Below, in pieces: positions 1 to 64,000 of a stretch of 64,000 nt of DNA. This DNA comes from Hoeflea marina (GTDB lineage Bacteria > Pseudomonadota > Alphaproteobacteria > Rhizobiales > Rhizobiaceae): NCBI RefSeq assembly GCF_003182275.1, contig NZ_QGTR01000003.1, forward strand, positions 124,001 to 188,000, given 5' to 3'. The translations under genes and the position numbers were made by a program. The notes below the pieces were generated by a model that ran no database searches, had not been told where the DNA came from, and saw only the letters and a program-made list of their open reading frames with translations. Every line of letters begins with the position of its first letter. Positions within the stretch are counted from its first letter, which is position 1.

Positions 1-461
1 GATATGTCGCCGATTTCGTCGGCAAGTCGAATTTCTTCGAGGGCCGCCTGAGCGGCCGCTCGGCGGGGATCGGCAGCGTGGAGACCAGATCAGGCATGCT
101 GCTGTCGGGGCGAACCGTCGGCGATTTCGCCGAAGGCCAGACGGTCGCCGTGAGCATCAGGCCGGAGCAGTGCCTGCTTTCGCAATCCGAACCGGGCGAA
201 GCCGCGGCCGGGGCCACGCGGATCAAGGTGCGGATCCGTAACCGCATCTTCCTGGGCGAGCACACCGAATACCTGGTCGAGAGCGGAGGCATGGGCGAGT
301 TTCTCGTCCATGTGTCGCGCCAGGCGGACGCAATGTCGGGCGCATTCGAAGCCGGCGAAGAGGCCTGGGCGAGCTGGCCGCGGGAGGCGGCCATCGTCCT
401 TGAGAACGATGCAACCAGTGAACCACCAAAAAAGGGGAATGAGCATGTCGAGGAAAAGTGA
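1..461 (+). CDS. ABC transporter ATP-binding protein, C-terminal part (polyamine type)
   Basis: Only the last 152 codons lie in the window; the reading frame is open from base 3 and the nucleotide-binding domain is outside. The visible part begins with YVADFVGKSNFFEG, typical of the junction after the ATPase core of PotA/polyamine-type importers, and continues into a TOBE-like regulatory domain with VSIRPEQ. It would energise the two permeases encoded downstream, working at the cytoplasmic face of the inner membrane. The stop overlaps the start of the binding-protein gene by 17 bases, so the genes are co-transcribed and probably translationally coupled. Substrate cannot be read from this part. 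Confidence 0.85.
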   Translation, partial: YVADFVGKSNFFEGRLSGRSAGIGSVETRSGMLLSGRTVGDFAEGQTVAVSIRPEQCLLSQSEPGEAAAGATRIKVRIRNRIFLGEHTEYLVESGGMGEFLVHVSRQADAMSGAFEAGEEAWASWPREAAIVLENDATSEPPKKGNEHVEEK

Positions 462-1605
462 CTTCATATCTCGCGAAAAGTTCATGCAGGAGCTTCGGCG
501 CCTCGAGAAGGGCTCGGTCACGCGCCGCCACTTTCTCGGCGTGACGGGCCTCGGCGCGGCGGCTGCCGTGCTGGGTGCGACCATGCCGGGCCTGATGCCG
601 CGGCGCGCCTTCGCCGCAGGCGACATAGGCGATCGCGTCGTTCTCGCCACCTGGCCGAACTATCACGATCCGGCGAATTTCGAGGCCTTCACCGCGGCCA
701 CGGGCGCGGCCGTGCAGGTCAATGTCTTCGGCTCTAACGAGGAAATGCTGGCCAAGCTCCAGGCCGGCGGCAGCGGCTGGGACGTGTTCGTGCCCACCAA
801 CTACACCATCACCACCTATGTCGACGCGGACCTGATCGTGCCGATCGACACCGCCCGCGTGCCCAACTACGACCCGGCGGCCTTCGAGGCGCGGTTTGCC
901 GCCCCCGGCACGGTGGACGGCAAGCTCTACGCCCTTTCCAAGAACTGGGGCACGACCGGCTTCTGCGTGAACTCAAAGCACACCGGCGGTGTCAAGGTCG
1001 AGACCTGGAAGCAGTTCTGGAACATGACGATGGACGGATTCTCGGGCCGCACCATGGTTCACGACTACCAGCTGACCACCATCGGCAATGCGCTCAAGTA
1101 TTTCGGCTATTCCTTCAACTCGATCGACCCGAAGGAACTTGCTGACGCCGAGAAACTGCTCATCGACGCCAAGCCGCATCTCTTCGCGATCAATTCGGAC
1201 TATCAGCCATCGATGCGCAACGAGGACGCCTGGATGTCGATGTGCTGGACCGGAGACGGCAAGCAGCTGCACACCGACCTCCCCGAAATCGAGTTCGTCA
1301 TCGGCCGCGAAGGCGGCGAGATCTGGAGCGATTTCTATGCCATTCCGAAAGGCGCTCCGCACCTTGATGCAGCCTATGCGCTGATCGACTTCCTGATGAC
1401 GCCGGACATCAACAAGAAGGAAGCGCTGGCACACGGCTATCCGGTCGCCGATTCGCGCGTCAACGCGATGCTGCCGCCCGAGCTGCTCAACGACCCGATC
1501 CTCTATCCGGCAGCCGACCTGCTGAGTTCGCTGGAGTTCGGCGCCGCCGCGACGCTCACCGACCCCAACCGCGCCGAACTGATGGCCCGGTTCAAGTCGG
1601 CCTGA
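445..1605 (+). CDS. Polyamine-type ABC transporter substrate-binding protein, Tat-exported
   Basis: A 386-residue periplasmic binding protein of the PotD (spermidine/putrescine) family. The N-terminus carries a twin-arginine signal (VTRRHFLG, then an Ala/Gly-rich hydrophobic stretch and a likely cut after AFA), so it should be exported folded by Tat. The mature part has family patterns such as GWDVFVPTNYTI and NWGTTGFCVNSK. ATG 445 was preferred over ATG 439 because the purine-rich AAAAAGGGG lies at a usable distance from 445 but abuts 439. It sits between the ATPase and the two permeases. The true ligand could be a polyamine or another small cationic or amino compound. Confidence 0.87.
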   Translation: MSRKSDFISREKFMQELRRLEKGSVTRRHFLGVTGLGAAAAVLGATMPGLMPRRAFAAGDIGDRVVLATWPNYHDPANFEAFTAATGAAVQVNVFGSNEEMLAKLQAGGSGWDVFVPTNYTITTYVDADLIVPIDTARVPNYDPAAFEARFAAPGTVDGKLYALSKNWGTTGFCVNSKHTGGVKVETWKQFWNMTMDGFSGRTMVHDYQLTTIGNALKYFGYSFNSIDPKELADAEKLLIDAKPHLFAINSDYQPSMRNEDAWMSMCWTGDGKQLHTDLPEIEFVIGREGGEIWSDFYAIPKGAPHLDAAYALIDFLMTPDINKKEALAHGYPVADSRVNAMLPPELLNDPILYPAADLLSSLEFGAAATLTDPNRAELMARFKSA

Positions 1606-1621
1606 CGGAGGCGTGAAGACC

Positions 1622-2473
1622 ATGCGACCACAGGCGCGAAACTGGCTGTTGCTGGCACCGGCGGGAGCCTGGTTCCTGTTCATGCTGGTGCTGCCGCTTG
1701 TGGTCGTGCTGGTCTTCAGCTTCGGAGAGCGGGGGCCGGCCGGCGGCTATGTCCCTGCCTTCACGCTCGAGCAGTATCTCAACCTTCCCGCCCGCTGGAC
1801 CGCGTTCAAGAACACGCTGACGCTGGCGCCCGTCGGCACAATGCTGGCGCTGCTGATTGCCTATCCGCTGGCTTATTTCCTTGCCGTCCGCGCCAATCCG
1901 AAGTGGCGGATGATGCTGCTGATCCTGGTCATCGTGCCGTTCTGGACCAGCATCCTGATCCGCAGCTACGCCTGGATCTTCATTCTCGGCGGCCGCGGGA
2001 TCCCGTCGCTGCTGGCCATGGTCGGGCTGGAGAATGTCCGACTTATCAACACACCCTTCGCCGTGCTGACCGGGATCATCTACGGATATCTGCCGCTGAT
2101 GGTGTTCCCGATCTATGTCAGCCTCGAGCGCCTCGACAAGCGCCTGCTCGAGGCGTCCGCCGATCTCGGCTCGCCGCCATGGCGCAGCTTCATGCAGGTC
2201 ACTCTGCCGCTGTCCATTCCCGGGGTGGCCACAGGCTGCATGCTGGTGTTCATCCTGCTGATGGGCGAATTCCTGATCCCGGCGATGCTGGGAGGAGGAA
2301 AGGTGTTCTTTGTCGGCAATGCGCTGGTGGACCTGTTCCTTCAGTCCCGCAACTGGGCCTACGGTTCCGCGGTCGCGGTGGCGCTGGTGGCGATCATGCT
2401 GCTCACCGTCAGCCTGTACATGCGGTTCGTGCGTCGCTTCAGCGACGCCCGTGACGACGTCTCGTTGATGTAG
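1622..2473 (+). CDS. ABC transporter permease (PotB-like)
   Basis: Inner-membrane permease of about 283 residues with six predicted membrane helices. The binding-protein-dependent transport EAA loop is visible as EASADLGSPPWRSFMQVTLPLSIPG, broken here only for length, near residue 190, and contacts the ATPase. The gene follows the binding protein by 16 bases. A GTG at 1613 is also in frame, but the GGAGG at 1607-1611 is only one base from it and ten from ATG 1622, so ATG is chosen. It pairs with the next gene to form the channel of a polyamine-type importer. Confidence 0.86.
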   Translation: MRPQARNWLLLAPAGAWFLFMLVLPLVVVLVFSFGERGPAGGYVPAFTLEQYLNLPARWTAFKNTLTLAPVGTMLALLIAYPLAYFLAVRANPKWRMMLLILVIVPFWTSILIRSYAWIFILGGRGIPSLLAMVGLENVRLINTPFAVLTGIIYGYLPLMVFPIYVSLERLDKRLLEASADLGSPPWRSFMQVTLPLSIPGVATGCMLVFILLMGEFLIPAMLGGGKVFFVGNALVDLFLQSRNWAYGSAVAVALVAIMLLTVSLYMRFVRRFSDARDDVSLM

Positions 2474-2481
2474 GGGGAAAC

Positions 2482-3300
2482 ATGCGACTCTATGCCATGG
2501 CCGTCTACCTGTTCCTCTACATCCCGATCGGCATCATCCTGCTGTTCAGTTTCAGCGCCGGGCGCAGCGCCAGCCAGTTCGAGGGCTTCTCGCTGCAGTG
2601 GTATGGAAAGGCGCTGTCAAACCCCTTCGTCATGGACGCGCTTAGCACCAGCTTCACCGTAGCTGTGATCTCGGCCGGCATTGCCGGCATCTTCGGCACG
2701 ATGGCGGCGCTGGCGCTGCAATCGATGCGTGGGCGGATGCGGCTGTTCTTCGACGCGCTCATCTACATCGCGGTCATGGTGCCGGGCATCGTCATCGGCA
2801 TCGCCACGCTGATCGCGCTGGTGACCGTGTTCGGCTGGCTCAACCCGCTGCTGGCAGCGATCTGGCCAGAGGGCCAGGTCCCGCCGCAGATGTCGATGGG
2901 ATACGGCTCGCTGATCGCCGCGCACACGCTGTTTTCGATGGCGCTGGTCATCATCATCGTCCGGGCGCGCATCGCCGGGATGGACCGGAGCCTGACGGAG
3001 GCGTCATCGGACCTCTATGCCACGCCGTTCGGCACCTTCCGGCAGATCACGCTGCCGATGATCTTCCCCGGCATCCTGGCCGGCGTGCTTCTGAGCTTCA
3101 CGTTCAGCTTCGACGATTTCATCATCGCCTTCTTCGTCGCCGGCTCCGAAACGACGCTGCCGATCTACGTCTTCTCGTCGATCCGCCGCGGCGTCACTCC
3201 GGAAATCAACGCCATCGGCTCGATGGTGCTGATCGTCTCGCTGTCGCTGCTGATCGTGGCGCAACTGATCCTGCAACGCGGCCGCACCCCAAGGTCATGA
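2482..3300 (+). CDS. ABC transporter permease (PotC-like)
   Basis: Second permease of the importer, 272 residues, strongly hydrophobic with about six helices. The EAA-type coupling loop appears as LTEASSDLYATPFGTF followed by QITLPMIFPG. FSFDDFIIAFFVAG near the C-terminus is typical of PotC relatives. It starts eight bases after the upstream permease stop with an AGGGGGA ribosome site. Together with the preceding genes it completes ATPase, binding protein and two permeases in one operon. Confidence 0.87.
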   Translation: MRLYAMAVYLFLYIPIGIILLFSFSAGRSASQFEGFSLQWYGKALSNPFVMDALSTSFTVAVISAGIAGIFGTMAALALQSMRGRMRLFFDALIYIAVMVPGIVIGIATLIALVTVFGWLNPLLAAIWPEGQVPPQMSMGYGSLIAAHTLFSMALVIIIVRARIAGMDRSLTEASSDLYATPFGTFRQITLPMIFPGILAGVLLSFTFSFDDFIIAFFVAGSETTLPIYVFSSIRRGVTPEINAIGSMVLIVSLSLLIVAQLILQRGRTPRS

Positions 3301-3330
3301 GCCCTTATTCCCCGCACTGGAACCACCGAC

Positions 3331-4089
3331 ATGATGCTTGAAGGACGTATCGCCTTCCTGACCGGAGCCGGCTCCGGGATCGGCCGGGCCGGCGCGCTCG
3401 CGCTTGGCCGCGAAGGCGCTCTTGTCGTCGTCACCGATCTCGACGGCGAGGCGGCAGCCCGCGTCGCGGCCGAGATCCGCGCCGCCGGCGGGCGCGCCGA
3501 GGCGTCGGCGCTCGACGTGCTTTCCGACAGCGGCGTGACGTCGGCGATCGATCACTGCGTCGAGCGGCACGGTCGCCTCGATATCCTGCATTCCCATGCC
3601 GGCATCCAGATTCCGGGATCGCTCGAGGAAGTCGACGCCGCGGACATGGATGCATCCTGGGCGCTCAATGTCCGCTCGCACTTCGTCGCCGCCCGCGCGG
3701 CGGTGCCGCACATGCGGCTCAAGGCGAGTGGATCGATCATCATCACGTCGTCCAATTCCGGCGTGCAATACGACCGCGGCATGATCGCCTACGCGACCAC
3801 CAAGCACGCGGTCATCGCCATGACGCGGCAGATGGCAGCCGACCATGCGCGGTTCAACATCCGCTTCAATGCGCTGTGCCCGGGCTTCGTCGATACCCGC
3901 TTCAATGCGGGCTTCGAGGCGCAGATGGGCGGACGGACCGGGCTCGAGAGTTATGTCCGCGACGGTATCCCGCTTGGCCGGTGGGGCAGCGTGGAGGAAA
4001 TCGCCGACGGGATCGTCTATCTCGCGTCCGACCGCTCGTCCTTCATGACCGGCCACGCGCTGGTCATCGATGGCGGCGAGTGCCTCTAG
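3331..4089 (+). CDS. SDR family NAD(P)-dependent oxidoreductase
   Basis: Classical short-chain dehydrogenase, 252 residues. The N-terminal nucleotide motif TGAGSGIG and the catalytic Tyr/Lys pair in YATTKHA (near residue 153) with an upstream Ser (IITSSNS) are intact; the C-terminus ends in the usual VIDGGE pattern. It follows the permease by 30 bases, so it probably belongs to the transporter operon and oxidises or reduces the imported compound or a breakdown product. The substrate cannot be named from sequence. Confidence 0.86.
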   Translation: MMLEGRIAFLTGAGSGIGRAGALALGREGALVVVTDLDGEAAARVAAEIRAAGGRAEASALDVLSDSGVTSAIDHCVERHGRLDILHSHAGIQIPGSLEEVDAADMDASWALNVRSHFVAARAAVPHMRLKASGSIIITSSNSGVQYDRGMIAYATTKHAVIAMTRQMAADHARFNIRFNALCPGFVDTRFNAGFEAQMGGRTGLESYVRDGIPLGRWGSVEEIADGIVYLASDRSSFMTGHALVIDGGECL

Positions 4090-4321
4090 ACCGGAACACC
4101 GCGCGCGGCCGCCGGCGACGGGACAAAGGCCAGCCGGATGAATGCGCGGGCTTTGCAGGGAAGCGGCAATTGCGCTATCCCCGGGCAGCACCGCCCTTCT
4201 GACAGACCCGGAGATTCCAACAGTGGTCCGGCCCAGGCCAGGCGGCGGCTGGAGGAGCGTCCGGCCGTACCGGATGTCTCCGATCGCAACCCGCGCCGGA
4301 CGGCGCGAGAAAGGGGATGTT

Positions 4322-5465
4322 GTGAGGATCGATCTTGCAAGGCTGGTGGGATTGCGGCACTGGCTGCACGCCCATCCCGAAATCTCCCGGCACGAAACCG
4401 CGACCGCGGACCACCTGCGCCGGTTCCTGCAGGAGCACGCCAGGCCCGACCGCATTCTCGGTCTGGCCGGCGCCGGCTTTGCCGCCGTCTATGACGGCGT
4501 CGCGCCGGGCCGGACGGTGATGATCCGGTGCGAACTCGACGCCCTTCCCATTCAGGAGGCCAATGACGACCTTCCCCACCGGTCCCTGTCCGACGGCATC
4601 AGTCACAAATGCGGCCATGACGGGCACATGACGATCCTGGCGGGCCTTGCGCAGACCCTTGCCGAGCGTCCCGCCACCGGTCGCGTCGTGCTCATGTTTC
4701 AGCCCGACGAGGAAACCGGCAGCGGAGCGCGGGAATGCTGCAGCCATGAGAGCTTCGCCCGGATCCGGCCCGACCATGTCTTTGCCCTGCACAACCTTCC
4801 GGGTTTTCCGGAGGGGCAGGTGATCTGCCGTGCGGGCGCTTTTTCCTCCCAGGTGAAATATGCGGCCATCCGCCTGACCGGACGGGAAGCCCACAGCGCA
4901 CAACCCGAGACCGGCGCCAGCCCTTCCTTCGCCCTGGCGGAGCTGATGCTGAAGGCGCGCGACATCCAGGCCTACCACAACCGTCCGGACAGCTATGCGC
5001 TTTGTGTTCCCGTGTTCTCGCAGATGGGGGTTCAGGCATCGGGCATCTGCCCGGCACGGGGCGAGGTGCATGTCACGCTGCGCGCGCCCGACGGTCCGAC
5101 CGTCGAGGCGATGTGGGCGGACCTCACCGCCTTTGCCAGGACGACGGCAGGGCAATACGGGCTGGACGCCGTCTTCGAGACCCGGGAGGAATTCGCGGCA
5201 ACCGCCAACGGCCGGGATTCCTTCGAGATGATCCGGCAGGCCGCCGCGGGCCTGGGGCTTGAGTTCAACCACATGGAGCGCCCATTCCGCTGGGGCGAGG
5301 ATTTCGGCGAGTTCACCAGCCGCCACGAAGGCGCAATGTTCGGACTGGGTGCCGGCCTTGGCCAGGCCCGACCTGCACAATCCGGACTATGATTTCCCCG
5401 ACGAGATCCTGGAGAGCGGCATCGCCATGTTCGCCGAACTGATCAGGATCGCGCTGTCGCGGTAG
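4322..5465 (+). pseudogene. M20-family amidohydrolase, apparent 1-bp frameshift near the 3' end
   Basis: Zinc-dependent amidohydrolase of the M20D type (hippurate/N-acyl-amino-acid hydrolase group). Metal-site motifs are present: HAHPE, CELDALPI, HKCGHDGH, the catalytic EE in QPDEETG, and the late HNLPGFPEG. The frame reads to RHEGAMFGLGAG and then runs to a premature stop at 5392; the family ending ARPDLHNPDYDFPDEILE resumes one base further on and stops at 5465. One extra base around 5359-5370 explains this. GTG 4322 was chosen as start since AAAGGGG lies just upstream and homology begins there. It could be a real pseudogene, a phase variant or a sequence error. It likely deacylates the substrate of the upstream importer. 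Confidence 0.75.
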
Positions 5466-5479
5466 CCGCTGCGCCGCGT

Positions 5480-6760
5480 CTACTGGCCGCCGATCAGCTG
5501 CAGCGGAAACGCCGTGATCCAGGGCACGTAGGTGACCAGCCCGAGACAGAGGAGAATGACGGCGACCAGCGGCAGCAGGTGGCGGATCATCCGTTCCAGG
5601 CCGATATTGGCCACCGCGCAGGCGGCAAACAGATTGACCCCGAAGGGCGGCGTGATCATGCCGAGCGCCAGGTTGGTGATCATGATCAGCCCGAAATGCA
5701 CCGGGGAGATGCCGAACTGCACCGCGACGGGGGCGAGAATCGGCGCCAGCACGACGATGGATGCCGAGGTCTCGACGAACATGCCGACAATGAACAGGAA
5801 GACATTGACGGCGAGCAGGAAGCTCACCGGACCGTGGAAGGTCTCCACGATCCAGGCGCCGATCTGGGCGGGAATGCCGGCTCGGGTCAGCACGAAGGAG
5901 AACAGGCCCGCCATCGAGATGATGAACATGATGACCGCCGAGGACAGCGTCGAACGCCAGATCACCCGGCCTAGCCCGGCGAAGGACAGTTCACGATAGA
6001 CGAAGAGACTGACGACCAGGGCATAGATGACCGCGACGACGGACGCCTCCGTCGGCGTGAAGATGCCGCCATAGATGCCACCCAGGATGATGACCGGCAT
6101 CATCAGCGCCAGAGCCGCGCGCGAAAAGCTTCGCAGCACCGGCTTGCGCGGCAGCGTGTCCGAGACCGTATGTCCGGTCACGCGGGTCCAGACGGCGATG
6201 TAGATCAGCAAGGCGAGAGCTATCAACAGACCAGGGCCCAGGCCGGCGATGAACAGGTCGCCCACCGGCGCTGCGGCCGCGACCCCGAACAGGATCATCG
6301 GGATCGACGGCGGAATCAGCACGCCGAGTTCCGCCGCGGTGGCCTGCAGGGCGGCGGCGAAGCCGACCGGATAGCCCTGCCGGACCATCGCCGGAATCAG
6401 GATGGCACCGATGGCGAAGGTGGTGGCGACGCTCGATCCCGAGACGGCCGCGAAGATCATGCAGACGATGACGCAGGACATCGGCAAGCCGCCGCGGACA
6501 TCGCGCATCAGGCTGTCGACCAGATCGACAAGGCGCGACGAGATCCCGCCCGCCGCCATGATGTTGCCGGCCAGGATGAAGAACGGGATCGCCGCCAGCG
6601 GAAACTTGTCGAGCGCGATGAAGGCCTGCTGCGGCACGACGATCAGCGGCAGATTGGTGAAGCTGACGGCGCCGATGAGTCCGGCGAGCCCGATGGCCAC
6701 GGCCACCGGCACCGCCAGCAGCATCAGCGCCATCATCAGGACGATCATAGTGGGAAGCAT
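5480..6760 (-). CDS. dctM: TRAP transporter large permease (DctM)
   Basis: A 426-residue very hydrophobic protein with about 12 predicted helices, the channel subunit of a tripartite ATP-independent periplasmic (TRAP) importer driven by an ion gradient. Family patterns include PFFILAGNIMAAGGIS, GVLIPPSIPMILFG and NLALGMITPPFGVNLF. It is the last gene of a minus-strand unit LysR, enolase-type enzyme, dctP, dctQ, dctM and converges on the M20 gene with only 14 bases between the stops. It should transport an organic or sugar acid. Confidence 0.9.
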   Translation of the reverse strand: MLPTMIVLMMALMLLAVPVAVAIGLAGLIGAVSFTNLPLIVVPQQAFIALDKFPLAAIPFFILAGNIMAAGGISSRLVDLVDSLMRDVRGGLPMSCVIVCMIFAAVSGSSVATTFAIGAILIPAMVRQGYPVGFAAALQATAAELGVLIPPSIPMILFGVAAAAPVGDLFIAGLGPGLLIALALLIYIAVWTRVTGHTVSDTLPRKPVLRSFSRAALALMMPVIILGGIYGGIFTPTEASVVAVIYALVVSLFVYRELSFAGLGRVIWRSTLSSAVIMFIISMAGLFSFVLTRAGIPAQIGAWIVETFHGPVSFLLAVNVFLFIVGMFVETSASIVVLAPILAPVAVQFGISPVHFGLIMITNLALGMITPPFGVNLFAACAVANIGLERMIRHLLPLVAVILLCLGLVTYVPWITAFPLQLIGGQ

Positions 6761-6772
6761 CTCGGCCCGCCT

Positions 6773-7294
6773 TCAGACGTTCGTCGCCAGCGGATCGGAA
6801 GCGTCCGGCGGTGGGTCCGCCGCATGCGCAGCCAGCGCCAGCATTGACAGGATCGAGCCCACCGGCAGCGCCGCATAGACCCAGGCCGCCGAGATGTTGA
6901 GCCCGGCGATATTCTGGAATCTGATGCGCCAGCAGAGGATGGTACCGAACCACAGCAGCACCGCCAGCAGCGCGAAGATGGCGACCAGCCCGGCGAGGCG
7001 CAGGACGATCCTGGCCCGTCCCCGGCTGGCCTTGAGAAGCACGTCGACCGAGATCAGCGTGCCGCTGCGCATGGCGCCTGAGAGCGCCAGATAGGTCATC
7101 CAGATCAGCGAAGCCTGGATCAGCGGTTCGGACCAGGACGCCGAGCGGAACAATACGAAGCGTGCGATCACCTGCCAGGCGCCGACGGAAATCGCCAGCA
7201 CCAGCGCCAGGCAGCCTAGCGCGACCGCGGCGCGGGTGACGGCACGCTCGACCGCCAGGGCGGTCGAGCGCAGGGTCCTGGGAGCTCCGCTCAT
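6773..7294 (-). CDS. dctQ: TRAP transporter small permease (DctQ)
   Basis: A 173-residue protein with four predicted helices, matching the small membrane subunit of TRAP importers. Recognisable parts are the AWQVIARF segment in the first helical pair followed by SASWSEPLIQASLIWMTYL, a hallmark of DctQ. Its start overlaps the dctP stop by four bases (ATGA), and dctM follows after 12 bases, so the three subunits are translationally linked. Confidence 0.86.
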   Translation of the reverse strand: MSGAPRTLRSTALAVERAVTRAAVALGCLALVLAISVGAWQVIARFVLFRSASWSEPLIQASLIWMTYLALSGAMRSGTLISVDVLLKASRGRARIVLRLAGLVAIFALLAVLLWFGTILCWRIRFQNIAGLNISAAWVYAALPVGSILSMLALAAHAADPPPDASDPLATNV

Positions 7295-8265
7295 TTGGTG
7301 TCGCGGATCGCAGCCAGCTGGTCGGCGCCGAATTCGGCGGCGAAATCGGCGAACAGCGGATCCAGCCCGGCCCGGAAGCTGGCCGTGTCGACGTCCTTGA
7401 TGACCGTCACACCCTGGCCTTCCAGCGTCTTCAGACCGCTGTCGATGGAGGCTTCCGCCTCCTGCCGGTTGCGCGTCATCGCGTTCTTCGCCGCCTCGGT
7501 GAAGACCGCCTTGTCGGCCTCGGAGAGCTGGCCCCAGGTGGCAGGCGCGATCAGCACCACCAGCGGCGTGAACGCGTGGTTGGTCATGCTGAGATATTTC
7601 TGCACCTCGCCGAAGCGGTTGTTGACGATGGCGCCGACCGGATTTTCCTGTCCATCGACCACACCCTGCTGCAGGGCGGTGTAGACCTCGGGAATGGCCA
7701 TCGGAGTCGGCAGCACGCCGAGCGCGCTCCAGACCTTGATGTGCATGTCGTTCTGCTGCGTGCGGATCTTGAGGCCCTTGACGTCTTCCACGCTCTTGAC
7801 CGGGCGCACGCTGTTGGTCAGCTGCCGAAAGCCCATGCCGCCGAAGGCCAGGCCGACAAGGCCGTGGCTGGGCAGATCGGCCAGCATCTTGTCACCGATC
7901 GGTCCGTTGAGCACGGCGTCGGCATGGTCGAAATCGCGAAACAGGAACGGAATGTCGAGGACCTTGAGGCCGGGATCGAAATTCGCCACCACCGAGCTTG
8001 ACGATGTCGTCATGTCGATCGTGCCCAGGAGCAGACCCTCGATCACCTCGCGGTCGCCGCCGAGCGCGCCGCCGGGCTGCACCCGGACCTCGATGCGTCC
8101 GGACGTCTTCTCCTTCACCTCGTCGGCGAACTGCCCCATCGCGATGACTTCCGGGGCATTGGTGCCGCCGACCAGTCCGAGATTGAGCGTCATCTCCTGG
8201 GCGCTGGCCGTCAGCGGCAGCATCGCCAGGATCATTCCTGCAGTCATCAAGATCCGTCTGTTCAT
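7291..8265 (-). CDS. dctP: TRAP transporter substrate-binding protein (DctP)
   Basis: A 324-residue periplasmic receptor of the DctP family. The Sec signal peptide is MNRRILMTAGMILAMLPL with cleavage after ASA. The mature protein has the family elements GLKIRTQQNDMH, an arginine site that usually pairs with the ligand carboxylate, and PEVYTALQQGVVDGQENP. The start at 8265 is backed by the strong ribosome site AAGGGAGGAC just upstream; a longer frame to 8343 lacks one. Located directly after the enolase-type enzyme gene, it should bind the acid that this enzyme acts on. Confidence 0.9.
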   Translation of the reverse strand: MNRRILMTAGMILAMLPLTASAQEMTLNLGLVGGTNAPEVIAMGQFADEVKEKTSGRIEVRVQPGGALGGDREVIEGLLLGTIDMTTSSSSVVANFDPGLKVLDIPFLFRDFDHADAVLNGPIGDKMLADLPSHGLVGLAFGGMGFRQLTNSVRPVKSVEDVKGLKIRTQQNDMHIKVWSALGVLPTPMAIPEVYTALQQGVVDGQENPVGAIVNNRFGEVQKYLSMTNHAFTPLVVLIAPATWGQLSEADKAVFTEAAKNAMTRNRQEAEASIDSGLKTLEGQGVTVIKDVDTASFRAGLDPLFADFAAEFGADQLAAIRDTK

Positions 8266-8305
8266 GGGTCGTCCTCCCTTTGGAATCAGTCTTTCGTCAG
8301 TCCAG

Positions 8306-9457
8306 TCATTCCAGCACCCAGTGCCCGGACACATATCCGGCAAGGCGCTCGGCGTCGATCTCGATGCCCAGGCCCGGGCCGTCGGGAATCGCCACCATCC
8401 CTGCCGCGTCGGGCAGGGGATCGTACAGGGCCGCCCTGAGGGGGTTGTGGCTCATGTCGTATTCGAGCATCGGCAGGGCCGGCGCGCCGGCCGGCTCCGT
8501 CAGGGTGGCCGCCAGCTGGATGGACGCCAGGAAATTCACCCCGCCGCCCCAGACATGGGGGATGACGGGAATGCCGAAGGCGTCGGCCAGGCCGCAGACG
8601 CGCTGCACCTCGGTGAAACCGCCGCACAGCGCTATGTCGGGCTGCACGATGTCGAGGGTGCGCTCGCCGATCGCATCACGAAACGCCTGGGCGCCGCAGA
8701 ACGATTCGCCGCCCGCCAGCGGCACTGACACCCTTGCGGCCAGGTCGCGCCAGGCCGGCAGGTCGTCATGGCGGACCGGCTCCTCGATCCAGCCGAGACC
8801 GACGTCGCGGACATTGTCGAGCAGCGCCAGGGTGGACCGCACCGTGGAAGCCTCGTTGAGATCGGCCATCAGCATCCTGTCCGCGCCCAGGATCTCGCGG
8901 GCGGCGCGGATGGCCGCCTCGTCCCGGGCCAGCCCCACGCCGATCCGGATCTTGACCGCCCTGAAGCCGCTGTCGACATAGCTTTCGACCGCGGAACGGA
9001 AGTCGCGATAACGGTCCCCTCCCACCGGCAGCAGCGGGCCGCTGGCATAGGCGGGCAGCGCGTCGCGCAGCGCGCCGCCCAGAAGCGCGTGGATCGGACG
9101 GTTGCCGGCGCGCCCGAGGGCATCCCACACGGCCATGTCGATGGCGCTCACGGCCATCAGCGCCAGTCCGCGCCGCTCCGGCACGACGAGCCTGAGCATG
9201 TCCGCGTGGAGCCGACGCGGATTGTCGATGGAGGCGCCGAGCACGACCCGGGCGAGAACCGTGCGGATGAAGGCCGCGGCCGGAGCCGGAAAGGCCCAGG
9301 TCTCGCCCCATCCGCTGATGCCGCCGGCCGTGGTCACGCGCACGAAAAGGGTTTCACGGCGGGAAAAGGAGCGCAGCGCGTTTCCCGCGGTCTCGGGCAT
9401 GTCGCAGCCGAGTTCAAATCCTTCGATGCGCACAATTCGATCGGCGGCGTCTGGCAA
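8306..9457 (-). CDS. Mandelate racemase/muconate lactonizing (enolase superfamily) enzyme
   Basis: A 383-residue enolase-superfamily protein with N-terminal capping domain and C-terminal barrel. Active-site features are visible: KIRIG on the second strand, metal ligands in MADLNEA, WIEEP and GGESF, then the Asp of QPDIA with the His of IPHVWGG, the His/Asp dyad of the mandelate-racemase subgroup. The reaction is abstraction of a proton next to a carboxylate, giving either racemisation or dehydration of a sugar acid. The start codon is TTG at 9457 with GAGGA six bases upstream. It lies between a LysR gene and the TRAP importer, so it probably begins catabolism of the imported acid. Confidence 0.85.
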   Translation of the reverse strand: MPDAADRIVRIEGFELGCDMPETAGNALRSFSRRETLFVRVTTAGGISGWGETWAFPAPAAAFIRTVLARVVLGASIDNPRRLHADMLRLVVPERRGLALMAVSAIDMAVWDALGRAGNRPIHALLGGALRDALPAYASGPLLPVGGDRYRDFRSAVESYVDSGFRAVKIRIGVGLARDEAAIRAAREILGADRMLMADLNEASTVRSTLALLDNVRDVGLGWIEEPVRHDDLPAWRDLAARVSVPLAGGESFCGAQAFRDAIGERTLDIVQPDIALCGGFTEVQRVCGLADAFGIPVIPHVWGGGVNFLASIQLAATLTEPAGAPALPMLEYDMSHNPLRAALYDPLPDAAGMVAIPDGPGLGIEIDAERLAGYVSGHWVLE

Positions 9458-9600
9458 GACAGGTCCTCTCCCTCAACTGGGCGGGACGTTAATTCATTGC
9501 ATATCCGTGGACAAATTGGATTACACATTGGCCATCGATAGGAAATTCAAATGATACGCCGGATCGATTCCGTGCGGTCCGATCACCGTCGTGCAACCGG

Positions 9601-10503
9601 TCAGACCGGCTCGAGCATGTCGAATTCGCGCAGGATCTGGCGCGTCGCCTCCAGCATGGCATCCACGGTGGCTTCGCGGTCGACCGCATGGCAGACGGCG
9701 CAGAGATGCGCCTTCTCGATGGCAGGACGGGCGTTCAGCGCCACCAGCCGGCCGCTCGCCAGCTGCGGCTCGATCAGCTTGGTCGGCAGGATGCCGATGC
9801 CGATTCCGGCCTCGACCAGATGGGCGATGACGCTCGGCACGGTGTTGCAGACCGACACCTGCATCGGCTCCAGCCCCGACGATCCGAACCAGGCCATGGT
9901 CTGGCGGTAATTGGGAGAGGGGCTGGGATTGATCAGCACGGTCTGGTGCAGCAGATCCGCCGGCCGGACGGTCTGCGGCAGGCCGAGCGCCGGCGCCGCC
10001 GCCCAGGTGGACGGCTGGATCCCGAGCGGCATGATCCGGAGCCGCGGATCCTCGACGGGATTGATGACGATGGCGAGGTCCAGCCGGTGCTGGTGGATGT
10101 CCTCGATCAGCTGCGGACTGGGTCCGATCCCGAGCTCGACCCGGAGGTCGGGATAGGTCACCGCGACAAGCCGCAGCAGGGCGGCGAGGCCGATGAAGGC
10201 GAAGGTTTCCGATACGCCCAGCCGCACCAGTCCGCTGACCTTGCCGCTGCCCGCCCAGCCCTTGAGCTTGCCCATTTCGGCGATGATGCGGCTGGCATGC
10301 TCGAGCATCGCCGAGCCGTCCTGCGACAGCTGCAGTCCGCGGCCGTTGCGGTCGAACAACGCCGTGCCCACGGCCCTTTCCAGGTCGCGCAGCCGCAGCG
10401 AGATGGTGGGCTGGGCGAGATTCAGGTGCCGCGAGGCCTCATGCACCGTGCCAAGGCGGGCAACGCAGACGAAGGCTTCGAGCTGGGCGAATGTGACACG
10501 CAT
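9601..10503 (-). CDS. LysR family transcriptional regulator
   Basis: A 300-residue LysR-type regulator. The winged helix-turn-helix occupies the first 60 residues (VTFAQLEAFVCVARLGTVHEA, then LAQPTISLRLRDLE), followed by a coinducer-binding domain. It lies on the same strand as, and 143 bases upstream of, the enolase-type gene and the TRAP genes, so it is likely their regulator, with the 9458-9600 gap as the probable target site. No T-N11-A operator could be assigned with certainty. Confidence 0.87.
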   Translation of the reverse strand: MRVTFAQLEAFVCVARLGTVHEASRHLNLAQPTISLRLRDLERAVGTALFDRNGRGLQLSQDGSAMLEHASRIIAEMGKLKGWAGSGKVSGLVRLGVSETFAFIGLAALLRLVAVTYPDLRVELGIGPSPQLIEDIHQHRLDLAIVINPVEDPRLRIMPLGIQPSTWAAAPALGLPQTVRPADLLHQTVLINPSPSPNYRQTMAWFGSSGLEPMQVSVCNTVPSVIAHLVEAGIGIGILPTKLIEPQLASGRLVALNARPAIEKAHLCAVCHAVDREATVDAMLEATRQILREFDMLEPV

Positions 10504-10728
10504 CTGATCGGTTATCCAATGGTGCCACCAGTGCTAACCAGATTCCCGCAGGAAGTCCAAACGGTGCTGATGTGCCGGACAGTCGCTTCCGGACGCCGCG
10601 CCGAGGCGGTTCCGCGCCTGCCGGGGGCCGGCACCTCTCGAGCACCGCGGGTCAATCGACCAGACCGCCGCACCCCATTGACGCGAACCGCTTAACTGTT
10701 TGGCAACCCCCGCGCGGTACTACGCCCC

Positions 10729-11274
10729 ATGCGCGGCCGCAAAAACAGACGACTTTGGTCCACCCCCAAATCCCGGCGCGGATTTGCCGTTCCGCTGCTG
10801 ACAGCCTTCCTGATGGCGGCGGCCTTCGCCGCGCCGTTCGTCGCCGACGCGGCGGGGCTGTTCAATTCACGGGCTGCGACAGCAGTCGACCCCTCTGACA
10901 CACTCGAACCGACGATCGCCGGACTCATCCACGGGCCGCTGCCGATCTGCGGAAGCGGACAGCGGATCACCTGCATCGTCGATGGCGACACGGGATGGCT
11001 GAATGGCGAGAAGTGGCGGCTCGCCGGAACCGACACCCCGGAGATCTCCTCCCCGGAATGCCAATCCGAATTGACGATCGGCATCCAGGCAAGGGACAGG
11101 CTCAGGGTCTTGATGACGGCCGGCTACCTGTTCGAACGCAACGGCACCGACCGCTATGGGCGGACGCTGGTCGAGATCAGGCTTGCCGACGGCCGCGATG
11201 TCGGCGACGTGCTCGAATCGGAAGGACTGTCCCAGGCCTGGCCCAACACGGGCAACCGCTGGTGTGGCCGATGA
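10729..11274 (+). CDS. Thermonuclease-family (SNase-like) secreted protein
   Basis: A 181-residue protein with an N-terminal hydrophobic export segment (VPLLTAFLMAAAFAAPFV) and a staphylococcal nuclease-like fold. Conserved elements are IVDGDTGWLNGEKWRLAG, DTPEI, and the catalytic region GTDRYGRTLVEI, followed by LSQAWPN. The family hydrolyses DNA or RNA with calcium; the periplasm or the outside is the likely place of action. It stands alone with no operon partner. No clear Shine-Dalgarno sequence is visible ahead of ATG 10729. Confidence 0.8.
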   Translation: MRGRKNRRLWSTPKSRRGFAVPLLTAFLMAAAFAAPFVADAAGLFNSRAATAVDPSDTLEPTIAGLIHGPLPICGSGQRITCIVDGDTGWLNGEKWRLAGTDTPEISSPECQSELTIGIQARDRLRVLMTAGYLFERNGTDRYGRTLVEIRLADGRDVGDVLESEGLSQAWPNTGNRWCGR

Positions 11275-11470
11275 TCGGGTGGGGCCATAACAGTGCTTGG
11301 GTCGTCGCGGGATGGGCAATCAAACGGTAACGCCAGAAAGGCGGCGGAGCCGGGTCTGGCTGACCCGGAGGGCCCGGCACAGCTGTCGCCGTATGGCAAA
11401 CGCGTTTCCCTGGTGCACTTTGAGCCAGCGTGTCAGCGTCCGAGGCGAAAACGGCTGCGATCGAAAAGAC

Positions 11471-11545
11471 TGGAGCGGGTGATCGGGTTCGAACCGACGA
11501 CATCAAGCATGGGAAGCTTGCGTTCTACCACTGAACTACACCCGC
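11471..11545 (-). tRNA. tRNA-Gly(CCC)
   Basis: On the minus strand the sequence folds into a full cloverleaf: acceptor GCGGGTG pairs with CACCCGC, D-stem GTTC/GAAC, anticodon stem CAAGC/GCTTG around TTCCCAT giving anticodon CCC, and a T arm with the TTCGAAC loop. The CCA end is encoded (11471-11473). Confidence 0.95.
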
Positions 11546-11761
11546 GCGCGGCGACAGCCGGCACGCCATGAATCACCTTTTTCCCGGCCGCATGTCAAGG
11601 CCGTTCCGCCGGCGGCGATCGGGCAGTGCGAAAGAGTCGGCGATGCCGGTGCCGGTCAGGTCCCGCGCCGGCTCCGGTCAGGGCGCCGCGCCGGTGGCGT
11701 GCCGGGCATGGCGGCTGCCGTTCCTGCTTGCTGCCGCCGCAGGGACTATCTAGAAAAGGTG

Positions 11762-12769
11762 ATGACAAATAGTCCGCCGCCCCGCTCCCTCCTCATGGTT
11801 GCCGAACGAAGCCTGCTCGGCGCGGCGATCGCGGAGGAATGGCTGGCCCAGGGCAACCGGATCGCCGCGATCTGGACCTCCGACCACCGGCGGCTCAGGC
11901 CAAATCTTCTCGAGCGCATCGGGGCGGCCGTGACCGGACTTCCCACCCTCTCGTCAATCGCCCGCCGGCACGGAATTCCGATCCGGCAGATCGGACGGCT
12001 GTCGCGGATGCCCGACCTCGAGCGCGAGGTGCGCGCCACCGGCGCCGACGTGCTGATGACCGTCATGACCCACTCCATCGTGCCGGAGGCGATGCTGGCG
12101 CTCTTCGACGGCCGGGCGATCAACTGCCATCCGGCGCTGCTGCCGCACTTCAAGGGACCGCAGCCGCTGCAGTCCATGCTGCACGACGGCTGCGGCGAGG
12201 TTCATGGCGGGCTCACCCTGCATGTGCTCAGCCCCGGGATCGACGAGGGCGCCATCGTCGCGCAGCAGCCGCTGCCGCTGCGCGTCGGCGAAATCCCGGA
12301 ATGGAATGCCCTGTCGGTGCTGGCGGTGCGCCGGATGATGCGCGGCGAGACGGCGGCCTATCTGCGGGGCGATCGCCAGGCGGTGCCGCAGCAGCCGGGC
12401 TCGGGCCATTACCGCAGGGTCGCCGCCGGGGAGTTCTCGATCACCGCCGACAAGAGCCTGGCCCTCTGCCAGCATCTGAGCCGGACGATTCCGCCGGGCA
12501 CGCTGCTCTGGCTGCCGGCGCCGGCGGATGCAGCCCGCCGCGGCTCCTACCGGATCGCCGAAGCCTTGCGCCGCATCGGCCCGGCGACGGGACGGACGCC
12601 GCGCATCGGCTGGCTGACGATCGAAGCCGACGTGACCGACGCCAGGATCGCGATGCGGCGTCGCCACAAGATCGCGGAGATCGTCGCCCGGATCGGCGAG
12701 AGCCTGAGAATGCGCCGGGTGCTGGCGCGTGCGGCGCGCGCCGCCGGCGACGGGCCGGCTTCCGGCTGA
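11762..12769 (+). CDS. Formyltransferase-family protein (Fmt/hydroxymethyl-transferase-like)
   Basis: A 335-residue protein with an N-terminal formyl-transferase domain. The catalytic set is intact: Asn121 and His123 in INCHPALLP and Asp161 in LSPGIDEGAIV. The C-terminal part does not clearly match the tRNA-binding domain of methionyl-tRNA formyltransferase, so this is unlikely to be the housekeeping fmt gene. Related domains act in biosynthetic or sugar formylation with 10-formyl-tetrahydrofolate. ATG 11762 was chosen where family similarity begins; the ribosome site (AAGG) is very close and therefore weak. It lies between tRNA-Gly and dcd with no obvious partner. Confidence 0.72.
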   Translation: MTNSPPPRSLLMVAERSLLGAAIAEEWLAQGNRIAAIWTSDHRRLRPNLLERIGAAVTGLPTLSSIARRHGIPIRQIGRLSRMPDLEREVRATGADVLMTVMTHSIVPEAMLALFDGRAINCHPALLPHFKGPQPLQSMLHDGCGEVHGGLTLHVLSPGIDEGAIVAQQPLPLRVGEIPEWNALSVLAVRRMMRGETAAYLRGDRQAVPQQPGSGHYRRVAAGEFSITADKSLALCQHLSRTIPPGTLLWLPAPADAARRGSYRIAEALRRIGPATGRTPRIGWLTIEADVTDARIAMRRRHKIAEIVARIGESLRMRRVLARAARAAGDGPASG

Positions 12770-12784
12770 GCGCTTCTGCTTTTC

Positions 12785-12870
12785 ATTGAATCGCAGACGC
12801 GCTCTAAGTTTTTGATTTGTCGCATTGTCCTACGACGAAGTTAAATTCACTTCGTCTGGAAATGCTCCAA
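12785..12870. repeat. Rhizobial-type intergenic repeat with 8-bp dyad
   Basis: AT-richer intergenic stretch between two genes, with the perfect dyad GACGAAGT / ACTTCGTC at 12834-12856 and the flanking phrases GCGCTCTAAG and GGAAATGCTCC. It looks like the dispersed intergenic elements common in Rhizobiales. Only one copy was seen in the window, so the repeat call rests on general resemblance. Confidence 0.4.
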
Positions 12871-12920
12871 GCATCGTCACGGCGCGTTTGCGCATGGCGC
12901 TTCGCGCCCTTCGCACTCGT

Positions 12921-14036
12921 TCAGAGCCGCAGGATCTCGGAGGGCGCGCGAAAATGCTTGGACAGCTTCAGCCCCTGGGCCTGGTAGTTGGAGCCCAGGC
13001 CCGAGCCGTAGAGTGTTTCGGGACGCTCGAGCATGTGCTCGTAGACGAGACGACCGACGATCTGGCCGTGTTCGAGAATGAACGGCACTTCGTGGCTGCG
13101 CACTTCCAGCACCGCGCGGCTTCCGGCGCCGCCCGATGCGGAATGGCCGAAGCCGGGGTCGAAGAAGCCGGCATAGTGGACGCGGAATTCGCCCACCAGC
13201 GGATCGAAAGGGGTCATCTCGGCTGCGAAATCCGGCGGCACATGCACAGATTCCCGTGACACCAGAATGTAGAACTCGTCGGGATCGAGGATCAGGTCGG
13301 CCGAGCCGCGGTTGTAGAGCGGCTCCCAGAAATCGTGGACCTCGTGCATGGCGCGCTTGTCGACATCGACGACGGCCGTGTGGTGCTTGCCGCGATAGCC
13401 GACCAGCGCGTTGTCGCCCGCGCCCTTGAGGTCGATCGACAGCGCGATGCCGCCGCCGCTGACATTGGGCGTGTCGGAGGCCACCAGCGTCTGGGTGCGG
13501 TGCAGCTCCGACAGTTCGCTCTCGTCGAGCAGCGCGTGACCCTGGCGGAAGCGGATCTGCGACAGGCGCGAACCGGTGCGCGCAATGATTGGAAAGGTGC
13601 GCGGGCTGACTTCGAGATAGAGCGGCCCGGTGTAGCCGGGGGCAATCTTGTCGAACTCCTGGCCGTAATCGGTCATCACCCGGGTGAAGATGTCGAGCCT
13701 GCCGGTGGAACTCTTCGGATTGGCCGAGGCCGCAATGCCGGCCGGCAGCGCCAGGCTTTCGAGGAGCGGCACGATGTAGACGCAGCCGGTCTCGAGAACG
13801 GCGCCGTCGCTGAGATCGATCTCATGCAGCGCCAGGCGGCCGAGCTTGCTTTCCACCGTGTTGCCGGGGCCGGGCAGGAAGCTGGCGCGGACCCGCCAGG
13901 CCTTGACGCCGAGGCGCAGATCGAGGCTCGCCGGCTGGATCTGGTCGGGGTCGAGCGGACGCGGCGTCATGAGCCTGCCGCCGTCAAGCAGCGCCCGAAT
14001 TGCGCGGTCCGCCAATATTCCAGCCGTCTGTGCCAT
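12921..14036 (-). CDS. dcd: 2'-deoxycytidine 5'-triphosphate deaminase (long alphaproteobacterial form)
   Basis: A 371-residue dCTP deaminase, about twice the length of the E. coli enzyme, as found in alphaproteobacteria where two dUTPase-fold halves are joined. The first half has PLDPDQIQPASLDLRLG and ANPKSSTGRLDIFTRV; the second half repeats the pattern near PPDFAAEMTPFDP and AGFFDPGFG. It converts dCTP to dUTP for dTMP synthesis in the cytoplasm. The start at 14036 is supported by GCGGAGA a few bases upstream; a longer frame to 14318 would run through the riboswitch on the other strand. Confidence 0.88.
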   Translation of the reverse strand: MAQTAGILADRAIRALLDGGRLMTPRPLDPDQIQPASLDLRLGVKAWRVRASFLPGPGNTVESKLGRLALHEIDLSDGAVLETGCVYIVPLLESLALPAGIAASANPKSSTGRLDIFTRVMTDYGQEFDKIAPGYTGPLYLEVSPRTFPIIARTGSRLSQIRFRQGHALLDESELSELHRTQTLVASDTPNVSGGGIALSIDLKGAGDNALVGYRGKHHTAVVDVDKRAMHEVHDFWEPLYNRGSADLILDPDEFYILVSRESVHVPPDFAAEMTPFDPLVGEFRVHYAGFFDPGFGHSASGGAGSRAVLEVRSHEVPFILEHGQIVGRLVYEHMLERPETLYGSGLGSNYQAQGLKLSKHFRAPSEILRL

Positions 14037-14113
14037 GCCATCTCCGCAATCGCTGCCCTTCCATGGCAATGCAAGGCGATTGACGCAAGCTTCGCCAGCG
14101 CCTAAAGTTGATT

Positions 14114-14172
14114 TATCCCGTGGTGATTTGGCCGACCGGCTTGCAGCCACGTTAAATAAGTCGCTAAAAAGG
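14114..14172 (+). promoter_or_regulatory. SAM-II riboswitch (metA motif)
   Basis: The SAM-II consensus is nearly exact: CCCGTGGTGATTTGGCCG, then CCGGCTTGCAGCCACGTTAA, then AAGTCGCTAAA. Helix P1 forms from CGTGG (14119-14123) with CCACG (14147-14151), and the pseudoknot from CGGCTT (14137-14142) with AAGTCG (14158-14163). SAM-II aptamers sense S-adenosylmethionine in alphaproteobacteria and turn off methionine synthesis genes; here the target is metZ, which starts about 50 bases downstream. Confidence 0.95.
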
Positions 14173-14181
14173 TCGGGTGTG

Positions 14182-14215
14182 GAAACCGGCTTGCGACATT
14201 GCGGCCGGTTTTTTT
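14182..14215 (+). terminator. Intrinsic terminator between SAM-II aptamer and metZ
   Basis: AACCGGC and GCCGGTT pair around an 11- to 12-base loop and are followed at once by a run of seven T. This sits after the aptamer and before the metZ start, so it may be an expression platform acting on transcription. A T-run this close to ATG 14221 also leaves little room for a normal ribosome site. Confidence 0.7.
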
Positions 14216-14220
14216 GTGGA

Positions 14221-15414
14221 ATGAGCGACATGAGCACACCCAGACGTTTTCGAACCGCCACGGAGCTGGTGCATGGCGGGATCAACCGCTCCCAGTACGG
14301 CGAGACCTCCGAAGCCATTTTCCTGACCCAGGGCTTTGTCTACCAGAGCGCCGAGGCGGCCGAAGCCCGCTTCAAGGGCGAGGAACCCGGATTCATCTAT
14401 TCGCGCTATGCGAACCCGACCAACGACATGTTCGAGAAACGCATGTGCCTGATGGAAGGCGCCGACGACGCGCGCGCCACCGCCTCGGGCATGGCCGCGA
14501 TCTCGGCGGCACTGCTGTGCCAGCTGCGCGCCGGCGACCATGTGGTGGCGGCCCGCGCGCTGTTCGGCTCCTGCCGCTGGGTGGTGGAAACGCTGATGCC
14601 GCAATACGGCATCGAGACCACGCTGATCGACGGCCGCGAGCTTGCCAACTGGGAACGGGCCATCCGCCCCAACACCAAGGTGATGTTCCTCGAGAGCCCG
14701 ACCAACCCAACGCTGGAGGTCATCGACATCGCCGGCGTGGCCAGGCTCGCCAACCAGATCGGCGCCAGGCTGGTGGTCGACAACGTGTTCGCCACGCCGC
14801 TCCTGCAGAAGCCGCTGGAGCTGGGAGCGCATGTGGTGGCCTATTCGGCGACCAAGCACATCGACGGCCAGGGCCGGTGCCTGGGCGGCGTCATCCTCTC
14901 GGACCAGGACTGGATCGACGAGCACCTGCACAACTATTTCCGCCACACCGGACCGTCGATGTCGCCGTTCAACGCCTGGACCCTGCTCAAGGGACTGGAA
15001 ACCCTGCCCATCAGGGTGCGCCAGCAGACCGAAAGCGCCGGCCGGCTCGCCGATTTCCTGGCCGAGCACAAGGCGGTGGCCCGCACGATCTATCCGGGCC
15101 GGGCCGACCATCCGCAGGCCGACATCTGTGCCAAGCAGATGACCGGCGGCTCGACCATGGTGGCGCTGGAGCTCAAGGGCGGCAAGGCGGCGGCGTTCGC
15201 CATGCAGAACGCGCTCGAAGTGGTGCGCATCTCCAACAATCTCGGCGATGCCAAGAGCCTGATCACCCATCCGGCGACGACGACGCACAAGAACCTCAGC
15301 GACGAGGCGCGCGACGAGCTCGGCATCGGCCCCGGCCTCTTGCGGCTGTCGGTCGGGCTCGAGGACATCGACGATCTGCTCGAGGATTTCGACCGGGCGC
15401 TCGCCGGCCTCTGA
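14221..15414 (+). CDS. metZ: O-succinylhomoserine sulfhydrylase
   Basis: A 397-residue PLP enzyme of the Cys/Met metabolism family. Seen are the N-terminal LVHGGINRSQYGETSEAIFLTQGFVY typical of rhizobial MetZ (in part), SRYANPTNDMFE, and the PLP lysine in YSATKHIDGQGRCLGG. It makes homocysteine from O-succinylhomoserine and sulfide in the cytoplasm. The SAM-II riboswitch directly upstream fits this role. ATG 14221 and ATG 14230 are both possible starts; GGA at 14217-14219 is better spaced for the second, which would remove three residues. Confidence 0.92.
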   Translation: MSDMSTPRRFRTATELVHGGINRSQYGETSEAIFLTQGFVYQSAEAAEARFKGEEPGFIYSRYANPTNDMFEKRMCLMEGADDARATASGMAAISAALLCQLRAGDHVVAARALFGSCRWVVETLMPQYGIETTLIDGRELANWERAIRPNTKVMFLESPTNPTLEVIDIAGVARLANQIGARLVVDNVFATPLLQKPLELGAHVVAYSATKHIDGQGRCLGGVILSDQDWIDEHLHNYFRHTGPSMSPFNAWTLLKGLETLPIRVRQQTESAGRLADFLAEHKAVARTIYPGRADHPQADICAKQMTGGSTMVALELKGGKAAAFAMQNALEVVRISNNLGDAKSLITHPATTTHKNLSDEARDELGIGPGLLRLSVGLEDIDDLLEDFDRALAGL

Positions 15415-15423
15415 CCCGTCGGA

Positions 15424-16035
15424 TCAGCCGGCGGCAAAGGTCGCCCGCGCCAGCATGATGCGCGACACCGCGGTGTAGAGACACACCGCGGCGAACACCC
15501 ACGCGACGATCGGAAAGCCCGCCGGCCAGAGGCAGGCCAGGATGAAGACCGCGAGCGTCTCGGTCGCCTCGGCCAGGCCGGTGGTGAAGTAGATCGACTT
15601 GACGCCGCGGGCCCGGGTCGACAGCCGGCGTTTCTCCGCCACCACCGCATAGGCGAGGAAGCTCGCGCCGTTGATGTAGAAGGCGAAGATCAGCGCCGCG
15701 CCGGCGATCGCATTGGCCCCAGGATCATGGAGGATGAAAGCAAAGGGGATGGCGCCGTAGAAGACGAAGTCGAGCACGATGTCGAGAAAGCCGCCGAAGT
15801 CGGTGCCGCGGCTGGCGCGCGCCACGGCGCCATCGAGCCCATCGCCGATGCGGCTCAGCACCATCACCAAGAGCCCCACCATCAGCCAGCCGTTGGCAAT
15901 CAGCGCAGCCGCTCCAAGCCCGACAAAGCAGCTCACGACGGTCACGGCATTGGCCGTCACCCCCAGTTTCGCCAGCCTGCGGCCGGTCCGGTCGAGGATC
16001 GGCTCCAGTCGTTGGCGCACGGCCCCATCCAGCAT
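15424..16035 (-). CDS. CDP-alcohol phosphatidyltransferase family protein
   Basis: An integral membrane enzyme of about 203 residues with roughly six helices. The family signature D-x2-D-G-x2-A-R-x8-G-x3-D-x3-D is present as DGLDGAVAR followed by GGFLDIVLD. Such enzymes transfer a phosphatidyl group from CDP-diacylglycerol, or a similar donor, to an alcohol in phospholipid synthesis. Start at the Met of MLDGAVRQRLEP (16035), where similarity begins; an upstream Met at 16089 is in frame. It converges with metZ, 9 bases between the stops. Confidence 0.83.
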   Translation of the reverse strand: MLDGAVRQRLEPILDRTGRRLAKLGVTANAVTVVSCFVGLGAAALIANGWLMVGLLVMVLSRIGDGLDGAVARASRGTDFGGFLDIVLDFVFYGAIPFAFILHDPGANAIAGAALIFAFYINGASFLAYAVVAEKRRLSTRARGVKSIYFTTGLAEATETLAVFILACLWPAGFPIVAWVFAAVCLYTAVSRIMLARATFAAG

Positions 16036-16212
16036 GGCTGCGTCTCCCGTTGAACCCGCATTGTTACCGGCAATCCCCGCCGGGGTCACCCCGCATCGTC
16101 GCAGCCTGGTTCACATTCCCGTTCCCGAAGAGCCCCGGAACCAGCGGCAATTGCGGCGTGTTGCTTGACGCGGGCTCGCACCTATAGAATGAGTGCGGAC
16201 AAGGAGTGCCGA

Positions 16213-16605
16213 ATGTACCGAGCGTTGACCCGCAACATCGAAGTCACGGTGGAACCGTTCTATCTCGAGGATCAGTCCGATCCCGACGACAGCCGCTATG
16301 TCTGGGGCTACCGCGTGGTGATCGCCAATCATTCCGACATCGTCGTGCAGCTGCGCTCTCGGCACTGGCGCATCACCGACGAGAACGGCTTCATCGACGA
16401 GGTCCGCGGCCCCGGCGTCGTCGGCGAGCAGCCGGTGCTCGGACCGGGCGACACCTATGAATATTCCTCGGGCTGCCCGCTGGATACGCCCTCGGGGGTG
16501 ATGGTCGGCAGCTACCAGATGCAGTCCGAGGAAGGCGAGATGTTCGACGTCGACATACCGGCCTTCTCGCTCGACCGTCCGGGCGTGCCGCGAACGCTCA
16601 ACTGA
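16213..16605 (+). CDS. apaG: ApaG domain protein
   Basis: A 130-residue single-domain protein with the fibronectin-III-like ApaG fold. Family motifs are [34 protein letters not shown] and [21 protein letters not shown]. ApaG is widely conserved and linked to divalent-cation resistance and nucleotide metabolism; its biochemical role is not settled. ATG 16213 is preceded by AAGGAG at a six-base distance, which decides this start over upstream in-frame codons. Confidence 0.93.
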
Positions 16606-16642
16606 GCAGCGGCACAGCCGCCCTGCCCCGAAGCAATGACGA

Positions 16643-19600
16643 TCAGACCGGTTCCCGCGCGGGCCTTGCGCGGCCGCGGCCGTAGAGCAGCGCGAAGCCC
16701 CTGACAATGTCGTCGCCGACACCGATCAGCGCCGGGATCAGGAACAGCACGAAGACGGTGGTGAAGGCGAGCCCGAAGACGATGGTGATCGCCATCGGCA
16801 GCAGGAACTGCGCCTGCAGGTCGGTTTCGTAGACGAGCGGCAGCAGGCCGCCGATGGTGGTCAGCGAGGTCAGGAGCACGGCGCGGAATCGGTCCCGGCT
16901 GGCGCCGATGGCGGCGGTGGCCAGATCGTCGCCCTCGGCGCGGCGCTCCTCGAGCCGGTCGACCAGAATGATGGAATCGTTGACCACGATGCCCGCCAGC
17001 CCCAGCAGGCCGATGAAGGAGAGGATGGTGAGCTGGTAGCCGAGCAGCCAGTGGCCGAAGATGGCGCCGACGACGCCGAGCGGGATGATCAGCATCACCG
17101 CAACCGGGCGCCAGTAGCTCGCAAACACCCAGGCCAGCACGATGTAGATGACGCTCAGCGCGATCACCGTGCCGAGTTGCAGGTCGGAGAAGGCCTTCTC
17201 CTGCTCCTCGGCGCGGCCGCCGAAGCTGTAGCTCACACCGTGTCTGGCGGCGATGAGATCGAGCGCACCGCTGGCCTCAAGCCGGGAGATCACCTGATCG
17301 GTGGTGATCACCGCCGAATCGAGGTCGCCCGTCACCGAGGCCGTCGACTTGCCGTCGCGGCGCTGGATGGTGGCAAAGCCCTGCCGCTCGGTGAGATCGA
17401 CCACCTCGGTCAGGGGAACGAACTGGCCGCCGGGACTCCGCAGGTCGAGGCTTCTCAGCGCCGCGGTACCGGCAGCCGACTGGGTCTGGGACAGCCGCAC
17501 CGTCACCTCGTCATCGTTGCGCGGAAAGCGGAATGGAATGACGCCGTCGAAGGCATTGCGGATCTGGCGGCCCACCTCGTCGACGGTGAAGCCGAAGGCC
17601 GCGCCCTGCGGCGTGAGCTGCATGACGAGCTCCGGCTTGCCCCAGGGCAGGTCGTCGTCAAGTCCGGAAACGCCGTCGATGCCGGAGAGCGCGGCGATGA
17701 CGTCGGCGGAGGCGGCCTTCAGCGCGGCGGACCGATCCCCCTGCAGCCTCACCTCGATGTCGCGGCCGGGAGGACCGCCGCGGACCTGGGAGATCGCGAA
17801 ACGCGAGACGCCGGCCAGGCTGGGCACCGCGTCACTCCAGGCGGTGACCAGATCGGGGGTGCGCACGTCGCGCTGCTCGGAGGTGGTGAGCTGCACCTTG
17901 ATCCGCGCCTGGGCGCCGCCGCTGCGGCTCGACCCCCTGTAGGTGGTGAACACCGACCTGATGGCGCTGCTGCCCGTGCCGCTGAGCTCGCGATCGATCC
18001 GGAGCAGCACCGCCTCGTGGCTGGCGATGGCAACGAAGGCCTCCGCCTCGGGCAGGCCGGCATTGAAACTGATGGTGCCGGTGATGCTTTCGGCCTCGGG
18101 GGACGGAAAGAAGACGAACTCCACCTTGCCCGATCGCACCAGACCGACGGCCACGACCATCACCAGCCCGATGGTGATGGCGATGGTGACGTAGCGCCAG
18201 TGCCAGGCGAGCGTGACGAGCGCGTTGAAGGGACCATCGCGGAAACGGTTGAAGCGGCGGTCGAAGCCCTGGCGGAAGCGGCTTTCGGGCACGCCGCCCC
18301 GGCGACCGGCTCCGCGATCGGCCCGGCCCTGGCCATGGATCGCCAGCTTCAGCAGTCCGAACTCGATCAGGCTGGCGACGGTCAGCGCCGCCACCGCCAC
18401 CAGCGCCACCCGCTGCGCGAGCGGCAGGGCGAGCAGCCACGCCGAAACGGAGGACAGCGCCGCTGCGCTGCCGGTCAAATCGACGGCCAGCCTGGAGCCC
18501 AGACCCGCAACCGCCACGGCGATCAGCAGGGCGATCAGAAACTGCCGCCACCAGGACCAGGCGGGCGCCGCGCGGGCCGACAACGAATGGGCCAAATGGC
18601 CCGGCAGGACAAAGAAACACTCGACCAGGCTCGAGACCAGCACCGCGATCACCACCAGCGGCAGCACGCCGATCAACTGGCCGACCGTGTCGCCGATGAG
18701 CATGATCGGCGCGAAGGCGGCAAGCGTCGTGGTCATCGCCGCCAGCACCGGCGTCAGCATCATCCTGACGCCGTTCTCGGCAGCGGCCACCGGATCGTCG
18801 CCCATCTCGAGACGGGTGTTGGTGTGCTCGCCCACGACGATGGCGTCATCGACGATGATGCCGAGCATCATGATCAGGGCAAAGAGCGAAATCATGTTGA
18901 TGGTCTGGCCGGTGACGAACATCACGCCGATGGTGGCGAGCATGGCGACCGGAATGCCCATCGCCACCCACAGGGCGATGCGGGCATCGAGAAACAGGAA
19001 CAGGATCGCCACCACCAGCAGCAGGCCGCCGAGACCGTTCTTGATCAGCAGCCAGATCCGGCTCTGCAGCGCTTCGGAGCTGTCGTCGTAGACCGCCAGC
19101 TCAAGGCCGGGCGGCAGCTGCGGGCGGATCTCGTCGAGATAGGCCGACAGCACGGCGGCTGTCTCGAGCGTGTCGGCGCTCGGGGCGCGGCGCACATCCA
19201 GCTCGATTGCCGGCGAAGCGCCGGAAAAACCGCGCGTGGCGTCATCGGCGAAACCATCGGTGATCGAGGCGATGTCGCCCAGCAGCACCTTCTCGCCGGT
19301 GGGCCGCGCCAGCACCTCGATGCGCGAGAGCTGTCGGGCGCCCTGGGCGTCGGCGACGGCGCGCAATTGCCGCTCCACCGCACCGTCGACATTGCCCGAC
19401 GGCAGGTCGCGGCTGTTGGCGGCGATGGTCTGCGCCACGGCGGCGATGGTGGTGCCGAGGCGACGCAGTTCGATTTCCGGCACCTCCACGCGGATTTCGG
19501 CGGCGCGCAGGCCGGTGAAATTGATCTGGTCAACGCCGCGGTCGATGAGATCGTCGCGGATGCGCTTGGCCCAGATGCGCTTGAGGGTCTCCGACGTGGT

Positions 19601-20083
19601 GCCCGACAGCGACAGGCTGGCGACGGGATCGAAGAACTCGGCGCGGCTGATGCCGGGCTCCTCGGCATCCTCGGGCAGGTTGCCGACGCCCTTGACCGCG
19701 GTCTCGACGTCGGTCATCGCCTGGCCGATATCGGTGCCCTCCGTGAACTCCAGACGGATCGTGCCGGACCCTTCGGAGGCGGTGGAGGACATCCGGTCGA
19801 CGCCGGAAATGTAGCGCACGGCCGGCTCCAGCACGGCGATGATGTTGGTCTCCACGTCCTCTGCGCTGGCGCCCGACCAGGCGACGCTGACCGACACCGC
19901 CGGCCGGTCGACGGGCGGGAAGAACTGGGTGTTGATGCGGGCGATCGAAAAGGCGCCGAAGAGCAGCATCAGCACCATCAGCAGATTGGCCGCATTGGGG
20001 TGGCGGACAAAGGTTGAGAGTATGCCGCCGCCGGACATCCGGCGCCCGGGGGGCGGGCCGGCGGGATCGAGCGGGACGTTCAA
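16643..20083 (-). CDS. RND efflux transporter permease subunit
   Basis: A 1146-residue inner-membrane proton antiporter of the AcrB/HAE superfamily. After the first helix comes the porter domain (VSVAWSGASAEDVET); the paired aspartates of helix 4 lie in GIIVDDAIVVGEHTN around residue 413. The second half repeats the plan and ends with VVNDSIILVDRLEERRAEG. Between helices 6 and 7 (about residues 500-630) there is an unusually long segment with two extra hydrophobic stretches. It overlaps the adaptor gene by four bases. No outer-membrane channel gene is next to it, so a TolC-like protein elsewhere is needed. Confidence 0.9.
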   Translation of the reverse strand: MNVPLDPAGPPPGRRMSGGGILSTFVRHPNAANLLMVLMLLFGAFSIARINTQFFPPVDRPAVSVSVAWSGASAEDVETNIIAVLEPAVRYISGVDRMSSTASEGSGTIRLEFTEGTDIGQAMTDVETAVKGVGNLPEDAEEPGISRAEFFDPVASLSLSGTTSETLKRIWAKRIRDDLIDRGVDQINFTGLRAAEIRVEVPEIELRRLGTTIAAVAQTIAANSRDLPSGNVDGAVERQLRAVADAQGARQLSRIEVLARPTGEKVLLGDIASITDGFADDATRGFSGASPAIELDVRRAPSADTLETAAVLSAYLDEIRPQLPPGLELAVYDDSSEALQSRIWLLIKNGLGGLLLVVAILFLFLDARIALWVAMGIPVAMLATIGVMFVTGQTINMISLFALIMMLGIIVDDAIVVGEHTNTRLEMGDDPVAAAENGVRMMLTPVLAAMTTTLAAFAPIMLIGDTVGQLIGVLPLVVIAVLVSSLVECFFVLPGHLAHSLSARAAPAWSWWRQFLIALLIAVAVAGLGSRLAVDLTGSAAALSSVSAWLLALPLAQRVALVAVAALTVASLIEFGLLKLAIHGQGRADRGAGRRGGVPESRFRQGFDRRFNRFRDGPFNALVTLAWHWRYVTIAITIGLVMVVAVGLVRSGKVEFVFFPSPEAESITGTISFNAGLPEAEAFVAIASHEAVLLRIDRELSGTGSSAIRSVFTTYRGSSRSGGAQARIKVQLTTSEQRDVRTPDLVTAWSDAVPSLAGVSRFAISQVRGGPPGRDIEVRLQGDRSAALKAASADVIAALSGIDGVSGLDDDLPWGKPELVMQLTPQGAAFGFTVDEVGRQIRNAFDGVIPFRFPRNDDEVTVRLSQTQSAAGTAALRSLDLRSPGGQFVPLTEVVDLTERQGFATIQRRDGKSTASVTGDLDSAVITTDQVISRLEASGALDLIAARHGVSYSFGGRAEEQEKAFSDLQLGTVIALSVIYIVLAWVFASYWRPVAVMLIIPLGVVGAIFGHWLLGYQLTILSFIGLLGLAGIVVNDSIILVDRLEERRAEGDDLATAAIGASRDRFRAVLLTSLTTIGGLLPLVYETDLQAQFLLPMAITIVFGLAFTTVFVLFLIPALIGVGDDIVRGFALLYGRGRARPAREPV

Positions 20084-21507
20084 CCGCCGAGCCCCCTGCG
20101 GGCGGCGCGCGAGCCCCCCGAACCGCGGCGCGGCGGACCGTCTCCGGCGGCCGCAGGCGGCGGGCTCGCGGCAGGCTTGGCCTCGCCCGGCGCGCGAACG
20201 GACAGTCCTTCCGTCGCTTCGGTCAGGCGCGTGACCAGCACCCGGGCTCCGTCTGCAAGGCCGGTCCTGACGATGACGTCCTCGCCGTCAAAGGCTACGA
20301 CCTCGACGGGGGAGCGCACCAGCTTGCCGTCCACCACGGTGAAGACATGGTCGGAATCGTGAAGCGCGGTTTCGGGCAGCCGCACGGTGTCGGGCCAGGC
20401 GCGGTCGGGCACACTGAGGGCCACGAAGGCGCCTGGGCGCAGTTGCACCGCATAGTCGGCGGTCTCTATCCTCGCATAGACATCGACGCCGCCGCGCTCC
20501 GCCGTCACCTTGGCGCCGATGCGGTCGATCGTGCCCTGATAGCGATAATCGGCGCCGCCGACGGTCCAGACGATCTCGATCGAGCGACCGACCAGCGGAT
20601 CAGCGTCGGTGGCCATGCGGCCGTACTGGGCGTTGGTCAGACCGAAATGGGCCTCGAGGGCAGTGTCGTCATAGAGCGATGCGACGACGTCGTTGGTGCT
20701 GAGGCTGCGGCCCAGGCCCGCGATCTCCTCGGAGATGATGCCATCGAAGGGAGCGGTCAGCGCCGTGTCGGCAAGATTGCGCCGGGCCTCGCGCAGCTTC
20801 CATTCGAGCCGGTCGGCATTCGCCTGCTGCTGGGCCCGCTGCGCCTCGGCAACCAGGATGGCGTTGCGGCTCTGGCTTGCCGCCTGCTCGCGCTGCGACA
20901 GGATCAGCTTGCGGTCCTCGAGCTGCTTGCTGGTCAGCGTCCCGCTATCGGCCAGGGCGGCGGCGCGATCGAGGTCGGTGCGGGCGAGCGCCAGCTGATC
21001 GACAGCGCCGTCGAGCTGTTCGCGCTCGGCGACAAGGCGCGCGTCGATTTCGGCGATCGCCGCCTTCACGGCGGCCAGATTGGCTTCCGCCTCCACGAGC
21101 GCGCCTTCGTAGGCAAACGGATCGACCCTTACCAGCACGTCGCCGCGGGAGACCCGCCGACCCGCCGCCAGACCGGGAAGCATGTCGATGACTTCGCCGT
21201 TGACGAGGGCACGCAGGTCGACGCTGCGGGCCGCATCGATCTGGCCGAAGACATGGATCGTCGGCTGATTATCGCCATGGGCGACGGGGACCGTCTCGAC
21301 CGTGTACACGGTGGGCTCGAAGATCCGGGGGGCGCGCGCCGGCCGCGAGGAGACCATGGCCTCCATGGCGGCATAGGAGCCGGCCAGCACCAGCAGCATC
21401 AGCAGGGTCTGCAGGACGCCACGGCCGAGCCGCCGGCCGACGCGCCGTCGGGCGGTCCCCGCAGTCTCGCCGGTTTGCGGCCGGGAAGTTTCAGTCCGGT
21501 CGAGCAT
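20080..21507 (-). CDS. RND efflux periplasmic adaptor (membrane fusion protein)
   Basis: A 475-residue HlyD/AcrA-type adaptor. It has an N-terminal membrane anchor (VLQTLLMLLVLAGSYAAME), a lipoyl half (VDLRALVNGEVIDMLPGLAAGRRVSRGDVLVRVD), a long coiled-coil hairpin around residues 130-240 with many A/E/Q/L, and a second half SDTALTAPFDGIISEE closing the lipoyl domain. It links the inner-membrane pump to an outer channel. It precedes the pump gene with a four-base overlap. The C-terminal 40 residues are rich in Pro, Ala and Gly and probably disordered. Confidence 0.88.
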   Translation of the reverse strand: MLDRTETSRPQTGETAGTARRRVGRRLGRGVLQTLLMLLVLAGSYAAMEAMVSSRPARAPRIFEPTVYTVETVPVAHGDNQPTIHVFGQIDAARSVDLRALVNGEVIDMLPGLAAGRRVSRGDVLVRVDPFAYEGALVEAEANLAAVKAAIAEIDARLVAEREQLDGAVDQLALARTDLDRAAALADSGTLTSKQLEDRKLILSQREQAASQSRNAILVAEAQRAQQQANADRLEWKLREARRNLADTALTAPFDGIISEEIAGLGRSLSTNDVVASLYDDTALEAHFGLTNAQYGRMATDADPLVGRSIEIVWTVGGADYRYQGTIDRIGAKVTAERGGVDVYARIETADYAVQLRPGAFVALSVPDRAWPDTVRLPETALHDSDHVFTVVDGKLVRSPVEVVAFDGEDVIVRTGLADGARVLVTRLTEATEGLSVRAPGEAKPAASPPPAAAGDGPPRRGSGGSRAARRGLGG

Positions 21508-21611
21508 CCATCATCTCCGTATGCCAAGAAGACCTAGCGGATGGATGCGATGGGGCAAAATTAAAGTTTTGTCATCTTGCCGCGGTGGCCGGACGGATAG
21601 GGCGCCTCGTG

Positions 21612-22619
21612 TCAGGCCTTGAGCTCGTCGGGCTCGAAGAGATAGGTGGTCGAGCAGAACTCGCAGACGACCGAGATGTGGCCGTCCTGGACGCTGTCGG
21701 TGATCTCCTCGGCGGAGAACCCGCTCAGCACGTCGGCGAGCTTCTCGCGCGAGCAGCTGCAATTGTCCGCCACGTCATGGGCCGGATAGACGCGCACGCC
21801 ATGCTCGTGGAACAGCCGGTACAGCAGCCGCTCGGCGCCCACCTCCGGGTCGGACAGCTCATCGGCCTTGACCGTGCCGACCAATGCCTTGGCCTCGGAC
21901 CAGAAGTCGTCATCGTCTGGATTGTGATCCTCCGCGCCTTCGGGCGCGTCGCCCCCGGGCAGGTCGGCGCCGCGCATGCGTTCGGGCGCGTCGGGCAGGA
22001 ACTGCACCACCAGGCCACCGGAGCGCCAGTGGTGGCGGCTCTGCCCGTCCTCGTCGCGGGTCAGCAATTCGGCCACGGCGAGCTTGAGGATGGTGGGGAT
22101 CTGCTCGGACTGGCGGAAATAGGTCTCGGCCATCTCGTGCAGCGACTCCCCCTTCATCTCGACGATGCCCTGGTAGCGCTGCATGTATTCGCCCTGGTCG
22201 ATAGTGAAGGCGAGAATGCCGGTGCCGAGCAGTTCGGTCGGGCTGGTGCGGCCGGCGGCTTCCGCCTCGGCAAGTCGCTCTTCGTCAAACCGGGCATAGG
22301 CGCGCACATCGCCGGGCGCCGTGAAATCGGCGACCACGAGTTCAACAGGGCCATCGCCCTTGGTCTGGACGATCAGCTTGCCTTCGAATTTGAGCGAGGT
22401 TCCGAGCAGCACGGTCAGCGTGATCATCTCCGCCAGCAGGCGGGCCACCGCAACGGGATAGTCATGCCGGCCGAGAATGCCGTCGAGCAGCGGTCCCAGT
22501 TGCACGGCGCGGCCGCGGATGTCGAGGGCGCCGACCTGGAACGGGACGACCCGGTCATCACCGGCAAAATCGATGTCACCCAGGCTGCGAAGTTCTGTGT
22601 CCATTGTCATAGGATCCAT
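21612..22619 (-). CDS. hslO: Hsp33 redox-regulated chaperone
   Basis: A 335-residue Hsp33. The zinc-binding redox switch near the C-terminus is intact: CSC in NCSCSRE and CEFC about 30 residues later. Under oxidation the cysteines release zinc, form disulfides and the protein becomes an ATP-independent holdase in the cytoplasm. It follows argF on the same strand after 94 bases, an arrangement (argD-argF-hslO) seen in rhizobia. Start 22619 is the first ATG; MTMDTE nine bases on is an alternative. Confidence 0.93.
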   Translation of the reverse strand: MDPMTMDTELRSLGDIDFAGDDRVVPFQVGALDIRGRAVQLGPLLDGILGRHDYPVAVARLLAEMITLTVLLGTSLKFEGKLIVQTKGDGPVELVVADFTAPGDVRAYARFDEERLAEAEAAGRTSPTELLGTGILAFTIDQGEYMQRYQGIVEMKGESLHEMAETYFRQSEQIPTILKLAVAELLTRDEDGQSRHHWRSGGLVVQFLPDAPERMRGADLPGGDAPEGAEDHNPDDDDFWSEAKALVGTVKADELSDPEVGAERLLYRLFHEHGVRVYPAHDVADNCSCSREKLADVLSGFSAEEITDSVQDGHISVVCEFCSTTYLFEPDELKA

Positions 22620-22713
22620 CTAGTGGCGCACCCGGACGGGTGCAAGGCACCGAACTCGGCAAACCGGATGATGCGGCGCCCGAGCGGGGCGTCCCGCAGG
22701 CTCGTGCCGGGCC

Positions 22714-23637
22714 TCAAAGAACTCCGAAGCACCAGCGCATGATCGCCTTCTGGGCGTGCAGGCGGTTCTCGGCCTCGTCGAAGACCACCGACTGGGCGCC
22801 GTCCATCACCTCGTCGGTGACCTCCTCGCCGCGATGGGCGGGGAGGCAATGCATGAACAGCGCATCCGGATTGGCCTTGCCCATCAGTCCGGCATTGACC
22901 TGAAAGGGAACAAAAACATTGTGGCCGCGGGCCCTGTGTTCCTGGTTCATCGACACCCAGGTGTCGGTGATGACACAGTCGGCGCCTTCGACCGCCTTGA
23001 CCGGATCGTTGCCGAGTTCGATCTCCGCGCCCTGTCCGCGGGCCCAGTCGACAAAGCGGGCGGTCGGCTCGGAGCCTTCCGGCACCGCGATCTTCAGCCG
23101 GTAGCCGAACTGCCCGGCGCCCTCGATCAGCGAATGCAGCACATTGTTGCCGTCACCGGTCCAGGCGATGGTCTTGCCCTTCACCGGGCCGCGATGCTCC
23201 TCGAATGTCAGGATGTCGGCCATGATCTGGCAGGGATGGGTGTCGTCGGTGAGCGCGTTGATCACCGGGACCGTGGCGTGTTCGGCCATTTCCAGCATGC
23301 GGTCATGATCGAGCGTGCGGATCATGATGGCATCGACATAGCGCGACAGCACCTTGGCGGTGTCGGCGATCGTTTCGGCGCGGCCGAGCTGCATTTCGGT
23401 GCCGGACAGGAACAGGGTTTCGCCGCCGAGCTGGCGCATGCCGACGTCAAAGGAGACCCGGGTCCTGGTCGAGGGCTTCTCGAAGATCATGGCCAGCATT
23501 TTCCCTGCCAGCGGTCGATCACGGTCGGTCGCCGACTTGGCGGCGCGCGCGGCGTCGAGCATCACGCGCAGGTCGCCGCCCGAAACGGCGGACAAATCGA
23601 GAAAATGGCGGGGCGTCCCGGCTTCTGTCTGGGTCAT
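22714..23637 (-). CDS. argF: Ornithine carbamoyltransferase
   Basis: A 307-residue transcarbamylase making citrulline from ornithine and carbamoyl phosphate. The carbamoyl-phosphate loop STRTRVSF, the HPCQIMAD motif and the ornithine-site [13 protein letters not shown] are all intact. The length is normal. It follows argD by 16 bases and is therefore part of the same arginine-synthesis transcript, with hslO behind. Confidence 0.95.
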
Positions 23638-23653
23638 TGTCCGGCGGTATCCG

Positions 23654-24847
23654 TCAGTTGGCGGGGGAATTGGTCGACAGCTGGTCGAGGGCGGCTTCCA
23701 TGCGGCTCAGGCCTTCGCGCGCTTCCTCTGCGCTCAGTATCAGCGGCGGCAACAGCCGCACGACGTTGTCGCCGGCCGGCACGCTGAGCAGGCGCTCGTT
23801 GCGGAAGGCCTGCACCATTTCGGTGTTGGACCTGACGCATTTGATGCCGATCATCAGGCCTGCTCCCCGGATTTCGGCGACGAGGCCGGGATAGCGGTCC
23901 TTGATGGCGGCCAGGCCCTGGCGCATGACCCGGGCTATGTCGCCGATATGTTCCAGAAAGCCATCGGCGAGGACAACGTCAAGCACGGCATTGCCGACGG
24001 CCATCGCCAGCGGGTTGCCGCCGAAGGTGGTGCCGTGGCTGCCGGCGGTCATGCCGTCGGCCGCCTCGGCCGTGGCAAGGCAGGCCCCCATCGGGAAACC
24101 GCCGCCGATGCCCTTGGCAATCGCCATGATGTCGGGGGTGATGCCTGCCCATTCGTGGGCAAACAGCTTTCCGGTGCGGCCGACGCCGGACTGGACCTCA
24201 TCAAGCACCAGCAGGATCCCGCTCTCGTCGCAGAGATCGCGCAGCGCGCGCAGCCATTCGGGGGTCAGCGTGCGCACGCCGCCCTCACCCTGCAGCGGCT
24301 CGATCAGGATTGCCGCAGTCTCATGGGTAATGGCGGCCTTGAAGGCGTCGAGATCACCGAACGGCACCTGCTCGAATCCCTCGACCTTCGGGCCGAACCC
24401 CTCGAGATACTTGGCCTGGCTGCCGGCGGCGATCGTCGCCAGGGTGCGGCCGTGGAAGGCGCCCTCCATGGTGATGATGCGGAAGCGCTCCGGCTGGCCA
24501 TTGACGAAGAAGTGGCGGCGCGCGGTCTTGATGGCGCATTCCAGCGCCTCTGCGCCGGAATTGGTGAAGAACACCTTGTCGGCAAATGTCGCCTGCACCA
24601 GGCGCTCGCCAAGTCGGGTCTGGCCCGGAATTTCATAGAGATTGGACAGATGCCAGAGGCGCCCGGCCTGATCGGTCAGGGCATTGACGAGATGCGGATG
24701 CGAATAGCCCAGCGAGTTTACGGCAATGCCTGCGCCGAAATCGAGATATCGGTCGCCGTTGTCGGCAATCAGCCAGACGCCCTCGCCCCGCTCGAACCTG
24801 ACGGGAATCCGGTTGTATGTGTCATAAAGCGGCGTGGCCTGTGCCAT
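23654..24847 (-). CDS. argD: Acetylornithine aminotransferase
   Basis: A 397-residue class-III PLP aminotransferase. Visible motifs are [33 protein letters not shown], the Asp of [15 protein letters not shown] and the PLP lysine in [14 protein letters not shown]. It converts N-acetylglutamate semialdehyde to N-acetylornithine and often also serves lysine synthesis. The start at 24847 is supported by GGAGA seven bases upstream; a longer frame to 24931 has none. The leader holds a terminator-like hairpin at 24922-24953. Confidence 0.94.
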
Positions 24848-24921
24848 GGCGCTTGTCTCCCATATCCGGCCGGTCATGCCGATCATTGCAAATCGGTCGA
24901 ACAAACCGGTTGGTGGTTGCC

Positions 24922-24953
24922 AGAAAATCAAAACGCCGCCCCTGCGGGCGGCG
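24922..24953 (-). terminator. Terminator-like hairpin in the argD leader
   Basis: Read on the minus strand, CGCCGCCC and GGGCGGCG form an eight-base stem with loop GCAG, followed by TTTTGATTTT. It has the form of an intrinsic terminator and stands about 75 bases before the argD start. It may be an attenuator of argDF-hslO or may stop antisense transcripts from the gcrA side. Confidence 0.5.
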
Positions 24954-25091
24954 CGGGCACTATTTACGTTTCAAAGTGGGATGTCAATCTGAGCCGCGTT
25001 TCAGGGCTTTGGCGGGTCTGCGGACGGTTTGGCCGGGCCGGTACGCCGGCGTCTCTGAGAATTCCGGTAAGTTGGGGAAAACCACAAAAAG

Positions 25092-25133
25092 GATTCCCCA
25101 TGATTCGCCTGACTCTTGTCACGGAGTCAGGCG
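25092..25133. promoter_or_regulatory. Cluster of four GANTC (CcrM) sites with 10-bp inverted repeat, gcrA upstream region
   Basis: GATTC at 25092 and 25102, GACTC at 25111 and GAGTC at 25124 all lie within 37 bases. The last two are inside a perfect inverted repeat CGCCTGACTC / GAGTCAGGCG (25106-25115 and 25124-25133). GANTC is the methylation site of CcrM, and GcrA acts at methylated promoters in alphaproteobacteria, so this looks like cell-cycle control DNA. Confidence 0.6.
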
Positions 25134-25141
25134 ACCACTAA
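25100..25141 (+). CDS. Possible 13-residue leader peptide before gcrA
   Basis: ATG at 25100 has AAAAAGGA six bases upstream and reads MIRLTLVTESGDH followed by TAA. The open frame coincides with the inverted repeat and GANTC cluster. A well-placed ribosome site is the only support for translation; chance is possible. Confidence 0.25.
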   Translation: MIRLTLVTESGDH

Positions 25142-25276
25142 GTTACGGGTGACAGACTGGAAGGTCGCGGCGGACACTGGTCACCTCACAGCAACCGTAT
25201 GTATCGGCTCCGGCGCCGCCGGACGTTGATGAGGGATTCTGCCATCCCGACGTACGGGGCACAGGGAGAAAGATGC

Positions 25277-25822
25277 ATGAACTGGACTGATGAACGGGTC
25301 GAAAGACTCAAGAAGCTCTGGGCCGACGGTCTGAGCGCAAGCCAGATTGCGGCACAGCTCGGCGGCGTCAGCCGCAATGCGGTCATCGGCAAGGTGCATC
25401 GCCTGAACCTGCCCGGTCGTGCGAAAAGCGGCGGACAGGCCGCTGTTCGCACCAAACGGACCACGACCGCACCGCGCGCTCCCAACTATGCAAGCCGCGG
25501 CCAGACATCGACCAACGCCGTCAGCAGATCCTCCATCGGCGGCATTTCGGCCGGTGGCGGGGCCACTGCGCTGAAACAGGACGTGGAGGTCTCGACCGCA
25601 CTGGCACTGGACACGCGCCCGATCCAGGACGTGGTGGTGCCGATTTCCCGCCGCCTGAGCCTGATCGAACTCAGCGAACGCACCTGCAAATGGCCCATCG
25701 GCGACCCGCTTCAGGAAGGTTTCCATTTCTGCGGCAACGATGCGGCCGAGGCAGCCCCCTACTGCACCTATCATTCCCGCCTGGCCTTCCAGCCATCGAG
25801 CGAGCGCAAGCGCGCACGCTGA
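25277..25822 (+). CDS. gcrA: GcrA family cell cycle regulator
   Basis: A 181-residue GcrA homologue. The N-terminal DNA-binding region is MNWTDERVERLKKLWADG with SASQIAAQLGGVSRNAVIGK; the middle is low-complexity; the C-terminal sigma-70-contact domain keeps RTCKWPIGDP, FHFCG and PYCTYHSRLAFQP. GcrA recruits sigma-70 RNA polymerase to promoters carrying methylated GANTC and drives S-phase transcription. The start is fixed by AGGGAGAA before ATG 25277. It is divergent from argD. Confidence 0.94.
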   Translation: MNWTDERVERLKKLWADGLSASQIAAQLGGVSRNAVIGKVHRLNLPGRAKSGGQAAVRTKRTTTAPRAPNYASRGQTSTNAVSRSSIGGISAGGGATALKQDVEVSTALALDTRPIQDVVVPISRRLSLIELSERTCKWPIGDPLQEGFHFCGNDAAEAAPYCTYHSRLAFQPSSERKRAR

Positions 25823-25841
25823 ACACAGACTGCAGCAGACC

Positions 25842-25869
25842 AAAAAAGCCCGGATTGTCCGGGCTTTTC
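25842..25869. terminator. Bidirectional intrinsic terminator between gcrA and phoB
   Basis: AGCCCGGA and TCCGGGCT form a perfect stem with a TTG loop, flanked by an A-run on the left and a T-run on the right, so it can end both converging transcripts. Confidence 0.88.
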
Positions 25870-25895
25870 TGTGTCTGGACCGCGGCTGACAAGGC

Positions 25896-26585
25896 TCAGC
25901 TCTCGATTGCGTATCCCGCGCCGCGCACCGTTCGGACGATGTCGCGCATGTTGGACAGATTGAGCGCCTTGCGCAGGCGGCCGACATGCACATCCACCGT
26001 GCGCTCGTCGACATAGACATCATGGCCCCAGACGCCGTCGAGCAGCTGCGAGCGGGAGTAGACCCGCCCCGGCGAGCTCATCAGATATTCCAGCAGCCGG
26101 AACTCTGTGGGGCCCAGCTTGACGTCGCGGCCCCGGCGGCGGACCCGATGGGTCTCGCGATCAAGCTCGACATCCCCGACCTTGAGCTGGCTGGAGATCG
26201 ACTCCGGCCTCGCACGCCTGAGCATGGCGCGAATGCGGGCGAGCAGTTCCGGCGTCGAAAACGGCTTGACGACATAATCGTCGGCGCCGGTTGTCAGGCC
26301 GCGAATGCGCTCGCTCTCCTCGCCGCGCGCCGTCAGCATGATGATCGGCAGCCGTTCGGTTTCCGGCCGCAGCCGAAGCCGGCGGCAGAGTTCGATGCCC
26401 GAAATCCCGGGCAGCATCCAGTCGAGCACCAGCAGGTCGGGCACCCGCTCGCGCAGGCGGATCTCCGCCTCGTCGCCGCGGCCGACCGTATCGACCTCGT
26501 AGCCTTCAGCTTCAAGATTGTAGCGCAGCAGCACGCTGAGCGCCTCTTCGTCCTCAACCACCGTTATGCGCGGAGTCATGGCCAT
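25896..26585 (-). CDS. phoB: Phosphate regulon response regulator PhoB
   Basis: A 229-residue OmpR-type regulator. The receiver domain has the acidic pair near EDEEALS, the phosphorylated Asp in LLVLDWMLPGISG and Lys in VVKPFSTPELLAR; the winged helix carries LGPTEFRLLEYLMSSPGRVYSR (in part) and TVDVHVGRLRKAL. It is phosphorylated by PhoR and activates Pho-box promoters under phosphate limitation. It is the last gene of the pst operon, 23 bases after phoU, and so will be induced by its own product. Confidence 0.95.
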   Translation of the reverse strand: MAMTPRITVVEDEEALSVLLRYNLEAEGYEVDTVGRGDEAEIRLRERVPDLLVLDWMLPGISGIELCRRLRLRPETERLPIIMLTARGEESERIRGLTTGADDYVVKPFSTPELLARIRAMLRRARPESISSQLKVGDVELDRETHRVRRRGRDVKLGPTEFRLLEYLMSSPGRVYSRSQLLDGVWGHDVYVDERTVDVHVGRLRKALNLSNMRDIVRTVRGAGYAIES

Positions 26586-26608
26586 GGGTCAGTCCCCGTT
26601 GTGTGTGC

Positions 26609-27328
26609 TCAATCGCCCGGCGAAGTGGCGATGACATTGGCAGTGTCATCATCCTTCGGCCGGTCGCTGGACATCTGGTCGCCGGTCGCCACGTAGTAGA
26701 CGGTCTCGGCAATGTTGGTGGCGTGATCGCCGATCCGCTCGATGTTCTTGGCGCAGAACAGCAGATGGGTGCAGGCGGTGATGTTGCGCGGGTCTTCCAT
26801 CATGTAGGTGAGCAGTTCGCGGAACAGCGACGTGTAGATGGCGTCGATCTCCTCGTCGCGTTCCCGGATGGAGGTGGCAAGTTCCGGCGAACGGGTGGCG
26901 AAAGCATCGAGCACTTCCTTGAGCTGGGTCAGCGCCAGCTCGGCCAGATGCTCGAGTCCGCGCACAAGCTTCTTGGGCTGCGCCATGGTGTGGACCGCGA
27001 TCACCCGCTTGGCGATGTTCTTGCCCAGGTCACCGACCCGCTCGAGGTCGGAGGCGATGCGGATCGAGCCGATGATCTCGCGCAGATCCTGGGCCATGGG
27101 CTGTCGCTTGGCGATGATCAGGACCGCCCGGTCATAGATCTCGCGCTCGGCGACATCGAGCAGAAGATCCTCGGAGATCACCCGCTGGGCGAGCGCCATG
27201 TCGGCATTGACCAGCGCCTGCACGGAGTCGGCGACCATGCCCTCGCCGATGCCGCCCATTTCGGAAAGGCGGCGGACCAGCCAGCGGAGTTCATCATCAT
27301 AGGCACTAACTGTGTGTGCTACAGGCAT
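26609..27328 (-). CDS. phoU: Phosphate signalling protein PhoU
   Basis: A 239-residue all-helical protein made of two PhoU repeats. Each has the E/DxxxD-type metal-binding pattern, visible as ASDLERVGDLGKNIAKR and AKNIERIGDHATNIAE. PhoU connects the Pst transporter to PhoR and keeps the regulon off when phosphate is sufficient. Position between pstB and phoB is the usual one in this order of bacteria. Confidence 0.95.
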   Translation of the reverse strand: MPVAHTVSAYDDELRWLVRRLSEMGGIGEGMVADSVQALVNADMALAQRVISEDLLLDVAEREIYDRAVLIIAKRQPMAQDLREIIGSIRIASDLERVGDLGKNIAKRVIAVHTMAQPKKLVRGLEHLAELALTQLKEVLDAFATRSPELATSIRERDEEIDAIYTSLFRELLTYMMEDPRNITACTHLLFCAKNIERIGDHATNIAETVYYVATGDQMSSDRPKDDDTANVIATSPGD

Positions 27329-27376
27329 GGGTGCGTCCTCGCAAAGTAAAGTCGATCATGGGCGCCGGGAGATCTG

Positions 27377-28174
27377 TCAACCGAAGCGGCCGGTGATGTA
27401 GTCCTGGGTGCGGCGGTCATCCGGATTGGTGAACATCTTGTCGGTGGGACCTTCCTCGACGACGATGCCCATGTGAAACATCGCCGTTCGCTGCGAAACC
27501 CTGGCGGCCTGCTGCATCGAGTGGGTGACGATGATGACCGTGTACTGGTTGCGCAACTCCGAAATCAGCTCCTCGACCTGGGCGGTCGCGATCGGATCGA
27601 GCGCCGAGCAGGGCTCGTCCATCAACAGCACTTCCGGAGACGTGGCGATGGCGCGGGCGATGCAGAGACGCTGCTGCTGGCCGCCGGAGAGGCCGGTCCC
27701 GGGTGCAGCGAGGCGATCCTTGACCTCGTTCCAGAGAGCGGCCTTGTGCAGAGACTGTTCGACCACCTCGTCGAGCTCGGCCTTGGTGCGGGTCAGGCCG
27801 TGGATCTTGGGCCCATAGGCGACATTGTCATAGATGGATTTCGGGAAGGGGTTGGGCTTCTGAAACACCATCCCCACCTTCGCCCTGAGCTGGACCGGGT
27901 CGACACGGCGGTCATAGATGTCCTCGCCGTCAATCTCGATCCGGCCCTCGACGCGACAGCCGACGATGGTGTCGTTCATCCGGTTGAGGCAGCGCAGGAA
28001 TGTCGATTTCCCGCAGCCCGACGGCCCGATGAAAGCGGTCACCGACTCGCTGGGGATGTCGATGTTGACATCCTTGATGGCGTGGTTCTGCCCATAATAG
28101 ACCTGGACATTGCGAGCGTTCACTTTGGCGGCCTTGACCGGCAGGGGGAGTTCAGTCATTCGCATGTTGCTCAT
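27377..28174 (-). CDS. pstB: Phosphate ABC transporter ATP-binding protein
   Basis: A 265-residue ABC ATPase. Walker A is GPSGCGKST, the signature is [14 protein letters not shown], Walker B is [13 protein letters not shown], and the switch His is in IVTHSMQQA. These match PstB closely, including [22 protein letters not shown] (in part). It powers phosphate uptake through PstC/PstA. The start could be the Met at 28174 or 28159; both are preceded by purine-rich sequence. Confidence 0.95.
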
Positions 28175-28194
28175 TCTCTTACCTTTTCCAAACT

Positions 28195-29529
28195 CTACCA
28201 GCGACGCTCGAAACGTCGGCGCAGGATGATGGCCACCGCATTCATGACCAGAAGAAAGACCAGCAGCACGATGATCGCACCGGATGCCCGTTCAACAAAA
28301 GCGGGATCGGCTCGCTGGGTGAAATTGTAGACCTGCACCGGAAGCGCCGATGCCGGGTCGAAGAAGCCTTCCGGGGGGCTGGCCGGGAAGTCGCGCACGA
28401 AGGCAACCATGCCGATGAGCAGCAGCGGAGCTGTTTCACCCAGAGCCTGGGCAAGCCCGATGATGGTGCCGGTCAGAATGCCGGGCATGGCGAGCGGCAG
28501 CACATGGTGGAATATGGTCTGCATCTTCGAGGCTCCGACACCCAGGGCGGCATCGCGGATGGACGGCGGCACCGACTTGAGGCTGGCGCGGGTCGATATG
28601 ATGATCGTCGGCAGCGTCATCAGGGTCAGCACCAGTCCGCCGACAATCGGAGCCGACTGCGGCAAGCCGGCGAAATTGATGAAGATTGCAAGGCCGAGAA
28701 TGCCGAACACGATGGACGGCACGGCCGCGAGATTGGCGATGTTGACCTCGATGAGGTCAGTCCAGCGGTTGGTGGGTGCGAATTCCTCCAGATAGATCGA
28801 GGCGGCCACCCCAAGCGGCAACGACAGCACCAGCACGATCAGCATCATGTAGGCCGAGCCGATGATGGCCACGCCGAGGCCAGCCGCCTCCGGCCTGAGT
28901 TCCGAAGCGTCCGGGCCAAGAATGAAGTCCCAGTTGAAGTGAAGGCCCATGAGTCCCTTCGCCTTCATCTCGTCGGCAATCGCCAGCTGGGCGGGAGAGA
29001 TGTTGCTGTCGAGCTCGGCCGACGCCATCGACACACGACCCTTGAAATAACCGTCGACGCGGCCGGAGGCAAAGGCACGGAAATCAATGGTCGTTCCGAT
29101 GAGATCCGGATTGGCCAGGACCCGATTGCGCAGCTGTGCCGGGGCTTCCTTGGAAATCAGGTTGAAGACGTCGCGCACCGAGGAGTCATCGGTGGCAATT
29201 CCGGCCTCGGCCAGGGTGGCAACCAGCCCGGCCTGGATCACCTTGCCGTAGCCGATCGTCGTGACCTTCTTCATCGCTTCGACGTCGCGCGTCCCCGAAG
29301 GATCGAGCCGGGCCGGATCAAGCGGAACCTTGATTTCGATGAAGGTCTGGCGGAATGCTCCCAGACCATTGTCGAGCACGGTAAACAGCAGCAATGCCAA
29401 CGCAAGCATCGAAATGGTGATGGCGATCACGCCATAGAGACGAAAGCGGCGCTCGGCGGCGTTGCGGTTCCTGGTGCGGACATCGGCTTCGAAAAGCGAG
29501 AAAACCTGACGGGGGGTCGCAAAGGTCAT
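28195..29529 (-). CDS. pstA: Phosphate ABC transporter permease PstA
   Basis: A 444-residue inner-membrane permease. It has an N-terminal helix, then a long periplasmic region of about 170 residues, then the usual six-helix core with SIYLEEFAP and the coupling loop [20 protein letters not shown]. The extra periplasmic region makes it longer than E. coli PstA but is normal for rhizobia. It overlaps pstC by four bases. Confidence 0.94.
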
Positions 29530-30986
29530 TCGTATTGTTCCCGATATTTGCGCACCACATACAGTGCCACGACATTGAGCGCGAGCGTGAAGACAAAGAG
29601 CGTCAGGCCCAGCGCGAACGCCACGAGGGTCTCCGGCGATCCGAATTCCGTGTCGCCGGTCAGCTGGCTGACGATCTTGACGGTGATGGTCGTCATCGCC
29701 TCGAACGGGTTGAGGCTGAGCTTGGCGGCCGCGCCGGCGCCCAGCACCACGATCATGGTTTCGCCGATGGCCCGGCTGGCAGCCAGCAGGATGGCGCCGA
29801 CGATCCCCGGCAACGCCGCGGGAAGGATCACCTGCTTGACCGTCTCCGACTGGGTCGCCCCGAGGCCGAAGGATCCGTCGCGCATGCTCTGCGGCACGGC
29901 GTTGATGATATCGTCGGAGAGCGAGGAGACAAAGGGAATGAGCATGATGCCCATGACCAAACCGGCCGTCATCACCGAGGACGAGCTCGACCCGATGCCG
30001 AGCGGCGCGGCGAAATAGTCGCGCAGGAAGGGGCCGACGGTGATCAAGGCAAACAGACCGTAGACGATGGTGGGGATGCCGGCGAGGATCTCGATGGCGG
30101 GCTTGACCACGGCACGGACCGTCTTGGACGCATATTCAGCGAGATAGATCGCAGCCAGCAGTCCGATCGGGACCGACACGAGCAGCGCGATGAACGAGAC
30201 ATACAGCGTGCCCCAGACCAGCGGCCAGATGCCCAGATCGGACCCGCCGCGAAACTGCGGATTCCAGACCGTGCTGAAGAAGAAGCCTTCAGGGGAATAG
30301 AGGCGAAAGAAATGCCATGTCTCGAAGACCAGCGAACAAACGATGCCGACAGTGGTCATGACCGCCACGAAGGACGACGCGATCAGCAGCGCGATCACGG
30401 CGCGCTCGCTGACATTGCGGGCGCGGTAGTCCGGACGGATCCGCGACAGTGAAAAGAACAGTCCGGCCAGCGTGACGGCGACCACGACCGTGGTCATGAT
30501 CAGCAGCGCGGTGCGCAGGATCAGGCGGTACGCTTTGGCGGTTTCGAACACCGCCGGGTCAACGTCGGAAGCGAGCGCAACTCCGACCTCGGCAAGACGG
30601 CCGCGCACATCGGTGCTGTTGGCGTCGAGCGCCGCAATGTCGCCTTCGCTCAGAGACGACCGGGCCACAAGCGCGTCGAGACCGCCGGCCATGCGGCGCA
30701 CATCGCTCAGCACCAGGCTCGTGGACGAGCCATCGGCGATGGATCCGGGCGCAATCGTCGAGATCACGTGATTTTCGATCACCAGCGGCTGGATCAGCAG
30801 CCACGCAAGCATGACAAGCAGGGCCGGCGCAGCGGTGAGAATGAAGACCGACTGGCCGTAATAGCCGGGCAGTGAATGCAGCCTGCGCAGATCACCCTGC
30901 ACTGAAGCGAGCGCACGCCGGCGGCCAAGCCCGTATCCGAGTGCGGCGACCGCAATGACAATCAGAAGAAGAAGACCGACGCTCAT
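29526..30986 (-). CDS. pstC: Phosphate ABC transporter permease PstC
   Basis: A 486-residue permease, the partner of PstA. The N-terminal 220 residues contain extra helices and a periplasmic segment, as in rhizobial PstC; the core has AAIYLAEYAS and the coupling loop DGSFGLGATQSETVKQVILP. It comes 66 bases after pstS and overlaps pstA with ATGA-type coupling. Confidence 0.94.
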   Translation of the reverse strand: MSVGLLLLIVIAVAALGYGLGRRRALASVQGDLRRLHSLPGYYGQSVFILTAAPALLVMLAWLLIQPLVIENHVISTIAPGSIADGSSTSLVLSDVRRMAGGLDALVARSSLSEGDIAALDANSTDVRGRLAEVGVALASDVDPAVFETAKAYRLILRTALLIMTTVVVAVTLAGLFFSLSRIRPDYRARNVSERAVIALLIASSFVAVMTTVGIVCSLVFETWHFFRLYSPEGFFFSTVWNPQFRGGSDLGIWPLVWGTLYVSFIALLVSVPIGLLAAIYLAEYASKTVRAVVKPAIEILAGIPTIVYGLFALITVGPFLRDYFAAPLGIGSSSSSVMTAGLVMGIMLIPFVSSLSDDIINAVPQSMRDGSFGLGATQSETVKQVILPAALPGIVGAILLAASRAIGETMIVVLGAGAAAKLSLNPFEAMTTITVKIVSQLTGDTEFGSPETLVAFALGLTLFVFTLALNVVALYVVRKYREQYE

Positions 30987-31052
30987 GGGAAATCCCGACA
31001 GGCAAGAGGAACGGGTGGCGCGGCAGGCGCGCCACCCGAGAGGAACCAGGGA

Positions 31053-32096
31053 TCAGTTCAGCGGACCCATCGGGGTGCCTGCGGCAACGGCAGCCTGCGT
31101 GGCGGCCAGCTCGGGGTCGGAGACGAGGCCGTAGGCAGCGAGCGGGCCGTTGGGGCCGGCCATGTCATCGGACACGAAGAAGTCGATGTATTCCTGCAGG
31201 CCGGGGATCACGCCCAGATGCGCCTTCTTGACGTAGAAGTACAGCGGACGGGAGACCGGATATTCGCCGGAAGCAATCGTTTCGGTCGAAGGCACGATAT
31301 CCTTCATGGTGGCGACGCGGAGCTTGTCGGTGTTGTTCTGGTAGAACGACAGGCCGAAGACGCCAATGGCGTTCTTGTTGGCGTCGAGGCGCGAGAGCGT
31401 CTCGGTGTAGTCGCCATCGATGTCGACCGACACACCATCGGTGCGCAGTTCGAGGCAGGACTTGGCAGCGGCCTTCTTGTCGTCGCCGGCGGCCTTCAGG
31501 AACGCGTCGTACGCGCCGGTGTCCTTGCAGCCTTCTTCGAGAACCTTGACATCGAAGACTTCGCGGGTGCCGTGCTTGGTGCCGGGGATGAAGGCCAGGA
31601 TGTCCTGGGCCGGCAGCTCGGGGTTCACGTCGGCCCAGGTCTTGTTGGTGTTGGCAGTGATCGCGCCGTCCTTGATGACGTTGGCGGCCAGTGCGCCGTA
31701 CCAGTCGGCCGGGGTGAAGGCGAATTCGGGGCCATTGATTTCCGAGGCGAACACGATGCCGTCGTAACCGATGCGGACTTCCATGATCTCGTTGACGCCG
31801 TTGGTCTTGCAGAGATCGATGTCGCCCTGGGAGATGCGCGAGGACGAATTGGCGATGTCGATGGTGTTCTCGTCGACGCCTTCACAGAGCTTCTTGCGGC
31901 CGGCGCCCGAACCACCACCTTCAACGACCGGGGTCGGGAAATCAAAATTCTCGCCGAAAGCTTCGGCAACGATGGTCGCGTAGGGCAGGACGGTCGAGGA
32001 ACCGGCGATCTGGATCTGGTCGCGTGCAACTGCGACGCCGGCAAGGCCGGTTGTCGCCATGAGGACAGCGGCTGCAGTGATTTTGAACGTGTTCAT
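31053..32096 (-). CDS. pstS: Phosphate-binding protein PstS
   Basis: A 347-residue periplasmic phosphate receptor. The signal peptide is MNTFKITAAAVLMATTGLAG with cleavage after VAVA; no lipobox is seen. Ligand-site patterns are IAGSSTVLPYA and SGAGRKKLCEG, with SRPLYFYVKK further on. It is the first gene of the transport operon and is preceded by a three-unit Pho box at 32191-32223. Cysteines at several positions suggest disulfides. Confidence 0.95.
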   Translation of the reverse strand: MNTFKITAAAVLMATTGLAGVAVARDQIQIAGSSTVLPYATIVAEAFGENFDFPTPVVEGGGSGAGRKKLCEGVDENTIDIANSSSRISQGDIDLCKTNGVNEIMEVRIGYDGIVFASEINGPEFAFTPADWYGALAANVIKDGAITANTNKTWADVNPELPAQDILAFIPGTKHGTREVFDVKVLEEGCKDTGAYDAFLKAAGDDKKAAAKSCLELRTDGVSVDIDGDYTETLSRLDANKNAIGVFGLSFYQNNTDKLRVATMKDIVPSTETIASGEYPVSRPLYFYVKKAHLGVIPGLQEYIDFFVSDDMAGPNGPLAAYGLVSDPELAATQAAVAAGTPMGPLN

Positions 32097-32190
32097 GAAA
32101 TTCTCCCGTGATGGGCTGGGGTTTCGGCCCCGTAAGGAACCGCTTGGTCGCCGTTTTCGGCTGGCCTGTTTCTAGGCCCCTGCGGATTCC

Positions 32191-32223
32191 TTTTTATGAC
32201 ACTCTGATCACTGTTTTATGACA
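32191..32223 (-). promoter_or_regulatory. Pho box upstream of pstS (three 11-bp units)
   Basis: On the minus strand the site reads TGTCATAAAAC, AGTGATCAGAG, TGTCATAAAAA: two strong half-repeats 22 bases apart with a degenerate one between, exactly the 11-bp spacing of PhoB subunits. It ends about 95 bases before the pstS start. PhoB-phosphate should activate pstSCAB-phoU-phoB here. Confidence 0.85.
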
Positions 32224-32262
32224 TTTCATCCCCTTGATATTGCTTGTCTTAATTGGGATGAC

Positions 32263-33348
32263 TCACCCGCGTGCGTCAGATTCGCGATTGAATCTGACAC
32301 TGAAGGTCGATCCCTCGCCTGGCTCAGAGCGGACCAGCAGCCGCGCCCGGTGGCGAGTCAGGATGTGCTTGACGATGGCAAGCCCCAATCCGGTACCCTT
32401 CTTGGTCCGGCTGGATTCGACATCGACGCGGTAGAAGCGCTCAGTCAGGCGCGGCACATGCTGCCTGGCGATGCCCGGTCCGTAGTCTCGCACCGACACC
32501 AGCGTCCCCATTCCCGTGTCGGGCTCGATGCCGACATCGACACGGCCACCGCTCTGGCCATATTTGCAGGCATTCTCGATCAGGTTCTCGAGCACCTGGA
32601 TCAGCTCGTCGCGGTCCCCGGAGACGATCACCGGCCGATCGCCATGCGACAGGTTGATCTCGACGCCGATCTCGGCGGCCATCGGACGCAGGGCATCGCA
32701 GACATGGCCGGCGATCTCGACCAGATCGACGCGTCCCTGGGGAGCCACATGCGAGCGCAGTTCAAGCCGCGAGAGCGACAGCAGGTCGTCGATCAACCGC
32801 GACATTCGCGACGCCTGGTCGAGCATGATGCCGAGAAATCTTTCGCGCGCCTTGGCGTCGTCCCGTGCCGGGCCCTGCATGGTTTCCACGAACCCCATCA
32901 GCGAGGCCAGCGGTGTCCTGAGCTCGTGGCTGGCATTGGCAACGAAGTCGGACCGCATGCGGTCGAGACGGCGCGCTTCGGTCAGGTCGCGAAAACTCAG
33001 CACAAACAGGCTGGCGCCGGTCCGGCCGGTGGCATCGCCCTCCGCGGCGTCACCGGACACGGCGGCGGCACGAACCTCGAACCAGCGCTCGGACGGCACT
33101 TTCTCGACCAGCTCGACTGTCCGGGTGTCGCCGTCGGCAATGACCCTGGCCACCATGTCGAGAATGGCCGGCGAGCGGATGCGGGCGGCAAGGGCCGCGC
33201 GTTCGGGGAAGGTGCCGAGATGGATGCGGGCAGCCGCGTTCTGGTGCACCACCGTCGTTTCCCGGTCGATCAGCACGACCGGCAGATCGAGCGCCGCCAG
33301 CACCGCGAAATCCGTCAGGCCGATTGCGTCGCTGTTTTTGTCCGCCAT
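32263..33348 (-). CDS. phoR: Phosphate regulon sensor histidine kinase PhoR (no membrane segment)
   Basis: A 361-residue histidine kinase with a PAS-like region (about 15-110), dimerisation helix with the phosphorylated His in NASHELRTPLASL, and an ATPase domain (NLIENACKYG, DYGPGIA, GTGLGLAIVKH). It phosphorylates PhoB. No hydrophobic N-terminal helix is present, unlike most PhoR proteins, and an in-frame stop lies just upstream, so the coding region cannot be extended. The start at 33348 uses GGAGA as ribosome site. It precedes pstS on the same strand. Confidence 0.9.
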   Translation of the reverse strand: MADKNSDAIGLTDFAVLAALDLPVVLIDRETTVVHQNAAARIHLGTFPERAALAARIRSPAILDMVARVIADGDTRTVELVEKVPSERWFEVRAAAVSGDAAEGDATGRTGASLFVLSFRDLTEARRLDRMRSDFVANASHELRTPLASLMGFVETMQGPARDDAKARERFLGIMLDQASRMSRLIDDLLSLSRLELRSHVAPQGRVDLVEIAGHVCDALRPMAAEIGVEINLSHGDRPVIVSGDRDELIQVLENLIENACKYGQSGGRVDVGIEPDTGMGTLVSVRDYGPGIARQHVPRLTERFYRVDVESSRTKKGTGLGLAIVKHILTRHRARLLVRSEPGEGSTFSVRFNRESDARG

Positions 33349-33473
33349 GCATGTCTCCATCCCTGCCTGATGCAGACTTGTTTAGCCGCATTGCTTGAAA
33401 TCACAATGACGATGTGGCCCTGTGAGGGGAATGAGGCCAGCAGTGTGGCCAGGGCGAACAACGGAGACTGCGA

Positions 33474-34358
33474 ATGTCAAAACCGGCGGAATCAAATGCA
33501 GTCGAGATCGACGTGGATGGAAAGAAGCGCAAATTCGACATCGATGACCCGCAATTGCCCGACTGGGTCAAGGACGAGGCCTTCGAGTCGGGCAACTACC
33601 CCTACAAGAAGAAGCTCGACAAGGACGAATACGAGGAGACGCTGACGGCGCTGCAGATCGAACTGGTGAAGGTGCAGGCGTGGATGGCGGATACGGGCAG
33701 CCGGGTGATCTCGGTGTTCGAGGGCCGAGACGCCGCCGGCAAGGGCGGCTCGATCGGGGCAACGCGCGCTTACATGAACCCGCGTTCGGCCCGCATCGTG
33801 GCCCTGCCGAAGCCGACGGAAACCGAGCGCGGGCAATGGTACTACCAGCGCTATGTCGATCACTTCCCGACCGCCGGCGAGTTCGTGCTGTTTGACCGTT
33901 CCTGGTACAATCGCGCCGGCGTCGAGCCCGTCATGGGCTTCTGCACGCCGGAGGAACACATCCACTTTCTCGAGGAGACCCCGCATTTCGAGCGCATGCC
34001 GGTCAAGGCCGGCATCCACCTGTTCAAGTTCTGGCTCAATATCGGCAGGGAAATGCAGCTCAAACGGTTTCATGACCGGCGGCACGACCCGCTCAAGACC
34101 TGGAAGCTATCGCCCATGGACATCGCCAGCCTGACCAAATGGGACGACTACACCGAGAAGCGCGACCTGATGCTGAAGGAAACCCATATCCCCGGCGCGC
34201 CCTGGACCGTGGTTCGCGCCAACGACAAGCGCCGCGCCCGCATCAATGTCATCCGCACCATCCTCACCGAATTGCCCTATGCGGGCAAGGACAAGGGCGC
34301 CATTGGCGAGATCGACGACAAGATCGTTGGCGAGGGTCCGGAGGCGATCAAGTCCTGA
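33474..34358 (+). CDS. ppk2: Polyphosphate kinase 2 family protein
   Basis: A 294-residue PPK2. Walker A is GRDAAGKGG, Walker B region [17 protein letters not shown], and the lid arginines lie in [13 protein letters not shown]. Class-I PPK2 uses polyphosphate to phosphorylate nucleoside diphosphates, mainly GDP or ADP. It is divergent from phoR with 125 bases between, which places phosphate storage use beside phosphate sensing. GGAGA six bases before ATG 33474 supports the start. No convincing Pho box is seen in its own upstream region. Confidence 0.92.
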
Positions 34359-34557
34359 ACCGGCGCGGACCTGCCTTCCGGCGCCCCCCGCAGGAACGCC
34401 GGCACTGTGCAATCGGACACAGCGCCGCGATGGAGATGCTTTACTGAGCAGCGAGATCAACTGCGGCACCGGCTGGCAAAGGTTCCATTTGCGCGCCGAG
34501 GTGCTATGAAAGGCAGACCGTATCCATGACTGCACACGCCATTCCGAGAATGCTGCC

Positions 34558-35868
34558 ATGAAACATCTTTTGGTCCCGCTGGTCTGGTCTGCGTCGTTGC
34601 TGACGGCTGTCTCTCCCTTGCCGGCGGCCGGGAGCGACATCGATACCGCATTCTCCGGCCGCTACCAGAACCCGGAGGATGTTTTCGCGCTCGGCGAATT
34701 CGTCCGCGCCGCCTCGGACACGGGCCAGTTCGACCAGGCGATCTCGACATTGGAAGAACACCTCATCCGCCACGCCGACGACGGGCGGGCACGGCTGGCG
34801 CTGGCGCGGCTCTATGCCAATGTCGGATCATGGGATCTGGCGGTCGAGCAAGTGACCGATGCCTTGGCAACCGGTCAGTTGAGCGGTGGCGAACAGATCG
34901 AGGCGAGCCGGCTGCAGCGCCGTGCATCCCGGGCCGCCAGCGGAGTCGAATGGTTTCTGGACGTCAGCGCAGGTGTGCGAGTCACTGATCTGGACGTGGA
35001 TGTGCCTTACTCGTCCTGGCATGACCGCACCGACACCGGCGGGTATGCCAAGGCCGACGGAGCGGTGCGGTTCGATCTTGGAACCGGGCTTGGCGATGCG
35101 CTGATCATTGCAGGCAGCGCAGAAGTGGACCGCCACTACGAAGACAACTTCCTAGGCGACGGCCCATCATTCGGCCTTTCCGATGGCGATCTCTTCAACG
35201 CCCGCCATGGACGTGTTTCACTGACCTACGACATGGGCTTGCCGGTGACCTCCATCGATGCTGCGAGACTGCAATTTGGCGGCTTCGCGGAGGTTCAGAC
35301 CTATCATCAGCAAATCCGTGAACAGGCATTGGGCGGATTGGCTCGACTCGTTCTTCTGCCAACGGTTGACACGCAAATTTATGGTGAGGTCAGTTATTCC
35401 GACTTGTCCCAATCGGAAGGTCTGTTGTCGCAATCGCGGCTCACCTGGGAGGCTGGCAGCAGTTGGCGCGTCGCCCAAAGCCATACGCTGGGTCTTCTTG
35501 GCCGCGGCCTGCGCGAAGAAGATGACAGCGGCGACGCTACGGCGGAGATGTCTGAAGTTGGCGTGTCTTACCTCGGCATATTGCCGTTTCGGCCTTTCAA
35601 CACGATCTGGACACACCAACTCACCGGAACGATCGGCACTTTTTCGAGCAAGAACTCCATAGAGTATGATGACATTAAGGTCTTCACGGGCAAGCACTGG
35701 CGGATTGAGTGGGCCAACCAGTTCCACATCGATGGCCAAAATCGGATCGACCTTTCCTATTCGGCTACCCGGCGCAATTTCGACCCGGCCGGAAACGTAC
35801 CTGAGATAATAGAGGGGCAGAGCTCGCTGACCCAGTCGGTGAGCCTTGGCTTCACCCACAGGTTCTAG
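34558..35868 (+). CDS. Outer-membrane beta-barrel protein with TPR-like N-terminus
   Basis: A 436-residue exported protein with signal peptide MKHLLVPLVWSASLLTAV, cut near AAG. Residues about 35-115 resemble tetratricopeptide helices (FDQAISTLEEHLIRHADDGRARLALARLYA, in part). From about 135 on the sequence alternates in beta-strand fashion (DVSAGVRVTDLDV, ARLQFGGFAEVQTY) and ends QSVSLGFTHRF with a terminal Phe, the outer-membrane barrel signal. It is followed after 7 bases by a FecR-domain gene and then a CHASE2 cyclase, so it may be the outer sensor or anchor of that unit. Exact family not recognised. Confidence 0.7.
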   Translation: MKHLLVPLVWSASLLTAVSPLPAAGSDIDTAFSGRYQNPEDVFALGEFVRAASDTGQFDQAISTLEEHLIRHADDGRARLALARLYANVGSWDLAVEQVTDALATGQLSGGEQIEASRLQRRASRAASGVEWFLDVSAGVRVTDLDVDVPYSSWHDRTDTGGYAKADGAVRFDLGTGLGDALIIAGSAEVDRHYEDNFLGDGPSFGLSDGDLFNARHGRVSLTYDMGLPVTSIDAARLQFGGFAEVQTYHQQIREQALGGLARLVLLPTVDTQIYGEVSYSDLSQSEGLLSQSRLTWEAGSSWRVAQSHTLGLLGRGLREEDDSGDATAEMSEVGVSYLGILPFRPFNTIWTHQLTGTIGTFSSKNSIEYDDIKVFTGKHWRIEWANQFHIDGQNRIDLSYSATRRNFDPAGNVPEIIEGQSSLTQSVSLGFTHRF

Positions 35869-35875
35869 GGAGACC

Positions 35876-36619
35876 ATGATGCAGTGCTCGATCAAGACTT
35901 TCCTTCTTCCGTTGGCCCTGATGGCATGGACCACCGGCACCGCAATGGCGGATTCGGTGGGCGAATTGACGGCGGTGCAGACCAATGTCGATCGCAACGG
36001 AACCGTGGCCCAGATCGGCAGCGGAATTTCGCTTGGCGACACACTGGTCAGTAACACCACCGGCTTGGGCATGATCGTGTTCATCGACCAGTCAAGCGCC
36101 AAGATCGGTCCGAATTCGCGTCTGGTGATCGACGACTTCGTCTATTCCGGCGGAACCGGCAAGAGTGCGGTGCGCATGGACCGCGGCGTAACCCGGTTTT
36201 ACGGCGGACGAATTTCCAAGAAGGGCGCAATGTCGATCACCACACCCAATGTGGTGCTCGCCGTACGTGGAGGCATCGTTGACGTATCGGTGGCCGGCGG
36301 CGTCAGCATCGCGACATTGCGCGCGGGCAAGCTCACCTGCACCGCCGGTGGCGTCACCAAGGTGATCACCAAACCGGGTATGGCCTGCACTTCCGATTCA
36401 AACGGGCTGCGGATCGGCAAAACCGGAGTCTTCAAGGTATTGAACCCGGCCATCGGCACCGGTGACAGCGACGGCATTGACAGCGCCGGGCTCTGCTCGG
36501 GAAAGGCTTCCTCGCGGCTGCCCTTCTGCCAGAGCCGCAATGGCCAGTTGCCCGGCTTTGGTAGCCAAGGGTCACGGACCATTCTGAGGATTCCACCGAT
36601 CCGAAAGGGCGATTATTGA
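35876..36619 (+). CDS. FecR-domain periplasmic protein
   Basis: A 247-residue exported protein. After the signal peptide (TFLLPLALMAWTTGTAMA) comes a FecR-like domain: VGELTAVQTNVDRNG, ISLGDTLVSN, GMIVFIDQSSAKIGPNSRLVID and ITTPNVVLAVRGGIVDVSVAGG. Two Cys pairs (TCTAGG, MACTSD; LCSGK, FCQSR) may form disulfides. Stand-alone FecR proteins of this kind occur beside CHASE2 cyclases. The start may be ATG 35876 or 35879; AGGGAG favours the second. Its TGA overlaps the TTG start of the cyclase gene. Confidence 0.82.
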   Translation: MMQCSIKTFLLPLALMAWTTGTAMADSVGELTAVQTNVDRNGTVAQIGSGISLGDTLVSNTTGLGMIVFIDQSSAKIGPNSRLVIDDFVYSGGTGKSAVRMDRGVTRFYGGRISKKGAMSITTPNVVLAVRGGIVDVSVAGGVSIATLRAGKLTCTAGGVTKVITKPGMACTSDSNGLRIGKTGVFKVLNPAIGTGDSDGIDSAGLCSGKASSRLPFCQSRNGQLPGFGSQGSRTILRIPPIRKGDY

Positions 36620-38484
36620 AATGGAAAAGGCCGCGGGCGCGCCTGCCCAGCGCGGGCATGGCCGTCGCTGCGCTGCTGATAACCTTTCATATCGGCTTAG
36701 ATCCGGTTCTCGACGGGCTGCGCGGTAAAACCTTCGATCTCTACCAGAATCTGGCACCTGAGCCTTCGACCACCGACGACATCGTACTCATCACCATTGA
36801 TGACGCGGCCCTGGCCCGCGAGGGCCGCTGGCCCTGGCCGCGCACAAGGATCGCCGAACTGATCGCATGCATCGGCGCCGCACACCCGTCCGCCTTCGGC
36901 ATCGATATCCTGTTTCCCGACGCCGGCGACGCGCTCGGCGACGCGGCGTTGGCATCGGCCATCGAAACGGTCAGACCGGTACTGGCAATGAGCACCAGCG
37001 AGGTATCCGGCGCACCCCTTCCCGAGCAGAAGGCCGGCTGGTCGGTCGTCGGCAATGGCAATGCCGGCACAATCCCGCATCTGCCCGGTCTGCTCGCCTC
37101 ACGCCCGGATTTCGCCAGCCAAGCCGGCGGCCTCGGACTGGTCCGTTCGGTCCCCGATCCGGACGGCGTGACCAGATCGATTCCGATGATCTGGGCCACC
37201 GGTACCGAAAGCGAACTGGAATTCTGGCCATCCATGGCGCTGGAACTGGCACGCATCCACATGGGCGAGCCCGACTATACGCTACGGCTGGGGCCGCAAG
37301 GCTATGATGCGCTCCGGCTTGGCAACCGCACCATCTCGTTGAGCAGTGGCGGCGCCGTCTGGCTCGCAGATTCCGCCAGCCCCATCGCGCGCGTGGGCGC
37401 GCTGGACCTGCTCGCAGGCACTGCCGCGCAAGCGTTGGCCGGCAAGATTGCCATCCTCTCGGTGACGGCGACCGGCTTCGACAGCTTCCACACCACGCCG
37501 CTGGTGGCGACGCGGCCGGGCGCGGAGATACACGCGCTGCTGACGGGCCAGATTCTGAGCGGCCGGTTTCCTGTCGAGCCCGCGAATGCCAAGCTCTATG
37601 AACGGCTGGCGTTCGCATTGCTGGCCCTGACGATGATCGCGGCGGTATCGCTGATGGCCGAAAGACGGCTGGCGCTGCTCGCAGCCTTTGTCCTGCTTGC
37701 CGGCACCCCGTTCGCCGTTGGCCTTGCCGCCTATGCGTGGCGCGGCGAACTTTATGACGGTTTGCAGCCATCGATCGGACTGGCGGCGCTGGCAGCGGCG
37801 CTGACTTATCTGCTCTACCGCCTGGCCGAGCGGCGACGGCAGCGCATCTCGGGTCAGTTCGCGCTCTATCTTTCACCCAAGGTGGTCGAGGCGCTGGTCC
37901 GGTCGGACACCGACGTTACCCGAACTGCCGAGCGCCGTTTGGTGACCGTGATGTTCATGGATCTGCGCGGCTTCACTGCGTCGAGCGAGACACTGCCGCC
38001 TGATCAGGTGGTCGGCACCGTCAACCGTTTCCTGACCATTGCCAGCGAAGAGATATTCCGAACCGACGGCACCATCGACAAATTCATGGGAGATGCGGTG
38101 ATGGCATTCTGGAATGCGCCGCTCGATCAACCGGATCATGCATCAAGAGCGATGCGGTCGGTGACGGCGATCGTAGATCGGCTGCGCGAGGAGAACATTG
38201 CCCGCAAATCGGCAGGCCTCGCGCAGATCCTGGTCGGAGCGGGGCTTGAAAGCGGCCCCTGCTCGGTGGGAAATTTCGGGTCCGACATCCGCTACAATTT
38301 CACTGTCATCGGCCAGGCCGCCAATCTGGCGGCGAGGCTGGAAAGCGCCACCAAGGGCACCGGCCATACCGTGCTGGCGGGGCCGGGTTTCGCCCGACAG
38401 GTTCCCGAACTGGTGGCGCCCGCGGGGCAGTTCACTCTGGCCGGATTCGCGCAATCCGTGGAAGCCTTCACGCTCAGGCACTGA
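36616..38484 (+). CDS. CHASE2-domain adenylate/guanylate cyclase
   Basis: A 622-residue sensor cyclase. One N-terminal helix (AVAALLITFHIGL) is followed by a periplasmic CHASE2 domain (about 35-320), three helices (about 335-415) and a cytoplasmic class-III cyclase. Catalytic residues are intact: metal ligands Asp449 (VMFMDLRGF) and Asp493 (KFMGDAVMAFW), Lys489, and transition-state residues Asn570 and Arg574 in AANLAAR. The Thr in NFTVIG suggests a class-IIIb adenylyl cyclase. TTG 36616 is the start, with AAAGGG six bases upstream and overlap with the FecR stop. It probably makes cAMP on a periplasmic cue. Confidence 0.87.
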   Translation: MKWKRPRARLPSAGMAVAALLITFHIGLDPVLDGLRGKTFDLYQNLAPEPSTTDDIVLITIDDAALAREGRWPWPRTRIAELIACIGAAHPSAFGIDILFPDAGDALGDAALASAIETVRPVLAMSTSEVSGAPLPEQKAGWSVVGNGNAGTIPHLPGLLASRPDFASQAGGLGLVRSVPDPDGVTRSIPMIWATGTESELEFWPSMALELARIHMGEPDYTLRLGPQGYDALRLGNRTISLSSGGAVWLADSASPIARVGALDLLAGTAAQALAGKIAILSVTATGFDSFHTTPLVATRPGAEIHALLTGQILSGRFPVEPANAKLYERLAFALLALTMIAAVSLMAERRLALLAAFVLLAGTPFAVGLAAYAWRGELYDGLQPSIGLAALAAALTYLLYRLAERRRQRISGQFALYLSPKVVEALVRSDTDVTRTAERRLVTVMFMDLRGFTASSETLPPDQVVGTVNRFLTIASEEIFRTDGTIDKFMGDAVMAFWNAPLDQPDHASRAMRSVTAIVDRLREENIARKSAGLAQILVGAGLESGPCSVGNFGSDIRYNFTVIGQAANLAARLESATKGTGHTVLAGPGFARQVPELVAPAGQFTLAGFAQSVEAFTLRH

Positions 38485-38611
38485 GAGCCCGCACGCCACA
38501 ACGCACCGATGTACTGGCAGCGCACTTCCGGCTGTGCCAAGATGGCTGCCTCATCGGCGGGCCATGGGGGACAGCCGTTGAGGAAAGATAGCGAGATTCG
38601 GGGAGACGACC

Positions 38612-39298
38612 GTGGACATGCTGAGCGACATTGCACTGTTTGAAGGAATGCCGCCCGACAAGTTGGCCGGTCTTGCCCGCCAGTGCAGCTGGGCAAATTA
38701 CTCCGAACACGAACTGGTGGTGGACTTCGCCGATGACAGCACCGATGTAAGGTTCATCATCAGCGGCGGCGTGAGGGTGATCTTCCGGGCGCCGAGCGGC
38801 AAGGAGATGATCCTGGGCGAGATCGGGGAAGGCCAGTTCTTCGGCGAACTGGCGGCCATCGACGGCCAGACCCGCTCGGCCAATGTGACCACGCTGAGCC
38901 GCAGCCGCATCTGCACCATGCCGGCAGGCGTGTTCCGAGCGCTGCTGGCGGCCCATCCCGACATTGCCCTGAAGGTCATGACGGTGCTGACCGGCCGGAT
39001 CCGCAGCCTGAACATGCGGCTTGCCGAGCATTCCTTTCTCGACGCCCGTTTCCGGCTCTACAACGAACTCATCCGCCTCTCGCGGCCGCGCAGCGGCAAG
39101 CCCGACCAGCGCATCATCAGTCCGCCTCCCAACCAGAGCGAACTTGCCGAGCGCATCGGCTGCCGCCGCGAGGTGGTGTCGCGGGAAATCGCGCGCCTCA
39201 AGGGCGACCAGGTCGTCGAGATCACCAAGGGAGGCCTGGTTCTGTCCCGGCCGGAAACCCTGTCGCACCTGCTGTCTGAGGCCTGGGCCGGCGGCTGA
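38612..39298 (+). CDS. Crp/Fnr family transcriptional regulator, probable cAMP binder
   Basis: A 228-residue regulator with an N-terminal cyclic-nucleotide domain and a C-terminal winged helix. The phosphate-binding cassette reads FFGELAAIDGQTRSANV with Glu79, Arg88 and Ser89, equivalent to the cAMP contacts of E. coli CRP. The recognition helix is in NQSELAERIGCRREVVSREI. There is no Fe-S cysteine set as in FNR. GTG 38612 is chosen because GGGGAG is six bases upstream. It lies 127 bases after the cyclase on the same strand, so it may be the receiver of its cAMP. Confidence 0.87.
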   Translation: MDMLSDIALFEGMPPDKLAGLARQCSWANYSEHELVVDFADDSTDVRFIISGGVRVIFRAPSGKEMILGEIGEGQFFGELAAIDGQTRSANVTTLSRSRICTMPAGVFRALLAAHPDIALKVMTVLTGRIRSLNMRLAEHSFLDARFRLYNELIRLSRPRSGKPDQRIISPPPNQSELAERIGCRREVVSREIARLKGDQVVEITKGGLVLSRPETLSHLLSEAWAGG

Positions 39299-39404
39299 AG
39301 CGCCCCCGCGCCGCGGTGTGCGAATGCGCACAGCCGACGCTGCGCCGATCTCCTAGGGTCATTTCAACGCCAGACGACTGGCGCAGATCAAAGGAGAGAC
39401 GATC

Positions 39405-39809
39405 ATGACCAAGCTTCGCACCACCATCCTCTTGAGCCTCGCCGCCTTCACCCTGGCGGGCACCATGCAGCCGTCCCAGGCCGGCAACGGCTGGGGCCCC
39501 GGCGACTTCAAGCCCGGCATCCACAAGCCCTTCAAGCCGGGCTTCAAGGCACCCGGTCCGAAAGGGCCCGGCCCGAAGAAGCCCCATCATCACCATGACA
39601 ACAACTTCGAGGGTGCAGCCCTCGGCCTTCTCGGCGGCATGATCATCGGCAGCGCGATCGCCAATGCGCAGCAGCAGCCGGTCTATGTCGACAGCGGCAA
39701 CGCCCATGTCGCCTGGTGCATCGACCGCTACCGGTCCTACGACATTCCCAGCGACACCTACATGTCGAACTCGGGGTACCGCAAATACTGCAATTCGCCC
39801 TACCGCTGA
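39405..39809 (+). CDS. BA14K-like secreted protein
   Basis: A 134-residue exported protein. Signal peptide MTKLRTTILLSLAAFTLAG with cleavage near SQA; then a Pro/Lys/Gly-rich, His-containing linker (about 25-65), a Gly-rich hydrophobic stretch (ALGLLGGMIIGSAIA), and the BA14K motif HVAWCIDRYRSYDIPSDTYMS with the final Cys in RKYCNSPYR. The Brucella BA14K family is described as lectin-like and immunogenic. GGAGAG precedes ATG. It follows the Crp-type gene and ends before a strong terminator. Confidence 0.85.
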   Translation: MTKLRTTILLSLAAFTLAGTMQPSQAGNGWGPGDFKPGIHKPFKPGFKAPGPKGPGPKKPHHHHDNNFEGAALGLLGGMIIGSAIANAQQQPVYVDSGNAHVAWCIDRYRSYDIPSDTYMSNSGYRKYCNSPYR

Positions 39810-39836
39810 GGGCCGGCAGTCCTTTCCGAAGAGCCG

Positions 39837-39878
39837 CCGATATCCCCGGTTCACGCAGATCCGGGGATATCGGCATTT
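39837..39878 (+). terminator. Strong intrinsic terminator after the BA14K gene
   Basis: CCGATATCCCCGG (39837-39849) and CCGGGGATATCGG (39861-39873) form a perfect 13-bp stem with an 11-base loop, followed by CATTTTG. It separates the signalling cluster from fadD. Confidence 0.85.
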
Positions 39879-39881
39879 TGA

Positions 39882-39897
39882 TTGACGTTTACGTCAA
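39882..39897. promoter_or_regulatory. Operator-like palindrome upstream of fadD
   Basis: TTGACGTTTACGTCAA is a perfect dyad placed about 115 bases before the fadD start. Its left part TGACGTTTACG recurs in a second palindrome before the nitronate monooxygenase gene (58675-58694). MerR- or TetR-type repressors of acyl-CoA metabolism use comparable sites; the actual binder is unknown. Confidence 0.45.
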
Positions 39898-40013
39898 GGG
39901 AAGGATTGCACCAACTGCAATCCCACACTAGGTTTTGACCATGGACCGCCTGGGAGAGTGGGCCTGCCGTGCAGGACGCCGGCACGGCAAACCGGTCAAA
40001 TGGGAGAGAGCGC

Positions 40014-41699
40014 ATGAACACCACCACCGCCAATGACCGGATATGGCTCAAGTCCTATCCGCCGAACACCCCCGCGGATCTCAGCGAACTCGCGCACCGA
40101 TCGGTGGGAGCGCTGCTCGAAAGCTCCTTCCGGCGCTTCGCCTCCCGGCCGGCCTTTTCCTGCATGGGCAAGACCATCACCTACTCGGAGATGGAGAAGC
40201 TGTCGACATCGCTGGGCGCATGGCTGCAGTCCCTGGGTCTCGAGAAAGGCGACCGGGTGGCGCTGATGATGCCGAACATCCTGCAGATGCCGGTGGCCAT
40301 GGCCGCAGTGCTGCGCGCAGGCTATGCGGTCGTCAACGTCAATCCGCTCTACACGCCGCGCGAACTCGAGCACCAGCTCAAGGATTCGGGCGCCAAGGCG
40401 ATCATCATCCTGGAGAACTTCGCCATCACGCTGCAGCAGGTGCTTGCCCGCACCGAGGTCAAGCATGTCTGCGTGGCCAGCATGGGCGATCTGCTCGGCC
40501 TCAAGGGCCATCTCGTCAATCTCGTCGTCCGCAAGGTCAAGAAGATGGTGCCGGACTGGTCGCTGCCCGGCCATGTCAGCTTCAAGCATGCGCTGGCCGC
40601 CGGATCCGGCAAGCAGATCAGGCCGATGGACGTGGGTCCCGACGAGGTCGCCTTCCTGCAATACACCGGCGGCACGACCGGCGTCTCCAAGGGCGCCACG
40701 CTGCTCAACTCCAATGTGCTTGCCAATACGGCGCAGAACGAATTGTGGCTGCAGGCGGCCTATATCCGGAAACCCAGGCCCGAGACGCTGACCTATGTCT
40801 GCGCGCTGCCGCTCTATCACATCTTTGCACTGACCGTGAACGCGCTGATGGGCATGGAACAGGGCGGGCACAATGTCCTCATTCCCAATCCCCGCGACAT
40901 TCCCGCCTTCGTCAAGGAGCTCAAGGGGCTCAAGTTCAACGTGTTTCCGGGCCTCAACACGCTGTTCAACGCGCTGCTCAACAACGACGACTTCCGCAAG
41001 CTGGATTTCAGCCACCTGCTGCTGACGCTCGGCGGCGGCATGGCGGTGCAGCGGCCGGTCGCCGAACGCTGGCAGGAACTGACCGGCTGCGTGATCTCGG
41101 AGGGCTACGGCCTGTCGGAGACCTCGCCCGTGGCGACGGCCAACCGGTTCGATTCAGAGAGTTTCACCGGCACGATCGGACTGCCGCTGCCCTCCACCTT
41201 TATCGACATCCGCGACGAGGAGGGCAACACCCTGCCGCTCGGCGGCGTGGGGGAGATCTGCATCAAGGGCCCCCAGGTGATGGCAGGCTACTGGAACCGG
41301 TCGGACGAAACCGAAAAGGTGATGAGTGCGGACGGCTTCTTCCGCTCGGGCGACATGGGATTCATGGACGAGCGCGGCTACACCAAGATCGTCGATCGCA
41401 AGAAGGACATGATCCTGGTCTCGGGCTTCAACGTCTATCCCAACGAGATCGAGGAGGTCGCCGTCGCCCATCCGGGCATCGCCGAGGCCGCCGCCATCGC
41501 GGTGCCGGACGAGCATTCGGGCGAGGCCGTGAAGCTCTTCGTCGTGCGCAAGGACCCGGCGCTGACGGAGGCGGACGTCAAGGCGCATTGCGCCATCAGC
41601 CTGACCAACTACAAGCGGCCGAAATATGTGGTCTTCCGCGACGATCTGCCGAAGACCAATGTCGGCAAGATCCTCCGCAGGGAACTGCGCGACAAGTAG
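40014..41699 (+). CDS. fadD: Long-chain fatty acid-CoA ligase
   Basis: A 561-residue acyl-adenylate-forming enzyme. The ATP motif is YTGGTTGVSKGATLL, then EGYGLSETSPV, SGDMGFMDERGYTKIVDRKKD (in part) and the catalytic Lys in KTNVGKILRREL. It activates fatty acids with ATP and CoA at the inner membrane for beta-oxidation. The start at 40014 has GGGAGAG just upstream; 15 extra upstream codons in frame lack a ribosome site. A regulator-like palindrome lies in the leader. Confidence 0.92.
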   Translation: MNTTTANDRIWLKSYPPNTPADLSELAHRSVGALLESSFRRFASRPAFSCMGKTITYSEMEKLSTSLGAWLQSLGLEKGDRVALMMPNILQMPVAMAAVLRAGYAVVNVNPLYTPRELEHQLKDSGAKAIIILENFAITLQQVLARTEVKHVCVASMGDLLGLKGHLVNLVVRKVKKMVPDWSLPGHVSFKHALAAGSGKQIRPMDVGPDEVAFLQYTGGTTGVSKGATLLNSNVLANTAQNELWLQAAYIRKPRPETLTYVCALPLYHIFALTVNALMGMEQGGHNVLIPNPRDIPAFVKELKGLKFNVFPGLNTLFNALLNNDDFRKLDFSHLLLTLGGGMAVQRPVAERWQELTGCVISEGYGLSETSPVATANRFDSESFTGTIGLPLPSTFIDIRDEEGNTLPLGGVGEICIKGPQVMAGYWNRSDETEKVMSADGFFRSGDMGFMDERGYTKIVDRKKDMILVSGFNVYPNEIEEVAVAHPGIAEAAAIAVPDEHSGEAVKLFVVRKDPALTEADVKAHCAISLTNYKRPKYVVFRDDLPKTNVGKILRRELRDK

Positions 41700-41772
41700 A
41701 CGGGTGACGCTCGACGCTTGATTTCGATGCCGCGAGGCAGCATAGGTAGGCATCCCCAGAGGAGGCCTGCCC

Positions 41773-43413
41773 GTGACCCCCGACGCCCGTTCCGTCCTTG
41801 CCCGCCTGAAAGATCATCACGCCAATACCGGCGTCAGGAATCTGCGCGCAGCCTTCGCCGCCGATCCGCAGCGCTTCAGCCGCTTCACGCTGAAGCAGGA
41901 CGATCTGTTGATGGATTTTTCCAAATGCGCGGTGGATGCGGACACGCTGGCGCTGCTTGCGGAGCTGGCCAGGGCGAGCCAGGTGGGCGACCGGCGCGAC
42001 GCCATGTTCGCCGGCGCGGAGATCAACGGCAGCGAGCACCGCGCCGTCCTGCACACGGCCCTGCGCGCTCCCGCCGACGCCGACATCCGCGTTGACGGCA
42101 GGAATGTGGTGCCCGATGTCCATGCGGTACTCACGGCGATGGGCACTTTCTCCGACGCAATTCGTAAGGGAGAACTTACCGGCGCATCCGGCAAGGCTTT
42201 CACGGATGTGATCAACATCGGCATCGGCGGGTCCGACCTCGGGCCGGCGATGGCGACGCTGGCGCTGGCGCCCTACCATGACGGCCCGCGGCTGCATTTC
42301 GTCTCCAATGTCGACGGCGCCCATATCGCCGACACCATCCGGCGCCTCGATCCGGCGACGACACTGGTAATCGTCGCCTCCAAGACCTTCACCACGATCG
42401 AGACCATGACCAATGCCGGGGCAGCGCGCGACTGGATCGTCGACGCCCTCGGCGAGGCGGCGGTGGCGCAGCATTTCGCCGCGGTGTCCACTGCGCTCGA
42501 GAAGGTGGCCGCCTTCGGGCTGGCGCCGGAGCGGGTGTTCGGCTTCTGGGACTGGGTCGGCGGGCGCTATTCGATCTGGGGCGCCATCGGCCTGCCGCTG
42601 ATGCTAGCCATCGGCGCGGACGCGTTTGGCCGGTTCCTTGCAGGAGCCCGCTCCATGGACGAACATTTCGCCCGGGCGCCGCTCGAGCACAACATGCCGG
42701 TCATGCTCGGGCTCCTCGGCATCTGGCACCGGCTGGTCTGTGGCTTCCCCATCCGCGCCATCATTCCCTATGACCAGCGCATGGCCCGTTTTCCGGCCTA
42801 TCTGCAGCAGCTCGACATGGAATCGAACGGCAAGCGCGTCGGCATCGACGGCTCGGTGCTCGAGACAGCCTCAGGCCCGGTGGTCTGGGGCGAGCCCGGC
42901 ACCAACGGCCAGCACGCCTTCTTCCAGTTGCTGCACCAGGGCACCGACGTGGTGCCGGTGGAGTTCATGATCGCAGCCATGGGGCATGAGCCGAAGCTGC
43001 GCGGCCAGCACGAGCTGCTGATTGCCAATTGCCTGGCGCAGTCGGAAGCCCTGATGAAGGGCCGGACGCTTGAAGAGGCGCGCGCGCAGCTCGCCGCGCG
43101 CGGCCTGCCGCAGACCGATGTCAACCGTCTGGCGCCGCACCGGGTGTTCCCCGGCAACCGCCCGACAATCACCTTCATCTACGATCTGCTGACGCCTTAT
43201 GCGCTCGGCCGGCTGATCGCGCTCTACGAGCACCGGGTCTTCGTCGAGGCACAGATCTTCGGCATCAATGCCTTCGACCAATGGGGCGTGGAACTGGGCA
43301 AGGAACTGGCGACCGACCTGCTGCCGGTGGTGCAGGGCAGCGACAGCGGCGACGGCCATGACAGCTCGACGCTGGGGCTCGCCGCCCGGCTGCGGTCAAT
43401 GCGGGACGCCTGA
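41773..43413 (+). CDS. pgi: Glucose-6-phosphate isomerase
   Basis: A 546-residue phosphoglucose isomerase. Signature parts are [56 protein letters not shown] and a late GVELGKELA, all normal for the bacterial enzyme. It interconverts glucose-6-P and fructose-6-P. It starts with GTG 41773; GAGGAGG lies seven bases upstream. It is probably an independent transcript, 73 bases after fadD. Confidence 0.95.
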
Positions 43414-43422
43414 TCCGACATA

Positions 43423-43519
43423 GCACATCGCGTGAATCCAGATTCACGCAATGTGCTTGAGCTCCTGCAATTGTGCACGGGGCGATCCCGAAACCGCCGT
43501 ACACTTTCAGACGGCAGGC
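43423..43519 (+). repeat. Dispersed rhizobial palindromic repeat, copy A
   Basis: A hairpin of GCACATCGCGTGAATC with GATTCACGCAATGTGC (one mismatch, loop CA) is followed by GATCCCGAAACCGCCG and ACACTTTCAGACGGCA. The same two-part element occurs at 53024-53123 (minus) and 61192-61259. Here it lies between converging pgi and fructokinase genes, where it may also act as a terminator hairpin. Confidence 0.75.
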
Positions 43520-43561
43520 GTTAAATGTAAGTCATAACGAACAGATTGCAGTTCCACCGGC

Positions 43562-44485
43562 TCACAGACCGATTTCGGCCGCCCAGGGAGGATTGGCGCC
43601 CGGGCGCGACACGGTGACCGCCGCGGCCCGCGATCCGAGCGTGAGAGCATTGCGGATCTGCTGCTCGCCCAGATCGGCAATGCCCGCCAGGCTCAGGCAG
43701 CCATCGCGCTGAAGCGATGTCAGCACGCCGGCATTGAAGGTGTCACCGGCGCCGACGGTGTCGGCAACCACGACCTTTTCCCCTGTGACTTCAACACGAT
43801 GGCGAGAAGTGATGCCGATGGCTCCCTTGGCGCCCTGGGTCATCATCACCAGCTTGGGCCCGTGACCCAGCCAGGCGGCGGCGGCCTCGTCGATGCCGCC
43901 CATGCCGAACCATTCCAGGTCCTCGTCGGAGAGCTTGAGGATGTCGGACATCGCGATCATGCGGTCGATGCGGGCGCGGTGCGCCGCCGCGTCGTCGATG
44001 AAGCCGCGGCGGATGTTCGGATCGAGCCAGATCACCCGCTTGCCGCTTTCACGCCGCATCAGCAGTTCGTAAGTGTTGCCGCACGGATTGGGGATCAGGC
44101 AGATGCCGCCGAAATGCAGCGCCTCGACCTCGTCGCCGAATTGCGGCAGATGCGCCTCGGTGATCATCCGCCCGGCGCTGTTCTCGTCGAAGAAGGCATA
44201 GGTCGCATGGCCGTCAACGAGCCGCACGAAGGCCAGCGTGGTGTGAAGATCCAGCGTCGCGCAGGGGCTGTGGTCGACGCCGCTGTCGGTGAGCGTCTCA
44301 CGCAGGATGTCGCCGAACATGTCGGACGACAGGCCGGTGAAGAAACCGGTGGTCACGCCGAGCCGCCCGAGCGCGATGGCGGTGTTGAACACCGAGCCGC
44401 CGGCATAGGGCGCAAAGGCCGCCTCGCCCTCGGTGCTCCGGCGCGGCAGCATGTCGATGAGGGCTTCCCCGCAGCAGATGATCAT
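43562..44485 (-). CDS. Carbohydrate kinase of the PfkB family (fructokinase-like)
   Basis: A 307-residue ribokinase-type kinase. The N-terminal GEALIDMLP and GGSVFNTAIALGRLG form the sugar site; the C-terminal ATP/anion hole with catalytic Asp is DTVGAGDTFNAG. The pattern GEALIDM and a genomic place next to pgi make fructose the likely substrate, feeding fructose-6-P to Pgi. The start at 44485 is preceded by GGGGAGAG. Other hexoses cannot be excluded. Confidence 0.87.
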   Translation of the reverse strand: MIICCGEALIDMLPRRSTEGEAAFAPYAGGSVFNTAIALGRLGVTTGFFTGLSSDMFGDILRETLTDSGVDHSPCATLDLHTTLAFVRLVDGHATYAFFDENSAGRMITEAHLPQFGDEVEALHFGGICLIPNPCGNTYELLMRRESGKRVIWLDPNIRRGFIDDAAAHRARIDRMIAMSDILKLSDEDLEWFGMGGIDEAAAAWLGHGPKLVMMTQGAKGAIGITSRHRVEVTGEKVVVADTVGAGDTFNAGVLTSLQRDGCLSLAGIADLGEQQIRNALTLGSRAAAVTVSRPGANPPWAAEIGL

Positions 44486-44519
44486 GGCTCTCTCCCCTGC
44501 CGAACGATCGGACTTGTGT

Positions 44520-45218
44520 TCATTGTGCCTCAAGCGCGGCAACGCCGCCGTGGCTGGCTGACCACTCCAGCGGAGCGTCGAGAAAAGCTTCGACCGACGC
44601 CAGAGTCGCCGGATCGAAGGCCTGACGCCGGGTGGCGGCCGCCAGCACGTCGCGCCAGGTCGCCAGATAATGCAGCTTGACCCCGCCATCGGCAAAGCGG
44701 CTCTCCGCCTCGCCGAAAATGCCGTAGTAGAACAGCGCGATGCCATGGTCGACGGTGGAGCCCGCGGCACGGATGGCGTCGATGAAGGTGAACATCGACC
44801 CGCCGGCGGTGGTCAGGTCCTCGATCACCAGCACCCGCGAGCCCTCGCGCAACTCTCCTTCGATCTGGGCGTTGCGGCCGTGGCCCTTGGGCTTCTTGCG
44901 GACATAGATCATCGGCAGGCCGAGGCGTTCGGCGAGGAAGGCGGCAAAGGGAATGCCCGCCGTCTCGCCGCCGGCAATGCAGTCGAACTGCTCGAAGCCG
45001 GCCTCGGAGAGGATGGTGGCGGCGGCAAAATCCATCACCGCCGAGCGAATGCGCGGATAGGAAATCAGCTTGCGGCAATCGATGTAGACCGGGCTCATCA
45101 TGCCGGAGGCGAGCTTGTAGGGCTCGGTGGCATTGAAATGCACGGCGCCGATCTCGAGCAACTGGCCGGCAAACAGATCGGCGATCTTCGCCTTGTCGGG
45201 AAATGTGTTGGCAAACAT
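44520..45218 (-). CDS. pyrE: Orotate phosphoribosyltransferase
   Basis: A 232-residue PRPP-dependent transferase making OMP from orotate. The PRPP loop is [14 protein letters not shown], with [10 protein letters not shown] and [12 protein letters not shown] in the dimer active site. The C-terminal 45 residues are the usual alphaproteobacterial extension. Several Met codons are in frame; the one at 45218 (MFANTFPDK) has GGGG at eight bases and fits best. It follows pyrC by 99 bases on the same strand. Confidence 0.93.
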
Positions 45219-45317
45219 CGGCATCACCCCATCTCGCATTGCCGGGACAGGCTCAATCCAATGCCCCCGGACGTCGGCGCTTCGAATATCAGCTTGGCAA
45301 GAGCGATGAAAGCCCGG

Positions 45318-46355
45318 TCAGGCCACTTCCCAGTGGATTGGCGTCATCGGGTCAAACACCGTCACCGGACCATCTCCGGTCTCGATCTTGGCAGGATAGC
45401 GCACCGGTCCGTCGCGGCGGACCAGGGTCATGGTTTCGGTGTTGACCGGCAGGCCGTACCAGGCCGGGCCGTTGCGGCTGGCGAAGGCCGCGAGATGGTC
45501 GAGCGCGCCCTCCTCGTCGAAGACATGCGCCAGGCAGGACATGGTGTTGGTCGCGGTGAAAATGCCGGCGCAGCCGCAGCCGCATTCCTTGAGCGGATCC
45601 ACATGCGGGGCCGAATCGGTGCCGAGGAAGAACCGCGCGTCGCCCGATGTGGCAGCCCGCCGCAGCGCCAGGCGGTGGCTTTCGCGCTTGGCGACGGGCA
45701 GGCAGTAGTAATGCGGCCTGATGCCACCGGCGAGGATGGCGTTGCGGTTGATCATCAGATGGTGCGTGGTGATGGAGCCGGCGAGATTGGACGCGGCGCC
45801 CATCACGTAGTCGACGCCCTGGCTGGTGGTGACGTGCTCGAGCGTGATCTTCAGCTCCGGCAGCCGCCGGCGCAGCGGATCGAGCACGGTTTCGAGAAAC
45901 ACCGCCTCGCGGTCGAAGATATCGACCGAGGGGCTGGTGACCTCGCCGTGGATGCACAGCGGCAGGCCGATCCGGGCCATGGTTTCCAGCACCGGCATCA
46001 CCTTGTCGAGATCGCGCACGCCGCTGGCCGAATTGGTGGTGGCGCCGGCGGGATAGAGCTTGACCGCGGTGATCAGCCCGGATCGGCGGCCGGCCTCGAC
46101 ATCGGCCGGATCGGTGCCCTCGGTGAGATACAGGGTCATCAGCGGCGTGAAATCCATGCCCGTGGGCAGGGCAGAGACGATCCGCCCGCGATAGGCCGCA
46201 GCGTCCGCCGTGGTCACTACCGGGGGCATCAGATTGGGCATGATGATGGCGCGGGCGAAATGGCGCGCGGTCTCCGGCAGGATGCCCTCGAGCATGGCGC
46301 CGTCGCGCAGATGCAGGTGCCAGTCGTCGGGCCGCGGGATGGTGATTTCGCGCAT
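45318..46355 (-). CDS. pyrC: Dihydroorotase
   Basis: A 345-residue class-II dihydroorotase like E. coli PyrC. The metal site HxH is in [10 protein letters not shown]; the carboxylated Lys is in [19 protein letters not shown] and the late GTDSAPH supply the remaining ligands. It closes carbamoyl-aspartate to dihydroorotate. Together with pyrE behind it this is a small pyrimidine unit. Confidence 0.94.
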
Positions 46356-46466
46356 GTCTCTCTCCGGGGGCGGCTAAACGGGTTGACCTTTTGACGCCGC
46401 GCAGCTTGTGTGTCGCCGAAGCGTTTAGCAGGCCAGTCGGCTCGACGCAAAGCAGGAGGATATCAA

Positions 46467-47255
46467 TTGGATCTTGGTTTGAACGGAAAACGGGCGCTCG
46501 TGCTCGCCTCGTCGCGCGGGCTCGGGCTCGGCGTGGCTGAAGCCATCGCCGCCGAAGGCGCGATGGTGATGATCACCGGCCGCGACGAAGGTCGGCTGCA
46601 GGCGGCGGTCGATGCCATCAACGCCAGGGGCGCCGGAAGAGCGCATTTCGTGGTGTCAGACCTCGGCGACCAGGCCACCCCTGCCCTGCTGGAGGACGCG
46701 GTCGGCAAGGCGCTTGGCGGGCTCGACATCCTGGTCAACAACACCGGCGGCCCGCCGCCCGGGCCGATGGCCGGCGCCGACATTGCCGTGGTGCAGCGGC
46801 AGTTCGAGATGATGGTGCTGCGGGTGATGGACGTGACCGCCCGGTTGCTGCCGGCCATGCGAGAGCAGCGCTGGGGCCGGGTGCTGACCATCGCCTCCTC
46901 GGGCGTGATCCAGCCGATCCCCAATCTCGGCCTGTCCAACGCCATCCGCGCGGCCCTGGTGGGCTGGTCGAAGTCGATGGCCAACGAAGTGGCCGGCGAT
47001 GGCGTGACGTTCAACATGCTGCTGCCGGGGCGCATCGAGACCGACCGGCTCAAGGAACTTGACGCCGCCAACGCCAAGCGCTCGGGGCGCAGCCTCGAGG
47101 AGGTGGCGGACATGGCCAGGTCGCAGATTCCGGTGGGCCGCTATGGCATGGTCGAGGAATTCGCCTCGGTGGCGGCCTTTCTCGTGAGCGACCGGGCAAG
47201 CTACCTCAACGGCGGCATGATCCGCTGCGACGGCGGCGCGATCAAATCGGTCTGA
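46467..47255 (+). CDS. SDR family oxidoreductase
   Basis: A 262-residue short-chain dehydrogenase-like protein. The nucleotide loop is ASSRGLGLG and NNTGG follows as in 3-oxoacyl-ACP reductase-like SDRs. The catalytic Tyr is replaced: the region reads SSGVIQPIPNLGLSNAIRAALVGWSK, with Leu-Ser-Asn where YxxxK is expected. Similar proteins are annotated as SDRs of unknown function in rhizobia. TTG 46467 is chosen as start since AGGAGG lies eight bases upstream. It is divergent from pyrC. Confidence 0.82.
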   Translation: MDLGLNGKRALVLASSRGLGLGVAEAIAAEGAMVMITGRDEGRLQAAVDAINARGAGRAHFVVSDLGDQATPALLEDAVGKALGGLDILVNNTGGPPPGPMAGADIAVVQRQFEMMVLRVMDVTARLLPAMREQRWGRVLTIASSGVIQPIPNLGLSNAIRAALVGWSKSMANEVAGDGVTFNMLLPGRIETDRLKELDAANAKRSGRSLEEVADMARSQIPVGRYGMVEEFASVAAFLVSDRASYLNGGMIRCDGGAIKSV

Positions 47256-47288
47256 GCGGCTCCCGCCGCAGTCGGGCATGTCCCGAGG

Positions 47289-47317
47289 ACCGCCTTCCCG
47301 GCATCCGGGAAGGCGGT
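47289..47317. terminator. Perfect 13-bp hairpin between converging genes
   Basis: ACCGCCTTCCCGG and CCGGGAAGGCGGT pair with a CAT loop. No T-run follows, but the stability and the place between the SDR and transaminase stops suggest a shared terminator. Confidence 0.65.
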
Positions 47318-47328
47318 TCGTCCGGCGG

Positions 47329-48183
47329 TCAGTTGGCCCGCTTCAGGCTTTCGGTGATGTAGGTCTTGCGCAGGCCCATGGTGACTGGTCCGGGCTTGCC
47401 GCCGGACAGCTCGACGCCGTCGATGGAGATGACGGGCCCGACAAAGACCGACGCCGAGGTCACGAAGGCCTCCGCGGCATCCTTGGCTTCCTCGATGCTG
47501 AATGTGCGCTCGGCAATCCGGGTGCCGGTGGCCGCCGCATAGCTCATCAGCGCCGAGCGGGTGATGCCGGGCAGGATGGCGTTCGACAACGGCCGGGTGA
47601 CGATGATGCCGTTGCCGGTGACGATGAAGGCATTGCTGGAGGAACCCTCGGTGACCATGCCGTCGCGGACCAGCCAGGCGTCGTCGGCGCCGCGCGACCT
47701 CGCCTCCATCTTCGCCATCGACGGATACAGCAGCTGTACCGTCTTGATGTCGCACCGGCCCCAGCGGATGTCTTCGACCGAGACAATGCTCATGCCGTTC
47801 TTCGACGTGCTGGTTTCCAGGAGCGGCCGGCTCTGGGTGAACAGCACCAGGGTGGGCTCCATGCTGTCGGTGTCATAGGCGAAATCGCGGTCGGCGACAC
47901 CGCGGGTCATCTGCATGTAGACGACGCCCTCGCTGATGCCGTTGCGGCTGATCAGCTCACGGTGGATGGCCAGCAGTTCCTCGTTGCTGGCGTCGACCCG
48001 CAGGCCCAGTTCGTCAGCGGAGCGGTGAAGCCGGTTGAGATGGGCGGGGAAGTCGATCAGCTTGCCGCCGATGACCGCCGCCACTTCGTAGATTCCGTCG
48101 GCGAACAGGAAGCCGCGGTCGAACACGGAGACGCGAGCTTCATTCTCGGGCACATAGGCCCCGTTGACATAGACCGTACGCAT
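47329..48183 (-). CDS. dat: D-amino-acid transaminase
   Basis: A 284-residue fold-type IV PLP aminotransferase. The N-terminal VYVNGAYVPENEARVSVFDR (followed by GFLFADGIYEV) is the D-alanine transaminase pattern; the PLP lysine is in CDIKTVQLL and the phosphate site in TEGSSSNAFIV. It exchanges amino groups between D-amino acids and 2-oxo acids, supplying D-glutamate or degrading D-amino acids. The start at 48183 has AAGGAG six bases upstream. Confidence 0.9.
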   Translation of the reverse strand: MRTVYVNGAYVPENEARVSVFDRGFLFADGIYEVAAVIGGKLIDFPAHLNRLHRSADELGLRVDASNEELLAIHRELISRNGISEGVVYMQMTRGVADRDFAYDTDSMEPTLVLFTQSRPLLETSTSKNGMSIVSVEDIRWGRCDIKTVQLLYPSMAKMEARSRGADDAWLVRDGMVTEGSSSNAFIVTGNGIIVTRPLSNAILPGITRSALMSYAAATGTRIAERTFSIEEAKDAAEAFVTSASVFVGPVISIDGVELSGGKPGPVTMGLRKTYITESLKRAN

Positions 48184-48562
48184 GACGGACTCCTTTTGAC
48201 TGAAGCAGCGCACCGCCGGCGACATCACCAGGAACGGACAATCTGCTCCACAGTGAATGTGTGGGAGCGGTACGACACCATGTTCAACGGGTTCGCGCGC
48301 CAGACTGATGTCTTGCCAGATATTGACGCACCGCGCCAAGCGGTTTCTCCGCAAACGGCTGCGTTATGGGCGCGCAGGGCATCAAAGACGTAAAAAATCG
48401 CTCGCCACGGTGAACCCTGCCGCCCGCCGCGGCGGCAGGGACCTCGGCTCGCGCGGGCGGCTCAGCCGCGCGGCCCTCCGGCGGGGCGGCCGGATCGGGA
48501 GCGGAATCGCGTCAGTTCGACCCGCAACCGCTCCGGCGCGCCGTCCGCCGGACTGTCGACGA
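48184..48562. other. Intergenic region, 379 bases, with one hairpin
   Basis: No gene is supported here. A ten-base hairpin CCCTGCCGCC / GGCGGCAGGG at 48415-48440 lies downstream of the methyltransferase gene and could end the sugar-cassette transcript, although no T-run follows on the minus strand. The part nearest 48184 should hold the dat promoter. Confidence 0.5.
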
Positions 48563-49810
48563 TCACCTGGTCGACGCCTGCGGGTGGAGCGTCAGGCACG
48601 GGATCGCCGTCACGAATCTCCCACCCCAGTCGCTGATATAGGAAAGCTGGCTCTTGATTTCGGTTTCGAGATTCCATGGCAGGATCACCACCCAGTCTGG
48701 TTTCTGGTCTGCAAGCGCCGCCTCGGCATGGATCGGTATGTGCGAGCCCGGCAGGAAGCGTCCCTGCTTGGCCGGATTGCGATCGACGACGAAGGCAATG
48801 CTTTCGGTTGAGACATCGGCGAAATTGAGCAGCGTGTTGCCCTTGGCGGCGGCGCCGTAGGCGGCGACTGTCTGCCGCCGGGCGCGGGCACGGGCAAGAA
48901 AGGCACGAAATTCGTCGCGCAGCCTTTCCGCCTGGCCCTGAAAGCCGGTGTAAAAGGCGGGCGTGTCCATGCCCGCCAGGCGCTCGGCGCTGAGCTGCGC
49001 GGCCACCGCCGGCGTCTCGGGATGCGACCCGCAGTCGGCGCGGCAGGCAAGGACGCGCAGGCTGCCGCCATGATGCGGCGTCGTCTCGACGTCGAAGACC
49101 ACGAGACCGTTGGCGCGAAAGACGCGCTCGACCGCGATCAGCGAGAGATAGGAATAATGCTCGTGATAGGCCGTGTCGAACTGGTTGCCGCGCACCATCT
49201 CCAGGAGATGGGGAAACTCGAAGGTGGCGACCCCGTCGGGCTTGAGCAGCGCGGCGAAGCCCGCAACGAAATCGTTGATGTCGGGCACATGGGCGAGCAC
49301 GTTGTTGGCGGCGATCAGGTCGGCGCCGCGGCCCGCCTCCGCCAGCCGGCGGCCGAGGGACAGGCCGAAGAAGTCCTCGACGATGTCGATGCCGAGCGCA
49401 CGCGCGGCGGCCGCTGTGCCGGCCGTGGGCTCGACGCCGTAGCACGGAATTCCCGCGGACCTCACATATTGCAGCAGGTAGCCGTCATTGGCGGCAATCT
49501 CGACCACGCGGCTTTGGGGGCCCAGGGCGAAGCGCGCCGTCATCGCCTCGACATAGGCCCTGGCGTGGGCGAGCCAGGTGCTCGAGAACGAGCTGAAATA
49601 GGCATAGTCGCCGGAGAAGAACTCCTCCCGGTCGGCGAAATCCTCGGTCTGGGTCAGCCAGCATCCGGTGCAGGTGCGGATGACCAGTGGATAGCGCTTT
49701 TCCGGACGATCGAGGTCCCCGCTGGCCAGATAGGCGTTGGAGGGCGGCGCCTCGCCGAGATCGAGGAAGGGAACGAACTCCGCGCCCGCGCAGTGCCGAC
49801 AGGTCCTCAT
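48563..49810 (-). CDS. SAM-dependent C-methyltransferase of the NDP-sugar type
   Basis: A 415-residue three-part protein: an N-terminal zinc-binding domain (CRHC at residues 3-6, CTGC further on), a central SAM-binding domain (VVEIAANDGYLLQYV, IAANNVLAHVPDINDF), and a C-terminal domain (AAYGAAAKGNTLLNF, WVVILPWNLETEI). This arrangement matches sugar C-methyltransferases such as TylC3, which methylate NDP-4-keto-6-deoxyhexoses. The catalytic HEHYSYLSL pattern is present. It overlaps the epimerase-like gene by four bases and is last in the cassette. Confidence 0.86.
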   Translation of the reverse strand: MRTCRHCAGAEFVPFLDLGEAPPSNAYLASGDLDRPEKRYPLVIRTCTGCWLTQTEDFADREEFFSGDYAYFSSFSSTWLAHARAYVEAMTARFALGPQSRVVEIAANDGYLLQYVRSAGIPCYGVEPTAGTAAAARALGIDIVEDFFGLSLGRRLAEAGRGADLIAANNVLAHVPDINDFVAGFAALLKPDGVATFEFPHLLEMVRGNQFDTAYHEHYSYLSLIAVERVFRANGLVVFDVETTPHHGGSLRVLACRADCGSHPETPAVAAQLSAERLAGMDTPAFYTGFQGQAERLRDEFRAFLARARARRQTVAAYGAAAKGNTLLNFADVSTESIAFVVDRNPAKQGRFLPGSHIPIHAEAALADQKPDWVVILPWNLETEIKSQLSYISDWGGRFVTAIPCLTLHPQASTR

Positions 49811-50379
49811 GTCGCCTCCGCCAGCAGCGCGGCAACCGACGGCAGGCCGGCATCGCGCTCGGAGACCAGCGCAACCGGCAGCGGCCAGGCGATGGCAAGC
49901 GCCGGATCGTCGTGGCGCAGGCCGGCTTCCGAGCCGGGGCTGTGGCCGGCGGAGTGAAGGTAGATCAGCTCGCACCCGTCGCAGAGCGCCTGGAAGCCGT
50001 GGGCGAAGCCTTCGGGCACCAGCATGGCCAGCCCGTTCTCGGCCGAGAGCTCGGCTGCCACCGCCGTAAAGCGCGTCGGGCTGCCCGGCCGCAGATCGAC
50101 GGCGACGTCGAAGACGGCGCCGCGGATGCAGCTCACCAGCTTCATCTCCGCATGCGGCGGCCGCTGGAGGTGCAGACCGCGCACGGTGCCGGCGCGGCCG
50201 GTGACGGAGTGGTTGACCTGGGCGACGGGACCGGTCCAGCCGGCCTCGGCAAGCTCCTCGGCGCAGAACAGCCGCGAGAAATGGCCGCGGTCGTCGGCGA
50301 GCCGCTTGCGGCCGATGAGCTGCGGGCCCGACCTTCCCTCGGCCGGAAGCAGCGGCATGATCGTCAGCCGCGTGCTCAC
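49807..50379 (-). CDS. dTDP-4-dehydrorhamnose 3,5-epimerase family protein
   Basis: A 190-residue cupin-fold sugar epimerase of the RmlC family. The active-site His region RGLHLQRPPHAEMKLVSCIRG (in part) and PEGFAHGFQAL are visible, as is DVAVDLRPGSPT. In this context it probably acts on a CDP-4-keto-6-deoxysugar rather than on a dTDP sugar. Start and stop overlap both neighbours by four bases. Confidence 0.87.
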   Translation of the reverse strand: MSTRLTIMPLLPAEGRSGPQLIGRKRLADDRGHFSRLFCAEELAEAGWTGPVAQVNHSVTGRAGTVRGLHLQRPPHAEMKLVSCIRGAVFDVAVDLRPGSPTRFTAVAAELSAENGLAMLVPEGFAHGFQALCDGCELIYLHSAGHSPGSEAGLRHDDPALAIAWPLPVALVSERDAGLPSVAALLAEAT

Positions 50380-51488
50380 CGGCGGCCGCCGGCTGCTGCA
50401 CGGCGCTCGCCCGAGGCGGCGCGGAGGGCGGAATCAAGATAGGTCGCATGGTCCTCGGCGCAGAGGCTTCGGCTGTCGACGCCAGCCAGCGACTGGCGGT
50501 ACCAGCGCGCGGTCATGGCGACCGTCTGGTCGAGCGCCCAGAGCGAGGTGATCCCGAGGTCGCGACGCGCAAGCCCGGGATCCAGCGCCAGCGCGTGGGC
50601 TTCATGCGGTCCCTCGGGCTGCGGCGCGAGATCCATCCGGGCATCGTCGAAATGGCTGGCGGCCAGCGCCAGCACGTGGCGAACGCTTGCGCTCTCGCAA
50701 TCCGGGCCGAAATTGTAGGCGCCGGCAAGCGGACCGCCGGCATGAAGCCGTTCGGCAAGCACCAGATAGCCCCGCAGCGGCTCGAGCACATGCTGCCAGG
50801 GACGGGTGGCGCCGGGACGGCGCACCTCCAGCGAAGCCTTGCGTGACCAGGCGCGCACCGCATCGGGGAGCAGCCTGTTCTCGGCCCAGTCGCCGCCGCC
50901 GATGACGTTTCCCGCCCGCGCGGTGGCGATGCCGCAGCCGGCCGCCTCGAAATGCGAGACGCGATAGCCGGCGACCACCAGTTCGCAGGCGGCCTTGCTT
51001 TCGGAATAGGGATCGGATCCGCCCAGCGGGTCGGACTCGACGAAGGCGCGGCCGCCATCCCCGTTCCTGTAGACCTTGTCGGTGGTGGTGACGACGATGG
51101 CGCGCGCGGTGCCGACCCGGCTCACGGCCTCGAGCACATTGCGGGTGCCGGCGACATTGACGGCGAAGGTGCCCACCGGGTCGGCATAGCCGCGCAGCAC
51201 CAGCGATTGCGCCGCCAGATGGAAGACGATTTCCGGCCGCGCCGTCTCGACGAGGCTCAGCACGGCATGGGCGTCGCGGATGTCGGCGACCTCGCCGGCC
51301 AGGCGGCCCATCGAATGCAGGCCGTCAAACAGCGACACCGGCCCTTCCGGCGGCAGCGCCAGGCCGGACACCTGCGCCCCCATCGCCTCGAGCCAGTAGA
51401 GCAGCCAGCTGCCCTTGAAGCCGGTGTGACCGGTGAGCAGAACGCGCTTGCCTTTCCAGAAGGCGGGATCGGGCAGACCTACCAGCAT
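50376..51488 (-). CDS. rfbG: CDP-glucose 4,6-dehydratase
   Basis: A 370-residue extended SDR enzyme. The NAD motif is TGHTGFKGSWL, and the catalytic pair is in SDPYSESKAACELV. The sequence HLAAQSLVLRGYADPVGTF is typical for RfbG. It converts CDP-glucose to CDP-4-keto-6-deoxyglucose, the product of the preceding gene being its substrate. It overlaps rfbF by ten bases. Confidence 0.92.
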   Translation of the reverse strand: MLVGLPDPAFWKGKRVLLTGHTGFKGSWLLYWLEAMGAQVSGLALPPEGPVSLFDGLHSMGRLAGEVADIRDAHAVLSLVETARPEIVFHLAAQSLVLRGYADPVGTFAVNVAGTRNVLEAVSRVGTARAIVVTTTDKVYRNGDGGRAFVESDPLGGSDPYSESKAACELVVAGYRVSHFEAAGCGIATARAGNVIGGGDWAENRLLPDAVRAWSRKASLEVRRPGATRPWQHVLEPLRGYLVLAERLHAGGPLAGAYNFGPDCESASVRHVLALAASHFDDARMDLAPQPEGPHEAHALALDPGLARRDLGITSLWALDQTVAMTARWYRQSLAGVDSRSLCAEDHATYLDSALRAASGERRAAAGGRR

Positions 51489-52249
51489 TTCCAGGGCGCC
51501 TTTCCGGATGACCAGAGCGATTCGAGCTGGTTCTTGTCGCGCAGCGTGTCCATCGGCAACCAGAAGCCGCGGTGGAAGAAAGCGCGCAACTGTGCTTCGG
51601 TCGCCAGTTGCGCGAGCGGTTCGCCCTCGAAACTGGTCTGGTCGCCTTCGATGCGGGAGAGCACGTCATGGGACAGGACGAAGAAGCCGCCATTGATGAA
51701 GCCGCCCTCGCCGTCCGGCTTTTCCATGAAGCCGTCGACCCTGTCGCCTTCGAGCTTGAGCGCGCCGAAGCGGGCCGGCGGACGCACGGCGGTGACCGTG
51801 GCCAGGGACGAATGGCCACGGTGAAAGGCGATGGTGGCGGAAATATCGACGTCGGAGAGACCGTCGCCATAGGTGAAGCAGAAATCCTCCTCGCCCTCGA
51901 GATAGGGCGCGACGCGTTTCAGCCGGCCTCCGGTCATGGTGGTCTCGCCGGTGTCGACCAGCGTGACCCGCCAGTCCTCGGCGCTCTGCTTGTGGAAGCG
52001 CACCTGGTTGGTCGACATGTCGAAGGTCATGTCGGACATGTGCAGGGCGTAATTGGCGAAATACTCCTTGATCACATAGCCGCGGAAGCCGCAGCAGATG
52101 ATGAAGTCGCGGATTCCATGGCCATGATAGAGCTTCATGATGTGCCAGAGGATCGGCCGGCCGCCGATCTCGACCATGGGCTTGGGCTTGGTGTGGGTCT
52201 CCTCCGCCAGCCGCGACCCCAGGCCGCCGGCGAGAATGACCGCCTTCAC
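51479..52249 (-). CDS. rfbF: Glucose-1-phosphate cytidylyltransferase
   Basis: A 256-residue sugar nucleotidyltransferase making CDP-glucose from CTP and glucose-1-phosphate. The motif GGLGSRLAEETHTKPKPMVEI is nearly complete, with RPILWHIMKLY, FTYGDGLSDVD and EKPDGEGGFINGGFFV. It is the first gene of a four-gene overlapping cassette. The start is GTG 52249; a longer frame upstream has no homology. Confidence 0.92.
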   Translation of the reverse strand: MKAVILAGGLGSRLAEETHTKPKPMVEIGGRPILWHIMKLYHGHGIRDFIICCGFRGYVIKEYFANYALHMSDMTFDMSTNQVRFHKQSAEDWRVTLVDTGETTMTGGRLKRVAPYLEGEEDFCFTYGDGLSDVDISATIAFHRGHSSLATVTAVRPPARFGALKLEGDRVDGFMEKPDGEGGFINGGFFVLSHDVLSRIEGDQTSFEGEPLAQLATEAQLRAFFHRGFWLPMDTLRDKNQLESLWSSGKAPWKCW

Positions 52250-52639
52250 GGCCGCACCGCCGGCATGTCGGAGAGCGGGCCTGCAACGCGCACCGGGGGG
52301 ACGGCACCGGCCCACGGGGTGCGGATAACCTGCTGCCGCTGGTGCGAGCGCGGATGCATTGCGTGAGGGATTCCCCGATGTGACACTTCCGGCACCATAG
52401 GATGTCAAACTTTCCCCAGGCTGGCGGCTTTTCAGGCCGGGCTCCGGCATGAATGGCGGTGCGGGAACCAAACAGCGCGCCGGGTGTTGTGCACTCGCCG
52501 ACGTGCCGTGAACCGGGGATGAACAATCACTTCGGATTGGGTTCAGCCGGGACCGTCCAGTATCAGATCAATCGAACGGAATTGTCCGCCCGAGGCAAGC
52601 GAATTCACCGGCGCGCGTGCGCCATCCACGGAGAATGTC
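52250..52639. other. Divergent promoter region, 390 bases
   Basis: No gene is supported. The region separates the minus-strand CDP-sugar cassette from the plus-strand small secreted protein and must hold both promoters. GGAGAATGTC directly before ATG 52640 is the ribosome site of the latter. No regulator motif could be assigned. Confidence 0.4.
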
Positions 52640-53011
52640 ATGAACAGCATCATCAAGTCCGCCTTCCTCGCCCTGTCGCTGGCAACGGCCGGCCTCGCCG
52701 TCTCGGCGCCCGCCGCATCGGCTGCCGGCATCGAGCTCCAGCTCGGCACCAACGGCGTCATCATCCGCGACAACAACGGCCGCCACGACGACCGCAATCG
52801 CCACAATGGCTGGAACAACGGTCGCCAGCAGACGCGCGACGCCTGCTCGCCGCAGCGCGCGCTGAACAAGGCCGAACGCATGGGTGTCCATCGGGCCCGC
52901 CTGACCGACGCCAACCGCCGCACCGTCACGGTGCGCGGCGTCAAGCGCGGCCACCGCGTCAACGTGGTGTTCGCCAACACCTCGTCCTGCCCTGTGCTCG
53001 GCTCGCGCTGA
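52640..53011 (+). CDS. Small secreted protein of unknown function
   Basis: A 123-residue protein with signal peptide MNSIIKSAFLALSLATAGLA and cleavage near ASA. The mature part starts with a short hydrophobic segment (IELQLGTNGVII), then a highly polar Asn/His/Arg/Asp-rich stretch (about 42-65), then a small domain with Cys in DACSPQRALNKAERMG and SSCPVLG, likely one disulfide. Similar short basic periplasmic proteins are common in rhizobia but have no assigned role. Confidence 0.72.
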   Translation: MNSIIKSAFLALSLATAGLAVSAPAASAAGIELQLGTNGVIIRDNNGRHDDRNRHNGWNNGRQQTRDACSPQRALNKAERMGVHRARLTDANRRTVTVRGVKRGHRVNVVFANTSSCPVLGSR

Positions 53012-53023
53012 CCCCCGTTCCTC

Positions 53024-53123
53024 ATGCATGTGGCCCGAAAGTGTGCAGCGGTTTCGGGATCACGACATGCATGATGACGAAGAGCCAAGGCCCATCGCGT
53101 GCATCTGAATTCACGCGATGGGC
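53024..53123 (-). repeat. Dispersed rhizobial palindromic repeat, copy B
   Basis: On the minus strand: hairpin GCCCATCGCGTG / CACGCGATGGGC (perfect 12-bp arms), a spacer with CATGCATGTCGTGATC, then CCCGAAACCGCTGCACACTT and TCGGGCCACATGCAT. It is the most complete of three copies in the window and lies between two genes of unknown function. Confidence 0.78.
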
Positions 53124-53246
53124 TGTCGCACCATCAGGCCCCGACGCCGAAATGCGTCGGGGCCCGATGCGTTTTGGGGGAGAAGCGGCGCCCGTGCCCT
53201 GAACCGGCGGGCCTGCCGCCGCCACCGGCGGCGGCTCCTAATAGCG

Positions 53247-53744
53247 CTACTCGTCGTAGTCGGGCGGTATGTGGCTGCCGACGCCGATGGTCGAGAGGTC
53301 GTTGGACGTCTCGCTGACGCCGCCCAAGGAGCGGACGATCCGTTCCGCCAGCGCGCGCTGTTCACGGGTTTCGACCGAGCCTGAAAGCGTCGCCCGACCA
53401 CCGTGGACCGTGACCGTCATGGTCGAAACGTCGAGATCGTCCCGGCCGCTCAGGATGTCGTAGATCCGTTCCTCGAGGTCATCGTCGTCGATCGCGTCAA
53501 GTTCGGACCCGGGATCGGGATCAGGACCGCCGGAGCTGTCGATGGCGGTTTCGCCGCTCACCTGCATGTCCGCCGGCTCGTCTTCGCCCAGGCTCCGGCT
53601 GTCCCTGCCCGTTTCCCGCTTGCGGGCCGCCGCCGAATCGCCGTCGGCATAGGGCCAGCCGTCGCGGATGTCGCGACCCTCGTAGTCCGCATAATCGGCC
53701 TCGCGCGAGGTGTCGCCTTCGCCGGTCTTCCGAGAGGTTGCCAT
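53247..53744 (-). CDS. BON-domain protein
   Basis: A 165-residue protein. The first 85 residues are acidic and low-complexity (YADYEGRDIRDGWPYADGD). A BON domain occupies about 90-150: LEERIYDILSGRDDLDVSTM, then VTVHGGRATLSGSVETREQR and the conserved Gly/Val pattern. BON domains bind phospholipid or protein partners and are often stress induced. There is no signal peptide, which is unusual for BON proteins. The start at 53744 follows GGAAAGGA. Confidence 0.83.
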   Translation of the reverse strand: MATSRKTGEGDTSREADYADYEGRDIRDGWPYADGDSAAARKRETGRDSRSLGEDEPADMQVSGETAIDSSGGPDPDPGSELDAIDDDDLEERIYDILSGRDDLDVSTMTVTVHGGRATLSGSVETREQRALAERIVRSLGGVSETSNDLSTIGVGSHIPPDYDE

Positions 53745-53899
53745 TGTCTTGTCCTTTCCAACAGTGTCCCTCACAGAACTTCCCAGAGCGCAAAAGGTTC
53801 GGCGCGCGCGGCCCGGCGGAGCGACCGCGGCCTGCCGGAATCAATTGCCGCTGGACAGCGGCGCAAGGGCAGGCTCAACTCCGCCAGGGAGGACTTGCG

Positions 53900-54196
53900 A
53901 TGATCAGACACACGGTGGCATTCCGGCTCGGCCACGCGGCCGGCTCGGAGGCGGAGCGGACATTTCTCAGCGACGGAGAGCGGATCCTCTCGGCGATCCC
54001 GGGCGTCGAGCGCTTCGAGGCCCTGCGGCAGACCTCGCCGAAGAACGCGTTCACGCACGGCTTTTCCATGGAATTTTCCGGCGAGGACGCCTACCGCGCC
54101 TACAACGACCATCCCGACCACGTCGCCTTCGTCCGCGACCGCTGGATCCCCGAGGTCGCGGAATTTCTCGAGATCGACTACGCGCCGCTCGGCTGA
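53900..54196 (+). CDS. Dabb-family (stress-responsive alpha/beta barrel) protein
   Basis: A 98-residue ferredoxin-like dimeric barrel. The family opening MIRHTVAFRLG, the middle KNAFTHGFSMEFSGEDAYRA and YNDHPDHVAFV are typical. Dabb proteins are small, often of unknown function; some bind aromatic or acyl ligands. GGGAGGA before ATG 53900 fixes the start. It is divergent from the BON gene. Confidence 0.88.
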   Translation: MIRHTVAFRLGHAAGSEAERTFLSDGERILSAIPGVERFEALRQTSPKNAFTHGFSMEFSGEDAYRAYNDHPDHVAFVRDRWIPEVAEFLEIDYAPLG

Positions 54197-54462
54197 ACCG
54201 GGGGCGGTTTCGCGCACATCCGTTCGTCCCGTGCGGCGCTGAGACTGCGCCTTGACGGGGCGGAACGGCCGGTCATCGCAAGATTCCCGCCACTCCCGAT
54301 GGTGCCGGTCCGTTGCGTAAGGGGACCGTGAGAGATCACCGAACGGGGAGTGGAGTCCGCTGTCTCGCCGATGCCGGGGAAGTGGCGATTCCCGACATAA
54401 CGGCCGATCCGCCTCTTGGTTTCCGGCCTTTAATCAGTGACCGTCACCAATAAACAAAACTG
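54197..54462. other. Intergenic, left edge of the accessory region
   Basis: 266 bases with no gene that can be supported. Base composition shifts toward AT near 54420-54470, where the accessory region begins. Confidence 0.4.
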
Positions 54463-54488
54463 CAGTTTCTTTAATTAGGAGCGCCGCT
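54463..54488. repeat. 26-bp direct repeat, left copy
   Basis: Begins CAGTTTCTTTAATTA and ends GAGCGCCGCT; 25 of 26 bases match the copy at 56187-56212. On the minus strand both copies give the peptide end SGA(P/L)N followed by TAA. The two bracket a 1.7-kb segment. Confidence 0.75.
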
Positions 54489-54698
54489 GTCTGAATCCAG
54501 CACATGGGTCTTTCCGTCAGCGGCAGTTGTTGCAAAATCTGCAACAACTGGATCCTCGGCCAATTCCCCCGTCGTCGAAAATATGGGCAATGCGTCGGGA
54601 AATGACGGATTTTCACGCGAACAGATCGGCGATGCGATTCCGCGAAAGCCACCGACGACAAGGAGAAGCGTGAAGCACTGCAGGCGTAGTCCGAACAT
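54471..54698 (-). CDS. Possible small exported protein
   Basis: A 75-codon open frame with a signal-like start (MFGLRLQCFTLLLVVGGFRG) and polar remainder ending DSDSGAPN inside the 26-bp repeat. No ribosome site precedes the ATG and no family is recognised. It may be a fragment rather than a gene. Confidence 0.25.
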   Translation of the reverse strand: MFGLRLQCFTLLLVVGGFRGIASPICSRENPSFPDALPIFSTTGELAEDPVVADFATTAADGKTHVLDSDSGAPN

Positions 54699-54787
54699 AT
54701 CGGGTTTTTGGTTAAGCAGGGCGCGTAAAGGAATACCGGGCTTCCGTTATGTGGCTACTCTGGAATTCACGGCTCCAGTAGCTGCAC

Positions 54788-55411
54788 CTAGCTGCACTGC
54801 AGCCTAAAGCGAAAAACCGTGCTATCCTGATTGACGCCAGTGTAAACAACCCGACAGCTCTTGTCTGGGAACCAGACATGCTCCGAAAGCTCAAGTTGCC
54901 TTTGCGCGGTTCGTCCGCCTCCTGTCAGGGTCGTTCGGACTTTCCAAACAGTCTTTTTGTCCCGGTTGAAACGAACTCCTCCAACTGCAAAATGATACTC
55001 ACCGCTTAAAAGGCTCACGCTGCTTCCGTAGCTTAGCCCAAAGCTCTCACCGGGCATGATGGTTCGCGCTCCTTCCACTGGGTGGGCTTCAACAAAACGA
55101 TCTACCTGCGGTTTGACGCAGTCCAGATACATTTTGTAGATTTCCTTGGAATCGGCAGGGCTCAATTCGATCATCCGTCCTAGTATTTCACCATCTCGGA
55201 ACAGTTCGCCGTCGCCATCGGCCTGAGCGCCCATCAGTCGCTTCGCGATGAAACCGCCGACTTCACCGGAAAGACGGAGGCGGAGATTCTCGCTCGGCGC
55301 ACATATTCGGATGATGTTCGTAGTCTGATCTGTAAGATCATCGGCCTTCGCAGCGCCCTGCAATACGATCAAAAGCGAACCCAGGACTAGTAGACGTTGT
55401 CGTAAGATCAT
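54788..55411 (-). CDS. Secreted protein of unknown function with four cysteines
   Basis: A 207-residue protein with signal peptide MILRQRLLVLGSLLIVLQG, cleaved near AKA. The mature part has Cys in RICAPS, YLDCVKP, DKSCRVV and at the end in RLQCS, enough for two disulfides. A strong ribosome site GGGAGG stands before ATG 55411, so expression is plausible. The codon use is less GC-rich than in neighbouring genes, pointing to recent transfer. I do not recognise a family. Confidence 0.6.
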   Translation of the reverse strand: MILRQRLLVLGSLLIVLQGAAKADDLTDQTTNIIRICAPSENLRLRLSGEVGGFIAKRLMGAQADGDGELFRDGEILGRMIELSPADSKEIYKMYLDCVKPQVDRFVEAHPVEGARTIMPGESFGLSYGSSVSLLSGEYHFAVGGVRFNRDKKTVWKVRTTLTGGGRTAQRQLELSEHVWFPDKSCRVVYTGVNQDSTVFRFRLQCS

Positions 55412-55585
55412 AACCGCCTCCCTCTGCCAGCATATCTATAGGAAATAGATAATCACACAAACGGTCGGCACAAGTAAATGCGAGTGCCGTCGGAATTCAG
55501 GGCATACTATGCGCACCACTGTTCTCCTAAGACTGCCAGTTTCCACTCAAAATTGGCCCTGAACACATTATCTGCAAGCGCCGCG

Positions 55586-56047
55586 AATGCGGGCATCGAC
55601 AGGGCGCACGGCTTCATCCGACGATGGACGGTGACGAGTGCCAGCGCCGATGACGGCGCCCAACTCAGGGATGTCGTTGCCAAAGACAACACGGGCTCGA
55701 CAGTCTGGGTCGCTTCTCGACGGCGCTTCGCTTGTCTGCCAGCCAGTGGACAGCGCCTACCGGTCGAAGAAGAACGAGGAATGGCTGGAAAGGAACGGCC
55801 TGACGTCTGACATTCATCAGAAGAAGCCGAATGGCAAGCCGATGCCGGAGACGATGTCGAAAGCCAATGGGCGGCGATCGAAGGTCAGGTCCGCTGTCGA
55901 GCATGTCTTTGCCCGGCAGAAGGACAGAAGAAGCTCTTTGTCAGGACCATCGGGATCGGCAGGGCGACGCTGAAGATCGGAATGGCCAATATCGCCTACA
56001 ACATGCTGCGTTATGTCTGGCATCAGGGGCGCACTGCGTCCGCATGA
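55586..56047 (+). pseudogene. IS5-family transposase remnant
   Basis: The C-terminal half of an IS5-type transposase in three frames. Frame one gives IDRAHGFIRRWTVTSA and DDGAQLRDVV; after a shift near 55710-55750 the next gives AYRSKKNEEWLERNG, KPNGKPMPETMSKANG and RSAVEHVFARQK, carrying the last catalytic Glu; after a second shift near 55920-55940 the end is KKLFVRTIGIGRATLKIGMA and YNMLRYVWHQ. The N-terminal half is missing and terminal inverted repeats were not found, so it is inactive. Confidence 0.85.
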
Positions 56048-56186
56048 GCGAAATCCGGACGAAATCGCAAGCATCCCAAACAACCGGCGAAAATGCCCGA
56101 AACTCAACCTCTGAACGCAACGCTCGGCGCGCAGGGGTGCTTAAACGCCGCCACTCAAGCTGGAAACGACCGGCAAATCGAGGTGT

Positions 56187-56212
56187 CAGTTTCTTTAATT
56201 AAGAGCGCCGCT
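56187..56212. repeat. 26-bp direct repeat, right copy
   Basis: Same orientation as the copy at 54463-54488 with a single difference (A for G at the sixteenth base). It lies between the transposase remnant and the truncated Fic gene. Confidence 0.75.
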
Positions 56213-56272
56213 TTTAATCTCAAATGCCCAATATACGTCTTGCCCGCCACACCATTGACGACAATCAGTTCG

Positions 56273-56557
56273 CTACCGGCGAGAGGTCATCATCTTGGCG
56301 ATGCCCTGCTCAGCGGGCTTCCCTTTGCGATCGGGCGTTTCCAGCCCCGGATTGTATTTGATGGATGCCTGAACCGAGTCGCGATTGAGGAGTTCGCCCT
56401 CGATCTCCGATGTCTTGATCGCTTCGGTGCTGAGGTGACGTGTTTCAATGCCCGACAACAACGTCTGACTGGCGCTGAAACCGCGTCTCCAAGGGGCGAT
56501 CACCGCGCCGTCACAGGCGAAGTCCGGCCAGTCCAGATGGTCCAAGTTCCAAGCCAT
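56273..56557 (-). pseudogene. Truncated Fic-family protein (N-terminal DUF4172-like part only)
   Basis: The 94 codons begin MAWNLDHLDWPDFACDG, the opening of Fic proteins with a DUF4172 N-terminus, and reach the regulatory segment SEIEGELLNRDSVQASI. The frame stops after KGKPAEQGIAKMMTSRR. The catalytic Fic core HxFxDGNGR, which transfers AMP or similar groups to target proteins, is absent. The cut lies 60 bases from the right copy of the 26-bp repeat, so a rearrangement probably removed the rest. Confidence 0.65.
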
Positions 56558-56765
56558 GAATTATAGACGTCCTTCCATAACTCACATGGACGCGTTTCCA
56601 TGAGCGATAGAACTGGTTCCATGACCCATTGCGGATGTGACTGCCACCGGGGAACGTCGCCCGAACCGGTCATCAACCGCTCATTGCGCAGTTGATGGCC
56701 GTGTGCGCGGCGCCGGCGGCGCCAATATTCTGGCAATTCCGGGCGTCTTTGCCTATACTCATCTC

Positions 56766-56975
56766 ATGAACATGCTTGAGACCATCAGCATCGACGTCTA
56801 TCCGTGGGCTGCTCCGACGAAGGCGCAGCGCGCGTGGTTCGACGCGCTTTCGCCTGACGACAAGCGCAAGGCCATCCGGGCCGCCATTGACGAGGGCTTT
56901 GACAGCCCGGTCAGCGAAAAGTCGCTAGAGGACATCATTCGGGAAGCTGGCGCCGAATCCACACATGCGTCATAG
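56766..56975 (+). CDS. Type II toxin-antitoxin system antitoxin
   Basis: A 69-residue acidic protein that overlaps the downstream ParE-type toxin gene by 11 bases, the standard antitoxin position. The sequence (AQRAWFDALSPDDKRKAIRA, then SPVSEKSLEDIIREAGAE) fits a small helical antitoxin; a ribbon-helix-helix N-terminus is not obvious. It should neutralise the toxin and repress the operon. MNMLE or MLE are both possible starts. Confidence 0.72.
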   Translation: MNMLETISIDVYPWAAPTKAQRAWFDALSPDDKRKAIRAAIDEGFDSPVSEKSLEDIIREAGAESTHAS

Positions 56976-57240
56976 GATTACGCAGCGCGCCGAACGAGAC
57001 CTCAAGGATATCCACCGCTATACCGTCGATACGTTCGGCCTCGCACAGGCCGAGAAATACCTGCGCGAACTCGACGCTGTATTCCAGATCCTGGGTCACT
57101 ATCCCAACATGGGAAGGATTTACGAGGGCCGCACGCACCAGTTCGTGCATGGCAAGCACATCATCCTGTACCGAGTTGGCTCGGATGAGATCGTCATCGG
57201 CCGCATCTTCCACGGAGCGCAAAGGCCCGCATCCGATTGA
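56965..57240 (+). CDS. parE: RelE/ParE family toxin
   Basis: A 91-residue toxin of the ParE group. Family patterns are RITQRAERDLKDIHRYT, KYLRELDAVFQIL, MGRIYEGRTHQFVHGKHIILYRV (in part) and the end IVIGRIFHGAQRP. ParE toxins inhibit DNA gyrase. It is co-transcribed with the antitoxin ahead of it and lies about 170 bases from tRNA-Thr, a usual site for such cassettes. Confidence 0.88.
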   Translation: MRHRITQRAERDLKDIHRYTVDTFGLAQAEKYLRELDAVFQILGHYPNMGRIYEGRTHQFVHGKHIILYRVGSDEIVIGRIFHGAQRPASD

Positions 57241-57411
57241 GCGCAGACCGTACAGGGCATTGTCGAGGATCGCCACCTCACACCTCGCCTCGATGCCTTC
57301 CGGTGTTCTGGCGAATCCGATGGTGCTCTGGCGCTGGAATTTGACTGGAGGCAAGGCGGGAGACTCAGATATTCAGTATGTTGAACGGGTCGCCCTGCCC
57401 GCAAGATAAAA

Positions 57412-57487
57412 TGGTGCCGCTTAGGTGACTCGAACACCTGACCCCGTCATTACGAATGACGTGCTCTACCAACTGAGCTAAAGCGGC
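57412..57487 (-). tRNA. tRNA-Thr(CGU)
   Basis: On the minus strand: acceptor GCCGCTT with AAGCGGC, D-stem GCTC/GAGC, anticodon stem CGTCA/TGACG around TTCGTAA giving anticodon CGT, T arm AGGTG/CACCT with TTCGAGT loop, and an encoded CCA. The 3' end faces the accessory region. Confidence 0.95.
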
Positions 57488-57693
57488 CCGCCGGACGGGG
57501 CGATGGTTGCGCCCCCGGATGGAGACGGCAGATACCTTGATTGCCGGCAAAGTTCAAGCCGGATGAGGACGCGGACCCGGATTTTTCATTTCGGCCCCGC
57601 CGCCGGGGCCGACCGCGCCCGCAGAGACGGATCCGGACAACCGACCGGAACGCTCGGCGCCTGGCCGCGCCGACGCGAAGCGGCGGAGGACGG

Positions 57694-58653
57694 TCAGAGC
57701 GCCAGCCGCGCCCGCGCCGCCCTGTATTCGCCCTCGAGCCGGTCGACGAGGCCGGCCACGGGCAGCACCTGCTTGACCGCGCCGATGCCCTGGCCGCAAC
57801 CCCAGATGTCCTTCCAAGCCTTGGCGCCGGAGGTGGCGCCGTCGAAGTTCATCTTGGAGGGATCGGCCTCGGGCAGATGGTCGGGATCCATGCCCGCCAG
57901 CGCGATCGACGGCTTGAGATAGTTGCCGGGGATGCCGGTGAAATAGTTCGAATAGACGATGTCCTTGGCGCTCGAATCGACGATCATCTGCTTGTAGGCG
58001 TCCTGGGCGCGGGCCTCCTCGGTGGCGATGAAGGCCGAGCCGATATAGGCCATGTCGGCGCCCATCGCCTCGGCTGCGAGCACCGCGCCGCCGGTGGAGA
58101 TCGACCCCGACAGCAGCAGCGGACCGTCGAACCATTCGCGGATCTCCTGGATCAGCGCGAAGGGCGAGATCGGCCCGGCATGGCCGCCGGCGCCGGCGGC
58201 GACCGCGATCAGCCCGTCGGCGCCCTTGTTGATGGCCGAGTGGGCGTGGCGGTTGTTGATGATGTCGTGCAGCACGATGCCGCCATAGGAGTGGATGGCG
58301 GCGTTGACCTCGGGCACGGCGCCGAGCGAGGAGATGACGATCGGCACCTTGTATTTGACGCACATGGTCAGGTCGTGCTCAAGCCGCGTGTTGGAGCGGT
58401 GGACGATCTGGTTGACCGCGAAGGGAGCCGCCGGCCGGTCCGGATTCTTCGCATTGTGATCGGCCAGGCCCTCGGTGATCTCGGCCAGCCATTCGTCGAG
58501 CTGCGCCTCGGGGCGGGCGTTGAGTGCCGGAAACGAGCCGACCACACCGGCCTTGCACTGGGCCATGACCAGCGGCGGATGCGAAATGATGAACAGCGGC
58601 GCGGCGACCACGGGAAGGCGAAGATGGGTTTTCAGGATGGCTGGAAGGGTCAT
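57694..58653 (-). CDS. Nitronate monooxygenase / flavin-dependent oxidoreductase
   Basis: A 319-residue FMN-binding barrel of the 2-nitropropane dioxygenase family. Visible motifs are APLFIISHPPLVMAQC near the start, AAGAGGHAGPISPFALI for FMN phosphate, and GADMAYIGSAFIATEEA. It oxidises alkyl nitronates or related toxic anions with oxygen. An operator-like palindrome lies 20 bases upstream of the start. Some members of the family act as enoyl-ACP reductases, but the context does not suggest it. Confidence 0.87.
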   Translation of the reverse strand: MTLPAILKTHLRLPVVAAPLFIISHPPLVMAQCKAGVVGSFPALNARPEAQLDEWLAEITEGLADHNAKNPDRPAAPFAVNQIVHRSNTRLEHDLTMCVKYKVPIVISSLGAVPEVNAAIHSYGGIVLHDIINNRHAHSAINKGADGLIAVAAGAGGHAGPISPFALIQEIREWFDGPLLLSGSISTGGAVLAAEAMGADMAYIGSAFIATEEARAQDAYKQMIVDSSAKDIVYSNYFTGIPGNYLKPSIALAGMDPDHLPEADPSKMNFDGATSGAKAWKDIWGCGQGIGAVKQVLPVAGLVDRLEGEYRAARARLAL

Positions 58654-58674
58654 GGCGCCTCGCGGAATGAAATA

Positions 58675-58694
58675 TGACGTTTACGCAAACGTCA
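58675..58694. promoter_or_regulatory. Operator-like palindrome before the nitronate monooxygenase gene
   Basis: TGACGTTTACGCAAACGTCA is an 8-bp perfect dyad around ACGC, located just upstream of the monooxygenase start. It shares TGACGTTTACG with the palindrome before fadD, so one regulator may control both. Confidence 0.5.
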
Positions 58695-58904
58695 ATTTGC
58701 ATAGCAGACCTCTCGGGGAGTGAAAAGCCCGCCCGACCCGCATCGCCGCGCGCCTGCCTTGCGGGCTTATCCACCGCCCCCCGCGCTACGGCCTTGAGTT
58801 TTGGCAGCCGAAGGCCTACCAAACCAGCAGGTTGGAAGCGGTTTCCACCGGATGGTCCGGACATGCGAAGGCATGGACCGCGGCCCTCAACAAAGGACCC
58901 GGCA

Positions 58905-60173
58905 TTGACAGGGATGGAAGCGGCCATACGAAGTGCGCTCGACCGCGCCGGAATCCCCGGCGCCGAGGCGCGCGGGCGCATTTACCAGTCCGCGCGGACG
59001 GCGCTGGAGCGCAGCCTGGAACGCCAGGGCATCACCGAGGCGGGGATCGCGGCGGACCAGAAAGCCAGGCTCGAGGCCCTGATTGCCGGCATCGAGGCGG
59101 AGTGGGCGCCGCCGGGAACGCCGGGCTCGATGGCCGACCACCGGCCATCGCCCGAGCGTCAGCCCCAGCCGCCGGTGGAGGCGCCGCCGGCCTCCGCGCG
59201 GGCCTTCGACTTTCCCGAAGCGCCGACCCGGTCGACACAAACTTCCTCCCCGGACGTCTCCCGGTTCGACCCGCCGCCGGCGCCGCCGGTGGAGACCCGC
59301 CGGGCCGAGCCCGCCGCCGACCACTGGGACCAGGCGCCATCGCCAACCAATCCGCGGGGCGGGGCCGGCGAGAGCCGCGAGGGGCGGCTCGACGTCGCCC
59401 CGGCCGCAGGAGAACGCGGCCCGGCAAGGGCGGCCAGCCCCGTCACTCCGGAAGCGCGCGGCCGTCCGCAGCAGCCCAGGAAAGTGCACGTCCCCAAGGA
59501 GCGCGGAAAGCGGCGCAAGCGGCCAGTGTATTCGGCCATCTTCTCCGGCGCCGTGATGGCCTCCTTCATCGGCATCGGCATCTGGTTCGCGTCCGAAAGC
59601 GGCGCCTTCAAATCCGCCGCCGAGCGCGACACCGGCGTGCCGAACCCGCCGCCGACCGTCTCGGAGGAGGATTTCGCCGGCAACGGCAGCGCGTTGCGGC
59701 AGCTGGAGCCGGGCAGCGGCTTTTCCGGCGAATGGACCGATGTCTACAATCCAGCGGGCGATGCGACGGTCTCGACGCGCGGCAGCGCCACGGCCGAGGT
59801 CGTCACCGACGGCGACGCGCCGGCGCTCAGGATCACCTCGCGCGCCGCCGACCAGAACGGCGAGGTGCTGATCCCGCTCGGCGCCGATGTGCTGCAGACG
59901 CTGGCCGGCCGCAAGTCGGTGCTGGCCCTGACCGTCCGCTCGGCCACCAACGACGCCACGCAGATCTATGTCAAATGCGAGTTCTCGACGCTGGGTGACT
60001 GCGGCCGGCGGCGGTTCGACGTCACCTACGAGACCACCGACATCCTGTTCAATCTCGACTATGACCGGGCTCTGGCGCCGAGTTCGCCGGGGCACATCGT
60101 CATCAACAGCGACATCAGCGGCGGCGGCAGGGGCATCGACCTGCTGGCCATCCGGATGCGTCCGGGCGGATGA
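58905..60173 (+). CDS. Pro-rich single-pass membrane protein of unknown function
   Basis: A 422-residue protein in four parts. Residues 1-65 are helical (AAIRSALDRAGIPG, GRIYQSARTALERSLERQG); about 70-200 are Pro/Ala/Arg-rich and disordered; one membrane helix follows (SAIFSGAVMASFIGIGIWFA); the last 150 residues look like a beta-rich periplasmic domain (GFSGEWTDVYNPAGDATV, IVINSDISGGGRGIDLLAI). The TTG at 58905 has AAAGGA seven bases upstream and is preferred over ATG 58914. A cytoplasm-to-periplasm link is plausible but no function is known. Confidence 0.7.
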   Translation: MTGMEAAIRSALDRAGIPGAEARGRIYQSARTALERSLERQGITEAGIAADQKARLEALIAGIEAEWAPPGTPGSMADHRPSPERQPQPPVEAPPASARAFDFPEAPTRSTQTSSPDVSRFDPPPAPPVETRRAEPAADHWDQAPSPTNPRGGAGESREGRLDVAPAAGERGPARAASPVTPEARGRPQQPRKVHVPKERGKRRKRPVYSAIFSGAVMASFIGIGIWFASESGAFKSAAERDTGVPNPPPTVSEEDFAGNGSALRQLEPGSGFSGEWTDVYNPAGDATVSTRGSATAEVVTDGDAPALRITSRAADQNGEVLIPLGADVLQTLAGRKSVLALTVRSATNDATQIYVKCEFSTLGDCGRRRFDVTYETTDILFNLDYDRALAPSSPGHIVINSDISGGGRGIDLLAIRMRPGG

Positions 60174-60210
60174 GGCGTCCGCCCCGGGCCAGAGCCGCGG
60201 GATCGCCGGC

Positions 60211-61128
60211 ATGATCCCGGACCGCCGCATCGGCGCCGATGTCCCCGGCCTCGACTTCATCGCCATCGACGTGGAAACCGCCAATTCCGATCCGGGGACG
60301 ATCTGCCAGGTGGGACTCGCCACCTTCCGGGACGGCCGGCTCACCGCCGGGTGGAAATCGCTCGCCAATCCCGGCTGCGATTTCCACCATGGCAACATCG
60401 CCATCCACGGCATCCGCAAGGCGGACGTGGCCGGCGCCATGCTGCTCAGCGACATCATGCGCAACCTGCACCCGGCGCTCGGCGCCAATGTGCTGGTCAG
60501 CCATTCGAGCTTCGACCGCAGGGCGCTTGCCAACGCCTCGGCCCGTTTCGACCTGCCGATGCCGGACTACCGCTGGATCGACACCCTGTCGGTGGCGCGC
60601 AGGGCATGGCCGGAGCTGAAGGAGCGGGGCGGCTATTCGCTGGGCAAGGTCTGCAGGTTCCTCGGACACGACTTCGCCCATCATGACGCGTTGGCCGACG
60701 CGATCGCCTGCGGCCACCTGCTGGCCATCGCCGCCGCCCGGACGGGCTGGTCCATCGGGTCGCTGATAACGCCGCCAAAGCCGCCTGCAAAACGGCTGGA
60801 GGCGGCCTCCCCGCGCTTTCCGGCAGCGGTGCGGGCCCGGTCGGGCGATCCGCTCGGGCACCTCGCCGGGGAAGCCATCGTCTTCAGCGGCGACCTCAGC
60901 CTGCCGCGCGAGGACGCCGCCGGCATGGCCGCCCGCGCCGGCTGCCGGGTGATGACGACGGTCGGATACCGGACCACCATCGTCGTCGTTGGCGGCGATC
61001 ATCCGTCGATGCGCGCCGATGCGGAGAAGAGCAGCAAGCACCGCAAGGCCGAAGACCTTGCCGCCGAGGGATATCCGATCCGGATCATCGGCGAAGGCGA
61101 GTTCCGCAGCCTGGTGGGCGGGACCTGA
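60211..61128 (+). CDS. DEDDh 3'-5' exonuclease with probable C-terminal BRCT domain
   Basis: A 305-residue protein. The exonuclease motifs are IDVETANSDPGTICQVG (first Asp and Glu), SHSSFDRRAL (Asp of motif II) and HDALADAIACGHLL (His/Asp of motif III), as in DNA polymerase III epsilon-like proteins. After about residue 205 the sequence GEAIVFSGDLSLPREDAAGMAARAG and VVVVGGDHP resembles a BRCT domain. It may trim DNA ends in repair. It lies 37 bases after the membrane-protein gene. The ribosome site is weak. Confidence 0.82.
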   Translation: MIPDRRIGADVPGLDFIAIDVETANSDPGTICQVGLATFRDGRLTAGWKSLANPGCDFHHGNIAIHGIRKADVAGAMLLSDIMRNLHPALGANVLVSHSSFDRRALANASARFDLPMPDYRWIDTLSVARRAWPELKERGGYSLGKVCRFLGHDFAHHDALADAIACGHLLAIAAARTGWSIGSLITPPKPPAKRLEAASPRFPAAVRARSGDPLGHLAGEAIVFSGDLSLPREDAAGMAARAGCRVMTTVGYRTTIVVVGGDHPSMRADAEKSSKHRKAEDLAAEGYPIRIIGEGEFRSLVGGT

Positions 61129-61191
61129 GCGGATGACGCGGCGGCTGCCGGACTTGCGCCGCCCTCAGGACGCCGCTGCAGACCGACCTAT

Positions 61192-61259
61192 AGCTCATCG
61201 CGTGAATTCATGAATGCCGTGGTCCCGAAGCCGCTGCACACTTTCGGGCGACATGCATT
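61192..61259 (+). repeat. Dispersed rhizobial palindromic repeat, copy C (shortened)
   Basis: GCTCATCGCGTGAATTCAT is followed directly by GAATGCCGTGGTCCCGAAGC and CGCTGCACACTTTCGGGC. The second arm of the hairpin and the spacer seen in copies A and B are missing. It ends one base before the peroxiredoxin stop codon. Confidence 0.72.
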
Positions 61260-61260
61260 C

Positions 61261-61914
61261 TCATTCCGCTTCATCCGCTTCGGCATCGCTGACGCTGGTG
61301 GTGCGGAGCCAGGGGCGGATCTCGTTCCAGCCCTGCGGAAACAGATCTCTCGCCTGCTCGTCGCTGATGGACGGCGGAATGATGACCCGCTGGCCCGGGC
61401 GCCAGTCCGCCGGCGTGGCGATCCTGCGCGCATCGGCAAGCTGCAGGGCGTCGATGACCCGGAGGATCTCGTCGAAATTGCGCCCGACATTCATCGGATA
61501 GGTCATGGTCAGCCGGATCCTGGCCGAGGGATCGATGATGAAGACCGCGCGCACGGCTGCCGTCAGGCTTTCGGTCGGGTGGATCATCCCGTACAGCTTG
61601 GCCACCTTGAGGTCCGGGTCGGCGATGACAGGGAAGTCCACCGTCGTGTGCTGGGTGTCGTCGACGTCGGCGATCCAGGCCCGGTGCTCGGCGACAGTGT
61701 CGGTGGAGAGCCCGATGGACTTGACGTTGCGGGCGGCGAACGCAGCTGCGAGTTGCGCCGTGCGCCCCAGTTCGGTGGTGCAGACCGGCGTGAAGTCCGC
61801 CGGGTGGCTGAAGAAGAAGACCCAAGACCTGCCGATCCAGGCATGGAAGTCGATCGGGCCTTGAGTGGTTTCGACCTGGAAATTCGGGGCGATTTCGCCG
61901 ATGTGCAGGGTCAC
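61261..61914 (-). CDS. Peroxiredoxin, Prx6-type
   Basis: A 217-residue thiol peroxidase. The peroxidatic Cys lies in HPADFTPVCTTELGR; FIIDPSARIRLTMTYPMNVGRNF fits the 1-Cys (Prx6) group, and no second conserved resolving Cys is seen. It reduces peroxides in the cytoplasm. It follows the MBL enzyme on the same strand after 244 bases. The C-terminal 40 residues (PADWRPGQRVIIPPSISDE) are typical of the family. Confidence 0.9.
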   Translation of the reverse strand: MTLHIGEIAPNFQVETTQGPIDFHAWIGRSWVFFFSHPADFTPVCTTELGRTAQLAAAFAARNVKSIGLSTDTVAEHRAWIADVDDTQHTTVDFPVIADPDLKVAKLYGMIHPTESLTAAVRAVFIIDPSARIRLTMTYPMNVGRNFDEILRVIDALQLADARRIATPADWRPGQRVIIPPSISDEQARDLFPQGWNEIRPWLRTTSVSDAEADEAE

Positions 61915-62158
61915 GACGGTCTCCTTTGCGGAAAGATGTCTGTTCGGGCCGCAATCCGGCCAGGGCGGGCTCCACCGACGCCCTCGCCGCGACGCGCGGC
62001 TTTTTCGGGGTCGATGCGACCGCCTGGGCTGTTGTGGCAGAATCGCACGGCCGCGGCATTGATTTCGGACAAGTCGCGGCGGAACTGCTCACGGATCCAG
62101 ACATGAAACCGCGGCTGCCCCCTGCGCGGCGAAGCAGACTGCGCGTTGCGCCATGCGG

Positions 62159-63043
62159 TCAGAGGCCGTTGACCGGAACCTTCAGCATCGGCCGGCCATC
62201 CTTGTCCCGGGGGATCTCGCCCGCGCGCATGTTGACCTGCAAAGAGGGGATGATCAGCTTCGGAACGGCCAGTTGCCGGTCGCGCTCGGTGCGGAAGCGG
62301 ATGAAGTCCTCGCGAGTCTTGCCGCCGCCGACATGGATGTTGTGCTCGCGTTCCGCCGCCACGGTCGTCTCCCAGGCGATGTCGCGGCCGTTGGGGCCAT
62401 AGTCGTGGCACATGAACAGCCGCATCGCGTCGGGCAGCGCCAGCACCTTCTGGATCGAATCATAGAGCTGGCCGGCATCGCCGCCTGGGAAATCGGCCCG
62501 CGCCGAGCCGCCGTCGGGCATGAACAGCGTGTCGCCGACAAAGGCGGCGTCGCCCATCACATGCACCATGCAGGCCGGCGTGTGGCCGGGCGTGTAGATG
62601 GCGAAGGCCTGCATGCCACCCACCCTGTAGGTGTCGCCGTCGGCAAACAGCGCGTCGAACTGCGAGCCGTCGCGCTGGAATTCGGTGCCCTCGTTGAAGA
62701 TCTTGCCGAAGGTGTCCTGGACCACCATGATCCTGTCGCCGATGCCGATCCGGCCGCCCAGCTCACCCTGGATGTAGGGCGCGGCGGAGAGATGGTCGGC
62801 ATGCACATGCGTCTCGATGATCCATTCGAGCTCAAGGCCGTGCTCGCGGATATAAGCGATCATAGCGTCGGCGTGCCCGTAGGTGATGCGGCCGGCGGCA
62901 TAGTCGATGTCCATCACCGTATCGATCACCGCGCAGGCCGCCGATCCGGGATCCTTGACGACATAGGAGATCGTGTTGGTGGCCGGGTCGAAGAACGCCT
63001 TGACCTCCGGCCTGACATCCATGCGGATGGGATGGGGCGACAT
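62159..63043 (-). CDS. MBL-fold metallo-hydrolase (persulfide dioxygenase-like)
   Basis: A 294-residue metallo-beta-lactamase-fold enzyme. The metal motif is THVHADHLSA; the other ligands are in YTPGHTPACMV, VGDTLFM and MCHDYGPNG. The pattern PDGGSARADFPGG and KTREDFIRFRTERD (in part) is typical of the Blh/ETHE1-like group that oxidises glutathione persulfide in sulfide detoxification. ATG 63043 is preceded by GGAGGA. An AT-rich stretch at 63128-63155 may hold its operator. Confidence 0.87.
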   Translation of the reverse strand: MSPHPIRMDVRPEVKAFFDPATNTISYVVKDPGSAACAVIDTVMDIDYAAGRITYGHADAMIAYIREHGLELEWIIETHVHADHLSAAPYIQGELGGRIGIGDRIMVVQDTFGKIFNEGTEFQRDGSQFDALFADGDTYRVGGMQAFAIYTPGHTPACMVHVMGDAAFVGDTLFMPDGGSARADFPGGDAGQLYDSIQKVLALPDAMRLFMCHDYGPNGRDIAWETTVAAEREHNIHVGGGKTREDFIRFRTERDRQLAVPKLIIPSLQVNMRAGEIPRDKDGRPMLKVPVNGL

Positions 63044-63221
63044 CGGCAATTCCTCCGGGTTCCTGAACAGGCTTCACCTTGCCGGCGATCACGGCATGCC
63101 GGCGCCGACGGCTTCCAGCCCGGCCAGCATATATAAATGTACGTCTATATTCAAGACAACCTATGTCTTCAGGCTGGAATCGGCCATTGCCGCGGGCGGA
63201 AGACCGAGCTCGATCACGTTG

Positions 63222-64000
63222 TCACGCGATCCGTCGCCTGATCTCTTCGAGCCCATGCACCAGCAAGCCGGCGGCCAGGCCCCAGAATGCCGCGCCGACC
63301 CCGAAGGCGGCGATGCCGGAGGCGGTGACGATGAAGGTGGCGGCGGCGGCGAAGCGGGTCGTCGGCACCTCGAAGGCAGAGGTGAGCGCGCCGATCAGCG
63401 GCGAGACCAGCGCCAGGCCGGCGATGACCGCGATGATGGCTGCAGGCATGGCGATGATCGTGGCGATGATCACCGGGCCGAGCATGCCGAGCACGGCCCA
63501 GATCGCGGCATAGACCAGCCCGACCTTCCAGCGCTGGTCGCGGTCGGGATGCACCCCCTCGTCGAGGCAGATCGCCGCGGTGATGGCGGCCATCGAAATG
63601 GTGTGGGCGCCGAACAGCGCCGAGACGGCGGAGGCAATGCCGGTGACGCCCAGCGCGGCGGTGACGGGCGGGGTGAAGCCGTTGGCGCGCAGCACGGCGA
63701 AGCCCGGCAGATTCTGCGAGGCCATGGTGACGAGATAGAGCGGAACGCCGAGCCCGATGAGCACGCCGGGCGCGAATTCGGGCCCGATGAAGGTAAGCGG
63801 CGTCAGGTCGGGCGAGACCTGCGGCCAGGGGGTGCCGCCCCACGAAAAGGCGATCGCCAGGCCGGCCAGCAGGGTGGCGAGCACAGCATGCAGCGGATTG
63901 GCGAGACGGACGAGCAGGAACACCGCCACCAGCGGCAGGACCAGCAGCGGAAAGGCCACCGCCTGGGTGGCGACCGCCAGCGAGAACGGCAGCAGCACGC
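63222..64000 (-). CDS. benE: BenE-family (benzoate/H+ symporter) transporter, C-terminal part
   Basis: The gene enters from the right edge and 259 codons are visible; the N-terminus is outside. It is very hydrophobic with about eight helices in this part. The BenE pattern is seen as SQNLPGFAVLRANGFTPP, FGAHTISMAAITAAIC and AHPD-like VHPDRDQRWKVG. It should import benzoate or a similar aromatic acid with protons. The stop lies at 63222, 180 bases from the MBL gene start. Benzoate catabolic genes are not in the window. Confidence 0.87.
   Translation of the reverse strand, partial: VLLPFSLAVATQAVAFPLLVLPLVAVFLLVRLANPLHAVLATLLAGLAIAFSWGGTPWPQVSPDLTPLTFIGPEFAPGVLIGLGVPLYLVTMASQNLPGFAVLRANGFTPPVTAALGVTGIASAVSALFGAHTISMAAITAAICLDEGVHPDRDQRWKVGLVYAAIWAVLGMLGPVIIATIIAMPAAIIAVIAGLALVSPLIGALTSAFEVPTTRFAAAATFIVTASGIAAFGVGAAFWGLAAGLLVHGLEEIRRRIA

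Follow-up and report, generated by a model that had tools for sequence, protein, structure and literature searches.

In the window, which is the whole 64,000-nucleotide stretch of Hoeflea marina DNA analysed here, four genes follow one another on the plus strand. The first encodes a protein with TPR helices and a 14-strand barrel and the second a FecR protein; the third product is a CHASE2 class III cyclase and the fourth a regulator of the Crp type. Seven bases separate the barrel gene from the FecR gene, the FecR and cyclase genes overlap, and 127 bases lie between the cyclase gene and crp; this unit and its spacings, as given in a preliminary description of the DNA, are borne out by the open reading frames and Pfam. 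Judging from gene neighbourhoods, the grouping is more than chance, since the barrel, FecR and cyclase genes remain together in other genera. By the same comparison a fifth gene, of the BA14K family, is part of the block in this clade; the preliminary description had overlooked this membership, together with the likely operator before BA14K (Table 1).

Table 1. Genes and predicted regulatory features of the block, in window coordinates.
Feature	Position	Strand	Remarks
Weak candidate Crp site, TGTGCAATCGGACACA	34406..34421	.	152 bases 5' of barrel start
Barrel gene (TPR/barrel)	34558..35868	+	436 aa; candidate outer-membrane sensor
FecR-domain gene	35876..36619	+	247 aa; ATG start
CHASE2 cyclase gene	36616..38484	+	622 aa; TTG start overlapping FecR stop
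crp gene (Crp-type regulator)	38612..39298	+	228 aa; GTG start
Predicted Crp operator, palindrome TGTGCGAATGCGCACA	39317..39332	.	TGTG-N8-CACA kept in L069, L070 and L071
Predicted -10 hexamer, TAGGGT	39354..39359	+	exactly 21 bases past operator; class II geometry
BA14K-family gene, small secreted protein	39405..39809	+	predicted output gene; fifth block member

The barrel protein carries a signal peptide (recognised by eye), TPR helices, a 14-strand barrel and a C-terminal Phe; its TPR_19 Pfam match (1.8e-5) is only slightly over the cut-off. The AlphaFold2 model (pLDDT 78.9, pTM 0.64) comprises a TPR helix stack and 14 strands, and its residues ~123-436 superpose on CymA and OmpG with the best Z-scores, 22-23, among the matches listed. 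These matches include OmpG, CymA, FadL and BcsC, and no recognised Slam entry is among them. The Pfam scan at E <= 0.1 gave no match to SlipAM (PF04575), of which the barrel may be a remote relative.

The second protein matches the Pfam FecR domain (1.1e-8), has 16 homologues at 39-54% identity and yields a structure model of middling confidence (pLDDT 64.5). By eye it has a signal peptide and no lipobox, the Pfam scan found no surface-protein domain, and a crude 19-residue scan, which missed the signal peptide too, scored no hydrophobic segment. As read from these features, the protein is probably soluble in the periplasm. FecA/FecR/FecI signalling employs a membrane-spanning anti-sigma FecR and an adjacent ECF sigma factor. 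The window set shares an outer-membrane barrel and a periplasmic FecR domain with that system, whereas its barrel is small, its FecR protein seemingly lacks any membrane segment other than the signal peptide, and a scan of six products of the neighbourhood, those of ppk2, crp and BA14K and the barrel, FecR and cyclase proteins, gave no sigma factor. We therefore set Fec-type sigma/anti-sigma signalling aside.

The cyclase has CHASE2 (2.4e-40) and Guanylate_cyc (4.5e-11) domains. The residues described earlier as intact (D449, K489, D493, N570 and R574) are all present, as is T563. In class IIIb cyclases the position equivalent to T563 decides the choice of base, and we take the K489/T563 pair to be the pattern of class IIIb adenylate cyclases. 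The cyclase domain can be aligned with solved adenylate cyclases, for example CyaB (3r5g, E 4e-26). The protein is a CHASE2 class III nucleotide cyclase of the IIIb type, assigned to the inner membrane, and is predicted to form cAMP. Its Guanylate_cyc match is the only one in the whole genome, which makes it the single class III cyclase source found there.

The regulator has the features broadly shared by Crp/Fnr cyclic-nucleotide receptors, namely cNMP_binding (1.7e-17) and HTH_Crp_2 (9.1e-10) domains, a phosphate cassette G-E...R-S, in which Glu79, Arg88 and Ser89 are present as previously claimed, and a CAP-like recognition helix RE...R. Against the NCBIfam CRP equivalog PRK11753 it scores 82.9 bits, under the curated cut-off of 266. 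The positions of CAP T127/S128 are occupied by L133/N134 in the window Crp and by the same two residues in all 21 aligned relatives (at least 46% identity), whereas Clr of the NsrA-CyaK-Clr system carries a Thr-Thr pair (140TT). Because Leu-Asn takes the place of CAP Thr127-Ser128, we treat cAMP as a candidate ligand.

Across 39 barrel loci, a FecR gene comes next in 38 and FecR is followed by the cyclase in 37; both exceptions (L096 and L076) are contig ends. The barrel partner, which the preliminary description had put forward as its own inference, is thereby upheld, and NsrA-CyaK provides a genetic precedent for it. In seven lineages no other ORF family (>= 90 aa) is common to all, antisense frames of the triad aside. 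The 20 stretches L033-L052, which were picked from a longer list of matches, all have a FecR-domain gene at a distance of 46-987 bases from the CHASE2 cyclase, and the order including crp and BA14K is retained in L033 and L034 (the same as L070 and L069, respectively) as well as in L071. Within the genus, ppk2 adjoins acs (acyl-CoA synthetase) and all five genes are absent in 15 of the 16 stretches fetched; the sixteenth is interrupted by a contig end. Of 18 genomes of the genus, only the window's own has Crp, barrel and full-length cyclase matches, and in four others the match to the cyclase is confined to its catalytic part. Judged by gene order, barrel, FecR and cyclase are a conserved triad across genera, with which crp and BA14K come and go in this clade.

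The window, L069, L070 and L071 carry a Crp homologue on the same stretch as the barrel gene; the remaining 36 barrel loci, some of which stop soon after the cyclase, yielded none. The dedicated receiver proposed in the preliminary description thus holds for the window lineage only. The same description had named Crp without the cyclase in most relatives as evidence against its reading, and on this point the family sample is divided: the triad barrel is absent from 32 of 50 genomes bearing a Crp homologue (E <= 1e-50), whereas all but one of the 19 triad genomes have Crp (genus-level Fisher p 6e-5). No close Crp homologue was found in any of the 13 Mesorhizobium triad genomes searched, nor in one Rhodobiaceae MAG.

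The interval separating crp from BA14K contains a conserved palindrome, TGTG-N8-CACA, which in all four clade loci is followed by 21 bases and TANNNT ahead of BA14K. At class II CRP promoters the operator is centred at -41.5, that is, 21 bases from the -10 hexamer. The spacing rule was derived from the four clade loci and then applied to other palindromes. Near unlinked crp homologues, all ten palindromes found, at 8 of 18 loci, show the exact 21-base spacing, compared with a mean of 0.8 and a maximum of 3 loci in 300 shuffles; the 18 loci exclude L117-L119 (Mesorhizobium, ~31-32% identity) and matches without a retrieved locus. The remaining ten have no perfect palindrome, and a search of them for palindromes with one mismatch gave a single match in 36.8 kb. 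The spaced palindrome also occurs before other small genes; three Oricola-type loci were tested, and in each of them it is followed by BA14K. On this geometry, the palindrome at 39317-39332 is probably the operator by which Crp would switch on BA14K.

The 21-base spacing is absent from all 12 remaining palindromes of the window, the triad stretches and the CHASE2 stretches; of 48 additional genomic sites, four have it (p ~1e-4, or 0.0016 if a tandem pair is counted once). The spacing rule by itself does not account for everything, since several of the 12 also precede genes, none with the exact spacing: 34406 lies before the barrel gene, L046:14217 and L051:11117 before FecR genes, and at L102:4776 and L105:4812 an ORF for a small secreted protein follows, starting at +71/72. 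Genome-wide, the pattern with up to one mismatch shows no excess over a reversed control in the window genome (11 vs 11), with counts of 10 vs 5 in G013, 15 vs 11 in G116 and 15 vs 7 in G258. The motif search suggested earlier for all these genes succeeds before BA14K, gives no palindrome before crp, and finds no class II arrangement before the barrel gene or crp. What precedes the barrel gene is the palindrome at 34406, whose chance of occurring in a 199-base stretch is ~0.0016; no TANNNT stands behind it at the class II distance, and the corresponding place in L069-L071 has no palindrome.

NsrA of Sinorhizobium meliloti, the nodule bacterium of alfalfa, is a single chain of 1200 aa with its barrel part at residues 600-1200, described as a receptor on which signal activity via the CHASE2 cyclase CyaK depends (PMC7529298). 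It belongs to the NsrA-CyaK-Clr system, which serves in autoregulating infection. FecR and TPR precede the barrel in NsrA, and the annotated end of nsrA is the same base as the start of cyaK. In both systems the gene of a CHASE2 class III cyclase is immediately preceded by coding sequence for FecR, TPR and barrel parts, and both pathways, as far as the published description extends, have a Crp-type receiver. They differ in that NsrA is one chain whereas the window parts are split over two genes, with a barrel of 14 strands in the model, and in that the window has crp and an output gene in the same block. A profile of window-type barrels gave NsrA a score of 4.1 bits, spread across three fragments; this is not meaningful, the E of 0.002 referring to a database of two sequences. 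At the sequence level, the window triad looks like a split version of an NsrA-type receptor with its own receiver and output. Separately, the FecR proteins of L046, L047 and L050 (~1000-1240 aa) were considered as NsrA-like FecR-barrel fusions; this was dropped, as Pfam finds cadherin-like, VWA and RTX domains in L046 and FecR alone in L047 and L050.

Two further systems share parts with the window. A Campylobacterota CHASE2 adenylate cyclase cluster combines the cyclase with a FecR-domain protein (there named an outer-membrane protein) and a TPR protein; it differs in including a cAMP phosphodiesterase, and an adjacent Crp, BA14K and operator are not among its described parts (PMC9239204). 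The Burkholderia BiofilmReg operon, as described, has a periplasmic FecR-domain protein beside a CHASE2 sensor, and differs in its output, a histidine kinase and response regulator, and in having no barrel gene (PMC5192318).

We propose, with a probability of about 70%, that the five genes encode a trans-envelope cAMP signalling circuit from the outer membrane to a promoter. The observed basis of this proposal is the gene content, the conservation of the unit, the catalytic and binding residues, and the palindrome with its fixed spacing. Signalling would run inward: the outer-membrane TPR/14-strand barrel protein would sense an external or outer-membrane condition, and the soluble periplasmic FecR-domain protein, through putative contacts with the barrel and CHASE2, would pass the state of the barrel to the CHASE2 domain. 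The class IIIb cyclase in the inner membrane would then alter its output, which we infer to be cAMP. The Crp-type protein would bind the nucleotide, presumably cAMP, and then TGTG-N8-CACA centred near -41.5, acting on BA14K as a class II activator rather than a repressor, and probably on a few other small envelope-protein genes as well.

It is conceivable, though in our view unlikely, that the triad and Crp/BA14K are two independent modules lying side by side in this clade, with the cAMP of the triad going to other receptors and Crp answering another ligand or none. Such independence would agree with Crp being unlinked or absent in most triad genomes, with the 32 of 50 Crp genomes that have no triad barrel, and with Leu-Asn standing in place of the adenine contacts. 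It is harder to reconcile with the co-occurrence of the Crp, barrel and full-length cyclase matches in one and the same of 18 genus genomes, the joint absence of all five genes from 15 same-genus stretches, the presence of Crp in 18 of 19 family-sample triad genomes at the significance given above, and the window cyclase being the sole class III cyclase found in the genome.

More doubtful still is that the barrel is a transporter or a Slam-like translocon which secretes the FecR protein or BA14K or displays it at the surface, the cyclase merely sensing the state of the envelope. Slam proteins have the same layout of TPR plus 14 strands, and the FecR protein beside the CHASE2 cyclase in L046 is large and surface-like. 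However, the barrel has no Pfam SlipAM match, the window FecR protein has a signal peptide without lipobox or surface-protein domain, and the fusion of FecR and TPR to the NsrA barrel suits a receptor. That the palindrome is a crp terminator hairpin instead of an operator seems very improbable: in its favour are a start 18 bases past the stop codon of crp and the potential for a 6-bp stem, but no T run follows the palindrome, L071 disrupts the inner stem pairs yet retains TGTG/CACA, the distance to TANNNT is fixed at 21 bases, and similar sites precede unrelated genes.

To our knowledge there is no settled account of how an outer-membrane signal reaches an inner-membrane adenylate cyclase, even for NsrA-CyaK, and no link of BA14K with CRP and cAMP was found in the literature searched. 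Each step of the proposed circuit can be tested separately, because the component proteins are small and individually encoded, the receiver and the predicted promoter adjoin them, and the search of the genome gave no second class III cyclase. The operator rule points to BA14K and further genes for small envelope proteins as first candidates for a regulon.

The comparison also reveals the composition of NsrA, within the limits of its published description, as FecR, TPR and barrel, and suggests that contact between FecR and CHASE2 may be the general step. We would tentatively go further, at somewhat less than even odds: CHASE2 may be a general FecR-docking domain rather than a small-molecule sensor, and FecR proteins, linked to or working with various surface or outer-membrane parts, may be what generally feeds CHASE2 cyclases and kinases from the periplasm. 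The window would then hold a complete private second-messenger circuit of split barrel/FecR receptor, cyclase, a Crp whose ligand pocket is altered to Leu-Asn, and target promoter.

The preliminary description had read four consecutive genes here as a barrel protein with TPR repeats, a FecR protein, a CHASE2 cyclase and a Crp-type regulator. ORF calls agree with these positions, every domain was confirmed by Pfam, and the catalytic residues of the cyclase and the cassette residues of Crp that it had listed were all found on checking. The cyclase domain can be aligned with solved adenylate cyclases, and K489 and T563 are at the two positions with which class IIIb enzymes select the base. A Guanylate_cyc family search of the whole 5.26-Mb genome matched this cyclase only. 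The barrel model, built with eight homologues (pLDDT 78.9), comprises a TPR helix stack and 14 strands, and its residues 123-436 match CymA and OmpG with best Z-scores of 22-23. FecR has, by eye, a signal peptide; a crude scan, which did not score this peptide either, found no further hydrophobic segment, and FecR is probably a soluble periplasmic protein. Four cysteines (C155, C171, C207 and C218, window numbering) are invariant in all 17 aligned FecR proteins of the triad (barrel, FecR and cyclase), and disulphides could matter for the relay.

Positions of the block genes, the predicted operator and two features of other loci (L-numbers denote DNA stretches from other loci)
Feature	Position	Strand	Basis or location
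TPR/barrel gene	34558-35868	+	ORF, Pfam
FecR gene	35876-36619	+	ORF, Pfam
CHASE2 cyclase gene	36616-38484	+	ORF, Pfam
Crp gene	38612-39298	+	ORF, Pfam
Predicted Crp operator TGTGCGAATGCGCACA	39317-39332		between crp and BA14K
1239-aa open frame: FecR, cadherin-like, VWA, RTX repeats	L046:10441-14157	-	Pfam
Acyltransferase	L036:10632-11408	-	PF01553; gaps also in L035, L075, L092, L095

The barrel alignment, searched against named genomes, retrieved 39 loci, including Hoeflea, Pseudohoeflea, Anderseniella, Mesorhizobium, Oricola, Ahrensia, Roseitalea and Oceaniradius. A FecR gene follows the barrel in 38 of them and the cyclase comes next in 37; the exceptions lie at stretch ends, as L096 stops inside the barrel and L076 stops 558 bases past FecR. 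The barrel as partner of FecR and cyclase, previously an inference, is thus borne out. Antisense frames of triad genes aside, no other ORF family of at least 90 aa is common to all seven lineages. Judged by gene order, the conserved unit is the triad, whose members very likely work together. The FecR-cyclase gap widens to ∼0.9 kb in L075, L092 and L095 (and L035/L036), one lineage in which an acyltransferase gene (tested in L036) is inserted. From the cyclase side, we sampled 20 stretches, most of them among the 30 best CHASE2-cyclase matches (not all 30) and two lower-ranked; all 20 have a FecR-domain ORF 46-987 bases from the cyclase, according to a profile derived from these same stretches, with which Pfam agreed in the four run (L046, L047, L050, L052).

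Together with crp and BA14K, the triad forms a block flanked by ppk2 and the acyl-CoA synthetase gene acs. The order ppk2-barrel-fecR-cyclase-crp-BA14K-acs is conserved in Pseudohoeflea suaedae (L070 = L033), Hoeflea sp. SAT27 (L069 = L034) and a Hyphomicrobiales MAG (L071), with identities to the window of 74-76% for crp, 61-62% for the cyclase, 55-58% for FecR and 50-51% for the barrel. Among 18 genomes of the same genus, matches to Crp (E ≤ 1e-30), the barrel (E ≤ 0.001) and the full-length cyclase are restricted to the window genome, and four others match the catalytic part of the cyclase only. Stretches around acs were taken from 16 of the 17 other genomes. One is interrupted by a contig end; in the remaining 15, ppk2 adjoins acs without a match to any of the five block genes (match distance 174-294 bases in 13, ∼1.3 kb in two); the five are thus gained or lost as a set. 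On this comparison of gene neighborhoods, crp and BA14K are block members in this clade. The two wider stretches, L142 and L146, carry ∼1.3 kb of other sequence at the block's site.

The palindrome TGTG-N8-CACA of the predicted operator is retained in L069 (as a perfect dyad), L070 and L071. In all four cases a -10-like hexamer, TANNNT, follows exactly 21 bases on and the BA14K start codon lies 88-90 bases from the first base of the site; most bases between these conserved elements differ among the four. Class II CRP promoters are laid out in this way, and Crp quite probably acts here. Of the two places proposed for a Crp motif, the one before BA14K thus has a site with correctly spaced hexamer, but the one before the barrel gene has the palindrome only. 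The latter (34406-34421) lies 152 bases upstream of the start codon, where the chance of such a palindrome in a random 199-base stretch is ∼0.0016; it is absent from L069-L071 and no TANNNT follows it. Palindromes at L046:14217 and L051:11117 precede FecR genes that neighbour CHASE2 cyclases; the genomes concerned (G144, G135) also encode a Crp of this subfamily. All three may be further Crp sites of different layout, which would make feedback by Crp on the signalling genes possible.

The L051 palindrome (11117-11132) occupies the region between a CHASE2 cyclase gene and a FecR gene that diverge from each other; this genome's unlinked Crp has 59% identity. The L046 palindrome precedes the 1239-aa frame, which adjoins a CHASE2 cyclase, an arrangement suggestive of an adhesin-like surface protein linked to the cyclase via its FecR domain.

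The spacing rule was tested around 18 crp homologues unlinked to the triad, excluding L117-L119 (∼31-32% identity). Perfect palindromes occur at eight of these loci (10 sites) and are absent from the other 10, compared with a mean of 0.8 and a maximum of 3 loci in 300 Markov shuffles. All 10 sites, which represent about three mutually independent groups, have TANNNT exactly 21 bases to one side. In Oricola-type genomes they stand upstream of BA14K genes close to crp (three were tested, all Pfam BA14K) and of a conserved 106-aa protein; in Anderseniella-type genomes they stand upstream of an 84-88-aa protein encoded divergently from crp. None of the 12 palindromes found elsewhere in the window and in the triad and CHASE2 stretches has this spacing, though possible Crp sites among them make them an imperfect negative control; the same-genus stretches (279 kb) contain no palindrome. 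Allowing up to one mismatch, four clade genomes yielded 51 sites, seven with the 21-base spacing and at most four with any other spacing from 10 to 28. Without the three BA14K sites on which the rule was founded, 4 of 48 remain (p ∼1e-4, or 0.0016 when a tandem pair counts as one site). Downstream of these four lie, in the window genome, genes for a tandem pair of small secreted proteins with cysteines and for a 41-aa membrane miniprotein, and in L163 a gene for a protein similar to the secreted ones (kinds judged by eye). In L136 and L165 (and, judging from its sequence, L137) the promoter of the orthologous miniprotein has the palindrome, with CATATA in place of the hexamer. The raw pattern count in the window genome shows no excess over the reversed control (11 vs 11). 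The miniprotein (MLIA..ALTMSLALMAS...) is conserved behind a Crp-type palindrome in L156, L136, L165 and L137, and a glycine-zipper lipoprotein-like gene comes next.

That Crp is a dedicated receiver, as the preliminary description proposed, holds in part. Besides the linkage of crp in the clade, a homologue (E ≤ 1e-50) is present in 18 of 19 family genomes with the triad barrel (E ≤ 1e-15) vs 32 of 375 without it, in a sample of 394; by genus this is 5/6 vs 8/103 (Fisher p 6e-5, kinship above genus ignored). However, among the 23 genomes of the 39 loci searched in full, nine have a Crp of at least 46% identity; in the other 14 (13 from Mesorhizobium and one from Rhodobiaceae) the search gave either no Crp or just a 32% relative. 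The phosphate cassette is retained in Crp, as are R180, E181 and R185 of CAP's recognition helix. Thr127-Ser128 of CAP is replaced by Leu-Asn in this Crp and in every one of the 21 aligned relatives with 46% identity or higher, whereas Clr of Sinorhizobium meliloti, which responds to both cAMP and cGMP, has Thr-Thr (excerpts of PMC10127613). We favor the cyclase's product as the ligand, with moderate confidence. L052:7646-11199 holds a Crp-type gene of another kind (25% identity, with Thr-Thr at these positions) directly before a CHASE2 cyclase gene that converges with a FecR gene, apparently a second, independent receiver-cyclase-FecR grouping.

By analogy, the best guide to the mechanism is NsrA and CyaK of S. 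meliloti. Excerpts of PMC7529298 and PMC13001267 present NsrA as an outer-membrane receptor needed for plant-signal activity via CHASE2 cyclases and Clr, and the former describes its C-terminal half (600-1200) as a barrel. In our analysis FecR spans 66-160, Pfam TPR stretches fall within 378-587, and cyaK starts at the last base of nsrA. Both systems thus have FecR, TPR, barrel and CHASE2 cyclase parts, but the first three are fused in NsrA and split in the window. The sensing barrels may be unrelated, since the window-type profile scores NsrA at only 4 bits. FecR and CHASE2 proteins are found together elsewhere too: in Burkholderia the CHASE2 protein is a histidine kinase (excerpts of PMC5192318), in Campylobacterota a cyclase (excerpts of PMC9239204). 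We therefore suspect that FecR-CHASE2 contact is the general step.

A signal would most likely pass from barrel/TPR to FecR and from FecR to the CHASE2 domain of the cyclase, whose cAMP would act on Crp and through it on the BA14K promoter; we consider this chain probable. Relative to the NsrA-CyaK-Clr design, the block's additions are its own crp receiver and its predicted operator and output gene. We regard the block as a genuine and conserved trans-envelope signalling unit that is largely self-contained, of a design related to NsrA-CyaK-Clr but split; the chain as a whole has a probability of roughly 0.7.
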